64,000 bases of DNA. It comes from Acytostelium subglobosum LB1 (lineage: Eukaryota; Evosea; Eumycetozoa; Acytosteliales; Acytosteliaceae). Each line of letters begins with the position of its first letter. Positions within the stretch are counted from its first letter, which is position 1. A program made the translations under genes and the position numbers. Positions 1-64,000 of this stretch are shown in pieces. The stretch covers positions 1,338,576 to 1,402,575 of the forward strand of contig NW_012236528.1 of assembly GCF_000787575.1 (NCBI RefSeq), read 5' to 3'. The notes under the pieces are model-generated. The model was not told the origin of the DNA, ran no database searches, and saw only the letters and a list, made by a program, of their open reading frames with translations.

Positions 1-206
1 GCCTTAAACTTTGTTATTATTATTCATAATCAATCCTCAATCAACAACAACAACAATGTTTGATAATTAAACTCTACCTATATCTCCTTGGACTGACTCA
101 GTATTTATCCACCTCCATCAATCATTAAAAACAAACAACAACTTGATAAAGTAATAACTTTTACTTCAATAATACAATAATAATATAATTATTTCAAAAA
201 GATAGA

Positions 207-1394
207 ATGAATTCTACCATTCCCATACCAATACCCTATCAAACAACTTTGTCAACTTCATCAACAACTTCCACAATGGACTCTCAGTTGAAAGGAGATT
301 ATATCCATAAGACCAGTTCATTTAGACATATGATTACCAAGGGAGGACTCTATCCTCCAGAACCAAATCGCTACCACCTCTATGTCTCGTTGGCACGTCC
401 ATGGGCTCATATAAGTTTATTACAAAGTAATACAATTAATTTTGATAATCCACTTTACCACAACATCATAAATTTGAGTGATCAATCAATTTATCAAATC
501 AAAATCACTAACATCTCGATATCGATATCCTTTGAGAACGATTATTGTTCGTAGACTGAAAGGTCTTAGACAAATAATTGGTATGACTATTCTTGATTAC
601 TTCCTCAGCTCTGAGGGTTGGCACTTCTCTGAGAGGGAAGGTTGTGATTTGGACCCGATAAACAACTACACCTACTTGAGCCAAGTGTACCATCACGCTA
701 ATCCTCTCTATGAAGGTAGATATACTGTGCCTGTACTATGGGACAAGAAAACATCGACAATTGTTAACAACGACTCTGGTGATATAATTCTTATGTTGAA
801 CTCTGAGTTCAATCAATGGTCCACCAACCCATCACTTGATCTTGCACCTCGAGAGCTCTTACCCATCATTGATGAGACCAACTCCTACATTGACGATATC
901 AACAATGGTGTATACCGATGTGGCTTTGCTGCAGACCAACAAGCTTGTAAGTATCAGAACTCAAAATACTCTTAATAAATATTAATCACATTCTTACTCA
1001 ATCAATATAAATTAAAGACGAAACTGCTTTTAGGAATGTATATTCTGCTTTGGATGTCTTGGAGGCTCGCCTATCAAAGACTAGATGGTTGGTCAGTGAC
1101 AGACTGACTGAGGCAGAAATTAGACTATTCACTACCTTGATCAGATTTGACATTGTGTACTACGGTCACTTCAAGGTCAACAAAAGAATGATCAAGGACT
1201 ACCCTGCCTTGAGTAACTACCTACGCGTCCTCTACCAGAACGAGGCTATCAAACCCACCGTAAACTTCTACCACATCAAACATTGCTACTACGAGTCTCA
1301 AAGATCAATCAACCCTTCTGGAATTGTGCCCATTGGTCCAGAGTCAACTAAAACTAATATTTACTTTTACAATGTCTTGATCAATAATCCTTAA
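207..1394 (+). CDS. Glutathionyl-hydroquinone reductase (Xi-class GST), probably damaged
   Basis: Three blocks encode an Xi-class (ECM4/YqjG-like) glutathione transferase of about 330 residues: exon 1 from 207 to about 410, exon 2 537-946, exon 3 1018-1394 (TAA). The family reduces glutathionyl-hydroquinones. Family landmarks are RYHLYVSLA before the active site, LKGLR, YTVPVLWD, the GFAADQQAY region, DVLEARL and the C-terminal INPSGIVPIGP. The exon 2/3 junction is a clean GTAAGT...AAAG intron that rebuilds a Tyr codon. Two oddities sit together: the catalytic Cys of the family's CPWA motif is Arg (CGT at 396-398, reading ARPWAH), and the exon 1/2 junction at 408-415 lacks a usable donor, reading CATATAAGT where CATAG|GTAAGT would restore the expected HR. 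It is either a decaying gene or has local sequence errors. Confidence 0.8.
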
Positions 1395-1791
1395 TAATAA
1401 AATAAAATATTCATACAATATGATCAACCTATAAATAATTGCCAGCAATAAATACAAATAATATAAATATTTATTTATATTATTGAGAGAGATAAGAATG
1501 GATGGATGAATGATTGATATGATGATATGATATAGGGTAGTGATACCCTTCAAGGTGAATATGATTGATCAGTCTCTCCATTTGCCGGCAAATGGTGTGT
1601 TGAGTCCATCGCACCGCACCAGCAATGCTGGATCAGTGATCCAATAAATAATGTTTGTTGTTGATGTTGCCGTTGTTGCGTCCCCAATGTTTGTCGTCGT
1701 CGTCCTTCTCAAAGAGGTAGTTGTTAGTGTGAAAGTGGCAAGTAATACCACCACCACTTAATGAATGCGTGTTGTTGATGATGTTGAGTGA
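1395..1791. other. Convergent intergenic spacer
   Basis: This spacer lies between the 3' end of the GST-like gene and the 3' end of the receptor kinase on the other strand. It is AT-rich up to about 1500, then has GTTGTTG/GTCGTC-type low-complexity stretches. I see no gene or RNA in it; it should hold both polyadenylation regions. Confidence 0.6.
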
Positions 1792-3598
1792 TTAGTGATT
1801 GATTGATTTCGGCTCCTTGTAGATGACATCTTGATACCCTGATAGGTCCATCATCTCTAGTCGCTGCATAATGTTCTCCATTGATGGCCGCATGAGTGGA
1901 TTCTCCTCCCAGCACTCGGTGATCAACTTTACAAACTCGGGTGGACATTGCTTAGGCAGAGGCGGACGCAGACCCTCGCGACCCACGGCAAAGATCACCT
2001 GGAAGGGTGGCATGCCGGCGTAGGGGTCCATGCGAGTGGCACACTCCCACATCACAATGGCAAATGAGTATACGTCTGCCTTCTCGGTGTAGCGTTGGTT
2101 GCGCAGCACCTCCGGTGCCGTCCAGCATGGTGTGCCACACGCAGTCATTGTGGCCGTCTGTTCGATGGTACTCAGACCAAAGTCGGCCACCTTGACCTTC
2201 CAGTTGTCGTCCACCAGGAGGTTGTGTGACTTGAGGTCTCTGTGCAAGATGATCGGATTGGAGTTGTGTAGATAGATTACGCCCTTGACGGCATCCAGAC
2301 ACATCTTTCTGATGAGTGTCCATTGAAGTACCACCTTGGCATCGTGCAAGATACTATACAATGATCCACGAGGCATATACTCTGTACATATACAAATGTT
2401 TGGAGGTATAGTACATGATCCCAAGAATTGAAGTACATTTGGATGTCTCAGGTTCCTAAGTTGATTGAGTTGATTGAGTGAGTGAGTGCCTCCAAAGTAT
2501 CCATGCATGGATCCATCAATACATACTTCATCAACTCGATCTCCCTGTGGAACTCTTTCATGACGACCTCTGTAATGTTGTGGGCAGGCAGCTTCTTAAC
2601 AGCGACAACGGCGCCACGCCAGTATCCCTTGTAGACCTCGCCAAAGTTACCCTTTCCAATGCGCTCGCCTAGCTTTACCTCTCCAATGTCAATGTTCTTT
2701 CCCTCTGTTGTGGTGGGTGGACGGATGTGTCAGTGTCGATCAGATGATGAACCAATCAATCTATATAGCCACACGTACCTTTGATCTTTTGATAGCCCAT
2801 GCGTCCAATCTTTCTCTTGACAATGACAAAGGTGACGATGATGAGTAGCATGCCACCCACGATTGAACCAGAGATGATGGCCCACTGTTTGGTGGACAGG
2901 TCGTTGAAGCCTCCACTCTTCTTCATCGTGTAATAGAGCAACACCTGCACCTTGTACAGACAGACTCCGTTGGTAATGACGTTGGTCGTCAGCTGATTGA
3001 TGCCCGATACGTTGTATAGGTTCGGGTGGGTGACGTTTGTGATGGGCATCGGCTGCACGGTCAGACAGCGCATGCACTGGCACAAGGGCGCCGTGTAGGC
3101 TATTGTGGTGGGCGGGCCAAAGTTCTCATTCTGTATCATCATCTGCACAACGGCGTTCTGCATGTCGGCATGGCAGTTGAACGTGCCATACAGGTTGAAA
3201 CCGACCGCCTGCAGCACGGCATCCTTTGGCATTGGGTCCAAAAAGTGATTGATGCCATTGTTCCAGTGGCCCATATCATCATAGCTGCATGCATACGTAA
3301 CATTGAGCGTGCTGTTGCAGAATGAGCAAGCAAAGTACGTGCCACCACTCCAGAACAAATCGACTGTTGCCACGCCGTATCCAGGAATGATTGGTACATC
3401 ACCTGATGTTGATGTATCCTCCAACTCATTATTATCTATATTATTACTGTTGCTGTTGCTGTTGCTGTCATCGAGTCGATCATATAGTGTCATGTCCATT
3501 TGATCGCTACTACTATTACATGTATGAAAGAATATCTGTAGTAGCAAGATGATCCCCAGTGCAATGAAGGGTCGACATCGTGTCATCATCGTCATCAT
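1792..3598 (-). CDS. Receptor-like TKL protein kinase (Drk/VSK type), copy A
   Basis: Exons 3598-2779, 2704-2527 and 2455-1792 encode 553 residues. The start is the ATG at 3598, just before a signal-peptide-like hydrophobic stretch (FIALGIILLLQIFF). An N-glycosylation-rich extracellular part with many Cys follows, then one membrane helix (around IVGGMLLIIVTFVIV) and a cytoplasmic kinase domain. The kinase has the glycine loop GKGNFGEV, VAVKK, HRDLKSHN, DFGLST and an APE motif, so it looks catalytically intact and of the TKL group. The layout and tandem duplication match the dictyostelid DrkA-D/VSK receptor-like kinases, some of which are linked to phagosome maturation. The ligand is unknown. 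A 275-bp part of the last exon is identical to copy B downstream. Confidence 0.9.
1961..2235 (-). repeat. Kinase tract identical to 4676-4950
   Basis: This 275-bp stretch of the catalytic domain of copy A matches 4676-4950 of copy B without a difference that I could find. Sequence on both sides diverges at once, at synonymous and non-synonymous sites. It covers the DFG-to-APE region and part of the C-lobe. Confidence 0.9.
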
Positions 3599-4518
3599 TG
3601 TCAATGAGTGAGTGAGTGAGTGAGTGATTGTGTGTGTGTGTAACTGCGTGATTGATTGATTGATTGAATATGTGAGTGCTTGATTGATTGAATGATTAAT
3701 AAATGGTTAACATGAATGACATTGTAGTACAGTATAAGTATGTATAGTATAGTAGTATGTATATTTATAACTACATGTAATGTAAATGTAATGTATGATT
3801 ACTGCGAGTGCGTAGAACACAAAGAAGCAAGCAAGCTGGTAAACAAACAAACACACACTCCACTCACATCACATTGTCATGTACCCCAACTAAGGTTGAA
3901 AGTCTAGGCATGATTGGTACATGTATTATTATTAATGTTGTGGGATTGTTTGTTTGCAAAGATGCTCAAGGCAAGAGTTGCCCATTAGGCTTTGACCCAC
4001 ATCCGCCATCAACTTTTCAGATTGTTTTTGCCCACACTAGAGGTGTGCATCCACTTTTCGAAAGGGCGAGCTCGCCCACACCCACTTTCAATCAACAATA
4101 CATTGCAACAATAATCTATGATCATTCCTATGCTTCTGGATTGTTTTGAATGATTGATTGTTTGATGGCCTTCATGCCCCAAGCCAAAGACATTTTATTG
4201 TATCACTCAACAAAGTAGATGATGTATGTCTATACAAGTTTGTTGAGTCGATGATTGTTTGTTTGTTTGGGGTTGATTGATTGATTGACTGATTGAAAGG
4301 AAAGAGAAGAAGAAGAAGGATGTCTGCTCACCAGAGATCCAGCTGAGTTTGAATTTGAATTTGAGTTTGAGTTTGAGTGTGTGTGGGTGGGGGACTGGAA
4401 ATTAGGTTGGATACGAAGAAGGAGTTCCATTCGACTGTGTGAAGTGAGTATCGATATTGCCATCGGTCTGGCTGGTGTGATGAGATGAGGTATTATGTGT
4501 GAGAGTGATGATGGTCGA
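3599..4518. other. Spacer between tandem kinase genes
   Basis: This 920-bp spacer holds the promoter side of copy A and the 3' side of copy B. It contains GAGT and TGATTGAT runs near 3603-3690, a 14-bp perfect GC-rich palindrome at 4064-4077 (GGGCGAGCTCGCCC), and a GAATTT/GAGTTT low-complexity tract near 4350. Open frames here (3808-4149, 4230-4463) look like low-complexity chance frames; I see no gene. Confidence 0.55.
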
Positions 4519-6685
4519 TCATTGATTCGGTTTGATTATGACATCTGGCCAGCCAGTGACATCAACTGCCTCCATTCGCATTAGTGCCACCTCCATTGAC
4601 GGACGATTGTCGGCGTTCTCAGCCCAGCAGTCGGTCATCAGCGTCACAAACTCAGGCGGACAGCTGCGAGGCACGGGCGGACGCAGACCCTCGCGACCCA
4701 CGGCAAAGATCACCTGGAAGGGTGGCATGCCGGCGTAGGGGTCCATGCGAGTGGCACACTCCCACATCACAATGGCAAATGAGTATACGTCTGCCTTCTC
4801 GGTGTAGCGTTGGTTGCGCAGCACCTCCGGTGCCGTCCAGCATGGTGTGCCACACGCAGTCATTGTGGCCGTCTGTTCGATGGTACTCAGACCAAAGTCG
4901 GCCACCTTGACCTTCCAGTTGTCGTCCACCAGGAGGTTGTGTGACTTGAGATCTCTGTGCAGGATCACCGGGATTGAGCTGTGCAGATATATGATGCCCT
5001 TGATCGCGTCCAGACATATCTTCTTGATCAAACTCCATGGCAACACCATTGTTGGATCGTGCAATATCGTGTACAACGATCCCCTCTGCATATACTCTGT
5101 ACAAATACAGATGTTTGGAGGTATCGTGCATGATCCCAAGAACTGGATCACATTTGGATGTCTCAAGTTCCTGTTTTTGATTGAGTAATTGAGTGATTGA
5201 GTGAGTGAGTGTGATCAGGTGATCGATCAATCAATGTTTGGAACTTACTTCATCAGGTCAATCTCCCTGTGGAACTCCCTCATCACACTCTCAGTGATGT
5301 TGTGAGCTGGCAACTTCTTGATGGCCACAACTGCACCTCTCCATTGTCCCTTGAACACCTCGCCAAAGTTACCCTTTCCAATCCTCTCTCCAAGTTTGAT
5401 CTCTGTAATATCAATCTCTTTACCCTCTGTTTATGATGTATATGCGTATACGAGGTTAGTAGATGTGACGCGTACTCCTTGGCCTCGGCGCGCAGAACCC
5501 CCGCCTGGGGAAAACTGTGACTTACCTTTTAACTCTATGTATCCTTGCCTGGCAAACTTGTTGCGAACATAGACAAAGACTATGATAAAGACTAGTGCTC
5601 CACCTGTTATCGAAGACGAGATGATGATCCAGTCTTTGGTCGAAAGACCTTGGGGTTCGGGCTTGGGTCCATCAGTGGTGGCGCCAGTAGCTGTGGTCGC
5701 GGCTGTTGTAGCCGTGGTCGCGGGTGTAGTCGTCTCTGTTGTCGCCGACGTGGTCACAGTCGTCGTTGCTGTAGTAGTCGCTGTAGTGGCTGNGGTGGTA
5801 GACGTGTTCGATGTCGTTGGTGTAGTGGTTGTGGTGATGGTCGATGTCGTTGGTGTCGTGGTGTTGGCGGTCGTGATCACAGGGGGATGCATCGTGTAGT
5901 AGAGCATGACCTGGACCTTCCACAGACATATTGGATTCCTAAACACATTGATCGACACCGAGTTGGCGCCTGTATAGTTGTAGATGTCGTGCTTCCACTC
6001 GGCTGCCGGGATCGTAAAGCTGGACACACACAACGGACACTCGCATATGTTCTCATAGTCGACCGTCGTCTGGTTGCCCACTTCTTCGCCCTCGACCAAT
6101 ATCAGCAGCTGTGTCTTACTGTGTGAGTCGACGTCACAGTTGAACGTGCCCCACAGCTCAAAGCCGATGGCCTTTAGCGCGGCATTCGATGGCATTGGAT
6201 CTTCAAACACCTGCAGACCATCATTCCAATTTCCCTTTGGGTTGCCATTATCATCTTGGCTACATGCATAAGATGAAGCATTTGTTGTAGTGCATGAACA
6301 ATTGATTGTCATGCCTCCTGTCTGTTATTCGTTTGATTGATTGGTCGATTGATTGAGTGGGGGTAGGGGGGAAATGGGGAAATGGGGGTGGGATGATTCC
6401 GGGAGCACATGTTAGTGATCAATCAATCAATCATATGATGAAACTACATACCCAGTATACATCGGCAGTTGCTAGACTATATTCTTTCAGTTCATCCTTG
6501 GAGGGGAACCTTGGACGTGACTCCTGGTACTGGATCGGTATCCTGCCGACTCCGCCCCCTACACTTCGGCTTCCGACTTGTTGCAATGACACTGACAGTG
6601 AACCCACTGGACAATGTATCAGGAGCAGTCCCAGTACAATGGTCAGATACATTAGTACTGACTTTTGAACATGTAGGCTCATCAT
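4519..6685 (-). CDS. Receptor-like TKL protein kinase (Drk/VSK type), copy B
   Basis: Exons 6685-6452, 6321-5526, 5426-5249 and 5170-4519 encode 619 residues. The start ATG at 6685 opens a signal peptide (YLTIVLGLLLIHC). The extracellular part is like copy A (the ACSQDD and DPMPSNAALKAIGFELWGT regions match its counterparts), but a Thr-rich, mucin-like stalk of about 60 residues (5660-5880, with one N at 5793) is inserted before the single membrane helix. The kinase domain keeps HRDLKSHN, DFG and APE. The 178-nt exon carrying the glycine loop has the same length and phases as in copy A, while copy B has one more intron in the extracellular part. It is a tandem paralogue in the same orientation, with kinase sequence homogenised with copy A. 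Confidence 0.9.
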
Positions 6686-7365
6686 TCAATATTATTATTT
6701 GTTTGTTATTGTGTATGTGTGTGTGGAGATGATGATGGTCGCTTGCTTGCTCACTCGATCACTCGCTAAATCGGGAAAGTTCGCTGTTATATAATATATA
6801 TAGTATATGTTTGCTGTATTTTGATTGATTGTTTGTTGTATATTACAATGTTGATTGTTTGATTGATCGAAGTCTATATTTTACAATTATATGTCGTCTT
6901 TGATTGATTGGCTGAACGATTGTTTGTTTGCTATTGTTTTGTTTTGTTGTTGTGTACGTTATCTGTTTGTGTGATTGTGTAATTGTGTGTGTGTGTGTAT
7001 GTATATGTCTTGCAAAAGTGGAGGTGTAGTACTTTGATCAAAGACTAAGTTGGACCTTGGCACTCTCACACACACACACACCAAAGTCTACCAAACAATG
7101 TGTGAAACCGACACAACAATAAGATTTCGTGTGAATAATACAAAATATCAAGTATCCGCTAGTGTTGAAAAAGAAGGGGGCTTCGCAAAGCGAAAAATTA
7201 GGTCCTGGTCTTGCGGTGCTGGGGCTGCAAAGACCAACTAAAGCCCTGCCTCTACGTTGTTGATACATAGGAGGACCAGGTGTTAATCACAGCCCACCAA
7301 TGCAACTTTCACCAAAGTCCACTCCTTGTACAACATTGAATGAATAAATGAATGTATGATGATCA
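6686..7365. other. Upstream spacer of kinase B with a structured segment
   Basis: The first half is T-rich promoter-like sequence with TTGATTGATTG and TGTGTG runs. From about 7180 to 7310 base composition rises and inverted repeats appear: CCTGGTC near 7203 pairs with GACCAGG near 7273, and GGTCTT pairs with AAGACC inside. No frame looks coding, so a non-coding RNA or relic repeat is possible. Short blocks resemble 27250-27430 in the other orientation. Confidence 0.4.
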
Positions 7366-7980
7366 TCACCATTTATTTACAACTTGTGCAGAATACTTTG
7401 TATCGATTGAATTGATTATACGCTCGAGGAAGAAGCTATAGTCTGGATGTGACTCGGTTGTCACAATGGCAGTGGCATTGTCAAAGTACACTCTTGCACT
7501 TCTAACAATTGATTGTGCGTCCAACGTCGTCTTGATACGATTGGCGCATGACATACATCCAATGCCACCAATCTTAATTTCATAATACGTATCTGATAAC
7601 ACTGTTGCTGCTGTAGTTGCAGTACTTGTTGTTGAAGTGGAGAGCGTTGATGTGAATGCACTCATACCACCTTCATTGACAAAGCGTACTATGTCTGGAC
7701 TGATGGTCAATGCTAGGGAGAGGGATAGGATGAGTGCAGTCCTCTTGTTGAAACCATAACGATAGATTGTGTATGATAGTGATAGTATGGTGAGTGCTGC
7801 AAACTGACTCCTATAAGGGTTCAACACAGAGAAGCCTGAACATGATACAGAGAATGCATTCAACACCAATTGCACTACACAACATGATGACGATAACAAT
7901 GCACTTGCGACAGGTGATATCCAACTTAAGGTACCACTATTATTATTATTAACTTGTTGTTTCTTTGTTATTGTTGTCAT
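7366..7980 (-). CDS. MerT-like membrane protein with C-terminal HMA domain
   Basis: This is a single-exon gene of 204 residues with ATG at 7980. The N-terminal half has hydrophobic helices with the vicinal pair SSSCCVVQLVL followed by SCSGFSVLNPYRSQF, resembling MerT mercuric transport proteins (Cys pair in the first helix, a PYR motif after the second). Residues 130-204 form a heavy-metal-associated domain with the metal-binding GCMSCA motif (MxCxxC class: Met-Ser-Cys-Ala after GC) and a beta-alpha-beta-like remainder. In bacterial mer systems MerP hands Hg(II) to MerT; here both activities appear on one chain. Role in metal transport or detoxification is inference. It could act in the plasma membrane or an organelle; no clear targeting signal is seen. 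Confidence 0.7.
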   Translation of the reverse strand: MTTITKKQQVNNNNSGTLSWISPVASALLSSSCCVVQLVLNAFSVSCSGFSVLNPYRSQFAALTILSLSYTIYRYGFNKRTALILSLSLALTISPDIVRFVNEGGMSAFTSTLSTSTTSTATTAATVLSDTYYEIKIGGIGCMSCANRIKTTLDAQSIVRSARVYFDNATAIVTTESHPDYSFFLERIINSIDTKYSAQVVNKW

Positions 7981-8719
7981 TATTTGATTGATTGATGTAT
8001 GATTGATGATGTAAGTTATTTATAATACAAGTAAATCATGAATTGAGCAATGAGTAGTGAGTAATGAGTATGACAGGTGTCATTTAGTTGAATCTTTGTA
8101 ACAAAGATGACGAGGAAAGATGGATCGGGACAACCCACATGTATTGATTCAGATTCGAATTCCGAATGGAACACTTTGGAGTTAGATACACATCACTCTT
8201 ATGTGTTGTTGTCGTTGAAATATAATAATTCATTATTATTAGTTGTTGACTCATCAATCAATTAATCAATCAATCAAACAAACAATCAAACTAATAATAA
8301 CTGTAATAATACAACATCAAGTATTTGAGTATGACAATGAATGAATGAATGATTGAATTGGAGAAAGAACACGAACAAAGTTAAGATTGAGATGGATTGA
8401 TATTATTATTAATTAATAAATATCTTGTTTATTGGCTTCAAGAGGCATAAGATACTTTTTGATTGATCAGGGGCACCTGGGGAAGGACCTACCAATCATA
8501 CCCGAGTGGTGGTCACCGAATAAATAAAATATCTTTGAACAATGAATGATCACACCCAGTGATGGCTTTAGTTCACCAACAGACATCAATCACACACACC
8601 TACATTATGCAAAGATGGATTGATTGGAACGAGAGAGTGGATCACTGCTCATTCTATCTTGAATCAACGATCGTCAATATTCCATTTCGTTAATATCAAT
8701 ATACAGATAACATATTCAA
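7981..8719. other. Divergent promoter region
   Basis: This spacer separates divergent genes, the MerT-HMA protein on the left and alpha-mannosidase on the right. It is AT-rich with TGATTGATTG, AATGAATG and TTATTATTA runs. I see no coding or RNA gene. Confidence 0.6.
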
Positions 8720-11700
8720 ATGTATAAACCAAGTAACACTGTATACTTGTTCCTGGCAATCACCTTGTTGTGTGTTGTCACAACAACTAATGCCTTGAGA
8801 AAGCCCAAGGCCCCACTCATCTACCCCATGAGCTCAAACGTGACCAATGTCCACATAGTCGCTCACACTCATGACGTAAGTTCATCAACTTCCAAGACCA
8901 TACTCACACTGACTGACCAACATGACACTCACTCACTCACCTACTTAGGATGTTGGCTGGTTGAAGACTGTCGACCAGTACTATGTCGGCCTAAACATGT
9001 CGATCGCCTTTGCTGGCGTTCAGTACACTTTGGACGAGGTCATTATGGGCCTGCTCCAGAATGCCAACAGACGTTTCATCTATGTCGAGATCGCCTACTT
9101 TATGAGATGGTGGAATGAACAGACGCCAGAGCTTCAGGAGGACGTAACCGAGTTGGTCCACAATGGCCAGCTTGAGTTTATCAACGGAGGCTGGTGTATG
9201 AATGATGAAGCCACCACCTACTACGACGACATCATCGATCAGATGACCTTGGGACACCAGTTCCTCAATCAAAAGTTTGGTGTCACTCCCAAGATTGGCT
9301 GGCACATCGACCCCTTTGGACACTCCAGTGCCCAGGCTGCCCTCTTTGCCAACCTAGGATTCGAGGCCTTCTTCATATGTCGTCTCGACTACCAAGATGA
9401 TGTAAGTTAAGTTAACATGAAGTCACGTGATTGATTGGATGTCATGCGATCATGTGTCACGTTATCAACTTGACACCTGACATTTTATTAATTCGCCAGC
9501 CTTACTAACTCCTGTCTCCTACTCCCGCCCGCCAACCCTCTAGGCCATCAGACTGGCTGACAAACGCATGGAGTTCATTTGGAATGGTACCCAGTCCACG
9601 CCACAGTACCAGTTGTTCACGGGTGTCCTCAGGAACCACTATTGCACACCATCTGGTTTCTCTTTTGAGGACGGAGACGACCCCATCCAGAACGACCCAA
9701 CTCTATTCAACTACAATGTCCAGCAGCGTGCTGAGGAGTTCGTCGCAATGGCCCTCGAGTATGCCTCGCACTACACCACCAACAACGTGTTGATCCCATT
9801 CGGCTGCGACTTTGCCTACATCGACGCCAACCTCTACTTCAAGAACATCGACAAGTTGATCGCCTACATCAATGCCAACCCACAGTATGGCATCAACGTC
9901 TTCTACTCGACGCCATCGATCTACACCAATGCTGTCAACGAGGCCGGAGTGTCCTTCTCGGTAAAGACCGACGACTTCTTCCCATACGCTGACAATGAGT
10001 ACTCTTACTGGACTGGCTACTTTGTGAGCCGTCCCGCCCTCAAGGGTTACGTTCGCCAGACCAACGCCCTTCTCCATGTCGCCGAGCAGCTGCTCGTCAC
10101 ATCGCAGAGCGAGATCCCAAGTGTCCAGTCCACATACTTCCCCCAGGTCGAGGTACTCCGCCAGGCCCAGGGTGTTGCCCAGCATCATGATGCCGTCTCC
10201 GGTACTGAGAAGCAGGAGGTCGCATGGGACTATGCCATGCGATTGTCAATCGGCCAATATGCCGTGTACGAGGCACTGGACAGTGTTGTCGGACAACTAC
10301 TTGTCGGTTCAGGCAACCAATCTGTACCATCCATGCAGTTCTGCCCATTGCTCAATGAGTCTTCGTGTCCAGCTCTGACCCAGCTTGCCCAGGGAACCAA
10401 TGTACCAGTCGTCTTGTACAACTCATTGTCCTGGTCTCGTTTCGAGCATGTCCGTCTCCCCGTCCCAACAGCCACAGTCTACGTGTCCAATGAGTATGGC
10501 GCTGTGTCCTCACAGACCACCACCGAACAGGACGGCACTATCTCCCTCTCGTTCACTGCTGAGGTCCCACCCTTTGGTTTCGCCTCTTACGTGCTCTCGA
10601 CCAGCGCACCACAGGACTCTGAGGCCGTCCACGCTGAGGCTCATGCCACAGCGGTCACCGCAGGCGACATAGTGATGCAGAATGCTTTCATCTCTGTGAG
10701 CTTTGATGGCAAGACCGGTGCCATCAAGAGCATCACCAATGTCACCTCTGGCTCATCAATCGCAGTCACTCAGGAGTACTTGATGTACGACCCATCAACG
10801 GGTGACCACAGCTCGGGTCAGTGCTCGGGTGCCTACATCTTCCGCCCCGTCAGCCAGACCCCCTCGACCTACACCACCACCGACCCCAAGGTCACCTACG
10901 CCCCAGGCAGCATGGTCAGCACACTTACTCGCTATTGGAACGCCAACATGATCCAGACATTCCGTCTGTACGCCAACGCCTACTACCTCGAGCTGGAGGA
11001 GACCGTCGGTCCTATCAGCATCGCTGACAACAAGGGCAAGGAGGTAATCTCTCGCTACACAACCGACCTGCACACCAACAACCTGTGGTACTCGGACGCC
11101 AACGGCATGGAGATGCAGGAACGTGAGCTCAACAAGCGCTACTCATGGAACTACACCGTGGTGCAGCCCGTGTCTGGCAACTACGTGCCAGTCAACGCAA
11201 TCACATACTTGCAGGATACCACCAAGAACCAGCAACTGACTTTTGTCACCGATCGTTCGCGCTCATGTGCTTCACTCAGCGATGGCGAGATCGAGATGAT
11301 GTTGCACCGCAGGACATTGCGCGATGATGGTCGTGGTGTGGGCGAGCCCATGAACGAGTCGACACAGATCGTCACAACTACCAAGATCGTCTTCCACGGT
11401 ATCAACAACGACGCACAGTCTATGTACCGTCCATTGTCACTGGAGCACAATCACCCATTGTTCCCCGTGTTCACCACCACCCAGCAGTCCCCCAGTGTCT
11501 GGTCCTCGCAGTACCGCGGCACATACAGCCCACTGGCCCTCAACCTCCCAGCTGGCGTGCGTGTCCACACCCTGCAGTGGCTGGACGGTTCAGACACATC
11601 CATCATCTTGCGTCTCCAGAACATCTATGAGCTGGATGGACAGGACACTGTTGATCCCCAACTGATCACTTTGGACGCCAGCACACTGTTCTCCACCTAC

Positions 11701-11886
11701 TCTGTGACATCAATCACCGAAATGAACTTGTCGGCCACCCTCAAACTATCCAGCTTTGAGCGTTTGAGCTGGAAGACCAACACTGGCACATGGTACCCCA
11801 ACAATGGATCATTGGATAACTTCACCGTCCAGCTTACTCCCATGGATGTCCGTACATTTATCATCACCCTCGAGTCTTCCATTTAA
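8720..11886 (+). CDS. manA: Lysosomal alpha-mannosidase (GH38)
   Basis: Exons 8720-8875, 8949-9401 and 9544-11886 encode 983 residues. GH38 alpha-mannosidases hydrolyse terminal alpha-mannose from N-glycans in lysosomes. The start opens a signal peptide ([15 protein letters not shown]). The first junction rebuilds HTHDDVGWLKT, a metal-binding family motif, and [13 protein letters not shown] carries the catalytic nucleophile Asp. WWNEQ and the HHDAVSGT zinc/active-site segment follow. Many NxS/T sites fit a secreted glycoprotein. Length matches the D. discoideum lysosomal enzyme ManA (about 1000 residues), and order of motifs is complete. The Golgi mannosidase II type is less likely because there is no N-terminal membrane anchor and stem. 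Confidence 0.95.
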
Positions 11887-11997
11887 ATAAATTGATTGAT
11901 CGAACCCAGGTTATTGATTGGAATAGTTCAATAATTGAATGAGTGATTGGAATGATTCCAATGAGTATATTATATATTATCACAACAAGATGTTTAT

Positions 11998-14738
11998 TTA
12001 GATGTTGGCAGAGGCAGTGGTGGTGAAGGTCTTGACATCTGGGTTCTTCTTGCCTGGGTTGCCCAACACTTGCTTGAATGGACTGCCCTCAATGTGCTTT
12101 CCGTTCAACTTGACAGCGGTCGAGAATCTTCCGTTGCCCTGGAGCGAGTAGGCGGCGGTGTAGGTACCGTTGGTGTTGTCGATGGCGTCCAGAGTGATGT
12201 ACTCGGCTGGTCCGGTGATGGAAACCTCGAACTTGTCGCCTCCGTAGGTCTTGGCCTCGCCCTTCTTGTTCTTGGCGGCCACAGTGAAGGTGAATGAACC
12301 GAATGACGATCCGTCATCGGCTCCCTCAATGCACTTGACATTGACTGGCATGTCCTTGATGGGGACGTCGCGCAGGGTGACGTTGATTTGGTAGTCTCCG
12401 TCGACGGTTGGCTCGTACTGGACGGCGTAGGTACCGTCGTTGTTGTCGGTGACCTTTGGGTCGACGACCAGACCGTTTGGTCCGTTGATGGTAACAGCGA
12501 AGGGGTCTCCTCCGTCGGTTCTGGCTTGTCCGTTGGTGTCGATGGCAAAGATGGTGAACTCAGCGACGGCATTGTCGAAAGCCTCAACCAAACCTGGGCC
12601 CTTGGCGTAGGAGTGGTTGGCAGATGGGGCTGGCTTGACGCGGACGACCTTTGGGAAGCCGTTGACGTTCTCGCCGTCGAGGGTGAGGTTGATGGTGTAG
12701 TCACCTGGAACCTTTGGCTCGAACTCAACGTCGTAGGTACCGTCTCCGTTGTCGACCATGACTGGCTCGACTGGGGCTGGTCCCTCAACAGTGACGACGA
12801 ATCCGTCGCCACCGTCGTTGCGGTGAACTCCGTCTGGGTCGACGGCGTGGATCTTGAACTTGGATGGCTGGAAGCACTCTCCGTGCTCCAAACCTGGACC
12901 CTCAGCGTACGAGTTGTTGGCGTCGGCGGCGGGCTTGATGTGGATGTTCTTGGGGATGTCCTTGATTGGCTTCTCGTTCAGAGTGACCAGGATCTCATAG
13001 TCGCCTGGCTTCTCTGGGGTGTAAGCAACGGTGTAGGTTCCGTCGCCGTTGTCCTCAATGGAGACGTCGACCTGGTGTGGGCCAGAGATGGAGACCTGGA
13101 AGGGGTCACCGCCATCAGTGCATGGCTTGCCGTTGGCACCGACAGAGTGGATGGTGAACTGGGTTGGGCGACGAGCCTGGGCGGCATCGAAACCTGGACC
13201 GTCACAGAAGGAGTTGTTCTCGTCGGCGGACAAGACACGGACTGGGACTGGACCCTGGGCCAATGGGGTGCCGCGGAGGAAGACCTCAACGGTGTGATCA
13301 CCACCCTTGGTTGGGTTGTAGACGACGTCGTAGGAACCGTCGCCATTGTCGTGGACGTTGGCTGGGACGTTGCCCTCTGGGCCGGTCACCTTAACGGTGA
13401 AGTCGTCTCCTCCGCGGGTCATTGGCTCGCCGGCCTTGTTGCGACCTTGGATCTTGAATGGGGCTGGGACGCCAACCTTGGCACCCTCGAGACCTGGGCC
13501 GTAGGCGTTGGACTCGTTGTGGTCAGCACCGTCGATCTTGACGTGGAATGGCGAGTTCTTGATGTCAACGCCGTCCAACTTGATGTGGATGACGATGTCT
13601 TGTGGCTCGGCCGAGGTGTAGTTGCCCTCGTAGGTTCCGTTGGCCTTGTCGACCAAGTGGACTGGGATCTGGGCACCGTTGGCACCGGTGACGGTGACGG
13701 CAAAGTTCTCTCCGCCGTTGGCCAATGGCTCACCGTAGTAGTTCATGGCCTTGATGGTGAAATCTCCACGCTGGTTGACGAAACCGCCCTCCAGACCTGG
13801 TCCGTAGGCGAGCACCTGGGAGGCGTCTGAGGTGGTGCGTCTCTTGCGCTCGAGGGCTTCGGCGGCCTCCTTGTCGCGCTTGCACTTGTTGACGGCGTAG
13901 TCACGGAAGTAGGAAACGTAGGTGATGACGGACAGCTCGTCTGGCAGGTTGACCATGTCAGATGGGTCCATAATCTTGGGGATCTCGTACTGCTCGAGGG
14001 CGACATCCATGGCACGGTCGACGTCGGTCAGGGCGTCGTTGGTCAGAGAGTTCATGTCGAGAACGCCTGGCTTGAGCGAGTCGGTCAGGGCCGACAGCAC
14101 CTTGCCGTCTCTCCACGAGTCGGTGAAGTTGTCCACACGGACACCGTATGGCTTCACTTGGTTGCGCACCCACTCCAAAAGGGCGGCCTTGGGCGAGTCG
14201 GTCTCGGCCATCTGGATCTGGTATCTCAGAATCAGGGTCCAGATCAGACCGAGGATGAGCTTCAGTTGGCCATCGACGATGTCCTCAGCACCAATGCCCA
14301 CCAGCTTGAGACCCTCCTGCTTGATAAAGTTGACGGCCAAGTTGTTGTTCTCGATCTTGTGCAGTCTGATCTTTGGCTGCTTGTTGAACTTGAGGATCTT
14401 CTTGCTCGAGATAATCTCGAGAAGGTTAATCAACTTGACTCCGTCCTCAAGGTCTGTGGCGAGGTCATTAATCTTCAGGATACGCTCCTTAAGATAGTTG
14501 TTGGCCCAACCAGTGAAGGTCTGGTATTATGGGATGAGATGGAGAGAGAATGAAAGAAGAAGAAGAAGAAAGAGATAATTATATGTTAGTGATCAAGTTA
14601 TGACTTTTCATTCATTCATTAACACAACACACTGTGTGTGAGTGATCATCACGGTCAAGATAAATCTTGATCATGAGATATATTATTACAACATACCCTC
14701 TTTTGGACATCAATCCAAGTCTTCTTTGTCTCAGTCAT
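11998..14738 (-). CDS. abpC: ABP-120 gelation factor (filamin-family actin crosslinker)
   Basis: Exon 1 is 14738-14697 (14 residues), exon 2 is 14520-11998; the product is 854 residues, close to 857 for D. discoideum ABP-120. Residues 10-240 form tandem calponin-homology domains that bind F-actin ([24 protein letters not shown], then [15 protein letters not shown]). Six filamin Ig repeats follow, each marked by a GPGLE/GPGF-type entry and DNGDGTY-type centre; the last repeat mediates dimerisation in the known protein. The protein crosslinks actin in pseudopods. Codon use is strongly biased to C-ending codons, as expected for an abundant protein. The gene converges with alpha-mannosidase, with 111 bp between the stops. 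Confidence 0.97.
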
Positions 14739-15527
14739 GTTTAACAAAGATTATATAATATATATAGGATTACAATAAATATTTACAAGATATAACAACG
14801 ATGGTGATATGAAATGATTTTCATTCAAGACAGAAGTTTGTCCAAGTAGATCTGAATGAATGAAAGGTTGACAAATCATTTTTATTTATTCAACAACATG
14901 AGTGAGTGCATCATCCCAACAACAAAACTGATGCATTCCCCATCAGTTGAATCACAAAATGCAGTTGTCGAACTTCTTATTCATTTGGTCCATCCAATAA
15001 AAAGCCCCAAGGATCGATGAATGGGATTATTAATCTAGATTAGGTTGAATGACATTAAATATATTGGGTTGGTTTAGGAAGTTATAACTCTTGAAGAGGA
15101 CGGCAGGGTAGGATAGGTTCACTATCAATTCAATCAACATCGATCGATCCAAATCAAGCCAACCTAAAGTAATGGGACCTTGACTCTGTTAATGTAATGG
15201 GTCTTAAAGTCAACAGATAATAAGTAGTTATTTGTTGGTTGACTTTGTTATAATATTATCATGCATGTTTGTTCTATCTCTTTAACTTTGGTGAATGAAT
15301 AGGATGAATGACTCATGACTCTAGGTGCCTTTGCATTCGTGGCACACACACAAGTAGTTGACTATCTTTGAAAACCAAAGAGTCACTGCAGCCTGGGTGA
15401 GAGAGGTGTGTGTTCACATCATCATCCAATCAACATAGTTTTATCTTTATCTCTAAGTGTTCACTACACATAATTATAGATAGATAGATAGATAGAGATA
15501 TAGAGATAGTATATTAATAACAATAAT
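14739..15527. other. Divergent promoter region between abpC and ZFPL1
   Basis: This 789-bp spacer is AT-rich and holds the promoters of two divergent genes. It has T/A tracts, a GATA tetranucleotide run at about 15479-15493, and several copies of TGGGTTGG/AAGTCAAC-like short words. I see no gene in it. Confidence 0.6.
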
Positions 15528-16675
15528 ATGGGTATATGTAAATGCAAGAAGAGATCAGACGACTTTTGCTTTGTACACAAGAAGTTCATCTGCGAGGGTT
15601 GTGTAGTGACTGATCATTCAGTCGTAAGTTGAAATGAACAAACAGTTAGAGAGACAGAGAGAAAGTCAGTACTGACAACCAATCGATATCGATGTTAATA
15701 CATACTTAGTGTCATGTTGGATCATATGTAGACTGGTTGAATGATAGTGACTTTGAGGAACCTGTATGTGGAATATGCAAAGGAGAACTAAAGAGTGATA
15801 ACTGTATCAGGTTGATGTGTTATGGTATGATTTAACCAACTGCGATACGACATGGTACGACACGGCACTGACACACAGACATTGAATGAATGGTACAGAC
15901 CTATTCCATCCAGAATGTATAGATGTATATGCTTGTTCACTGCCACCAACAACTGCAATGGCTGGCTACGCATGTCCAACTTGTAACGTATGTGTGTGAG
16001 CTATCGAGCAAGGTGATGGATGGCTTGGCTGACCCAATCAATCAATCAATCAAACAGAAAGCAATACTACCATCAAATGAGCGACAGGACGCTCTATCAG
16101 TTAATATTAGGAAGACGTTTGCAGTGTCTTCATGGGCAGAGCCATTCTTGGGCTTGACACATAAACATTCATCAATGCCATCGACTTCACAGACTGCATC
16201 ACAGGTGCTGTCACCGGGCTCGGACGGCAGCGGCGTCGATCGCCACGACATCATGTCATTCACAGGTCAGATCAACCCGTCACTGCTGGAGGAGACTCCA
16301 CCTCTGTCACATCTCAACAGCAATCCCTATGGTCTGGCCATCCGCAAGCAACAGGCGCCCACACAAGGCAAGAGCGACACAATCATCCAAGTCTCTCAAC
16401 AACTGACGCCAAACATGGTGGATGACGAAGAAGACAAATACAACAAGAAGAGTGTACTACTAAAGAATATTATAAGGTAAGCTTAACTGGCCAGGACATG
16501 GTTGGCGATGATAAGGTCTGCTGACACTCATTCATTCAATCAATCAATCAGGTTTAAACAGGAGAACAAGTTTACGTTCTATCTAATTGTGATCCTGCTG
16601 ATAGTTGGTGTTATCTATGTACTGAAGAACAGGGGCAATGTCGAGGATCAACCATTCGCAGAGATAGAGGAATAA
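15528..16675 (+). CDS. zfpl1: Zinc finger protein-like 1 (ZFPL1), Golgi membrane protein
   Basis: Five exons (15528-15623, 15710-15824, 15899-15987, 16058-16476, 16552-16675) encode 280 residues. The N-terminus MGICKCKKR, the pair CEGC...DH, and CHVGSYVDWLNDSDF, VCGIC, LFHPEC and CPTC follow the two predicted zinc-finger segments of animal ZFPL1 in order, the second being a RING-like finger. A polar linker follows, and the last exon encodes one membrane helix (FYLIVILLIVGVIYV) near the C-terminus. Animal ZFPL1 is an integral cis-Golgi protein that binds GM130; the same site is inferred. The exon 2 start at 15710 was chosen because it alone keeps frame and restores the conserved Cys-His. It converges with the formin gene, stops 98 bp apart. 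Confidence 0.92.
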
Positions 16676-16773
16676 ATGTCAACCAACTCTTACACTTGTA
16701 AAGGAGTATACCCTGCAAGCAGGAGATCATGGATGATTGGAGGAATAAATACTAACAATGTAGACAATGACGA

Positions 16774-19700
16774 CTACTCTTTATTGGCCACCTTGTTCTT
16801 AAGCGCGGCGTTCAAAGCTTCCAATCCTGAAGGTCCCATTTGGTTTAGTTTGGTGGGAGAGCCGACGTATTGACTGGCGCGTCTTGCGATTCTAATGGCC
16901 TGGCCACCCTTCATCGAGCTCATCAGACTGTCCATGAATTGGCCGTGTGGCTGATTGTCATCGTCGTCATCAGAGATGGCGTGCACGTTGATGTTGGGCA
17001 TTGGTATTGGCATCGTCTGCTTCAGCTGGGGCTTGGCACCGGCTGGCACGGCTGGCTTCTGGGACTGAGGCGATGGGGCATTGAGCTTCCTGGCGGCCAT
17101 CTTTGTGGCGTTCTCGCGGTCCTTTAGCAGCTGCTCATAGCATCTCTTGAACTCGGCCCTGAAGCGACCGACCGTTGCAAAGAACTCCTCTGGTGTCGCG
17201 GTCTTGGTATCTTCGCCATAATGCTGGACGGCAGCGGTGAATGACTCGCAAGCCTGGTTGACCTTCTTCTCGAGTGCGGTCACCTGGTCCTGAGCCTGGG
17301 ACAAGAAGTTGTTGAGGACATTCTTTGACACGCCCTCGGCCAGCTCGACCTCCTGCTTCACCTGATTGATGCCCTTGCGCAGACCACCAAGCTCAGACTT
17401 GAGGTTCTGGACAGAGACACGCTTGCCCTCGTCGACCACGGCGATGTCCTCGTGGACATTGAGCAGGTCTGGGTGCTTCTGCTCGAGGAACTGGATGAGC
17501 CAGGTGAGCAGGGTGAGCTTGCTGTCGGTTGGTGATCGCACGTCGCCCAGTGACAATAGTGAGTCCAGCTTGAATCCGTACACATCGCCACGCGGTGTGC
17601 CTCCATTGATAAAGTTACCGAGTGATAGAATGATCTCGAGCAGCTGCTGTAGTCTTCTGTTCTCCCTGAGTACCTGTGATGAGCGGAGGAGCGCGTCTGC
17701 ATCCGGTTGAATCTCCTCGATCTGTGATGCCATCTTCTGCTTAAAGATGAAGCAGTCGAGCTTCTCGCTGAGACGAGAGACCTTTGACATCTCGTAGAGA
17801 AACTGCTCGGGCTTGCCAAGCATGCTAATGTCCTCCTCCTTGAGTATGTCGATCTCCTCTGGGGTTGGACAGAACTTGGACAGCGACTTGGCGTCCTCAA
17901 GAGACAGCTTGGTCTCGTCAAAGTTGTTGATGGCCTTGGCCAACTCGGGCAGGGGCATCTTGAACCTGCTCAGCATGATAGAGATACCTTGCGATCGCTT
18001 TATGTCGAGGATGCTGATGGCTGGTGCTGCCTTGCCCGGGCTCAGCGGATTGTCTGACTTTGGTGCGCCGCCAGCAGATGGTGCAGCTGGAGCTCTGGGC
18101 TTCTTTGCCGCGAACAGGTCCTCCAAGGTCTTGAACTGATCGTTGAGGTTGTACTCCTTGACGTTCATCCAGACTGAGCTCTCGATTGAGTTGTTGTTCA
18201 CCTTCTTCCACTGCAGACCGACCATCTTGACAGAGGGGACTGGTGGGGTCTTGCGTGTTGGCAGCACTGGGCCAGCAGGAGCTGCGGGTGCACCAGCCTT
18301 CTTGCTGCCAGGGGGAGGTGGTGGAGGTGGCGGGCCACCAGCACCACCAGGAGGAGGAGGTGGGGGAGGGGGAGGGCCACCAGCGCCACCAGGTGGAGGA
18401 GGTGGTGGTGGTGGAGGAGGAGGTCCACCCGACATTGGTGCATCAGGGATGTCAACGCTTGGTTGATCTACAGATGGAGATGCCTCAGTTGAGGCTGGTC
18501 GCTGCTGCTGTTGCTGTTGAAGCTCTGAGTTCTTTGCTGTCAACTGTGAGGACAAGTCCTTAGACTTAGCCAACTGCGCATCCAAGTCCTTAATGTTCTT
18601 CTCAAGAGTTTTGATCGTGGAGCTAAGGTGTATAATCTCAGACCTAGACTCTTCCAGTGTGCTGTTGAGTGATGATATCTGGTTGGTGTAAGGTGTGATG
18701 TCTACCTCTTGTCTGACTGTTGGAGGCGTAGTTGGTGGTGGCATGGTTGCTGGAGTCGCCGCTGATACCTGAGCCGCAGCGATGGCGGCTGTGGCAGCAG
18801 CACTCTTGAGCTTGGACACTTGTTCACTCAGCTTCCTGTTCTCCTCGCTCAACGAGTCGATCCTGGATGCCTGCGACTCACGAGTGGGATCGCTGAGCAG
18901 TGTGCCAACGGCCTCATCCAGCAGATTCCACTGCTTGCCACCCAGGTCGGGCTGGGTGGAGGCCAGTGTGTAGAGACATCGCAGAATGGACATGAAGTGG
19001 TGGTGTAGCGCAGGCGAGGGCTGCAACAGAGTGTGGAGTTTGGAGCTGACCTCTGAGGGCGACTGAATGTTGACGTCGGTGTAGGCAGAGCCCATCTCTT
19101 GATTGTCCTCATCCTGGCACTCAAAGAAGACGTCAATCTGCACGTCCAACTCCTGATGCTTGCCACGTGATGGGTTGACCAACTCTATCAACTCGAGTGC
19201 TGTGAACTCTGATCGCAATGTGACACGAGTCTGGAGGTCAGGTGGTGAGTTGACCACTGAGTTGACAAAGGTCATGAAGGAGGTCTAATCGAGGGTAGGG
19301 TAAGGTTAGTATACTTGGGGTGCGTGCCATTGATCACAGGACAACAGCAACAACAACATACCCAGTATTCATATTGAAGCTGTGTCTTGGCCACTTGACG
19401 GGCACCCTCGACGATGGTCCAGAAGCGAGACTTCTCACGTGATGACTGTCTAAAGTTCTCGAGGGCTTCAATCACGAATGGATGACCAATCTGGGGCACG
19501 AGGGCAAGGGCACCAGTCAGCGAGAGGATGGCCGAACGGAGATCAGCAGGATAAGACAAATCGAGACACAATATCAGCAACTTGAATGTGTGTGATGTGG
19601 CCATCACACTCTTTAGTCCAACCTGGCTGTTCAACAATGACTTGATACATAATACACAATCTGACATGATGGCAAAGTCTGATTTGTCCTTCCTAAATTG

Positions 19701-20271
19701 ATTGAATGATTGAGTGAGTGATTGGAATGATTCCAGATGATGATTATACTCACTCTTGTTTGAGTTGGTATGCTTGGAAGATCTTTAGAATCTCGCCAAA
19801 GCCACCAAGTTGAAGGAATGAGTTGATCCATGACATGGGGTTGCTGCCTAGACAGACTCGAAGCTCAGAGATGAGTTTGTGAGTGGCGGCATTCTCACGC
19901 AACACCGAGAGGAAGTATTGTGGCGTGTCATAGAGACTGCCATTCTGCTTGGCCTTCTCCTCGGTGTCCCTGATCTTGTCCTTCTGACCCATGAGCAGTA
20001 TCCACTTCTTGTCGTTGCTCATCGACATCATCTCGACCTTCTTGGCGTCGGGCACGCCCAGCTCCTCGAGCAGGTGGGCAAACTGCTGTGCCAAGTCCTC
20101 CTCTGTTATACCTGCTGGTACCAATGAAGGTGATGTTGGTTTGGCACCACCAGATGATTGAGAGTTTGGTGACAAAGGAGTCGAGCTTGTCTTTGCCCTA
20201 TCCCTCTCCTTCGAACCATCCTTCTCCTTATCCTTTTCACCTTTAATTCCTTTTATTAGATTACCAAACAT
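16774..20271 (-). CDS. Diaphanous-related formin
   Basis: Exons 20271-19754, 19692-19362 and 19284-16774 encode 1119 residues. The order is a basic N-terminus, a GTPase-binding/FH3 region (residues about 60-450), a coiled-coil and Gln-rich segment, a poly-proline FH1 (about 18300-18430) that binds profilin, an FH2 domain with the GNFINGGTPRG motif (LGNFINGG is a hallmark), and a C-terminal DAD-like motif (MDSLMSSMKGG followed by basic residues). It should nucleate and elongate actin filaments under Rho-GTPase control with autoinhibition. Length and layout are close to D. discoideum ForH/dDia2 (filopodia), but I cannot assign the orthologue among the formins by eye. Confidence 0.95.
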
Positions 20272-22087
20272 CGATTATTATCTCTATCTATTCTATCTAC
20301 TATATATTATTTACTATTATTACAAATACAATTATAACTACAACAACAACAAGCTAACATTGATATCAATGTGGTCCACAAACACTAGTCATCGTGACGA
20401 CCCACTTCTTCCACAAGACAACATAGTTTGGTTTTGTAATTATCTCTCTCACCAACTTGTAAACATTTTTTTTCATTTAAATTGTTTTTTTATCAAATCA
20501 ACCAACCCATCACTTTCGTCCAATGGTCCAAATCACATAACATTGTGACTACTATTATTATGTGTAAATCATACATTGACCAATCAATCACGCAAACCAA
20601 TCATTCAATCCATCAATTAAATTATAAATACTATAAGTTATTATTACTTCTGAGATAGTGTGAAAGTGAAATGAGTCTTACTCGCTGAACGAGGAGATGT
20701 TATTTGTGGAATGGACAACAAACAACACAGATGTACACGAATCTTTTTTATCAAAAGGTGGATGTTTTTGATTGGAGTTGTTGGGCTTGAACTGGCACAT
20801 CACCCAACCCCAAACATATTAATTAATTAATTCGATTATAATTATTAATAAATAAATTATATCACTGATAGTACTAACCCCGATCGTACATTTTCACACA
20901 ACAAACAACTTATGTTAAAATCTCTGGCCTGTCTCCCTTTTCTTCTGCCTTATTGGTCAACAACAATGATGACTTCAAGGTTGCATTTGCCTTTTCTATT
21001 ATCCAATCACCAATAAGAACTACTACTTACAAACAATATATATATATCATACATACATACACTCCACTCATTATTGTGTTACCTTTATTATTATTTATTT
21101 GTTATACACAATAGTATTGTTAAATTAATTAATTAAAGATATAAAAAGGATTGAGTGATAGATAGGAAACTGGTTTGAAGGTAGGAAGTGTGCTAATTTA
21201 CGATCCGCGATGCGATCGTGTGTGCCACAAACACTTCATCCACCACACGCACTTAATCAATCAATCAATCAATCACCCACAACCTAGTCAATCCGTCAAC
21301 CCGACCCCAATCAAATCATACCACCAAACAAACAAACAAACAGTAGCATTTACAAGTGAACTGAATCGAAGTGAAGTTGCACAAGTTTGAACAGATAGAT
21401 ACCCTTTGTGCCACTCTCGCTTGATCACTATCATAATTATCATCTTTCACCATTATTATTGACACACTACAACTACACCCATTACATTTGATGGCCCGTA
21501 CTTACTATTGCCACTTCCTCTGATCACGAACATCACAACATTCATTCATTCATCTTCATTCATTCATTTACATTCTCATTTACATTCATTCATTCATTCA
21601 TTCATTATACCTCTTCACAGTTCAAGAGGTCCACACCACTCTCAGGAACTCTCAACCACAACACACGCAGCACACCACAACATCCACTACCACACTCACA
21701 CACACGTGCATCAACCACAACTACGACTGCCACGACTACCACGACTCAACCAGCATCAACCTTAGCTTATCTAAGCTAGAGAGAACAAGAACAAGCAACA
21801 TTAGAGTTGCAGCCACAACCACAAGAACTATTCTAACAACTCCTTCTTCTACCTAATAATCATTCATCATCATCTTCAATCATCAATCACCAATCACCAA
21901 TCCAAGACAGACAGTATCAGATCATCTGATTGATAAATATACAAAAACACAACAAGGCTACAGCAACGGCAACGGCAACGGCTACTTAGTAGTAGTCTAT
22001 CATCTAGACTATTGAATTGTACAGCAGGAGAAGGTGTATTTATAAAAGGATTAGCCAACATAGACATAGAGAGAGAACAAAACAACA
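20272..22087. other. Long divergent promoter region
   Basis: At 1.8 kb this is the longest spacer. It separates the divergent formin and histidine kinase genes. It holds ATTAATTAATTAAT tracts, CAATCAATCAATC and CATTCATTCATT runs (21536-21606), CACACACA stretches near 21690, and a TTAGCTTATCTAAGCTA inverted repeat near 21762. Open frames here are translations of these simple repeats. Its length suggests developmental regulation of one flanking gene, which is inference. Confidence 0.6.
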
Positions 22088-25000
22088 ATGAGCAGCACTA
22101 TATCAGAGAAGATATTAAAGTATAGATCTACAAAGAAGGATGAGGATAAAACAAGAGAGGAGCTCGTTGAAGAGCTAGAGATAATGCGCAAGTTGGCAAG
22201 AGCCAACTGCAACTCAAGAATCATGTTGGATGAGATGTACCAAGTATGTCATCAACTCAACTAGATCATTCATTCGACTCGATCAATCAACTCACTCAAT
22301 CATTCAAACAACTCAATCAAATGATATAGTTTGTAGCATTGTTGGATCAACAGGGCAACTTATTGGATGTTAATGAACCTGCTTTACATGGAGGCGGTAT
22401 GATTCGTTCAGAGATAGAGGGCATACCATTTTGGGACTGTAGATGGTGGGCCGTATCAGAAAAGACACAGAAGGATTGTAAGGAGGCGGTGTATCGAGCG
22501 GCCGAAGGACAGTTTGTGCGTTATGAGGTCGACATCTTTGGCAAGTCGGCCGGCACAGAGACCATCACGATCGACTTCTCCCTCATGCCCCTATTCGACG
22601 AGGATGGCAAGGTGTGGCTCATCCTGCCCGAGGGCAGGAACATCACAGAGAAGAAGATAGCCGAAGATGAGATTGCCCGCAAGAACAACGAGCTCAGACA
22701 ACTATACGAGAAGATCAAAGAGTTGGATGAGTTGAAGACACAGTTCTTGTAAGGATCATTCATTCAATCAATCATGGAATCATTCCTATCACTTACTCAA
22801 TCACTCAATCCAATCATTCAACCAAACATAGTGCCAATGTATCTCACGAGTTAAGAACACCTCTCACTTTGATCACGCATCCAACAGAGATGCTGATGAA
22901 GGACCCATCGATATCACAGGCATCCAAGAAGTACTTGGACGTCATTGCGAGAAACACAAGAGGACTGCTGAAGCACGTCAACAATCTGCTGGACATCAGC
23001 AAGCTCGAGGCTGGCAAGATGACGGTGCAGTACTCAATGGAGGACATTGGACGCACGATCAATCTGATCGCCTCGTGCTTCGAGCTCATTGCCAGGGACA
23101 ACAATCTGGACTACACCATTGTCACGCCGTCGCAGGATGGACCTGCGCTGATGGCCGCAATCGACGCCGACAAGATCAATCGCGTCGTCACCAATCTCAT
23201 CTCCAATGCATTCAAGTTCACGCCACGCGGCGGCAAGATCCGCGTCAGTGTGCAACGCACCGACATGCCCAACGGTGCACCAGGCTTCGAGGTCATGGTG
23301 GCCGACACTGGCCCTGGCGTGCCCGAGCACCTTCACTCAATCATCTTTGATCGCTTCAGACAGGTGGACGGCACAAGCTCCAGGAAGCACGGCGGCACCG
23401 GTCTGGGACTGTCAATCGTCAAGGAGTTTGTCGAGCTTCACAAGGGCTTTGTGACCATCTCGGCGCCCAAAGAGGGCACGGGCGCAATCTTCTCTGTGAT
23501 CATGCCACTCTCGCCCGACATTGAGGCCATGGCCCACAAGACCACCGTGTCCGACTCGAACGTCTCTTCGCTCGTGTCCCAGCCAGACGACTCGGCAGAG
23601 TCTGGCGGCGTCAATCACCTTCAGTCGATGGGTAGCAAGTTTGACGCGTCAATGATCGCCAGACAGGCAGCCGAGGAGCTGGAGCAGCGTGAGGGCTTCA
23701 TCGAGAACTTTGACGAGGAGATGGAGGACCTCCACCACATGCCCAAGCCAACCGTGCTTGTCGTCGAGGACAATGTCGAGATGAACAGGTTCATCGCCGA
23801 GCTGTTGGCTTCGCGCTACAAGATATACACGGCGCTCGATGGACTTGAGGGCCTGGAGAAGCTCAAGCAGCACACGCCAGACCTCATCGTCACCGATTGC
23901 ATGATGCCCAATATGAGCGGTGACGAGATGGTGGGCAAGATCCGCGAAATGCCTGAGTACGACAACATCCCCATCATCCTGCTCACGGCCAAGGCCGACG
24001 AGTCGATGCGCGTACGGCTGCTCAACAATGGCTGCTCAGACTACATCAACAAACCATTCAGCTCGGAGGAGCTGACGGCACGTGTCTCCAATGCGATGGC
24101 CATGAAGAAGGCCAAGCAGTTCCTGCAAGAGGAGCTCAAGTCGGCCAACAACGACCTGGGCGAGCTGGTCAACCAGCTGGCGACCAAGAAGCGCGAGCTG
24201 CAGGTGCTGGTCGTCGAGCTGGGGAAGGAGCGCGCGCTGCTGGACAAGGCCAACCAGCACAAGGACGAGTTCCTGATGAACCTCTCACACGAGCTACGCA
24301 CGCCACTCAACGGAATCCTCGGCTGGAGCCAGGTTCTGCGCTACGAACACGACATCAAGGAGCTGCAGCACGGCCTGGAGGCCATCGAGCGATGCGCACA
24401 CGCGCAGAACCAGCTGGTCAACGACCTGCTGGACATGTCCTTGATCATTGGCGGCAAGCTCCAGATATCGCCCGAGCATATCGACCTGTCCATGATGGTC
24501 ACGAGCGCTGTGGAGACCCTGCAGCTGCAGGCCAAGAGCAAGAAGATCACACTCAGCACCGACCTCGAGTCGCTCAACATCCGCGGCGACCCAGTACGTC
24601 TCCAGCAGTGCGTGTGGAACATGCTGTCCAACGGCATCAAGTTCTCACGCGAGGGTGGCAGCGTTAGCGTCAAGCTCACGCGCTCTGACGGAGCAAACAT
24701 TCCAGGCGTGTGCTCACTGCCCGCTGAGAAGGCTCGCGAGCTGCTGGGCCAAGCCAAGACGGCCTGGTCTCTGCTGACCATCACCGACACTGGCAAGGGC
24801 ATCTCTGCCGACTTCTTACCACATGTATTTGACCGCTTCCGCCAGGCCGACTGCAGTTCCACGCGCACATACGGCGGCCTCGGCCTGGGCCTATCGATCG
24901 TCAGCAACATCGTCGAGCTTCACGGCGGCATTGCTTATGCGCACAGCAAGGGCGAGGGCATGGGCTCGCAGTTCTCCCTCCTCCTGCCGCTGGACCAGGA

Positions 25001-25559
25001 GAACCTGAAGCGTCCGCGCGCCACCTTTGAGGAGTCATGCACACTAGAGCAGACCAACACGCTGAACGGTCTGCGCTTCATGGTGGTGGACGACCTCGAG
25101 GAGACCGTGCAACTGATCGCCAAGATGCTCACTACGCAGGGCTCCAAGTCGATCACCACGCACGTCACGGTCAAGGACGCAATGGAGGCACTGCAAAAGG
25201 GCGACGCCAAATTTGACGCCATCCTCTCCGATCTCACCATGCCCAATGAAGACGGCTACTCGTTCATCGCCAAGATCAGGCAGTGGGAGAGCAGTAACAA
25301 TCTGCCACGCACACCAGTCGTTGCGCTGACGGCCGCTGCCTCAATCTCTGATCGATTCAAAGTCCAATCATGTGGCTTTGATGACCACATTGCCAAACCT
25401 GTAAATTTACTTGGACTTACCAATGTCATCTTGAAGCTGATACATAAGCAACAGAGTGGCAACAACAACAACAACAATAACGTAAGCAATAGCAATGGTA
25501 CAAATGGAAACCACAATGGTAATAATGATGGACAACAGCAGACAAAGAAGAAAAGATAG
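22088..25559 (+). CDS. Double hybrid sensor histidine kinase
   Basis: Exons 22088-22243, 22330-22748 and 22832-25559 encode 1100 residues. Domains: coiled N-terminus, one PAS-like domain (about 53-165), HisKA with phospho-acceptor His in NVSHELRTPLTLI (about 197), HATPase_c (N-box NLISNAFKFT, G2 GGTGLGLSIV), receiver 1 (acceptor Asp in VTDCMMP, about 547; conserved Lys in NKPF), a second HisKA (LSHELRTPLNGI, about 677), second HATPase_c (NMLSNGIKFS, GLGLGLSIV), and receiver 2 (Asp in LSDLTMP; Lys in AKPVN). All catalytic residues are present in both modules. There is no membrane helix, so it is probably cytosolic. It belongs to the Dhk family feeding RdeA/RegA-type phosphorelays; I cannot say which Dhk it corresponds to. 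AATAAA lies just after the stop. Confidence 0.95.
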
Positions 25560-25748
25560 ATTGTCTTATATACATGACATCAACAACCATAATGAATAAA
25601 TATATTTATTTGTTGATGTTCCAGGATTATTATTATGATTTGTTTGAATCCGAATGTTTGAAAATCCAATTCACGAATTCAAACAATCCATTTCATTTCA
25701 TTCATTCTACTTTGTCAAAGTAATAATCAACAAACAGATAATAATATA

Positions 25749-27177
25749 ATGGATGGAGGAGGATACTTCCGTGTATGTATCACCATAACATGACCCAACT
25801 ACAACCGAACTAACTCAATCAATCAAACAATCAAACACAAACAATCAAACTATCAATCAATCATTCCAATACAAATTGATGATCGATGAATGTAGGGCAC
25901 GTCAGCCGAACAAGATAATCGATTCTCTGACAAGGAGAAGAAGTTGCTGAAAGTAATGAAGTTCCCAGCGCACTTTAATCAAAAAGTAGATAAGACTAAA
26001 GTCAACTTGCCTTCCTTTAGAAAGTGGATAACCAAAGAGCTTGAGGAGGTCCTCTCATACGACGACGATGTACTCGTTGACTATATCATAGAACTACTCG
26101 AAGGTGTAAGTATCAAACCCCGCTCACCCCTCATCATAGCTAACTAACTAATCACATTGACGTTAGGCATCACCTGATCCCAAGACTATACAGATCAAAA
26201 TAACAGGATTCCTCGCAGAACACACTGATGGGTTCATGGACAAGCTGTGGCGACTACTGCTGGAGGCTCAGAGCACAGTGTCAGGCATACCGGATGAGTT
26301 CCTAAAGGATGTGGAACTGATGTCGGCAAGTGTGGCGGCAGAGGAGAACAGAATTCAAGAGGGTATCAGTCGAGCACAACAAAAGATGGGTAACATGAGT
26401 CGTGTGGACACACGCTTCGATCAACAACAATCACAGGCGACTGCAGCGACTGCACCACTACTGCCTGCTCCCGCGCCCGAAGCAGCGCCCGTCCCAACGA
26501 CGGTCGTTGTTCAGAAGGGCTTTTCAGATATGCCTCCACCTGTCCCCGTGACTGCCAATACCAATGTCGTGTACGGCCTCAACGTCAAGCCTCGAGGTGG
26601 CGGTGGAGAAGAAGGTGATAATGATATTGATAACAAAGAGAGGAAGTACAGACGTTTTGATGTTGTTGAACGACCCCATGCCAACGATGTTCCTTCCACC
26701 TCCACAGCAGCAGTTGCCCCCGCCTCCGATGAAGGCAGTCAGCGACTGTCAAGCGAACATCAACATGAAGAGCATCCTAGAGACGAACGCTACAGAAGCG
26801 AAAGAGACAGAGAGAGATATCGCGATGACTATGAACGCAGAGATCGCGACCGAGACAGAGAGCGCGACAGAGAGAGGCTCTATCATGGAGGTGAGCGAGA
26901 TAGACGCGACCGATACCGCGACGAATATGACAGACGCGACCGTTATCACGACGACTATGATCGCGATAGACGCGATCGATACCACGAGGAGTATGATCGT
27001 GATAGACGTGACAGAGACAGAGGTGGATACGAGCGCGAGAGATATCATTCCAGTAGCAGTAGCAGGGACGAAAGGTATCGCGCCGAGGAGTATGATAGGC
27101 GGGAAAGCAGACATCATCGTGATGACGATAGACACCGCGAGAGAGATGACTATGATCGAAGAGATAGGAGGAAATAG
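25749..27177 (+). CDS. SRm160/SRRM1-like PWI-domain splicing factor
   Basis: Exons 25749-25772, 25896-26105 and 26167-27177 encode 414 residues. The N-terminus (GGGYFRGTSAEQDNRFSDKE) and following PWI domain match SRRM1; the PWI box reads as FRKWITKEL, and DDDVLVDYI follows. The second half of the fold is in exon 3 (PKTIQIKITGFL, then FMDKLWRLL). SRRM1 is a nuclear splicing coactivator in the exon-junction and 3'-processing network, and its PWI domain binds nucleic acid. A Pro/Ala linker follows, then about 130 residues of Arg-Asp/Arg-Glu repeats (26780-27177) in place of the usual Arg-Ser domain. The first exon has only eight codons, supported by homology. Confidence 0.9.
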
Positions 27178-27477
27178 ATGAGAGCAGTCATCAAAAGAGA
27201 TTGTCACATTATAATCAATCTGCAACAACGATGCAGTTGCTGCAAACCGTGCCAAACAAGCGTATTGACGAAGTTAAGCTATTGCGAGGTCAGGACCTTC
27301 CTAGGAGGGTGGGCTGTGAATAAAACCCCCTTCAAGTGTCAGGCAGATGTTCATAAGTTCAACAGTTTATTGCGGCGACAAGTTGGTCGCTGCAGATGCC
27401 GAACTAAAATTGATGTCATGTGGCAATCATCATCCTTGATGGTCGATCATTCACGTGCGCAAGTGACTCTCTCCATC
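27178..27477. other. Convergent spacer with possible structured RNA
   Basis: This 300-bp spacer lies between the 3' ends of the SRm160-like and urate oxidase genes. Unlike most spacers it is not AT-rich and lacks TGAT runs. It contains hairpins (GCAGTTGCTGC near 27232; GCGAC-AAGTTG-GTCGC near 27376-27393, extendable to TGC/GCA) and blocks shared with 7180-7310 on the other strand. No frame looks coding. A non-coding RNA gene is possible but unproven. Confidence 0.35.
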
Positions 27478-28417
27478 TTAGTACTTTGCATTCAATCTCT
27501 TGACAGTGCCCTCAATCAATCCTGATGGCTCCTCCACAGGCTGGAATACCGTGTTCTCATTCTTAGTGCCAAGCTTGTTAAAGTCGAAGCCAAAAGCATG
27601 TTTGTTTGGAAGTGACAAGTTGATTTCATCTTTGTTTGTTTGAATGAATGAATGATTGATTGAGTAAGTAGTTTGGAATAGTCCCAGGGGCATGGATATA
27701 CATACCAATCTCCTTAACTCTATCGATGGCAGTCTTTCCAATGATGTACAATGTTTCTTGAACTGATTTGGAGTATTGGAGTGAGAATATATCAAAGACG
27801 GCACCTTTGAACTCTTGGTAGACATTGGGATAGTTGACATTCTCGGTGGTATTGTAGGTCCACTCGGCAGTTACGGCCGTGGCGAACACACGGTCCTTGG
27901 TCTCGGGCAGAGTGGTGTATTTGTCGCGCAAGAAGTTCTCGAATCCACTGCCAGTGGTCTTCATGATGAGCAGGTCCTGGATGCCGGACTTAACCTGGGG
28001 CGGTCTGCCGCGCATCGACGTGACCGAGGCGGTGTGCACCTCTCTGGCGCGCACAAAGGAGTGATCGTGCTCCTTCTTCTCGTAGGTGGACTTCATGCGC
28101 TCCCAAACGTTCTCGCGAATGGTCACATGCACGTGGGATACATGTGAGTAGGTGTTGAGGAAATGCTTGCCCAGGATGATTCCAAGCTCCTCTGGCGATT
28201 TGAAATGCTCACGCTGTGCCAATAAGTAGACGGTGTTCTTCATCGAGTCTGTGGCCACAACCTTTTCATTATTACCTGTTAGATAGGTTTCTTCAAACTG
28301 ACCCTGAAGCAATACACAACAGTCAAGGTCAAGAACAGAATGAAAGTCCTTATTCTTATTAACCTTCAACACTCTAACCTTTGCCTTTCCATATCTATTA
28401 TCTATAAGTGTTGCCAT
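27478..28417 (-). CDS. uox: Urate oxidase (uricase)
   Basis: Exons 28417-27706 and 27629-27478 encode 287 residues, near the usual 290-310. The enzyme oxidises urate to 5-hydroxyisourate in purine breakdown. Family landmarks include YGKAKVRVLKV at the start, ATDSMKNTVY with the catalytic Thr region, VHVTIRENVWERM, GIQDLLIMKTTGSGFENF, LPETKDRVFAT and LPNKHAFGFDF in exon 2. The C-terminus ends AKY rather than an SKL-type tripeptide, so peroxisomal import by PTS1 is not evident. ATG at 28417 is the only sensible start, giving MATLIDNRYGK. Confidence 0.95.
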
Positions 28418-28671
28418 TATTTTTATCTCTTTTATCTCTCTATGTATTTATCTCTATCAAATACAATTCAATGTCACAACACACACATGTGTTTGAAGAA
28501 CAGACCCAAAATTAGATATTTTCAATTCCAACCCTTTTTAATTAATTTCATCTTCACTCAAGATTTCATCTTACTTTTGACTTTATCACTCAATTTCAAC
28601 ACAACTATTGTCGCCATGTCATTCAAAGATATAACAAATAACCAACTAACTATCTAAACTCATTTTATTGT

Positions 28672-29266
28672 CTAAATGAAGGATCGATGATATTGTTCTG
28701 ATTTCTTGACTAATGTATAATCTCCTGCTGCGTAAGGTTCTTCAAGTGTAGGACCAACTGGTGGAGTTGGAGATCCTAACTTTTTGAATTGTTGTTGTAT
28801 CCTCTTCCATGTTGATGTTGGTTTGTCATCTGTTGTTGGTGGTGGTATCCTCTCTGCTAATCCACCATACTTCTTACCGAAAGCAGTACTAACAGTCTCC
28901 CAAGGTATACCCTGAATGAACAACAATCTAGGTTGTTTATCTCTATCTCTGAAGAATACCCTTACTATGAAATGTAAGTATACGTTAACTTTATAAGACT
29001 CATGTACACATACCATAAGGTTCAGTAATATAGATATGATTGATATCATCTGGAATTGGAGTATTTGGTTCTTTAACTGGTTCAGCATCTTGTTGATTAG
29101 GATGATATAATATCTTACTGTATGAATGATGATGAACAAATAATTCTCTTATTATACTTGGAGCAAGATCATCATAAGTAATCCCATCAACTCTTTCAAC
29201 AACTAATTTAAAATCTCTACTTCCAACAAAAGGTATATAATGTATAGTTATGATTGTTTTATCCAT
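28672..29266 (-). CDS. Uncharacterised protein, related to the gene at 34311-34640
   Basis: Exons 29266-29014 and 28964-28672 encode 181 residues. I do not recognise the family. Exon 1 has TIHYIPFVGSRDFKLVVERV and TYDDLAPSIIRELF; exon 2 has VRVFFRDRDKQPRLLF, IPWETVSTAFGKKYGGL and a Pro-rich tail. No signal peptide or membrane helix is seen. A shorter paralogue of exon 1 lies 5 kb away in the same orientation, on the other side of the viral fossil block. The intron is 49 nt with GTATGT and ATAG ends. The first half could be a ubiquitin-like or small beta-grasp fold, but that is a guess. Confidence 0.65.
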
Positions 29267-29370
29267 TTATTATCAATTTATTAATACGAGACTTGTACTG
29301 GTTGGAGTATACATTGAATCAAAAAATACATTTTATTATATTTAATAAAATAATATTGTAATTTGACATA

Positions 29371-30960
29371 ATGTCCTCATTCAAAATCAAATACCAATCT
29401 GATCCGGAGTTCCGTGAGCGCCACAAGGCCTACTTGCGCCAAAAAGTCCTGGAACAACTGTCTATATCACTGCATCAAACAATGCTACCCAGACATTGTC
29501 AACACTTGCAATGCACCTCTTCGACTGAAGAAGTTCCTCAATCTGGATTCAACGGACCCTGTCCCAATCAATATTCTGTCGGCAGTTGAAGACAAGTTCA
29601 AGGTGCGTATATATGTTCGAGGTGATCACATCTTCACATCGACCAAGAAGTATCCACGCGAGATAAGACTCAAACAAACCAATGGACACCACACACTCGA
29701 CAAGACAGACACATACCAACTCAAAGGTGTTGCGATCAAGAAGCAGGATAGAGTGATGAAGCCTGTAGCATTTAAATACGCAAGCGACGTTGATCATGTC
29801 ATCATATATGATGGTGCGACTCAGAGCACGATGAGCAGAGAACAGTTTATCAAAGAGAAGAGAAGGATCAAGTTCGAGTCCAATTATCAGTTCATATATT
29901 CAGAGGAAGGAAAGACACTTGAACAAACACTACAATTATTCATCGCCGATGCTGATGCTCTCAAACAAGGTACGAATGGAATCATCGACATGTACTACAC
30001 AGGCCACAACATTAAAAAGGCCGCCATCACATTTCCTCTCGTATAGCAAAGCAGTGTATCCAGATCACATACAACAGGATGAAGGCGAGTGGATACCCAA
30101 AGCATCACAAGTTCCACTGATGTTCGCCGTTGATGGTTACACTGGTCCTCTCTACAAGTACGACGTATGCAAGATGTACGCAGCGATACTCAAGAGCAGT
30201 AACTTCATGATCCCAATCAAGCGTGGCGAGTTCAAGCAGCTGGCAGACGACGACATCAAGCCACCACCATTCGGTATCTATCGAGCAACCATCATTGGCG
30301 AACACCGAGCATTCAAGACTAACAAGCATAACTACTACACTAGCTATGATCTAGCATTGGCAACAGAACTCGGATTGACGTACAGCCTCAAGATCGACAA
30401 CAAGCCCAACGCACTGCTCTATGGTCCAGAGTGCCGTATCTACTCTGTGACACTGTTTGGACAGTACATCGATCAAGTGCTTGGATGGATCAAAGCAGGA
30501 GTACCAAGATCAAAGGAATTATACCAACGTCTTTGGGGAGCGCTGTCCAAGCGCAACAAGATCAAAAAACACATCAAGTCAATCAGCGAAGAGCAGTCAA
30601 CAGCCACGTACGATGTCAAGCTTCCAGACAACTTCATAATCGATAAGATCACACCGACAGCGAATGGCAACGTGATGGTCAAGGGAGTGAGCAATACAGA
30701 CATGTTCGACACTCCTTGGGCTCGCATCATGCCATTTATCATATCACGAGGACGCAAGATGATCGGTACTATCATCAAGGACGACATTGATTGTGTTATG
30801 CGCGCACACACTGACGGTTGGTGCATGACAAAGCCATGGAAACAATCATCATTATAGACATCATTGGATTATCCAAAGTTAGGAACCGAGTGTGGAGATG
30901 TAAGGTATGAAGGTTACTGTGATAATGGTATTGTTAACAAGATGCACCGAGTGATCGGCG
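29371..30960 (+). pseudogene. Protein-primed DNA polymerase B-like relic
   Basis: Part of the Polinton-like fossil. Motif-A-like YKYDVCKMYAAIL and a motif-C-like MRAHTDGW resemble protein-primed family-B polymerases of Polintons, virophages and related elements. Upstream sequence resembles the N-terminal part of such proteins only loosely. The region is broken in several places and should not be counted as a host gene. Confidence 0.6.
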
Positions 30961-31439
30961 AGTTTATTTGATGAGGATGGTGGGACTGTTATCAGTTGTT
31001 GGGAATGAATCTGGCAATAAAGACTTCATTGGTAATGTTGAAATATTCGACCAATCTATTGGCGACATCTGGTGAGAAACGATAGGAGAATGATCTTGCA
31101 CCAGCAACTATCGCATGAATGTTCATGTTAACTGCAGCGATGGCGCCTAAATTGTTTCTGATCACTCTTGAGAATGACGCTGGTTGCAAGGAGTATGGAT
31201 GATGCTGAAGAGATAATGTTTGGCCAACAATGACTGAAAGGTTGCCACTGCGGTGTCGCCATTAAGGACCTCATCAACTCCAAACTGCTGTCTGTTCCTG
31301 ACCAGGTTGTTATTATGTCCCATGTTGTGTGAGAGAACGACATTCTGTTGTGGGAGAATGGGTTGTGTGCAGTAGGCGCAATTGAAGCCATGCTGGACCA
31401 ACTGAAGCAATGCCACGAAGAACTTGGTTTGTGACTTAT

Positions 31440-31889
31440 GAAGGGAGCAACATTGTTCATCAAACCATCGACAAGTGTTATGAATATGACGAGTTCGATC
31501 GTGTAGCTGTGATGCAAGCATGCATTCCCAAGTCATTCTACACTGTGCCAAGGAATAGAAATACATTTACGTTGGTAGAATATGAACAGAGTGTCTTGAT
31601 CACTGTGCCTGTTGGCAACTACAGCAGACTCTCGTTACAAGACACACTGACAGGGCTGCTCAATGCTGCGTCGCAAGCAGGATTGACCTATTCAATCACA
31701 TGGCCAACATCGAACACAGGCAAGTACATGTTCTTATGCCCTGATGCTAAGAATGACTCTGTTGCATTGCAGTTCAACGATGCTGACCTCTTCCATCATC
31801 TAGGTTTCGAACAGGATAGCACGAACTACTTTGTTGATGGAGTACTGACGAGCACCAACGTGATTGATCTGCAGATAGAGAACTCATAA
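31440..31889 (+). pseudogene. Penton-like capsid protein relic
   Basis: Part of the Polinton-like fossil. Features such as VLITVPVGNYSRLSLQDTL, YSITWPTSNTGKYMFL and FHHLGFEQDS recall minor capsid/penton proteins of Polinton-like viruses and virophages (a PGxY entry followed by a search-and-fold beta pattern and an LGF motif). The identification rests on pattern only. It stops before the FNIP gene on the other strand. Confidence 0.45.
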
Positions 31890-31949
31890 TGTTCAACCAA
31901 CCACAACAACGAATGTAAAACAGTTTCCTATTTGTCTTGAACATTGTCT

Positions 31950-33110
31950 TCATTGTCCAACCATGAAGTAATAATATTTAATGGCACCTGCTTCCACCTT
32001 TGTGTACAGGATTAAGTTGGAGGAGTGATCGATCAAGCGCATTGCAATGTGTCTCTCGGGACACTCGACATCGATGATGAACAATGTCTCGCTCAATCGA
32101 ATCAACTGGAGAAGGTCAGAGGGATACATTCGATTTCGGTTGGATAGTGGTGGCTGCTTGTCAAAGTATCTTCGTTGCATATCTCCCTTGAATCCGTCCC
32201 ACGATTCCAAGAGTCGAGGCATGATAATGCATATCTCCTTGAACGCCTTTGGTGGCGCACCATTCTGGACCAAGTTGACATAATGTATGTTGGACATTCC
32301 AGGAGGCTTGGTGAGATAGAAGAGATAACAGAAGAGTGCCGAGTAGCATTGTACAGGCGTAATATGATGTGTACATCCAAACCACAACGAGTGGAGCAGT
32401 TGAGGAATGATCGGTGGGCCACCTGCTCTGCGAGGGCCGTGTGGATCACCAGTCGTGTTTGTGGAGGAGAGTGTGCCGGCGAGCACCAAGTGTCTGAGAG
32501 ATGTTGGAATGGATCCGGGTGCAAATGACGCCTCACCGCCATGGACGAGCTTGGTGAGAGAGGGCGGCAGCACGCCAGCAGTCAGTGTTTGGGAGTAGCT
32601 GCGGCCAAGACTCAAGAAGGTGACATTGTGCGGGATGGCCAGGGGCTCCAAAGGATGGTTGAAGGGTGAATGATACTCTCCGATGATCAATGAGATGACA
32701 GAGTTGGGGATTGATCCAGGTACAAGTGGCTGATTGAACGAATCGCCAAGCGTCAGGTACTGAACAGTGCCTGGAATGACTCGGGCAGGAATGGGATCAT
32801 TTCCATCGAGGCGCAATGATGTGATCAATTTTGGAGTAGATCTTGACCGGGCAGTGTCGCTGCTGCTGCTACTGCTGCTGATGATGAGTGATTGTAGATC
32901 CTCTACTGATGGGCAGGTAATCGTGTTTACGTTGCAATTGGACTCTGGGAAGAAAGAATCTCTTCGTTGTGATGATACCTTATTGAAGCGAATCGAGTGC
33001 TCAAGTTGTGATTTGAAATGATGACAGACCAGCAGCAAGCAAATACGATCAATCTCATCATTCACAAATGAGACAATATGGCGAAGAATATAAGGTGGTA
33101 GTATCAACAT
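31950..33110 (-). CDS. F-box/FNIP repeat-containing protein
   Basis: A single-exon gene of 386 residues with ATG at 33110. The N-terminus (LILPPYILRHIVSFVNDEID then CLLLVCHHFK) is F-box-like. The middle holds about five FNIP/IP22 repeats, with the pattern LTLGDSFNQPLVPGSIPNSV and FNHPLEPLAIPHNVTFLSLG. A C-terminal globular part follows (residues about 230-386). FNIP proteins are greatly expanded in dictyostelids; F-box forms probably act as SCF ubiquitin-ligase adaptors, but most are uncharacterised. The gene looks intact and sits tail to tail with the viral fossil. Such genes often lie in fast-changing regions. Confidence 0.85.
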   Translation of the reverse strand: MLILPPYILRHIVSFVNDEIDRICLLLVCHHFKSQLEHSIRFNKVSSQRRDSFFPESNCNVNTITCPSVEDLQSLIISSSSSSSDTARSRSTPKLITSLRLDGNDPIPARVIPGTVQYLTLGDSFNQPLVPGSIPNSVISLIIGEYHSPFNHPLEPLAIPHNVTFLSLGRSYSQTLTAGVLPPSLTKLVHGGEASFAPGSIPTSLRHLVLAGTLSSTNTTGDPHGPRRAGGPPIIPQLLHSLWFGCTHHITPVQCYSALFCYLFYLTKPPGMSNIHYVNLVQNGAPPKAFKEICIIMPRLLESWDGFKGDMQRRYFDKQPPLSNRNRMYPSDLLQLIRLSETLFIIDVECPERHIAMRLIDHSSNLILYTKVEAGAIKYYYFMVGQ

Positions 33111-33187
33111 GGTGAATGTTGGCAATGATTGAGATTTCTGTACAGAATTAATTAATTCACGTTGTCAAAGTATTTATCAATTCATAG

Positions 33188-33899
33188 GATGTGGTGGGAC
33201 ATCTATCTGTACTTCGACTCATCAATGACTGAGCCTGGGTTCAAGGTAATTGCAATCTACTACAGTTGTTTGGTGCACCTACACCAACTTACTGATAAGT
33301 AAACTCCAGACTGGATTGTTCCTTAGATCCGAGTACAGTGCCCTTGGACAGGCGTTGAACTCAATGAACCAAGACTACACCAGCTTCATTGGATACAATA
33401 ATGAGCACACGACCACTGCCGCTCCAACGATGGCACCTACCAAGACTCAGTCCAGATTCTATGATAAGAACTTGGGTAGCAGCATTCCTTATCCACCCAA
33501 GGGTGACTACTCTAGGATCAAAGGAGCACACGAGAAAGGAATGGTTGCATGGGTATGTTTGTGAGCACATTGTTGCCATGAAATGCCAGAAGCATCTGTT
33601 TAACATTGATTGTTCTACAACAGGACGATCGCGGCAGGGGACTCTGGCTACAACATACCCTTCCAAACTTTCCAAACATTGCAGCAATAGGCCAGTCGCC
33701 TTGGAACGCCAAGGACCACAAGTTCAACGTTGTGAGGGGCAAGTTGGACTATCCCCTGGACTCGGTGGATTTTCTGCGCTTCTCCTACCTTGGTTGGAAT
33801 CCATCGAATGTCTTCCCATGGAACATCGCCAATCCCATTGCAAAAGATGGCAATACGCACAAGACAATGATCAAGAGTCCTCAATTCCGGCCAGCTTAA
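33188..33899 (+). pseudogene. Truncated DNase II-like gene
   Basis: Three exon-like blocks (33188-33245, 33310-33552, 33624-33899) with good GT/AG sites and consistent phases give about 190 residues. DNase II enzymes are acid nucleases of lysosomes, about 350 residues long. Matches by eye: WWDIYLYFDSS, RSEYSALGQALNSM, TSFIGYNN, then KGAHEKGMVAW followed by GLWLQHTLPNFPN, corresponding to the first catalytic-His segment (GHTKGV) and the following WLVHSVPxFP motif. No signal-peptide exon is seen before 33188, and the C-terminal half with the second catalytic motif is missing. It is most likely a pseudogene or fragment; a missed upstream exon beyond the FNIP gene is possible. Confidence 0.55.
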
Positions 33900-34310
33900 C
33901 ACATCCTTTGTTTATCGATGCCGACCAAAGAGGACAGTTAGTCACAAGTCAATTGATATTGTCAATGAGGAGCTCACTCCTAATCATGATCCTCAGTCTC
34001 CAGGATTCTGGCCAAGTTGTCCAACATGTTGGTGTACACCACAACGGATTTCTTCTTCAAGCTGCGGGAGGGTGCAGGTGACTTTGACAATCAAATGGTG
34101 AATACTTTTTTAATATTAATATTATTTCCAGATGGTTAATACCTCTCCCTTCATTTTTGTTCCAGGGAGGACAGGGAGTCCTTGGTGAAGAGTATTTTAT
34201 TATTATTTATTATTTTTATAAATATCTTCACCAATGCCTCCCTTCCCTCCCTCTCTTTTTTTTTAATACCCAACCATTAATAAATAATTATTAATATTAA
34301 TATTAATAAT
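33900..34310. repeat. Spacer with foldback palindrome
   Basis: Holds an imperfect inverted repeat: arm 34164-34197 against arm 34220-34252, 29 of 34 aligned positions matching by my reading, with a T/A-rich loop. Weaker pairing continues outward to roughly 34085 and 34330 through ATATTAAT-rich sequence. It could be a MITE/foldback remnant or a two-way transcription end. The part 33900-34090 has short open frames but no recognised protein. Confidence 0.55.
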
Positions 34311-34640
34311 TTAATAAATAATACTATAGTAGAGTATTGATTGAAGAATGAAAATTGGAATGATTGTTGGAGGGCACCAGACCAGAGCTGCCACACACAC
34401 AGTTGGGTCTGGAATTACGTTTGGATCTAATTTGTTAAGATGAAAATTTATTAAAGAATGAGGATGATTCTTTGGGGATGTAAATAACTTTTCTTTGATT
34501 ATTGGATATAAGTCATCGAATGTCATATCAACAACTCTCTCAACTTCAATTCCTCTTCTAACATAGGGATCACCGATATATGATAAATAATATATCTTTA
34601 TTTTGTTATAATTAATATTATTATTATGTATTTCATCCAT
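34311..34640 (-). CDS. Short paralogue of the gene at 28672-29266
   Basis: An open frame of 109 residues with ATG at 34640. Residues 15-70 (KIYYLSYIGDPYVRRGIEVE, then TFDDLYPIIKEKLF) correspond to exon 1 of the unknown gene at 28672-29266 (IPFVGSRDFKLVVERV, TYDDLAPSIIRELF). Nothing like the exon 2 part of that gene is seen downstream; after residue 75 the sequence differs. It may be a truncated copy, or its later exon may have been lost when the fossil block or the palindrome formed. Function unknown. Confidence 0.5.
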   Translation of the reverse strand: MDEIHNNNINYNKIKIYYLSYIGDPYVRRGIEVERVVDMTFDDLYPIIKEKLFTSPKNHPHSLINFHLNKLDPNVIPDPTVCVAALVWCPPTIIPIFILQSILYYSIIY

Positions 34641-34816
34641 CTTTAATATATATATTCATTCATTTAATATATGAATGAATGAATTCTTACTTGGTCTAAA
34701 TAATAATTGCCACTTATGGTTATTGGAACATTATTATTTCACAAATTTGGATGACAGATGTTGTCCTTTGGTTTATTAATGGATGGAAGGAAGGATTGGT
34801 ATGGCTGAATGACTGA

Positions 34817-37800
34817 CTATCGGTAGATTGACTTGCCATAAGTAGTGGACAACTTTTGGACTGTGAACGATGTGATCTCCTTGCAGCCACTGACGTTGAT
34901 GACGCGTAGTGATGGACATGAGTCAATGATGCTCTCCAATGCACCGTCAGTGATCTTGGGACAGCGAGAGATGTCGAGGTTCTCAAGTGATGGACAGCTC
35001 TTGGCAAACTTGAGCAGGACACTCTCTTCCAGATTGACACACCATGACAGGTTGACTGAGCGCAGCTTCAGTGGCGCACCGCCATCAACAAGTATCTCGT
35101 TGGTGAGTGCGTTGTAGCCTCGCAGACGAAGTGTGTGCAGACGGGACCACGAGTTGAGTGCCATACTGATGCCTCGTGGAGTGATCAGATTGCTGCAGTA
35201 GGACAGATCAATGTTGGACATCATTGGACAGCCAACACTCAACTTGAGTAGTGTAGCGTCTGAGATGAAGCGGCAGTAGCCCAGCTTGAGGATCTCGAGG
35301 TGTTGGCAGCCGTAGCCCTCGGAGAAGGCGCCAAGTGAGGCAGCGCCAGCGTCAGTGATAACGCACTCCTCCATGCAAAGCACCCGCAGCAGGGGAAGGC
35401 CATGCGCAATCTTGGTGATGCTAATATCAGTGATCTTCTCGCACATGCTAACGTCAAGATGGATGAGCGACGAGCAGTGCTTGGCCACCTCGACGATGGA
35501 CATGTCGGTGACAAGATTGCAAGAGTACAGCACAAGTCGACTTAACTCTTGCGCCTTGCTCTTGGCAATCTCTATGATGGACGAGTCGGTCACCAGCTTG
35601 CACTTGGTCAGGTCGAGGTTCTTGAGCATGTGGCAACGCTGAGCGATGGTCATAACCGCCTCGTCCGTGATGTCCTCACAATAGGCCAGACTGATCGTCT
35701 CGAGCATTGGCATGTGCACGGTGAACGTGAGCACCGAGCTGTCATTGATCGAGATGCAGCGGTTGAGATCGAGATGCGTGAGCTTCTTGAGTGATTGCTC
35801 GTTGGCGGCCAGAGACACCAATGAGTCGAATGAGGAGGAAATCGATGGCTCGGCGTCCACAATCATCATGTTGTTGTTGTATGGGCTGCTGTATCCACTG
35901 CTGCTGCACTCGCTGATGTTGTCCGAGCTGTTCAATGGCTCGTCCATCTGGAAGGCGGCAGTGGTTAGGTTCTTGGACGAGCACAGGTTGACGTTGGTTA
36001 GCTCGGGACAGCCGCGGAACACGGCCTGGATGCCAGCGTCGGTGATGTTCTCGCAGGTGACAAGCTCCAACAGAGTGAGCATGGAGCATCGCGAGGCAAT
36101 GCGCTTGAGCGACAGGTCTGACACACCCTTACCGCTCAGCTTGATGCTGTTGAGCTGGCGGCTGCTATTGCATATGTTGATGATGGATGCGTCGGTGATG
36201 TTGTGGCACTCGATCAGGTCGATGCTGAGCAGTGTGGTCAGGCCAAAGGCCTGGAAGGCAGCGTCAGTGAGTGTGGCACACTTGCGCAGGTCGAGTGCTT
36301 GCAGCTGCTTGGCGTTCTGATGCAGTTCGTGCACTGTGATGTCCGTGAGCTTGGTGCAGCCAGAGAAGTCTACGAAGCGCAGGTTGATGCAGCCACGGGC
36401 AATAAGTAGAATGCCATTGTTGTTGAGCTGGTGGCATCCCTTAAGACTGATGGACTCTAGCTGCTTGCAGCCTGCGCCAATCGCGGCCAGAGCCTCAGAG
36501 GTGACGTTGGTGCAGTGTGCCAGGGAGAGTTTCTTGAGCTGTGAGCACTTTGAGCCAATCTCATAGACACCCTTGATTGTGAGCAGCTTGGCGCCTTCGA
36601 GGTCGAGCGACTTGATGGGTGAGGCAGCAGCGGCAATCAGACGACTGAGCAATAGATCGTCCAATGTTGCGCCGACAACACAGCCACTCTTCACGCGATC
36701 TTGATTGATGAGCGTGGTGATTATCTGTTGAAGTACCTCCTCGGGCATGGCAACCAGACGGAGTGAGTGTATCTGTTGGCACACCTTGGCCACACAAAGT
36801 TGGAGCAAGGTGGCGGGGGTCTGTGGTGGATGCATCTGGGTCTTGGGGCTGAATACAGTCGCGGCTCCACTAACCAACGAGGTCATATCGCTAGTCTTCT
36901 TCTTAATGCGCTTGATGTATGGGGCGTCGTTGTCCTCCTCCACATCCATGACATCCATAGCATCATGCTGTTGTTGCTGTTGTTGCTGTTGATGTTGCTG
37001 TTGGGAGAGGGTGCCACTTTGGCTGGGAGAGCCGCTGCCACTGTTGTTGCTGATGTTGAAGTTGAACTTCTGCTCAAGATGCTGGAGGAAGCTGGGCTTG
37101 CTTGGCACACTCTGTGAGAGGTACTGGAGAATGTGTTGTGGACGCTGTTGGGTCGATCCCTTTGAATGTGGATGAGCCTGGGGTGACATGCGAGCTGTGT
37201 GTCTAGGGTTGGGCGATCCGTTGGCAAGAGCGGGGGCAGGCTCGACCGGGTCGACCAGGTTGATGTAGTTCTCGATAATGTTGAGCGAGAAGTTGATCCT
37301 GGGGCGCACTGGCTGCTGACGTCTCATGCGGTGTGGCGAGTTCAGCAGGTATTGGATCGTGTGCTCCAAATGCTTCTCGATGGCATCGAGGTAGGACAGC
37401 GCAGTGTTGAGCATCTCCAGCAGACGCTGCTGGATGCGCGAAGTTGCGGTGAGTGGGGCGCTGTGGAAGCACTTCTCGACGAGATCGTGGCAGCTGACAA
37501 TGGCCTTGGGGTCCTTCACCTTGGAAGTCAGCTCGGAACACAGTGTGTCCAGACAGATCGAGTAGATGAGCTGGGTGAGGTTCTGGCCAACAAAGTAGTT
37601 CTGGATGTACTGGATCTTGTTGTGAACGTTGCGGTCCGTGGCCGACTGGCAGTACTGTAGCAGCTTGGTGTGATGCGCCTTCTCCTCGGCCACCATCGTC
37701 ACCTTGCCCACGATCAGTGCGCTAATGTCACCGAGCAGACTGCGCGAGAAGAAGATGATCTCCTCCTCAAGTGATGGAATACGGTCGACCACATTCTCGC

Positions 37801-40800
37801 GCCAGAACGTGGGGATCCAGGCGATCAAGTGGCGACAGAGCAACACGACTGGGTTGTTTGTGTAGTTGTTGTAAAAGTCAATGGAGGCGTGGCCACCGTT
37901 GCTGGCCATTCGCGTGGTGGAGGACTGTGAGTAGAGCAGCGAGCATATCTCGCCCACCGTGCCAATGTAGTTGGAGGACATTCTGAAGCGATCCCATTCG
38001 CTGCGCGCAAATGATTCGCACTCGGCCACCTTGTTCATGAACACAGACTCGGACGCCTCCGAGCTGACGTAGGCCAGAAGCTTGCGCTTCCAACCGGCGA
38101 AACGTGTGCGGAATGTGGACTTGATGCGTTCGACACCGCCGCTTGGCGAGCCTGGGACTGGGCCAACATGCTTGTACTGCAGGTACTGGCTCCTCCAGTT
38201 GTTGCCTCTGATGCCTGGGGCTGATGGAGAGGGCACGGCCGCGGACATTGCTCCACCGTTGGCCGCTGTGGACAACTGAAGACTGGTGAAAGTGTCTGAG
38301 AGGTTCTCCTCGATGGCCATAGATGAGGGCGAGAGTGGGCGCTGTGGAGGTGACTCTGGCGACATCTCGAATGACCCGGTGTTGCCAGACTGCTCCTGAT
38401 TGGGAGCACGGCTGGCCTGTTGATGCGAGTGAGGAGACTGCATCTTGGACTGCTGATTCAGGTGATTCTGTTGCTGCTGAATCAGCTGTTGCTGTTGCTG
38501 CTGGGTCTTGAAGTAGTGGGCCATCAGTGTTGACTTGCGAGTGACATTCTCCTTGAACTTGTCGAGCAGTGTGTGTTGGCGCGACCAGCTCGAGTTGGTC
38601 GATTGCTGAATCGTCTTGATCAACAAGGGGATGTTACTGTAGTCCTTCAACTGTCGCAATGATCGAATGGCGCTTGAGTAACCCGATGGCAATGTCTTGT
38701 TGAACTCGGCAGATGAGTAAAGCAATGGCTAATGATTGGGATGAGTTAGTGAATGATCGAGTGAGTGATTGGACTTTGATTACATACCATCAACTGGATC
38801 AACTTGAAGTTGTTGAGTACTTGATCAAAGTTGAGATTGTTGCGCGCATTACGATAGAGCTTCTTGAGTTGGGAGATCATGAGTCCCTTGGAGTTGAAGA
38901 TGCCCTTGGGATACTGGGTCTTGTTCTGGAACTTCTCACCCAACTCGGCAAACTGGACCAGTCCCTCGACAGACAGCTTCTGCATGAAGTTGGAGCCAAT
39001 GAAGAGGTCGGCGAGGTCTGCGGAGAGGCCGCGGTAGTCAAACGCAACGATGATCTGCTCGGCGTCGTTGAGGATACGTGTCACGTTGAACTTGGACACG
39101 TTGCCACGACGTGTGTCGTCCGAGAGCACAGTGATCTCGCGCTTACCCAGCAGAATGCTGCATGGCAGACGGAAGTGGATGCTGGCAGTAATGTAGCCGT
39201 AGCACGCCAACATCTCCTTTAGCTTCTCGCGAATGAAGATCCTGTCGACGTTGTGCTCCTTGCCGGCGCCACGGAACTGGATCGTCTTGCCAAAGAGGTT
39301 GCGCACGTTCTCGACGATGGGCAGGTCCCATGAGTTCTTGACCTCGGTGAGCACGTTGATCAGGCTGCCGCTCGATGACGACGTGGCGCCCTCGACGACC
39401 GAGGCATATGTCCACTTGAGAAACTCGAGACGACGCGTGTTCATTGGGATAGAGCGGTCTTGCTCGTACTGATGCAGCTCCCAGAGGATCTGGCGCAGGT
39501 CGGTCTCCGAGATGAACTCGACAATGAGCTCGCACACAGAGCTGTAGCTGAAGCGCAGCAGTTGTGCTGGCCCCAGACGGCCTTGAGGCAGAAGGAAAGT
39601 GTGGTTGTCGTTGATCATCGGTGTGGACTTGTCGTGGATGTACTGGCTGGTCTTGTAGATGGCCTCCATCTCGAGCTCGCGCTCCCTTGCCCAGTCGACC
39701 GAGCGGAAGAAGTGCTCATCCAGCTGGACGCACTTGTCAATCTTCAAGTTTGACGTCTGATTCAGCTGAGTCCTTAGCTTGTTCATCAATGCAATCGAGC
39801 TGGGATACTCCTCATTCATTGACTGTGCTTGTTGTTGTTGTTGTTGTTGTGGCTGTGGCTGAGGGTGTCCATTGAGTTCTTGTGCCCTTAGCCTGTGCGA
39901 GCCGAGCACTGGACGCCAATTGCTGTTTGTGGCGTTCATAAAGGTCGTCTGCAGGAGTGTGTTGATGAGGAAGCTCTTTCCAATACCGTTGGGTCCGATG
40001 ATGAGGATCGAGTGATGGTCCTTGACCCACACCCATCCATTCATCATGTTTGACAGACCGCTGGACGACGACGCCGAGTGGCCCATGCTGTTCATAAAGT
40101 TGGCGTTGCTGTTGTAGTGCGAGCGGTTGATGTGGCCGCGCGCGCCACGGATGCTCATCGCGTCCATGGCCAGATTCATCGAGCTGGTGTTACTGTTGAC
40201 GCTCATGTGGCTCGTGCTGCTCAGGTGGCTGCTCTGCTGGCTGGTGCTGCTCTGGCGCCAGCTGCTGCTGGTCGTGCCGTTGGAGTAGAGGCTGCTAACC
40301 ACACTACCCGTGTTGCTATGGCCGTTGCTGTTGCTGTTACTGTAGGCGTTGCTGGACGAGGAGACAACTGAGGCGCTGTCACTCTCGTCCGGACTGTCGC
40401 TATTGCTCCGCAGCGATTGAGTAGACTGTGGCGACATGGCAAAGTCTTCGAGGACTTGTGGCGCGGGCACAGTCGAGTCGGGATTGATGAGGTTATTGAT
40501 GCTCATACTGCTCTGATTGCTATGGCTAATGTTGCCAGTGCTACTACTATTACTACTGTTGTATGTGTTGTTCATGTGATTGTTGTTGTTGTTGTTGTTT
40601 GTGGCGCACTCCTCCTCTACTGTCTGTTGCAATAGAGTGATGAGGGATGACGGCGAGAAGTGCTTGGACTGCTGTTGGTCCATGCTTGGCGAGTGTGATC
40701 CATTGATGGCGGCTGGTTGAATGGATGGTCTTGGGAAGCTGTTAAAACTGTTGTTGGCGCTGTTGTTATGCACCTTATTGTTGTTGTTGTTGTTGTTGCC

Positions 40801-41747
40801 ACCCACGACCACGGTCGAGTAGCTTCCAAAGCTGCTGTTTGACGTATTGGCACTGTTTATGTTTGTGACGTTGAGCAAGTTGTTGTTGGATGTCGTGGGC
40901 TTGAAGTTATCAAAGCTGTTGGATGTGGACACGCCCGACGTGTAGTTTCCAAAGCTGTTGTTCGAGCTGTGTTGGCTGTTGGTGAGGCCTTTCAGGTTGC
41001 CAAAGCTGCTGTTTGAGCTGTTGGCGCTATTACTATTACTATTGTTGTTTAGAGTTACAGTTGGTGGCGTCTGAGAGGGCGGTGGAAGACCACTGGCAGC
41101 AGTGTACGATGAGCTGTAATGTCTCGAGCCATTGGGCGAGTTAGTTGTGCTTGTGTTGTTGTTGACGTTTTTATAGTTGTCGTAGCTGCCGCTGCTGCTC
41201 TTGCTGCCTGAGCGCGAGAGGGAGGACTTCTTATAGCGTGTGGACAGATGTGATGTGGGCAACTCTTTATCATCATCGTCCTCATGATTAAGTATTGTGA
41301 CGACGCCTCCCAACTGCGTCGTTGCGCCCAACGCGCTGTTATTGTTGAAGGGGAACATCAATCTTGAAGTGAGGTCTGTCCATCTTGGTAACATTGGTGA
41401 TGACAATGATAAGAATGCATTCTGTTGTTGTTGTTGTTGTTGCTGATGTTGCTGTTGTTGTTGATGATGTATTTGTTGTTGCTGTTGTTGCTGCTGTTGT
41501 TGATGTAGTTGTTGGCGTTGCTTCTCGCCAGCCAACACAAGATCATCCAACTCTTTATAGACCTGTCTCTCTAAATTATTATTATCATCATCATTGTTGC
41601 TCGCTATATCAAGTAATGTTAGCCATATATGTACATGTTGACCATGTATGACCTTGGAGTGGTAGTGGTAACGCGATACCTACGTGTTTCTTGTAAGAAC
41701 TTTCTCTTGCCAGCATGTTGTGTTGACTTTGGATAAGTGTCGCTCAT
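34817..41747 (-). CDS. Giant P-loop NTPase (dynamin-like) with C-terminal leucine-rich repeats
   Basis: Exons 41747-41684, 41603-38788 and 38728-34817 encode 2263 residues. Residues 20-550 are low-complexity (Gln, Asn, Ser). A P-loop IIGPNGIGKSFLINTLL follows at about 560; its GKS-LIN pattern and the following large alpha/beta-helical region (NDNHTFLLPQGRLG, VAFDYRGLSADLADLFI) recall large GTPases such as nuclear SLIP-GC/dynamin-like proteins. A second region (about 960-1600) contains Gln tracts and helical segments. About twenty cysteine-type LRRs (LxxLxLxxCxxITDxxI) fill about 1650-2260, as in F-box/LRR and AMN1 proteins, but no F-box is seen. The function is unknown. NTPase class is inference; no GTP-specific motif is certain. 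Confidence 0.8.
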
Positions 41748-42957
41748 TATGTGTATTGTCTATTTGTTGTCTATTTGTTTGTTGTAATGCTACAAGTATT
41801 TATCTCTATCTATCTATCTCTCAATCTCTCTTAAATAAATAAGTAATGTATATTTCTGTAAGGTAAGGTACAATAAAGTACGGTATGTATATAATAATGT
41901 ATGTGTACAGATAAGTGAGAAGGAGGTGATTAATGAATGTCAAAGGTGACTTAAATGGTAGGTAGGCAATGTAGGAAGGAAGAAGGGAGGATGGAGATAG
42001 TGGAGGAGGATAAGTGGATGCTGCTAAGCTCAGCGGAAGAGAAGGTGAAAGAGGGAGGGAGATAGGCGTGAGTCTCTTCTTTACAAAGTTTGACGACTTT
42101 TCACTGGCCGTCTTCTTGGATGGATTTGAGTGGACGCTCCCGCCATGGTGTGTGATGATGCGTTTCGTAGACCCAAACAAGGAACTCCAAGTCACCTAGA
42201 AATTTCAGGAGAACAGTCGGGCGTCACTTTTTTTGCAAGGTGGGATAGGCCTCATCAGAAAAACCACTCAATGTTGAGTCTCTCCTTTTTTTTCGGCCTT
42301 TTGTACAATGATTGAATACAAAACAATCGCCCACTGATCAGCAAAGACGCATACGATGCATCTAGTTTGGCACACAAGTTCCACCATTACACACCACCAA
42401 TGGAACTTTTGGCAATCACCTTAAGTGTGTTCAGAAGCATGAAGTTATTGGAGGACAAGTCAATCGATACTTGATCGGAATAGTTGATTGGTCAGTCGTT
42501 GTATGTATCTTAATCAAACAAATATAAATGACTTACACATTCATAAGCTTGTTATGTATAGAACTTCAGTGAAGAGTTGTCTATGGGTCAAGGATGTTGT
42601 ATGACTCTGACAAAATCATCACACTCTTTTAAACAAAGTTCACTCAAGAATGAAATGAGTGACATTAGTATCTCTTGGGTACCAATCACTATTGGATACC
42701 AATAGGTACATATGCGCTTGATCAATAACAAGCATATTGGAAGATCATCCCATTCAAACACATACACATGATCACACAAGTACCCCTCGGCAAACGAATG
42801 ATTGGTACCAATCACAAATCACACTTGGAAGTACAAGTTGATTTGGGTTGGCAACTTGGTCACTGGTGACAAAGATAACTGGTGAATGAGTGATTATTTA
42901 TAATCCACTTCCATTCATACAAGTCAATTCATCATCATTCAAAAGAAACCAACCATC
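41748..42957. other. Divergent promoter region
   Basis: This 1.2-kb spacer separates the divergent NTPase-LRR and 7TM-reductase genes. It contains a GAAGGA/GGGAGG purine tract (about 41910-42060), T-runs near 42230 and 42290, and two copies of GGTACCAATCAC (42678-42689 and 42804-42815), the first within an inverted repeat with GGATACCAAT. No gene is seen; frame 41821-42195 (-) is simple-sequence. Confidence 0.55.
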
Positions 42958-45588
42958 ATGGAAATAGAAGATTTAGCGTCGTCATCCTCCAATCAGGTAT
43001 GATCATAAATTGTCCGAGTATTATTCACAACCTAATTATTCAATCAATCATTCAATTATTCAAACAAATAGGCAGGTGAAAGTACTCCACTTTTAAAAGT
43101 GGATAGGTCTCCAAAAGGTTGGAAACACGTTTGTGAGAAGATATGCCTTCCATTGATTTATATCCTTATCTCTGTCGTTGCCTTGGTCGGTACACTAATG
43201 ATCAGGATCTATGGTGAGATCTCTTTGATCCAAGTTGTTGGATCTGCATTCATCTCTGGAGTATTCGGACTCCTGTTTCTATTCGCCATCTACTCAATCA
43301 TATGCACGTGTCCGAAACGATTCCTTACGTCCATGGTCTGTTTGATCACATTGTGCATACTACGATGTGTGGAGAATGCCTTCCGTACCAAGGGCTATAT
43401 AGTGGACCCCGTCAACTCTACCACCACAATGCCCCCCTGGTTGATCACTGTACTGGCCATAATGGGCAGCGTCGACTTCTCCATGGCAATAGTCTTTGTC
43501 GACTTGGTCGTCAGGGATTACTATCAACAACTCAAGGGAACCGACACTCCCCTCACCAAGCTTCGAGTTGTGGCATTGGTATTCCTTTGCATCACCGAGG
43601 TTGCATTCATCCTGTTGACACTGGTACTGGTCAAAGATGTCAAGTATGAGCGCACTCTCTACATGATGGTACTCATCACCTCTGCTGTGTGGGCCAACAT
43701 CGCCGCATCAATCATCTTGATTTGGTGCAGTGCAGTACATATTCGCAGTTCCGTACTTCACTCGCAGGATCACATCTCCAATGGTCCGCTGGGAATGATG
43801 TTGGTCTTTGGCATGACGTTGCGCATTGCCATTGATGCCTACCAGATCTTCACGGGCACTGACATCATGGACTATCTTAGTGATGCCAACTCTGATCCAT
43901 TCTTTGATCTGTCCAAGGACATGTTGACTGAGGCCATTCCAATATTGTTCCACCTCTGGAATCTCAAGAAGGACCCAAACATCAAATTACTCAAGACCAA
44001 TGATGGTATTCGAGACGGTGACCAGTTGCCCGAGGTTGTGATACAGGGTGTCCAGGATGACATGCATCGTGATCGTGTAAAGATGTCCCTGCACTTTATA
44101 ATTGTCACATTGCACATCACGGCCACATGTTACGTCGTTGGCAACACCTCTGCAGAAGCTCCCGTGTCCTTGATCATAGCACGAGCCAGTGCATTCTGGG
44201 CATTCATCGACTACTCATTCCTTTTGATTGCCATCTGTTCTCCACTCGTCCAGCTATTCTACCGCCACTTCCACTCGGGTATCTCATCGCATTCGATCCA
44301 CAAGGTGCACTTCCATCTCACCATGGCACTCACACTGACCGTTGAAGCATTGATCCATGCATCGGCTCATGTCTACACTTGGCACCAATATCCCGACCTG
44401 ATGATCAATGGCAGGCGTGTATATTCGTGGACTGGCACAAGCAGTGTCCCCATCTACACCGGCATCGTGATGATCTTGACCATCATCATGGCACTCATCT
44501 CTGGCTGGTGTTTCCGATCGAGCAAGTCCATCAGGTTTGGCATCATACTGGCCAACACACATATCATCCTTGTCACACTCAATGTCTCTGTCTTCTTCTT
44601 CCATGGATACGCGCAGATCTTGGGACCGCCCATCGGTGACCGAGTGGTCTTGCTCGTCTCGATCGTCTTTGGCACGCTCTATCTCGTCTACTTCCTGGTC
44701 TATCTGCCAACGACATCCAAGGTGGAGCAGTTTGGATCGGATCCTCCAAGTGCACTTGCCGACTTTGTGTGGTTCAAGATCAAGGCAACAAGGGACATCG
44801 TCGACACATATGGCGCATACTGCACGATCTACTTGAAGAACACATTCTTTGCACATGGCCATCAATTCTCGTGCTATCACTGGCCTTGGATCAATGCTCA
44901 ACAGGACTTGGTAGCTGGAATGATCCCAACAAGCCCGCCAACAGCAGTCGCGGACTCGTTGGACAATGATCACGTCCACTTTGTCATTTGGATCAACAAG
45001 GAGGGACACTTCACAACTTCATTATGTCGCAACTTATTGGATGATCAGCCATTGACCATCCATGGACCCTATGTCTCATCTGGCAACTCAATGATTCAAA
45101 GGATATTGGAGGCAAGACATCCCGTGGACCTGTGTCTCTATGCTACCAACACAGGCATCACTGTGCTGATGTCAGTGCTCTCCCATCTCTTGTCCACGCC
45201 CACGTCTTTGGCCAAGGTCAGGACACTTCGTCTATTCTGGACGACCAGGTCATCGGTGCTTCAGAAACACATTGCCAGCCAGCTCAATGAGTGTTGGAGA
45301 CGAAGGGACACAGCCCTCAAAGACAGAACCAGGTTAAACGTGTTCTTTTGCAGGGTGAATAGTAGTGGCAATGCTAATGTGAGGCCACCATTCGAGAATG
45401 AGCCCATCACCTACCTGCAATACAATGACGAAGCCATACGCAGTGCTGTCTTCCCAAATGGTTGGGCACAATCAAACTACCAGCCATACTTCCTCTACTG
45501 TGGTGATGATCTACAGAGAGCACTAGATAACTGTTATTATCACAACGGTATTATTCCAATGCATGTATTCTCAGAGACCTCAAAATAA
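42958..45588 (+). CDS. Seven-TM region fused to a ferric-reductase/NOX-like core
   Basis: Exons 42958-42996 and 43072-45588 encode 851 residues. After a short polar N-terminus there are seven hydrophobic helices (residues about 35-280), a loop, then six more (about 345-580). In the second set, two helices carry pairs of His separated by 13 residues (FHLTMALTLTVEALIHASAH; THIILVTLNVSVFFFH), the bis-heme ligand spacing of NADPH oxidases and ferric reductases. The cytosolic tail (about 585-851) resembles an FAD/NAD-binding unit (HGPYVSSGN; LCLYATNTGITVLMSVL) but the canonical HPFTxTS and GxGxxP motifs are altered. Transmembrane electron transfer is plausible; the role of the N-terminal 7TM part is unknown. 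The substrate cannot be told. Confidence 0.75.
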
Positions 45589-46390
45589 GAAGGGACTTGA
45601 TCATATATAAATATTGTATTGATCACTAAATTCAGAAGTACACTTCAAGTATCTGATTCTCTTTATTCATAATTAATGCCCTCCATTGATTTTTGTTTTC
45701 CTAACTCGGTCAATGTCCAAAATTTGGGGAATAATGCATAATAATGGATTGATTCCAAAATTCATATTGACTATGGCTTGAGAGGAAGGGGCGTTGGCAA
45801 TAGCTATCTCAATATAACTGGAATCCAGAGAGACTCCAGAAGCTCACTGATATGGTCACTCGTGAAACATCATTTAGGGAGGCATTGTTGGACGTTACCA
45901 GAGTCCGGATGGAGATGGAGAGAGGCATTCTTTCTGAGATCAGGGACACACTAAAGGACCTTGCAAGGGGAAAGAGTGTTATGGCATTGTTACACAACCA
46001 TCCAGAAGACAGAGTCATGGAGGAGGAGGAGGAGGAGGAGGAGGATCATGAGTTCCAATCAAATGCATCTCGTTCTCAGAGAAAGTGATTGACAAATCCA
46101 ACNAACTAACCTATCTCAATCAATCAATCTTAATCAATCAAACAAANTAATCAATCCAATCAATTATCNAACAATAATAAAAAATTTTACTTGTAATATT
46201 GATTCATTAATAAACAAAGGTAACTTCAACATTAAAATTTGAAAGGAGATGTGTTCCCATCTGGATTTTCTTCAATATTGAATGAATTTGAAATGAAAAA
46301 GATTGAACTAGTTTGTTGTTAGAATACAGAGATAGATAGAGATAGACACATTTATTATATAATATTATATTTATAGAGTACAATAATAAT
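45589..46390. other. Spacer with small unplaced reading frame
   Basis: A spacer between the 7TM-reductase and CDK12-like genes. Its middle (about 45800-46088) is less AT-rich than the rest and has a small coding-like frame, described separately. From 46089 on it is very AT-rich with CAATCAATC runs and several N bases. Confidence 0.5.
45852..46088 (+). CDS. Small hypothetical protein or 3' exon
   Basis: A 78-residue frame (ATG 45852). It is helical and charged (MVTRETSFREALLDVTRVRM, then ILSEIRDTLKDLARG) and ends in a Glu run. The frame stays open upstream to an AG at about 45809, adding LSQYNWNPERLQKLTD, which looks more like a final exon than a true start. No upstream exon was recognised in the 200 bp before it. 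It may be a relic of a larger gene. I do not recognise the family. Confidence 0.3.
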   Translation: MVTRETSFREALLDVTRVRMEMERGILSEIRDTLKDLARGKSVMALLHNHPEDRVMEEEEEEEEDHEFQSNASRSQRK

Positions 46391-48424
46391 ATGGATGATC
46401 CTATAGCCTCAACCTCCTCAACATCAACATCAACTTCTGCCTCAAAACAACAACAGCAGTATCAATATCATAACCCAAAGAATAGCAGTAGCAGTAGCAA
46501 TAGTAGTAGCGGTTACAACAATAATAACAATAATAATAATAATAATAGTAATAATAATAATGTAAACAACCCACCTGGCTATGCTGGTTGGGGCGCAAGG
46601 AGTGTAGACATCTTTGAGAAGATTGAACAGATTGGTGAAGGTACCTTTGGGTATGTGTCTGTCTGCTGCTTCACATCACATCGCATCACAATCGTACTCA
46701 CTCACTCATATATGTACATACTCTAACCTCATGCATGTTGTCGACGTCATCATCCTCAGTGCCGTGTATAAAGCAAAGAACAAGATGACAGATGAGATTG
46801 TAGCTCTGAAGCGAGTATTGATGGAGAATGAAAGCGAAGGAGTATGTGTCAGTCACTCACTCTATCAATCAATCATTCAATCGAATATACTAATCATGCT
46901 ATAGTTCCCAATCACTGCGATAAGAGAGATCAAGATTCTAAAGGAATTGAATCATATGAATGTGGTCAAGTTGAAGGAGATAGCAGTGTCAAAGGCATCA
47001 CAAGCCAATCAAGGCAAGGGCAGCGTGTATATGGTCTTTGAATTCATGGACCACGACCTGAATGGTCTGATGGACAGTCCAGCATTCAAATGTTTCAAGC
47101 CCGATCAGATCAAATGCTATCTAAAGCAGCTGCTCGAAGGTCTCGAGTACTGCCACCGCAACAACATCCTACATCGCGACATCAAAGGCTCGAACCTATT
47201 GCTCAACAATGAAGGAATATTGAAGCTTGCAGGTATGTATGATTGATTGATTGAGTGAGTGAACGAGTGCGCTGACAGACACCCTCCCCTGGTCCATTAA
47301 TTAGACTTTGGATTAGCGCGACCAAATAACAACTCGGACCAGAACAAACAGTTGACCAACCGTGTCATCACTCTTTGGTATCGACCACCTGAACTGATAC
47401 TTGGCTCGGTGAACTATGGACCCGAGATCGATATGTGGTCGGTGGGCTGTATAATGGCCGAGCTGCTCACAAGGAAGACACTGTTCCCTGGCCGCAACCC
47501 AATCGATCAATTGGATAAGATCTTCCACTACTGTGGCACTCCAACCGAGGAGAACTGGCCAGGTGTTCACGAGCTGCAATGGTGGGACACTCTCAAGCCC
47601 AAGAAGGAGCAGAAGCGCATACTTCGTGAGGAACTACTCAAGAACCCGTATGTGTCTATTTGATTGATTGATTGCGCATGGCCGCCATGGAAACTGACCC
47701 TCCGCTCATTCATTTAGCGACAATCACATTACGTCCGAGGCGTTGGACTTGCTGGACAGACTGTTGTGTCTGGATCCAAAGCAGAGAATATCGGCCACGG
47801 AGGCACTTGACAGCGCATACTTCTGGACCAAGCCACTGCCATGTGATCCAAGTCAGTAGGTATCAATGTAGTTGGTTGGACCTCATGCTCAATCCCATTC
47901 TAACACGCACCAGTCTACCTAAATATCCATCATGTCATGAGTATAACACAAAGAAGAAGAGACAGATGATGCATCAACAGCAGCAACAACAGCAACAAGG
48001 TCATGGCTCCAACCCAAACGACCCAAACAAAAAGCAACGAGTCGACAACTATCATTCACAGGCGCCACCACCAAACTATCAATATGGCTCCAAGCCAATG
48101 CCACAGAGCGGTCCACCTCGTGGCCCACCTCAATCAACGATGCCCAACCCGTCGCACAGTGGCGGAGGTGGCAGCGGCATGCCACGTCAGAGCTATCCAT
48201 CGGCGCATCATCAACCTTCACAAACACATTCGCGCAGCAGTTATCTGCCTCAACAGCAGCCAATGCATCCTGGCGCTGGTGGTCATCATCAACCTCCTCC
48301 CCAAGGCCAACCACCCTACCGATCACATGGACAACAACCATCCGGTGGCTACAGTGGCAGTGGTAGTGGTAGTGGTAAACCACCTGGTAGTGGTAGCAGT
48401 GGAAGCAGTGGTGACAGGAGATAG
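46391..48424 (+). CDS. cdk12: CDK12-like cyclin-dependent kinase
   Basis: Six exons (46391-46650, 46760-46841, 46905-47232, 47305-47647, 47718-47855, 47914-48424) encode 553 residues. The N-terminus is Ser/Gln/Asn-rich. The kinase (about 70-365) has GEGTFGAVYKAK, VALKR, the cyclin-contact helix [28 protein letters not shown] and [18 protein letters not shown] and the LWYRPPE segment place it with CDK12/13 (and CDK9), kinases of RNA polymerase II C-terminal-domain Ser2. The C-terminus is Gln/Pro/Gly/Ser-rich. The last junction (CA|GTAGGT to CAG|T) joins LPCDPS to [16 protein letters not shown], as expected for the family. Exon 2 start is fixed by the glycine loop. Confidence 0.93.
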
Positions 48425-49006
48425 ATAGGTAGACGAATAAACTCATTCTTGTTAGTATTATGACGAACTTCCAAGTTGATTCAACTCTTTGATTTGATTT
48501 TATTTTTTGAAGATTAATTTTCAAAGTTCCACAACGACTCGTGTGTGTCTGGCGAGTGAGCGAGGATGGGGATGCACGCACCTTGACAAAGAGCCAAGAT
48601 ATCCGCATTGTCAATACTCACCAGTGTTCCCTATCACAACTCTGATGTATGTGCATATGACATAGATTGACAATCCTATCCTCGAATCGATACCTTACGA
48701 GCTCTACGAGATGCGATATGATACGACACGATCATTCACATGAAACCGACAACTCAAGCATCGACATATCATTCAACCAGCCATTCATACAACACCCATC
48801 AAGCAATCAATAATCAATCTATCACCACATCATCATTCAATCATCAATCATCACAACATCATCGTCAACAAACATCAATCGCGAACGAACAATCGACAGG
48901 AATGACAGAATGAATGATAAATGAGCGATGAATCGTATCGAGGATAGGTTAGCATGACGACGAAGAGGAAGGATATTAACGATTGACGAACGAATATATA
49001 GATACA
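48425..49006. other. Upstream region of rpl32
   Basis: A 582-bp spacer in the same direction as both neighbours. It carries CATCATCAAT/TCATTCAATC repeats and several GATACGA/CGATACG words near 48690-48730. It should hold the CDK12-like 3' end and the rpl32 promoter. No other gene is seen. Confidence 0.55.
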
Positions 49007-49408
49007 ATGCCATCCCCAGTCGTCAGAACCAAGATCGTCAAGAAGAGAACAGCTAGATTCGTTCGTTTCCAGTCTGATCTCTTTGCCAGAGTCAAGCCAT
49101 CATGGAGAAAGCCAAGAGGTATTGACAATCGTGTCAGAAGAAGATTCTCTGGCGCCCGCCCAATGCCATCCGTTGGTTATGGTTCGGACAACTCCACCAA
49201 GAACGTCTGCCCAGACGGATACAAGCACTTTGTCATCAGAAACATCAAGGAGCTCGAGGTCCTCCTCATGCACAACAGACGTTACGCTGCCGAGATCTAC
49301 CACGGTGTCTCTGCTCAGTCCAGAAAGGCCATCGTCGAGCGTGCTCGCGAGCTTGACATCAAGGTCACCAACGCCAACGCTAGATTGAGAAGCCAAGAGA
49401 GCGAATAA
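49007..49408 (+). CDS. rpl32: 60S ribosomal protein L32 (eL32)
   Basis: A single exon of 133 residues. eL32 landmarks: [65 protein letters not shown] and the C-terminal [10 protein letters not shown]. Codons are strongly C-biased as in abpC, fitting high expression. The ATG at 49007 gives MPSPVVRTK and is preferred over upstream in-frame codons, which lack an ATG. AATAAA follows at about 49475. Confidence 0.98.
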
Positions 49409-50073
49409 GCGCACATGCACACATCTGTCGACGATGTCATGTCCACTGCTCCCACTCTATGGTAGTCCGCGATCCAATAAATACAGTGTTAAGTATAGGG
49501 AAAAACAATCATCATATCTCCTCCTCCTCCAGGCAGGCGTCCACCTTCTCCTCCTTCCACTCTCGAGATCTAGCGGCGATAGCATGCAAACACAGTCGAC
49601 CACTAAGCTCAGTCTAGTTGTTGGTGGGCGACCATTGGTGGACTGTGAATTCACTGCAGTATCGGGTAGCAGCTGATGGACTCGGTCTGGGCCTATTCTC
49701 AATCGATTGATTGAAGAATCATCATCGATTGATGTCACAGTTGTGACGGAATCCACCATTTGGAGTTACTGGACATTGTGGGTCTGTTTCGGGTGAACAT
49801 CCACCATGTCCAGAGGTTGTATTTGAATGATTACCATCAATCAATTGGTCATAGTACTAGTTAGTATTGTGAATAATAGACATCTATTGTGATAACAAGG
49901 TAATTGACTGTTTTGAACTTCCATTGTTCAAAAAAATAAAATGAAGAGGTTGTGTGTTTTGGCAACAACAAGTAGTTGAACAGAACAACACAACAACAAA
50001 GAAGCATAACACAGCACAGTAGCAATACATACATACATACTAATATATTAATATAACAAAGACAGATACAGAG
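49409..50073. other. Spacer between rpl32 and sdhD
   Basis: The first 350 bp are of mixed composition and contain no convincing gene; the last 200 bp are AT-rich with ACATACATAC just before the sdhD start. Frames at 49434-49676 (+) and 49457-49759 (-) have no recognisable protein features. Confidence 0.5.
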
Positions 50074-50638
50074 ATGTTGAGATCAGCTAGACTCTTCCAG
50101 AATATCCCATCGTCGACTTTGTCGCCATTGTACGGTGGTTACATGCCACGATCTGCCATGGTGCCAGTGACAGTGCGCACTGCTGGCAATGCTGGTGTTC
50201 CAGGCTCCCGCATGGCATCGTCGGCTGCCGCCCCAGCCACTGGCAAGATCCCCGACCCACAGGGCGCCATCCAGCAGAGCAAGATCTATCACTACAGCTC
50301 CATCGGACTCGTTGCTTTGCTCCCCGTGTCCCTTTTGCTGCCCACCTCCGAGATCACCCTTATCACCGACTGTGCTCTCGGTCTGATCATCCCAGCTCAC
50401 TTCTACATTGGCATGAACTCTGTCATCAATGACTACGTCTACTCCAAGGTTCCACTGTGTAAGTATCAAGTTGATTGATTGATTGATTGATCACCTCACT
50501 CACTCACTCACCTCAATCATAATAGTCTTGTCAAAGGCACTGATCATTGGATGCTCAGGTGTTATCTTGGCTGGTATTGTATTGATTGCTAAGAAGACTG
50601 GTCTGGGTGCAGCAGTCCGCACTCTCTGGGTCAAGTAA
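50074..50638 (+). CDS. sdhD: Succinate dehydrogenase membrane anchor subunit (SDHD/CybS)
   Basis: Exons 50074-50458 and 50526-50638 encode 165 residues. The N-terminal 60 residues are Arg/Ser/Ala-rich, as in a mitochondrial presequence (MLRSARLFQ start). Three helices follow (IGLVALLPVSLLL; ITDCALGLIIPAHFYIGMNSVI; ALIIGCSGVILAGIVLIA). The His in AHFYIGMNSVINDYV and the following Asp-Tyr match the heme b and ubiquinone-site residues of CybS. It anchors complex II in the inner membrane. The junction (CTG T|GTAAGT; TAG|TC) rebuilds PLFLSKA. Confidence 0.9.
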
Positions 50639-51059
50639 GCAGCTTAAGACACAGTGGCGAGTTCAATGTCTGAGCAAGAGGGCAGGCAGCACATCGATTA
50701 GCAACATAGCAACACAGCACAGCACAGCACATCAGTTCACATTTGAACATCATCATCATCATCAGTTGCATCAAAACCTTTGTTGGATAGTATATAGATA
50801 TAATAATAGATTGAGCAAGATCAAGGTTGGGTCGTCAGGTCAGCGACTTGGTTTGATCAAGCCATCACACAAACAATGAATAAACGACCATCATCATTCT
50901 CAACATCATCCATCCATCCGGATATCCTCTGTCCACCACCCAATCATTGTCGTGTCGAGTGTTGAATGACGACTCGCTTTGCAAGATCGAAAAAACGACA
51001 AGTCGGTAATTAATCATTATTACAATTAATAGATATACATTCATACATATACACATACA
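50639..51059. other. Spacer between sdhD and the pseudouridine synthase gene
   Basis: A 421-bp spacer between genes on the same strand. It has CACAGCACAGCACA and CATCATCATCATCA repeats and an AT-rich end before the next ATG. No gene is seen. Confidence 0.55.
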
Positions 51060-53079
51060 ATGTCCATGCTCACAAGGTTGCTATCGACATCATCGTACCG
51101 ATTACAACCAGCATCATGGTCGCCACTGTTGTGGTCGACACTTCAGTGTGGCGTTGGCATCGGCGGAAGTTCTTTGTCATCTCCAGCCGCGACGACAATG
51201 TTGAATACGGGAGGCAGCATTCGATCTTATGCCTTCAGAGTGAAAGAGTCAAAGAGATCATTGAACAAGATAAAGAGCGATGATAATAATAGGGATCGTG
51301 GCGCCAAGCGCCAACCAAAGACAATGCCAAAGATGCAGTCGATGAGGGTCTCGCGATCGCTCGAGCATCAGCAAGTCGCCATGGAGAAGCAAATGGAGCA
51401 ACAAGAGGTCAAGATGAGGCAGAAGGACAAACAAAAGAAGCGCAGATTACTCCCGCCACGACCGCGCAAGAAGGGCACCTCTGGCAAAGTGTCACTCTCA
51501 TTCGACCTCGACGCAGAGGAGCCCAACGACCAGGAGTGGGCACGAGAGCAAACGCAGGCATACGAACACGCAAAGACACATACTGAAACATACACTCACC
51601 AGACGGAACATGTTGTCGCGGCCACCCCCGAGCTGCAGCCAAAGAAGTTGAAGAAGAAGAAGGAGAAGGTCAATCGTTCAAAGGATGAGGTCATCATTGA
51701 TAGCACAGTGGTGGAGCGACCCGCTGGAGCAAAGTCACAAGCCAAGACACAAGCCAAGACAACGGGCAGTGATATGACCGAGGGCGAAATGGAGCAGTTG
51801 ATCGAGCAGAGGAAGAGCGAGAGCGAGATGATATTTGTGGACGATGGCAAGACCGTGGCAACAAAGGTGACAGCAGACTTGGATGACATGCGAGTAGATA
51901 GATGGATGGCCAATCATTATCCCGTGCTCACTCATTCATTGGTGTGCAAGTGGACACGCAAGGGCAAGATAACGCGAGCCACCACACTGGAGGGCGAGCG
52001 ACAGCCCACCGAGCTCAACACAAGACTGGCGGGAGGCGACTGGATATTCGTGCCAACAAAGGCTGCACGCGAGCAGAAGAAGGTTGACAAGGAGCAGCCA
52101 GAGAAGTATCTCAGACTGTCTGATACAGAGATCCAGACCATCAAGGACAGCGTGCTGTTCAAGGACGATCATTTGATTGTGCTCAACAAGCCACAAGGTT
52201 TGTCTGTGCAGGGCGGCACAGGCCTCAAGAAGCATTTGGACATGATGATGGCGCATCTCAAATTTGACTATGACGAGCCACCTAGACTCTGCCATCGACT
52301 GGATCGCAGTACTAGTGGCATTCTGATACTCGCACGCACTCGCAAGGCAGCCTCGGCAATGGCGGAGAAGTTCGAGGCCAAGTTGAAGCGCAGGAACACA
52401 AGACAGGAGCGTGACAACGAGGCGACAACGAAAAAGAAGCAGACATCATCTAGCACTGGAAATACTGCTGGCGGCGATAAGTCAGTTGAGGACGAGATCA
52501 AAGAGGAGAACATCATTAGAAAGACATATTGGGCGCTACTCAAGGGCGTGCCCTCGCCAAAGGAGGGGCGTATACGCGCACCTCTCAAGAAGATCATTGA
52601 GAATGGTGAGGAGAAGGTCGTAGCCACTACCAAAACGGGCGACGGCGCTAAACTAGCAATCACAGAGTACAAGGTCATGGAGAGCACTGTTGCCGACACA
52701 TCATTCGTCACCCTCTGGCCAGAGACTGGCAGAACACATCAACTTAGAGTCCACTGCGCATCCATTCTTGGCGCACCAATCATTGGCGATACAAAATATG
52801 GAGGCAATCATTTGGGCAAGTTCCAGGTATGTTGTATAATTGATTGATTGATTGATTGATTGATGGAGTGCACCCACTGACACGTATCATTATCCACATA
52901 TTTAGACATTGCTTGGACGTAAGATACCTTTACATTTACATGCTAGAAGGGTGCAGTTCAGTCATCCAGTGACCAACAAGCTCATGGACATCGTGGCACC
53001 ACTTCCAGAGGCATTGGAGAACTCATGGACATTGATGGGCTTTGATCAACATCAGAGTAAATCAGTGGACAACTTGTAA
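51060..53079 (+). CDS. RluA-family RNA pseudouridine synthase
   Basis: Exons 51060-52826 and 52906-53079 encode 646 residues. The N-terminal 250 residues are basic and low-complexity, with an Arg/Ser-rich start (MLTRLLSTSSYRL) that could be a mitochondrial presequence. An S4-like RNA-binding segment (MRVDRWMANHYP, VCKWTRKGKI) comes next, then the catalytic domain: VLNKPQGLSVQGG, CHRLDRSTSGILILA with the catalytic Asp, TYWALLKGVP and ETGRTHQLRVHCA. A Lys/Thr-rich insert of about 40 residues splits the domain. Exon 2 completes it (LHLHARRVQFSHP). Mitochondrial RPUSD-type rRNA or tRNA modification is inferred. Its stop lies only 35 bp from the stop of the convergent NCA2 gene. Confidence 0.9.
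52840..52864. repeat. TGAT tetranucleotide run in an intron
   Basis: Six tandem TGAT units inside the intron of the pseudouridine synthase gene. This is a clean example of the simple repeat that recurs in introns and spacers throughout the window. Confidence 0.9.
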
Positions 53080-53114
53080 TCACTCACTAATCCATTTACT
53101 TGATTGGTAAAGCT

Positions 53115-55790
53115 TTATTTGAGGAAGGAGTAGGTGCTGAACATACGCTGAATGCTGAGTATCTTTTGTTTGTTGCTCAGACTGTCTGATTCGAGATCTT
53201 GAAGGTCCTCCAACAGCCACTGATTCTCGGTTGTGCTGCTCTTGAGGTTCTGAACATGTTGCTTTAGCTTGTTGGCCGAGAGCAACAGTGTGCCATACTG
53301 CTCAAATGGTATGCACTGGCGTCTCAACTCCTCCTCCGATGCCAATGGTCCATTTTCGTTGATTCCAAGTGCCAATGTAGTCATCAGGCCTGGATAGAAG
53401 GTCTTGAAGTATGTGGCCGGCGATGCAATGACCAGGGGCGACAAGTAGCCTGGCAGCACATAGTTCATGCCCAATGTGAGCTGACGATGCATGCCACGCA
53501 GCGTGGACAATATGTTGGTCTGTGCGCGAAGTACACGTGCAGACTTGTTGTCGACACGGATCAGTTTGTTGATCTGATAGAACAAGCCACCAAGAATGAG
53601 CACCGATGGGATGGCGGCCATCAGCTGGAAGTTGAGTTCGTTTGATTGGAGCAGCTTGTCGATGGCCAGCATTGCCTTGTCCACATCCACCTTCTCCTTT
53701 TGGACTTGGATGAGCAGAAGTTGGACCAGGTCTCCAAAGACCAGGTTGCGAAGGGGCGCCTCAATGTTGGCTTCATAGGGCTTCATCACAGAGGAGATAT
53801 CGCCACGCGCCACCATTTCAACCAGATGTTGCACCTCGTCCTTTGATAATGTTGAATTTTTCTTGCTGTAGTCAACAACCATTCTTTGTAGAGACTCGAG
53901 GGATGTCTGGAATGAGACGGGATCCGAAACATTCAGCGTCTTCTTATCATAGCGAATGACGTTCCAGATGTTGCGCAGGGGCAGTTCAATGTGTTCCTTA
54001 GAGAATCGCAGCCAGGCGTTGTAGTAGTCGATCACGGATGCTTTAAATTCGCCAAAGTTGTCGTAGGAATACTTGACGGCCAGTGTCAACACGACTGCGC
54101 CAATAGTGATACGCGCCCAGTTCCTGACGAGGGCGTTTGGTGGCTGTTCGTCCTTGATCTTCTTGTCCATAAACACAATGAACTGTTTCATTCTCTTGCT
54201 ATTCTCAGTGGCCATGTAGTAGAGTGACTCTTGATACTTCTCAATGTCGCGTTGTACCAAGACATCCACGTCAACTCGGGCTTTGCCCGAGGGCGCCGCC
54301 GTCGACAGGTCAAAGTCGTCATCACTGCTCAGCAACTGTTGTATCAGCTTGCTCATCTCCACCAGCTGATTGATATGATAGTTGATTGTTTCGTTGTTGC
54401 TGTCAGCACCTGTCGCATCGGCATGATCGAGATTGGCAAAGAACATGACCATGGTGTCGTGGAAGAGAATTAGTGCCTGTGAGCTGATGACTGCGAACTC
54501 GGCCAGTGTCTCAAACTGCTGCATGTCGCCAAGGAAGTAGGTAAGTCGGCCAATGGCAGTGGCCACCAGTTTCTGCATCTTCTCTAGCAACAACAGATGT
54601 CGCTCCAACTCCTTTGTTGGGTGCAGAATCTCTTCAGTCTCCTTTGTTGTTGTTCTAGCGTTGCTGCTGCCTGGCACTTGCTGCTTCTCACCGCCCTCAT
54701 CATCGGATGAGATTGGTGATGACTCGGTGTCACTGATGTTTGGACTGATGTCCTCGTCATCACTGATGTTGTTGTTGTCGCTGGTGTTGGCGTCGTCTTG
54801 TTGTTGTTCGCCCGAGGCCAGACCAGTGGCATTGTTAAACAATCTGATGACCTTTCGCTTGATACGATTGAGTTTGTTGTTGAGTGTAATGAATGGGGAT
54901 GTGTAGTTGGATGCTTTGTGCAGTCGCTGAAGGGTCTTCTCGAACCTGGCGCGCTTCACCAACTCTTGATTCCAGTAGCGCAGCCAAAACAGAGGCGACT
55001 TCTCCAAGATATACCATGAAGGGTTGTTGTTCTTGCTCTCCCAGTAGTCACGCAGCTTCTCAATGTGCAGCGAGCACACAAAGAGGTAGTCGAGTAGAAC
55101 TTGCAGCTGGTCCACCAGCACGTTGGCCAGCACAAAGTGCTTGCCCACCTTGTAGGTCACTGAGGGGTCGTAGCGCGCGCGTCTGTTCTTGCCCTTGCCC
55201 CTGCGACGACCCTGTTGGTATATCGGGTTGGCACTGGAGTTGCCACCAGCAGTGTACAGTGGCAGTAGACCTTGTAATGTGTTGACCAGTGTATCAACGT
55301 TTGCCGCAATGGCCTTGCGTGATGCCTTGCCCGTCTCAAGGGTGTCGTCCGATGTGTGAGCAGTTAGCGTCGATGATATAGTAGCTGATGAGCCTTGAAG
55401 TGATGTTGTCGAATCGATTGCCTTTTGTTGTGAAGCAGTGGTAGTGTCGGAGGTGCGCTTGCCAACCTGAGCCAAGGTGACAGGGTGCAATGATTGAATG
55501 GCCTGTAGCAACTGATCGTCCAACAGATGATCTATATTATCATGCTTCAAAGACAATGCCGACCACACCGTTATAGGAGTTACCGTTGCCAACTGTCTTC
55601 TAATTGCATTAGCCTTCTTATTGATTATATTAATACATCCTATTGATAGTGTTGATGTTGATGATGATGATGAAGTTGTTGATGTCGTTGGTGTTGTTGC
55701 TGTTGCTGACTTGTCATTGTTAGGTGCAGGAGCAGCAGCGGATGTATTTGTAGTAGTAGAAGTAGATTGAGGTTGTTCAGCTTCTGACAT
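53115..55790 (-). CDS. NCA2-domain mitochondrial protein
   Basis: A single exon of 891 residues. The N-terminus is Thr/Ser/Ala-rich. The middle has conserved-looking blocks (WYILEKSPLFWLRYWNQEL, LFHDTMVMFFANL) split by acidic low-complexity. The C-terminal third is the NCA2 domain: LPLRNIWNVIRYDKK, SLESLQRMVVDYSKK, VMKPYEANIEAPLRNLVFGD, LVQLLLIQVQKEKVDVDKAM and LLQSNELNFQLMAAIPSVLI, with hydrophobic helices at WARITIGAVVLTLAV and IPSVLILGGLFY. Yeast Nca2 influences expression of the mitochondrial ATP6/ATP8 transcripts; outer or inner membrane placement is inferred. It has no intron despite its size. Confidence 0.88.
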   Translation of the reverse strand: MSEAEQPQSTSTTTNTSAAAPAPNNDKSATATTPTTSTTSSSSSTSTLSIGCINIINKKANAIRRQLATVTPITVWSALSLKHDNIDHLLDDQLLQAIQSLHPVTLAQVGKRTSDTTTASQQKAIDSTTSLQGSSATISSTLTAHTSDDTLETGKASRKAIAANVDTLVNTLQGLLPLYTAGGNSSANPIYQQGRRRGKGKNRRARYDPSVTYKVGKHFVLANVLVDQLQVLLDYLFVCSLHIEKLRDYWESKNNNPSWYILEKSPLFWLRYWNQELVKRARFEKTLQRLHKASNYTSPFITLNNKLNRIKRKVIRLFNNATGLASGEQQQDDANTSDNNNISDDEDISPNISDTESSPISSDDEGGEKQQVPGSSNARTTTKETEEILHPTKELERHLLLLEKMQKLVATAIGRLTYFLGDMQQFETLAEFAVISSQALILFHDTMVMFFANLDHADATGADSNNETINYHINQLVEMSKLIQQLLSSDDDFDLSTAAPSGKARVDVDVLVQRDIEKYQESLYYMATENSKRMKQFIVFMDKKIKDEQPPNALVRNWARITIGAVVLTLAVKYSYDNFGEFKASVIDYYNAWLRFSKEHIELPLRNIWNVIRYDKKTLNVSDPVSFQTSLESLQRMVVDYSKKNSTLSKDEVQHLVEMVARGDISSVMKPYEANIEAPLRNLVFGDLVQLLLIQVQKEKVDVDKAMLAIDKLLQSNELNFQLMAAIPSVLILGGLFYQINKLIRVDNKSARVLRAQTNILSTLRGMHRQLTLGMNYVLPGYLSPLVIASPATYFKTFYPGLMTTLALGINENGPLASEEELRRQCIPFEQYGTLLLSANKLKQHVQNLKSSTTENQWLLEDLQDLESDSLSNKQKILSIQRMFSTYSFLK

Positions 55791-56112
55791 TATTTATGAC
55801 TTGATGACAAGTATTGAGAGAGAATGACATTCATTCATTCATTGTCGTGCGACCAACTTCAACAACCACGTAATTTCAACTTCACTTCGACAGTCCCGCG
55901 AATCAATGCTGACTTCTTTCCGCATGTGCGGCATGGATAGAGAGATAATAAGCATTTGTTTATTATCTTGTCCTTGTGTACATTGTTGGTATGGTAGTAG
56001 TTTCGAATAAATAAAGGAGTGGAGGGAGTTGTTGGATTGTTGTGTGGTATCATTCAGTCCAAGGTCAGTCGGTTGGACACAATCCAATGTTATGTTATGT
56101 TGTTATGGTTGA
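55791..56112. other. Spacer upstream of the NCA2 gene
   Basis: A 322-bp spacer between two minus-strand genes. It holds the 3' region of the MYND-RhoGAP gene and the NCA2 promoter. Frames here are short and unconvincing. Confidence 0.55.
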
Positions 56113-59100
56113 CTATGAGTTGATGTATCCATATGTCTGTTTGGAGAATATTGGCTCATAGTAGTCGATCATGACGGTCATTACTTCGACAGGACATCCA
56201 AGGGTTGGTGCAAAGATGATGGCCAGATTGACGGTGGTCATCTTGGTAGTGGGCTCAAACGCCACAAGGTTCAGCAGTGAGCACAGATGATGCAGTATAC
56301 AACGGTTGGCCTCGGGCAGCAGCTTTAGAATGGCCGTGATTCCACTGATACGCATCGATATGGCGTCGGGCGAGTTGCCGCCCTCTCGCAAATTGTCCAA
56401 CTCGTCGGGGAAGTCCTCGGTGAACACCGTCTCAGGTATCTGTCGCAGGTACAGCTTGAGGATGCCCGTGACGACGTGCGGGTCGAGCTGGGCGTTCAGG
56501 TCGACGTCCTGGCCACTGTCAAACTCCTCCCTGGTCTTGGAGATTGCTGCCGCACTACCACTGATACGGAACAGGCCCTCCTCCTGAGTGCCCTTCTCAC
56601 GAAGATACTCCAATGACTTGAATATCAGATCGGGCATCAATGGATGTGCTCGGGCCGATCGCTGCACACCAACTCTCAGAGGTTGTCCAAATATCTTTGT
56701 ATCCGATGTGGCCGCATTATTCGAAGCAGCCGAGGTATTGTTAGCTGGAGTTGTTGTTGTAGTCGCTGTGGCTGTAAGTGTGGCGGTGTTAATCAATTGT
56801 GTCATGGGCTCGTTGGCTGTTGACACAACATACCATTCTCATCCTTGTTGAGTGACTTCTTGGCCTTTTGTGCCACTTCGGACACTTTGTTCTTTGTCAT
56901 GGCTGAGACGACACCCGCCTTCTTCTTGATGATGCTGAATGTTCCGGCGATACGTGAGCCAGAGGTGGGCGCCTCGCCATCTGGGTTCAAAGCATTGCCC
57001 TGTTGTTGTTGTTGCGGTTGATCAACCAAGGGTGTGTATTCTGATCGCTGTGTTGTTCCAAGCGGTGCTGCCTCCTGGAAAGTCGATGATTGTGATGATT
57101 GTGATGATTGTGATGATGTTGAATATGATGATATCGGCAATGTTGTGATTGGTGTAATTATTGGTCGGGTTGGTTCACTGTAGGTGTAGGTTCCATCAAA
57201 CTCGCGAGGCTTGTACTCCACTTGTCCTGTCGTCGATTCAAAGTCGACGTCCTTGTAGCGCAGACCTCGTGGTCGGTGACGCTCTTTAAATTGCACGACA
57301 TCATCCGAGCTGCCATGTTCATCGTCGCTGTCATCGTCGTCTACACGTGCGGTCACCAAAGTCTGCGATATATCTGGCATCGACTGATTCTTCTTGTGCG
57401 ATCGCACCACCTTGGACTGTGGCACAAACGTGCTGGCCGGTCCGCCTGGCGCTGCGGATGAAGTGGGTTTTGGCGCATTTGAGTTGGCCGGAACTGTTGG
57501 AAAGGCCGAAGACGCGATTGAAGTCGATACATTCGAGCTCGGCGCCGCCACTACCACCGTGGTCGTGGTGGTCTGAGGTGAGTTGGCTGGCGTGGCCGAT
57601 GACTGCTGCTGTGTCGCGCTGCTGGTGGTCGCGGCATTGTTGCCCATCTGAAGCTGCATGAGCATGGCGTCCACAGAGGCCATCGAGGTGCCAGGTGGTG
57701 TTTGAGGGGCACTCATCGATGTGCCAGTAGTCTGCTGCTGTTGCTGTTGCTGCTCGGCCATTGCAGCGGTCGGGATGACTGAGCGACGATAGCCAGGTGG
57801 AGGACCACCCCCACTTGGCATGGTCAGGTTGAGCTGGTTCAATCGGCTTTGAATGCTCTTTACATTGTCTGTTGTTGAAGTCGGAGGTGATGTGATCATC
57901 TGTTGGTTTGGTAATGATTGTTGTTGCTGTGACTGTGACTGTTGTTGTTGTGATTGAGTTATTGAGGTTGGACTGTCGCCAGGCTGTAGATTGGACATTG
58001 ATGTTGATGGTGAGTTGCTGGCGCTGGGCGGCGAGGGGATAGCTGATGCCCCCGACATCATAAGCCTCTCCCTGAATGACCCGCTGAGACTTCCGCTCAG
58101 ATTGCCACCGCCGCCTCCTGAAGTCATGGACGTTGTGCTTGACGTTGAAGAGTTGAGACTGCTGCTGGTGCTTCCTGACGACTCGGACAGCGCGGAGCTG
58201 GCGGCCGGAGATTGTGACGCCTGTGGCGGTCCAGGCTTCTTGGGGAGAGGCGCAGTGTTTGGCGCGCTCTGTGGCGGACTTGGACTGGTCGCCACCTGTG
58301 GTCTTGAATTTGGCACCGTTCCAGCTGATCGCGACAACAACTGATGTTGTTGAATGAATGCATCCTTATTATCACGAGCATCCTTCTCACGTTGTATCTG
58401 TTGTTGTTTCAATTGCTGTTGTTGTTGCAGTTGCGGCAGCACGCCCCTCGTCATAAACTTCTCTCTCTCCAACTTCCTATCCATCTTCTCCTTCTCCGAC
58501 AACTCATTATTGTTATTACTATTGCCAGCTGTCCTATTCATACTCCTAATACTACTTGGCTGTGTCTGTGTCTGCTGTGTCTGCTGTGTCTGTGAGGGTG
58601 TCTGTGAGGGCGAGGGTGAGGGTGAGGGTGTAGCCGGCGAAGACTTTGACGCGCCAAAGATTGGCGCGCCGCTGGCGGGTGAGGGTGGCACGGCTGAAGC
58701 AGGCGGAGGCTGTATCTGTCTCTTTTGTGGCGGAGGTGATATTTGTGGTTGTTGCTGTTGTTGCTGCTGTTGCTGCTGTTGAGCTTGAAGTTGTTGCTGA
58801 ACCTGTTGTTGCTGTTGCTGTTGCTGTTGTTGGAGTTGTTGAGCTTGTATCTGTTGCTGAACCTGTGGCGATATGACTACACGTGACTCAAACTGCTTGC
58901 GTACTAGCTTTGACTTCTCGGCGCGACCTACAAGATCGGACCGGTTGTTGAGCAATGCACATTGAGTCTTGTGTGTTGGCCAGTGTTGCATCTGATGCTC
59001 AGCACCACAATAGTACACGGATAGACAACCAGTGCACACTTGGACATTGGTGGATTCACACACAGCACAAACATGCGGTGGTGCTCCACTACTGTCATCA

Positions 59101-59117
59101 TGTTGTGTGCTTGTCAT
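56113..59117 (-). CDS. MYND zinc finger / RhoGAP protein
   Basis: Exon 1 59117-56834 and exon 2 56816-56113 encode 995 residues if a 17-nt intron is removed. Residues 14-53 form a MYND finger (CAVCESTNVQVC, CLSVYYCG, HWPTHKTQC), a protein-interaction module. About 650 residues of Gln/Ser/Pro/Thr-rich sequence follow. The C-terminal 200 residues are a RhoGAP domain, with FGQPLRVGVQ at the start, the arginine finger in EEGLFRISGSA and LPEANRCILHHLCSLLNLVA followed by MTTVNLAIIFAPTL. It should inactivate Rho-family GTPases. The proposed intron (56833-56817) is GTATGT...CAACAG and only 17 nt long. Alternatives are an assembly collapse or two separate genes. Confidence 0.82.
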
Positions 59118-60126
59118 CCTTCTTCTTCTTTTTCTTCTTTACTTTATCTCTCTGTAGATGTCTTGTCTTATAATATAAGTTTAAAATATCTCTATTTCTA
59201 AATGTATCTATATATCTATCTAATGTATATGTATATATGTATATATATGTATATATAATTATCACCTCGATTTCTCCGTTATGTGAATGTTCAGCACCAC
59301 CTCCCTCCAAGATATATCTCTCAGTGAAGTGATTGATGGACTGAGTGTGTGTGTGTTTACTGCAGTGTGAATGTGGTGATGGGATACATTGATAATCCTT
59401 GGTATTACCCCACACTCACTCACTAACATTCCATCACCAACAACACACCCCTTTGATTGTTGCTAATGATGTTATCAATCGGAGGTCCACACACCCACTG
59501 ATCAATCACGTGACCCATCAAACTATTAGTACCTTTTGTTATTTTTTTGATATTACGTGAAAAGTCGTCTTTCTTTGCAAATACATTCATACTTCTGACG
59601 CCATCAAAGAGTATTGTTGCACCTCGTAGTAAATAATTGAATAACATTGTTAGTTATTATTTGAAGAATAGATTCTTCCTACCTATTATTGTTATAACTA
59701 TTCGTGTCCCCAGACAGACAATGTAGCAATGAATATACAAGTTGCAAGTTGTTTGCATTGGGAAACAAGTACTCAAGTTTCACAATCAAGTGTCGAGTGT
59801 CTCATTTACAAGATGGAATATCTTGTTGTTCACAAGGATACAGTATAGATCACTTTCATGAAGTTCCACTCTGGAATAAGGTTAACAAGTTAATCAATCA
59901 ATCAATCAACTCGAATAATCATCGATTGAATCGAATCGAAGTTGCTTCGATGAGTATTGCAGTGGAAGTTTCAACGTAATGAAAGCGAGAGCGAGCGTGT
60001 GAACATCACATATTCATCCACCTTTGTCTTGCCCACGCACGAACATCACACATTCATTCATTCATTCACTCTTTAATCATCATAACAAATAATAATTATA
60101 TATTATTTTAGAGGAATAGAACAAGG
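59118..60126. other. Divergent promoter region with a possible small frame
   Basis: This 1-kb spacer separates the divergent MYND-RhoGAP and quinone oxidoreductase genes. It has TATATGTATATA runs (59220-59260), TGTGTGTG, CATTCATTCATT near 60050, and inverted words ATCGATTGAATCGAATCGAAG near 59928. One small minus-strand frame is listed separately. Confidence 0.5.
59423..59647 (-). CDS. Possible small protein or first exon
   Basis: A 74-residue frame with a true ATG at 59647 after AT-rich, leader-like sequence. It starts with MLFNYLLRGATILFDGVRSM, then FAKKDDFSRNIKKI, a mildly amphipathic and basic N-terminus, and codons are more gene-like than in the surroundings up to about 59540. The rest may be intron. 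A second coding-like piece on the same strand lies near 59270-59330. I do not recognise it. Confidence 0.25.
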   Translation of the reverse strand: MLFNYLLRGATILFDGVRSMNVFAKKDDFSRNIKKITKGTNSLMGHVIDQWVCGPPIDNIISNNQRGVLLVMEC

Positions 60127-61131
60127 ATGATGAGATCAGTACTTATTAAACAGTTTGGACCAGTGGAGAACTTGATATTGGGAACAACAGCATTGCCCGT
60201 GCCAAAGAATAATGAATTGCTTGTACGTGTCAAGGCATTCGGTTTGAACAGAGCTGATATATTGCAGAGACTAGGTCGTTATAATCCACCGGCAGGAGAG
60301 AGCGAGATCCTTGGTCTGGAGATGGCCGGTGTCGTCGAGAAGATTGGCGAAGGACATTCTGGTCGCTTCAAGGTCGGCGACCGTGTGTACGGACTGGTGG
60401 GCGGTGGCGCCTACGGCCAGTTCTGCACCATCCATTCCTCGAACGCCCTGCACATCCCCGCACACCTGGACTTTGTCAACGCCAGCGCGCTGCCAGAGGC
60501 TTGGCTCACCGCCTTCCAAGCGATGTATCTCGTCGGCAACTTCAAGCGTGGCCTCACCGTTCTGATCCATGCAGCGGCGAGCGGCGTCGGCACGGCACTC
60601 ATTCAGCTAGCCAAGGTTGGTGGAGCATCAAAGATCATCGGCACGGTTGGATCTGAGGACAAGGCCAAGTTTGTTCGTGACCTTGGCTGCACGCATACAA
60701 TCAACTACAAGGAGACACCTTCTTTCGCGACCGAGATTGAGACCATCACCGAGAAGAAGGGCGTGGATATGGTGTTTGACTATGTCGGCGCCAACTATTG
60801 GAATGACAATCTCAAGTCGCTGGCGATGGACGGCACAATGGTCATCCAGGGCACGATGTCTGGCGCCGTCGTCAAGGAGAACGCCAACATCGGAACGATC
60901 CTTCAGAAGAGACTGGTGATCAGAGGATCAACTCTCAGGTCCAGATCACTCGAGTACAAGGCAGACCTGATTGAGCAGTTTGACAAAGCATGCTCGCCAC
61001 ACTTTGACAATGGTACCCTAAAGGCTGTCGTCGACTCTGTCTACACGGTCGACCAGATCAAAGAGGCAACATCACACATGGAGGCCAATGCCAACATGGG
61101 AAAGATCATTGTCAAGGGATTCGAGGAGTAA
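60127..61131 (+). CDS. Quinone oxidoreductase, PIG3/TP53I3-like (MDR superfamily)
   Basis: A single exon of 334 residues, the usual length. Zinc-free medium-chain reductases of this type reduce quinones with NADPH. Landmarks: FGLNRADILQRLGRYNPPAG, ILGLEMAGVVEKIGEG, GDRVYGLVGGGAYGQFC, the nucleotide-binding HAAASGVGTALIQLAK and VDMVFDYVGANYW. The motif RADILQRxGxYxPPxG is typical of the PIG3 branch. The first of the two starting Met codons is used. It lies head to head with MYND-RhoGAP and converges with the GMC oxidoreductase, 133 bp between stops. Confidence 0.95.
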   Translation: MMRSVLIKQFGPVENLILGTTALPVPKNNELLVRVKAFGLNRADILQRLGRYNPPAGESEILGLEMAGVVEKIGEGHSGRFKVGDRVYGLVGGGAYGQFCTIHSSNALHIPAHLDFVNASALPEAWLTAFQAMYLVGNFKRGLTVLIHAAASGVGTALIQLAKVGGASKIIGTVGSEDKAKFVRDLGCTHTINYKETPSFATEIETITEKKGVDMVFDYVGANYWNDNLKSLAMDGTMVIQGTMSGAVVKENANIGTILQKRLVIRGSTLRSRSLEYKADLIEQFDKACSPHFDNGTLKAVVDSVYTVDQIKEATSHMEANANMGKIIVKGFEE

Positions 61132-61264
61132 CAACTGTGCACTCATTCAATCAATCACTGGAACTATTCCAATCACTCAATCAATCAACACAATCAATCA
61201 ATTAGAGATAACTTAAATACAATGTACAGGTTTATTATAAGATTGATATTAAGGGAGCCGCGTT

Positions 61265-63096
61265 TCAGGAGTACTTGTCCTGGATGATCAAGTCGGCAGC
61301 CTTCTCGGCAATGGCAATGACAGTGGCATGCATCAGGGAGTTGGGGATTGTGGGGATAATCGAGGCGTCCACAATCCTTAGGTTATTGACACCAATAACC
61401 TTTAGTCTACTGTCGACAACTGCCGTGGGATCGTTGGTGTTGCCCATCTTGGCGGTGCCGCACCAGTGCTGGTGGGCAATCGACGAGTTGCGCACCCAGT
61501 CACCGAGCTCGCTGGTGCTCAGCGTGCTGGGAGGGTTGACTGGCGTGGCTCGGTTGTTCATCGGTGGGAACGACATGATACGTCGTGTTTCCATGATGCC
61601 GCGGACAATCGTGTCGACGTCGGCCTGGTTGCTAAACATGTTGAAGTTGAGCTTGGGTGCCTGCAGGTAAAAGTCCACCGCCGACAGCGCAGTATTGCTG
61701 CCCAGGACGATTGAATGATTGTTTGGCGCTGGCTGACTGATTGACACTCCGACTGACATTGACTGGAAGGGGGTCGAGCTGCCCAGCACGCCTGGGAGTA
61801 TGAGCATCACATTCTCCGAGACACCTGTGGCCGAGGCGTTGGGTCGCAGCCATGCGCCAACCGAGAAGCCGGGCGTGCCCAGGATACCTCCACCGCCTGT
61901 CTGGAAGAGCAGGCTCTGGGAGAACATGTCGTAGAAGGTGGGTCGGTTGGACGTGGCGTTGTAGCTCCAGACGGTCAGCGCCAGGAAGTGATTCTGGAGG
62001 TTCTTGCCTACGCCCGTGCGGTTGGAGTACACATAAGGTATCTTTGACGAGTAGGTGGCCAGGTAACTTGCATCGCCCACACCAGAGTTGAGCAATATCT
62101 TTGGAGTGTTGAGTGCGCCTGCTGCCAGAATAACCTCCTTCAGTGCAGTGAATGTTGTCGAGACGCCAGTGGACACATTGTGCGCCAACACACTACTGGC
62201 GATGGGAGTTGGATTAAGTATTGGTTGGATAAAGTTGATCCTCAACACATGTATACCAGTCAGCAGTGTTAGATTTGGCTTGTTGAGCTTGGGCTTCAAG
62301 TACTTCTCAAAGGGCGACGAGCGAATTCCATTGGGATCGATGTTGAACTGGAAGTATCCACATCCATCACGAGTGTCATTCTGGAAGTCGGCGTTGAATG
62401 GCAGGCCGGCAGCATTACACGAGCTGATAAAGTCGGCGCCCTCCGAATCGAATGGGTGCGTGCCAACATTGATGGGGCCAGAGTGGCCGTGCAGGGTGGA
62501 GGCGGCCAAAGGTGGGTCCAGGATGGTCTCAGACTTGATAAAGTAGGGCAACATCGATGCAGCGTTCCATCCATTCACATTCCAGCCGTCATAATCCGTG
62601 CTGGTACCTCTATTAAACACCATTCCATTATGATTGCCACAACCTCCAGTGACCTTAGCCACACCAGCGCCTGCAATATCCCAGTTTGGACCTGTCAAAT
62701 ATGAACTTGACCAATAAAGAGGTACTTCATACTTTGTATAAACAGACTAATATGATTGATTGATTGATTGAGTGAGTTAGTGAGTTATGATGTATGATTG
62801 ATTGAATGAGTGATAGTGCGTTGATCACTTACTGTTGGTGTGTATGCCCCGTTGGCACCCATGTTACCTTGTGTGGCAACTACATCTCTATTGCCAAGGG
62901 CAAAGCTTGAACCTCCACCTGCTTCCAAGACGAGTACAGAGCTTCCATTATCTGCCAATCTTGAAGCAACAATACTACCAGATGAACCTGATCCAATAAT
63001 AATATAATCATATGTTAACTGGATTGATTGTCCAAGTTCCAAACACAACATAAACATAACAACAATTGTTATTATTTGTAAATTGATCCTTTGCAT
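61265..63096 (-). CDS. Secreted GMC-family FAD oxidoreductase
   Basis: Exons 63096-62833 and 62746-61265 encode 581 residues. The N-terminus has a signal peptide (IITIVVMFMLCLELG), followed by the FAD-binding YDYIIIGSGSSGSIVASRLA and VLVLEAGG. GMC signature 1 region reads GGCGNHNGMVFNRG, and signature 2 region ILAAGALNTPKILLNSG. The C-terminal active-site segment has HQHWCGTAKMG and NSLMHATVIAIAEKAADLI, corresponding to the paired catalytic residues of the family. The substrate (choline, alcohol, sugar or other) cannot be told. The junction rebuilds AYTPTSVYTKYEVPLYW. Secretion or an endosomal site is inferred. Confidence 0.92.
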
Positions 63097-64000
63097 ATTT
63101 AAATAATTTATAAATATGTTATATATAATATATTATATATTGTATATTGTATAACAATGAATGACCAATGATTGATTGATTGTTGTTGGATGGATGGATA
63201 TAGGATAATAAATATATATAAAGTATGGATGGATTGATTGATGGATATTATACTGGTGACAAACGATTTGATGATATAGTCGCCGTCGAATGAACCAGTT
63301 GGAAGGTGCCGAGAGTCGGTCCAAAGGTTGAGGAGAAGTGATGAGGTGTGTTTAGTGAAGTGAGTTGGCTAAGAGATATTTTAAACACTTGGATTGATTG
63401 ATTGAATTGATTGATTGATTGATGGCAATGTAAGGTGTTTGACGTGTGGATGATTTGTTGACGGAAACAAGAATACTTCCAAACAAGCCACCGGGCACTG
63501 GATTAAATAAAGCCTGGATTGGATGGATGGATTGGGATGGATGGATGGATGGACGGATGGATGGGTGGGCGAGCATCATGATGTGCACTACTCTCAATCA
63601 AGTAACACACAGACACTCACACACACGACATCACGTCCTCCTCCACAAACCAACCCAGAATTAAGAGTAACCTTTAAGAAGCGATGGACGATTGCGGGCA
63701 GTTATTAGTTGACTTTCTGATTGGAGATGTCAGTGTTGTAGAGGCGACCGCATCATCCATGCGGACACGCTGTCTGCCAGGCAACCAAGGAGGAGGACAT
63801 GGGCGTGTTAAGTGGTAGTTTGATTATGGGTAGCTGATGGATGGATGCATGGACGGACACAACACCAACAATGCGTAGTTTCAGAGTTTAGAGGAATCAG
63901 TGTCATCGGAGTTGGAGTTGGATGTGTGAGTGAGTGAGTGAGTGAGTGTGCGCCTGATGATAGTTTGATGTGATGTGTTGTTGATGTTGATGGTGTAGTG
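63097..64000. other. Upstream region of the GMC gene and window end
   Basis: AT-rich promoter-like sequence up to about 63230, then mixed sequence with TGATTGAT runs. It holds the GGAT repeat at 63515-63568, a small hairpin (CCGCAT-catcc-ATGCGG, about 63750) and a GAGT run near 63932-63950. I see no gene; one may start beyond the window. Confidence 0.5.
63515..63568. repeat. GGAT/TGGA tetranucleotide minisatellite
   Basis: About twelve degenerate GGAT units in a row, with occasional GGAC, GGGT and GGATT variants. It lies in the upstream spacer of the GMC oxidoreductase gene. Confidence 0.85.

What the first reader, a model, noticed from the sequence alone, without database searches (positions are those of the whole stretch)
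42958..45588. 7TM module fused to a bis-heme ferric-reductase/NOX-like core
Thirteen predicted membrane helices: seven at the N-terminus, then six that include two helices each with His pairs 13 residues apart, the heme-ligand spacing of NOX and FRE proteins. The flavin and pyridine-nucleotide motifs of the tail are altered. A receptor-like 7TM region on an electron-transfer core would be a new architecture, perhaps ligand-gated superoxide or metal reduction.
Basis: partly seen in the sequence, partly recalled or inferred. Interest (0 to 1): 0.7.

Follow-up and report, generated by a model that had tools for sequence, protein, structure and literature searches.

The report
Amoeba NOX-like heme protein, extra helices
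A social-amoeba gene encodes a membrane protein whose heme-carrying core resembles that of superoxide-making NADPH oxidases, but with an unclassified block of membrane helices in front and a worn-down enzyme tail; it looks like an unusual variant of a known kind, with no evidence that the front block is a receptor.

Summary
The observation largely holds. One gene (ATG 42958, intron 42997-43071, stop 45588; 851 aa by my model) has 13 hydrophobic segments before its tail. The last six are homologous to the NOX/FRE ferric reductase domain: hhalign P 2.1e-6 against the genome's three NOX proteins, against 0.0067 for the best of 24 unrelated 7TM sequences. Both His pairs fall on the NOX heme ligands. 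[quoted passage not shown] The tail is weakly flavin-reductase-like (only PDB match CYB5R4, E 0.0073), with eroded FAD and NAD motifs. The N-terminal module matches no Pfam family, no PDB sequence and none of three 7TM families of this genome; my own THH1/TOM1 idea failed its controls. 'Seven' helices and a receptor role are unsupported: K/R counts and an ESTPLL motif favour a cytosolic N-terminus, hence six or eight helices. Two or six extra N-terminal helices are already reported in protist and plant FREs (PMC3591440). Structure models were unusable and no orthologue was reachable. Verdict: new variant of a known kind.

The parts
42958..42996 (+). exon 1, MEIEDLASSSSNQ
   Evidence: ATG in frame with exon 2 through a GT-AG intron; no transcript evidence
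42997..43071 (+). predicted intron, 75 bases, AT-rich; using the next AG would give a stop after six codons
   Evidence: sequence read directly
43072..45588 (+). exon 2, one open frame to the stop codon; carries the N-terminal module, heme core and tail
   Evidence: third-position GC 0.41-0.68 in nine blocks along the frame
43078..43095 (+). ESTPLL, an acidic-dileucine-like sorting motif (recalled pattern [DE]xxxL[LI])
   Evidence: sequence; meaning of the motif recalled, not from a call
43141..43851 (+). N-terminal membrane module, seven hydropathy segments (six to eight helices possible), family unknown
43909..43971 (+). weak hydrophobic stretch LSKDMLTEAIPILFHLWNLKK, possible re-entrant or eighth helix, too polar by my scale
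   Evidence: dG score 8.99, against -1.74 to 4.08 for the 13 segments
44083..44700 (+). six-helix ferric reductase (bis-heme) domain
   Evidence: hhalign P 2.1e-6 against three own NOX; blastp E 1.8e-5 to 2.8e-4 against each, composition correction off, one subject at a time; PF01794 E 0.0043, 17.5 bits, below its 28-bit cut-off
44182..44184 (+). Arg (P0001 R370) aligned with Arg of NOX L062 and L061 (Lys in L001); candidate O2-site arginine
   Evidence: alignment; NOX5 R256 in PMC10510401
44314..44316 (+). His (H414) aligned by hhalign with the NOX2 His-101 equivalent, inner heme (MAFFT chose H409 instead)
44356..44358 (+). His (H428) aligned with the NOX2 His-115 equivalent, outer heme
44368..44370 (+). 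His (H432) aligned with the NOX2 His-119 equivalent, O2-site/NOX-signature histidine
44458..44463 (+). Thr-Gly (T462-G463) aligned with NOX2 Thr-178/Gly-179 equivalents
44560..44562 (+). His (H496) of the fifth core helix; falls on the THH of NOX (His-209 region), pair one residue wider than NOX2 209/222
44602..44604 (+). His (H510) aligned with the NOX2 His-222 equivalent
44740..45585 (+). C-terminal tail, diverged flavin-reductase-like region; HPFT, GxGIGxxP, CGP and terminal Phe of NOX not kept
   Evidence: phmmer CYB5R4 E 0.0073; tail alone against NOX tails P 0.088, inside shuffles

Best explanation
[quoted passage not shown] A NOX-type six-helix bundle holds two b hemes stacked across an endolysosomal or plasma membrane, and an unclassified N-terminal helix module is fused in front. 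Most likely mechanism: electrons enter at the cytosolic (inner) heme, pass to the outer heme, and reduce O2 (or less likely Fe3+/Cu2+) on the luminal/outer side. Because the tail's FAD and NAD(P)H motifs are eroded, the tail either works as a poor or altered dehydrogenase or serves as a docking surface for a separate reductase. The N-terminal module would anchor, sort or regulate the core. Shown: one open frame, homology of the six-helix core to NOX, heme His and NOX-signature residues in register, eroded tail motifs. Inferred: heme binding, electron direction, electron acceptor, location, and everything about the N-terminal module.
For: Core against a profile of the three own-genome NOX cores: hhalign P 2.1e-6, score 46.2; best of 100 helix-class-preserving shuffles 23.3; 24 unrelated own-genome 7TM sequences best P 0.0067. 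hmmsearch: 16.4 bits against 4.4 for the best of 500 shuffles, with one NOX misjoined. Blastp E against each NOX 1.8e-5, 1.8e-4 and 2.8e-4, composition correction off. PF01794 E 0.0043 on the core alone. [quoted passage not shown] Tail: CYB5R4 E 0.0073 across the nucleotide-binding stretch. A sequon (NTS, residues 371-373 of the 851-aa model) lies in the first core loop, outside in NOX topology (recalled).
Against: PF01794 on the core scores 17.5, under the curated 28; it does not appear for the whole exon-2 protein at E <= 10, and the own-genome PF01794 search did not list the window. HMMER's bias term is as large as the score against the NOX profile (16.8 against 16.4). The fifth-helix His pair is one residue wider than in NOX2. 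One alignment places the first helix-3 His differently. The tail alone does not beat shuffles against NOX tails (P 0.088), and canonical FAD/NAD motifs are missing, so catalysis on its own is doubtful. Both structure models are poor (mean pLDDT 46.2 and 40.8), and Foldseek on the core-plus-tail model found nothing at E <= 0.001. No orthologue was available to show that the His residues are under selection.
Confidence: 0.5

Rival explanations
1. Pseudo-oxidase: the bundle still binds heme, but the eroded tail cannot reduce it. The protein serves as a regulator, heme sensor or partner of the three canonical NOX proteins of the same cell.
For: HPFT, GxGIGxxP and CGP motifs and the C-terminal Phe of NOX are all changed; canonical NOX genes exist at three other places.
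Against: The four heme His, the candidate O2-site Arg and His, and Thr-Gly are all kept, which is not expected if electron transfer was lost long ago. The tail keeps some FNR-like features (GPY, TGIT, LFW, by eye).
Confidence: 0.25
2. Metalloreductase of the protist FRE kind with extra N-terminal helices, reducing Fe3+ or Cu2+ in endosomes or at the surface.
For: [quoted passage not shown] The fifth-helix pair has one more residue between the His than NOX2 209/222.
Against: All four positions given as marking NOX over FRE are present.
Confidence: 0.15
3. Ligand-gated receptor-oxidase: the N-terminal block is a true 7TM receptor that switches the NOX-like core.
For: Seven hydropathy segments; a single polypeptide.
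Against: No Pfam family at E <= 10 other than a 20-residue stretch at E 0.61, no PDB sequence, no match to PF06454, PF05462 or PF00003 members of this genome (cAR and 7tm_3 profiles made from 4 and 7 single frames, some of them partial). K/R counts favour N-in (12 against 6), though the N-terminal stretch also holds six D/E; an N-in module needs an even number of helices before an N-in core.
Confidence: 0.06
4. Composition artefact: an unrelated multi-helix transporter whose His pairs and NOX similarity come from hydrophobic composition.
For: The His pairs alone arise in about 1% of shuffles; Pfam score below cut-off; HMMER bias term as large as the score; models unusable.
Against: Helix-class-preserving shuffles and 24 real 7TM sequences score far lower; signature positions match in register.
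Confidence: 0.04

Closest known systems
NOX family (own-genome L001, L062, L061; NoxA/NoxB/NoxC-like by my reading)
   Same: six-helix core, heme His in helices 3 and 5, His-119 equivalent (in L001 and L062, not L061), Thr-178/Gly-179 equivalents, helix-2 Arg (L062, L061)
   Different: N-terminal multi-helix block, fifth-helix His spacing one wider, HPFT/GxGIGxxP/CGP and C-terminal Phe not kept; 23-24% identical over the aligned core
Protist/plant ferric reductases (ppFRE) with two or six extra N-terminal helices (PMC3591440)
   Same: extra membrane helices before the ferric reductase domain
   Different: carries His-119 and Thr-178, which the paper gives as conserved in NOX and not in eFRE; whether the extra helices are homologous was not testable
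Fungal TmpA/TmpB/TmpL membrane flavoproteins (PMC2766074, PMC4804170)
   Same: six helices plus a reductase tail with only a weak ferric-reductase signal, in TmpB and TmpL with a fused N-terminal domain
Cytochrome b5 reductase 4 (PDB 6mv1)
   Same: weak match over the nucleotide-binding part of the tail (E 0.0073)
   Different: the matched chain is a flavin-reductase domain without the membrane core; its FAD motif (recalled as RPYT) has no counterpart in the window protein

Membership tests
Ferric reductase domain (FRD) superfamily | six-helix bundle with four heme His in helices 3 and 5 | tested here: met
   hhalign P 2.1e-6 with His in register; PF01794 E 0.0043 but below cut-off; heme itself not tested
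NOX | His-101, His-119, Thr-178, Gly-179 (NOX2 numbers, PMC3591440) | tested here: met
   H414, H432, T462, G463 of P0001; positions; first His placed differently by MAFFT
NOX | FAD motif HPFT and NADPH motifs GxGIGxxP and CGP | tested here: not met
   IPTS, ATNTGITV, CGD in the window; HPFT and GxGIGxxP in 3 of 3 own NOX, CGP in 2 of 2 whose C-terminal exon I had
NOX | C-terminal Phe that gates access of NADPH | tested here: not met
   ends FSETSK; NOX L001 and L062 end KENF; role from PMC10510401
NOX | superoxide production | not testable with these tools
   needs an assay
Metalloreductase FRE (ppFRE) | without the NOX-conserved His-119 and Thr-178 (implied by PMC3591440) | tested here: not met
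   both present
Metalloreductase FRE (ppFRE) | extra N-terminal helices, two or six | tested here: inconclusive
   six to eight helices possible; homology untested
THH1/TOM1/TOM3 7TM (PF06454) | profile match | tested here: not met
   P 0.099, inside shuffles; 6 of 6 left-out members (of 13 in the set) P <= 7.3e-8
GPCR (cAR PF05462, 7tm_3 PF00003) | profile match | tested here: not met
   P 0.42 and 0.12 against profiles from 4 and 7 own-genome frames; no Pfam GPCR family listed at E <= 10
TmpA/TmpL flavoproteins | sequence similarity to TmpA | not tested

The most novel reading that the evidence does not exclude
A NOX-type oxygen-reducing bis-heme core that has given up its own flavin dehydrogenase and is fed and gated through a fused, previously undescribed membrane module and an outside electron donor, i.e. 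a self-contained sensor-oxidase in one polypeptide.
Probability: 0.1. Interest if true: 0.7.

Novelty: new variant of a known kind. Interest (0 to 1): 0.38.

Why it matters
If the core is active, this social amoeba has a NOX-like protein beside its three canonical NOX genes, with the heme and O2-site residues kept and the flavin/NAD(P)H motifs eroded. That would let one test how much of the dehydrogenase a NOX core needs, and what extra N-terminal helices do in FRD proteins. If it is inactive, it is a candidate pseudo-oxidase regulator. A 7TM receptor-oxidase would be striking but has no support beyond a helix count.

Tried and rejected
THH1/TOM1/TOM3 identity of the N-terminal block: a by-eye likeness in the last stretch (TEAIP vs TEIIP) led me to test it; rejected by hhalign against own-genome members, with leave-one-out positives and shuffles. 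GPCR families PF05462 and PF00003: no match. N-terminal block as a second ferric-reductase bundle: P 0.7.

Structure: AlphaFold2 without an alignment gave mean pLDDT 46.2 (N-terminal block) and 40.8 (core plus tail). Foldseek was run on the core-plus-tail model only: 412 matches at E <= 10, none at E <= 0.001, and the 50 shown are soluble proteins such as Dot1L, other methyltransferases and Argonautes. I did not use these models as evidence.

Relatives: none in viral contigs (2 stretches matched a pattern, none confirmed), in plasmids at E <= 1, or in bacterial/archaeal genomes (14 and 128 stretches matched a pattern, none confirmed). The only other own-genome match, L005 (E 0.0033), lies opposite a frame that reads like a GATA zinc-finger protein (my reading) and looks spurious. 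Other eukaryotes cannot be searched here.

Papers: PMC3591440 read in sections 13, 14 and 16 plus passages; PMC2766074, PMC4804170, PMC10510401, PMC8129163 and PMC10445921 as passages only. Whether the architecture is in print was probed only by the searches; PMC10445921 on dictyostelid GPCRs has no word starting 'reductase' or 'oxidase' in its main text.

Full report
What is there. The window lies in a 30.7 Mb genome of 56 contigs. The gene has an intron, and the genome carries the Dicty_CAR cAMP-receptor family at 10 places, so I take it for a dictyostelid; the 14 control genomes of that call show no match, but they include bacteria and are no test between eukaryotes. The gene runs from ATG 42958 through a 75-base AT-rich intron (42997-43071) to a stop at 45588; exon 2 is a single open frame. 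The N-terminal block and the core are encoded in the same exon, so the fusion does not depend on splicing. No Pfam or NCBIfam model matches the exon-2 protein at E <= 10, and a search of the genome found no paralogue (itself plus one spurious hit).

The core. Cut out on its own, the six-helix region (44020-44730) matches PF01794 Ferric_reduct at E 0.0043, 17.5 bits, under the curated 28; with the tail attached E is 0.01, and for the whole exon-2 protein it is not listed. The own-genome PF01794 search lists three other places and not the window; by their sequence these three are canonical NOX genes. Against a profile of the cores of these three, the window core scores 46.2 with P 2.1e-6 over 151 columns; the best of 100 shuffles that keep helix and loop composition scores 23.3; 24 unrelated 7TM sequences of the same genome have best P 0.0067. 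An hmmsearch with a first version of the profile, in which one NOX was misjoined, gave 16.4 bits against 4.4 for the best of 500 shuffles, with a bias term of 16.8. Single NOX proteins by blastp, composition correction off, give E 1.8e-5, 1.8e-4 and 2.8e-4. As a check on scale, each NOX against the other two gives P 7.6e-30 or lower, so the window core is a remote, not a close, relative.

In the hhalign register window H414, H428 and H432 (P0001 numbers) fall on the NOX helix-3 His that correspond to NOX2 101, 115 and 119, T462-G463 fall on the Thr-Gly of helix 4, and H496/H510 on the helix-5 pair, with one extra residue between them. MAFFT instead put an earlier His of the window (H409) on the first NOX His; the 13-residue spacing favours H414, so this one position is less certain. 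R370 falls on the Arg of NOX L062 and L061 (Lys in L001). Zhang et al. (PMC3591440, sections 13, 14 and 16 read; [quoted passage not shown] discoideum NOXC as an exception without His-119; own-genome L061, which has EF-hand-like sequence upstream (my reading), also lacks it. The window has all four. The O2 site of NOX5 is described as lined by R256, H317 and the iron-binding H313 (PMC10510401, passages), and R256S and H317R mutants had an oxidation rate at least fivefold lower (PMC8129163, passage). The window's R370 to H428 distance (58) is close to the 57 between R256 and H313.

The tail. Alone, it finds only cytochrome b5 reductase 4 among PDB sequences at E <= 10, E 0.0073, over the stretch that holds the nucleotide-binding turn. 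Against NOX tails it does not beat shuffles (P 0.088, score 18.7; best of 100 shuffles 20.6). By position, WHPFT of NOX falls on MIPTS, GPFG on GPYV, GAGIGxTP on ATNTGITV, CGP on CGD, and the last Phe is gone (partly judged by eye, the HPFT site ambiguous).

The N-terminal block. Pfam gives only a 20-residue stretch at E 0.61; PDB sequences give nothing at E <= 10. I suspected the THH1/TOM1/TOM3 family, which has 32 matched places in this genome. Against an alignment of 13 sequences built from these the block reaches P 0.099 (score 17.9; best of 100 shuffles 24.1), while 6 of 6 left-out members reach P 7.3e-8 or lower; against subsets, cAR, 7tm_3 and NOX the best P is 0.051. The cAR and 7tm_3 profiles came from 4 and 7 single frames, some partial. 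So by these tests it is an orphan. K/R counts in the short loops are 12 to 6 in favour of a cytosolic N-terminus, although the N-terminal stretch also holds six D/E; this fits the ESTPLL acidic-dileucine pattern at its start (recalled motif) and a sequon in the third loop. Since the FRD core starts on the cytosolic side in NOX (recalled topology), an even number of helices, six or eight, would be expected before it. The only candidate eighth stretch is too polar by my scale (8.99), and two of the seven are weak (3.2 and 3.84), so six is possible. The scale and the scan are home-made. The number seven is therefore not established.

Precedent. Protist and plant FRE proteins with two or six extra N-terminal helices, and fungal FREs with one, are described in PMC3591440 section 13. 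A block of extra helices before this domain is thus known; its combination with a NOX-type signature and an eroded tail is what is unusual as far as my searches go. Fungal TmpA, TmpB and TmpL (PMC2766074 and PMC4804170, passages) are six-helix flavoproteins; TmpB and TmpL carry a fused adenylation domain and TmpA/TmpB act in sporulation signalling, but no comparison of sequence was possible.

How it most likely works. Electron transfer across an endolysosomal or surface membrane through two b hemes to O2 is my leading reading (0.5), with a pseudo-oxidase (0.25) and a metal reductase (0.15) as rivals; a receptor-oxidase stays possible (0.06). Heme binding, electron donor, acceptor, location and the role of the N-terminal block are all inferred.

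Limits. Both structure models are too poor to use. Exon joins of the comparison proteins are approximate.

Noticed in passing
L026-L033 (own genome contigs C17, C39, C49, C53, C54, C35): At least eight frames (942 to 1578 aa) carry a long Cys-rich stretch before a THH1/TOM1/TOM3-type 7TM domain (PF06454); several lie near each other on C35 and C39. The family has 32 matched places in the genome.
   Followed up: partly
window 46947-47660 and 48983-49405: Protein kinase exons and a ribosomal protein L32e gene lie downstream of the gene; no functional link seen.
   Followed up: no
L061 (own genome C24:281000-285500): The NOX with EF-hand-like upstream sequence has Trp instead of the third helix-3 His (HSIGW); PMC3591440 names D. 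discoideum NOXC as lacking that His too.
   Followed up: partly
window 38746-41550, - strand: 934-codon frame with Gln/Asn-rich runs and a GxxxxGKS-like motif (IIGPNGIGKS) has no Pfam match at E <= 0.001.
   Followed up: no
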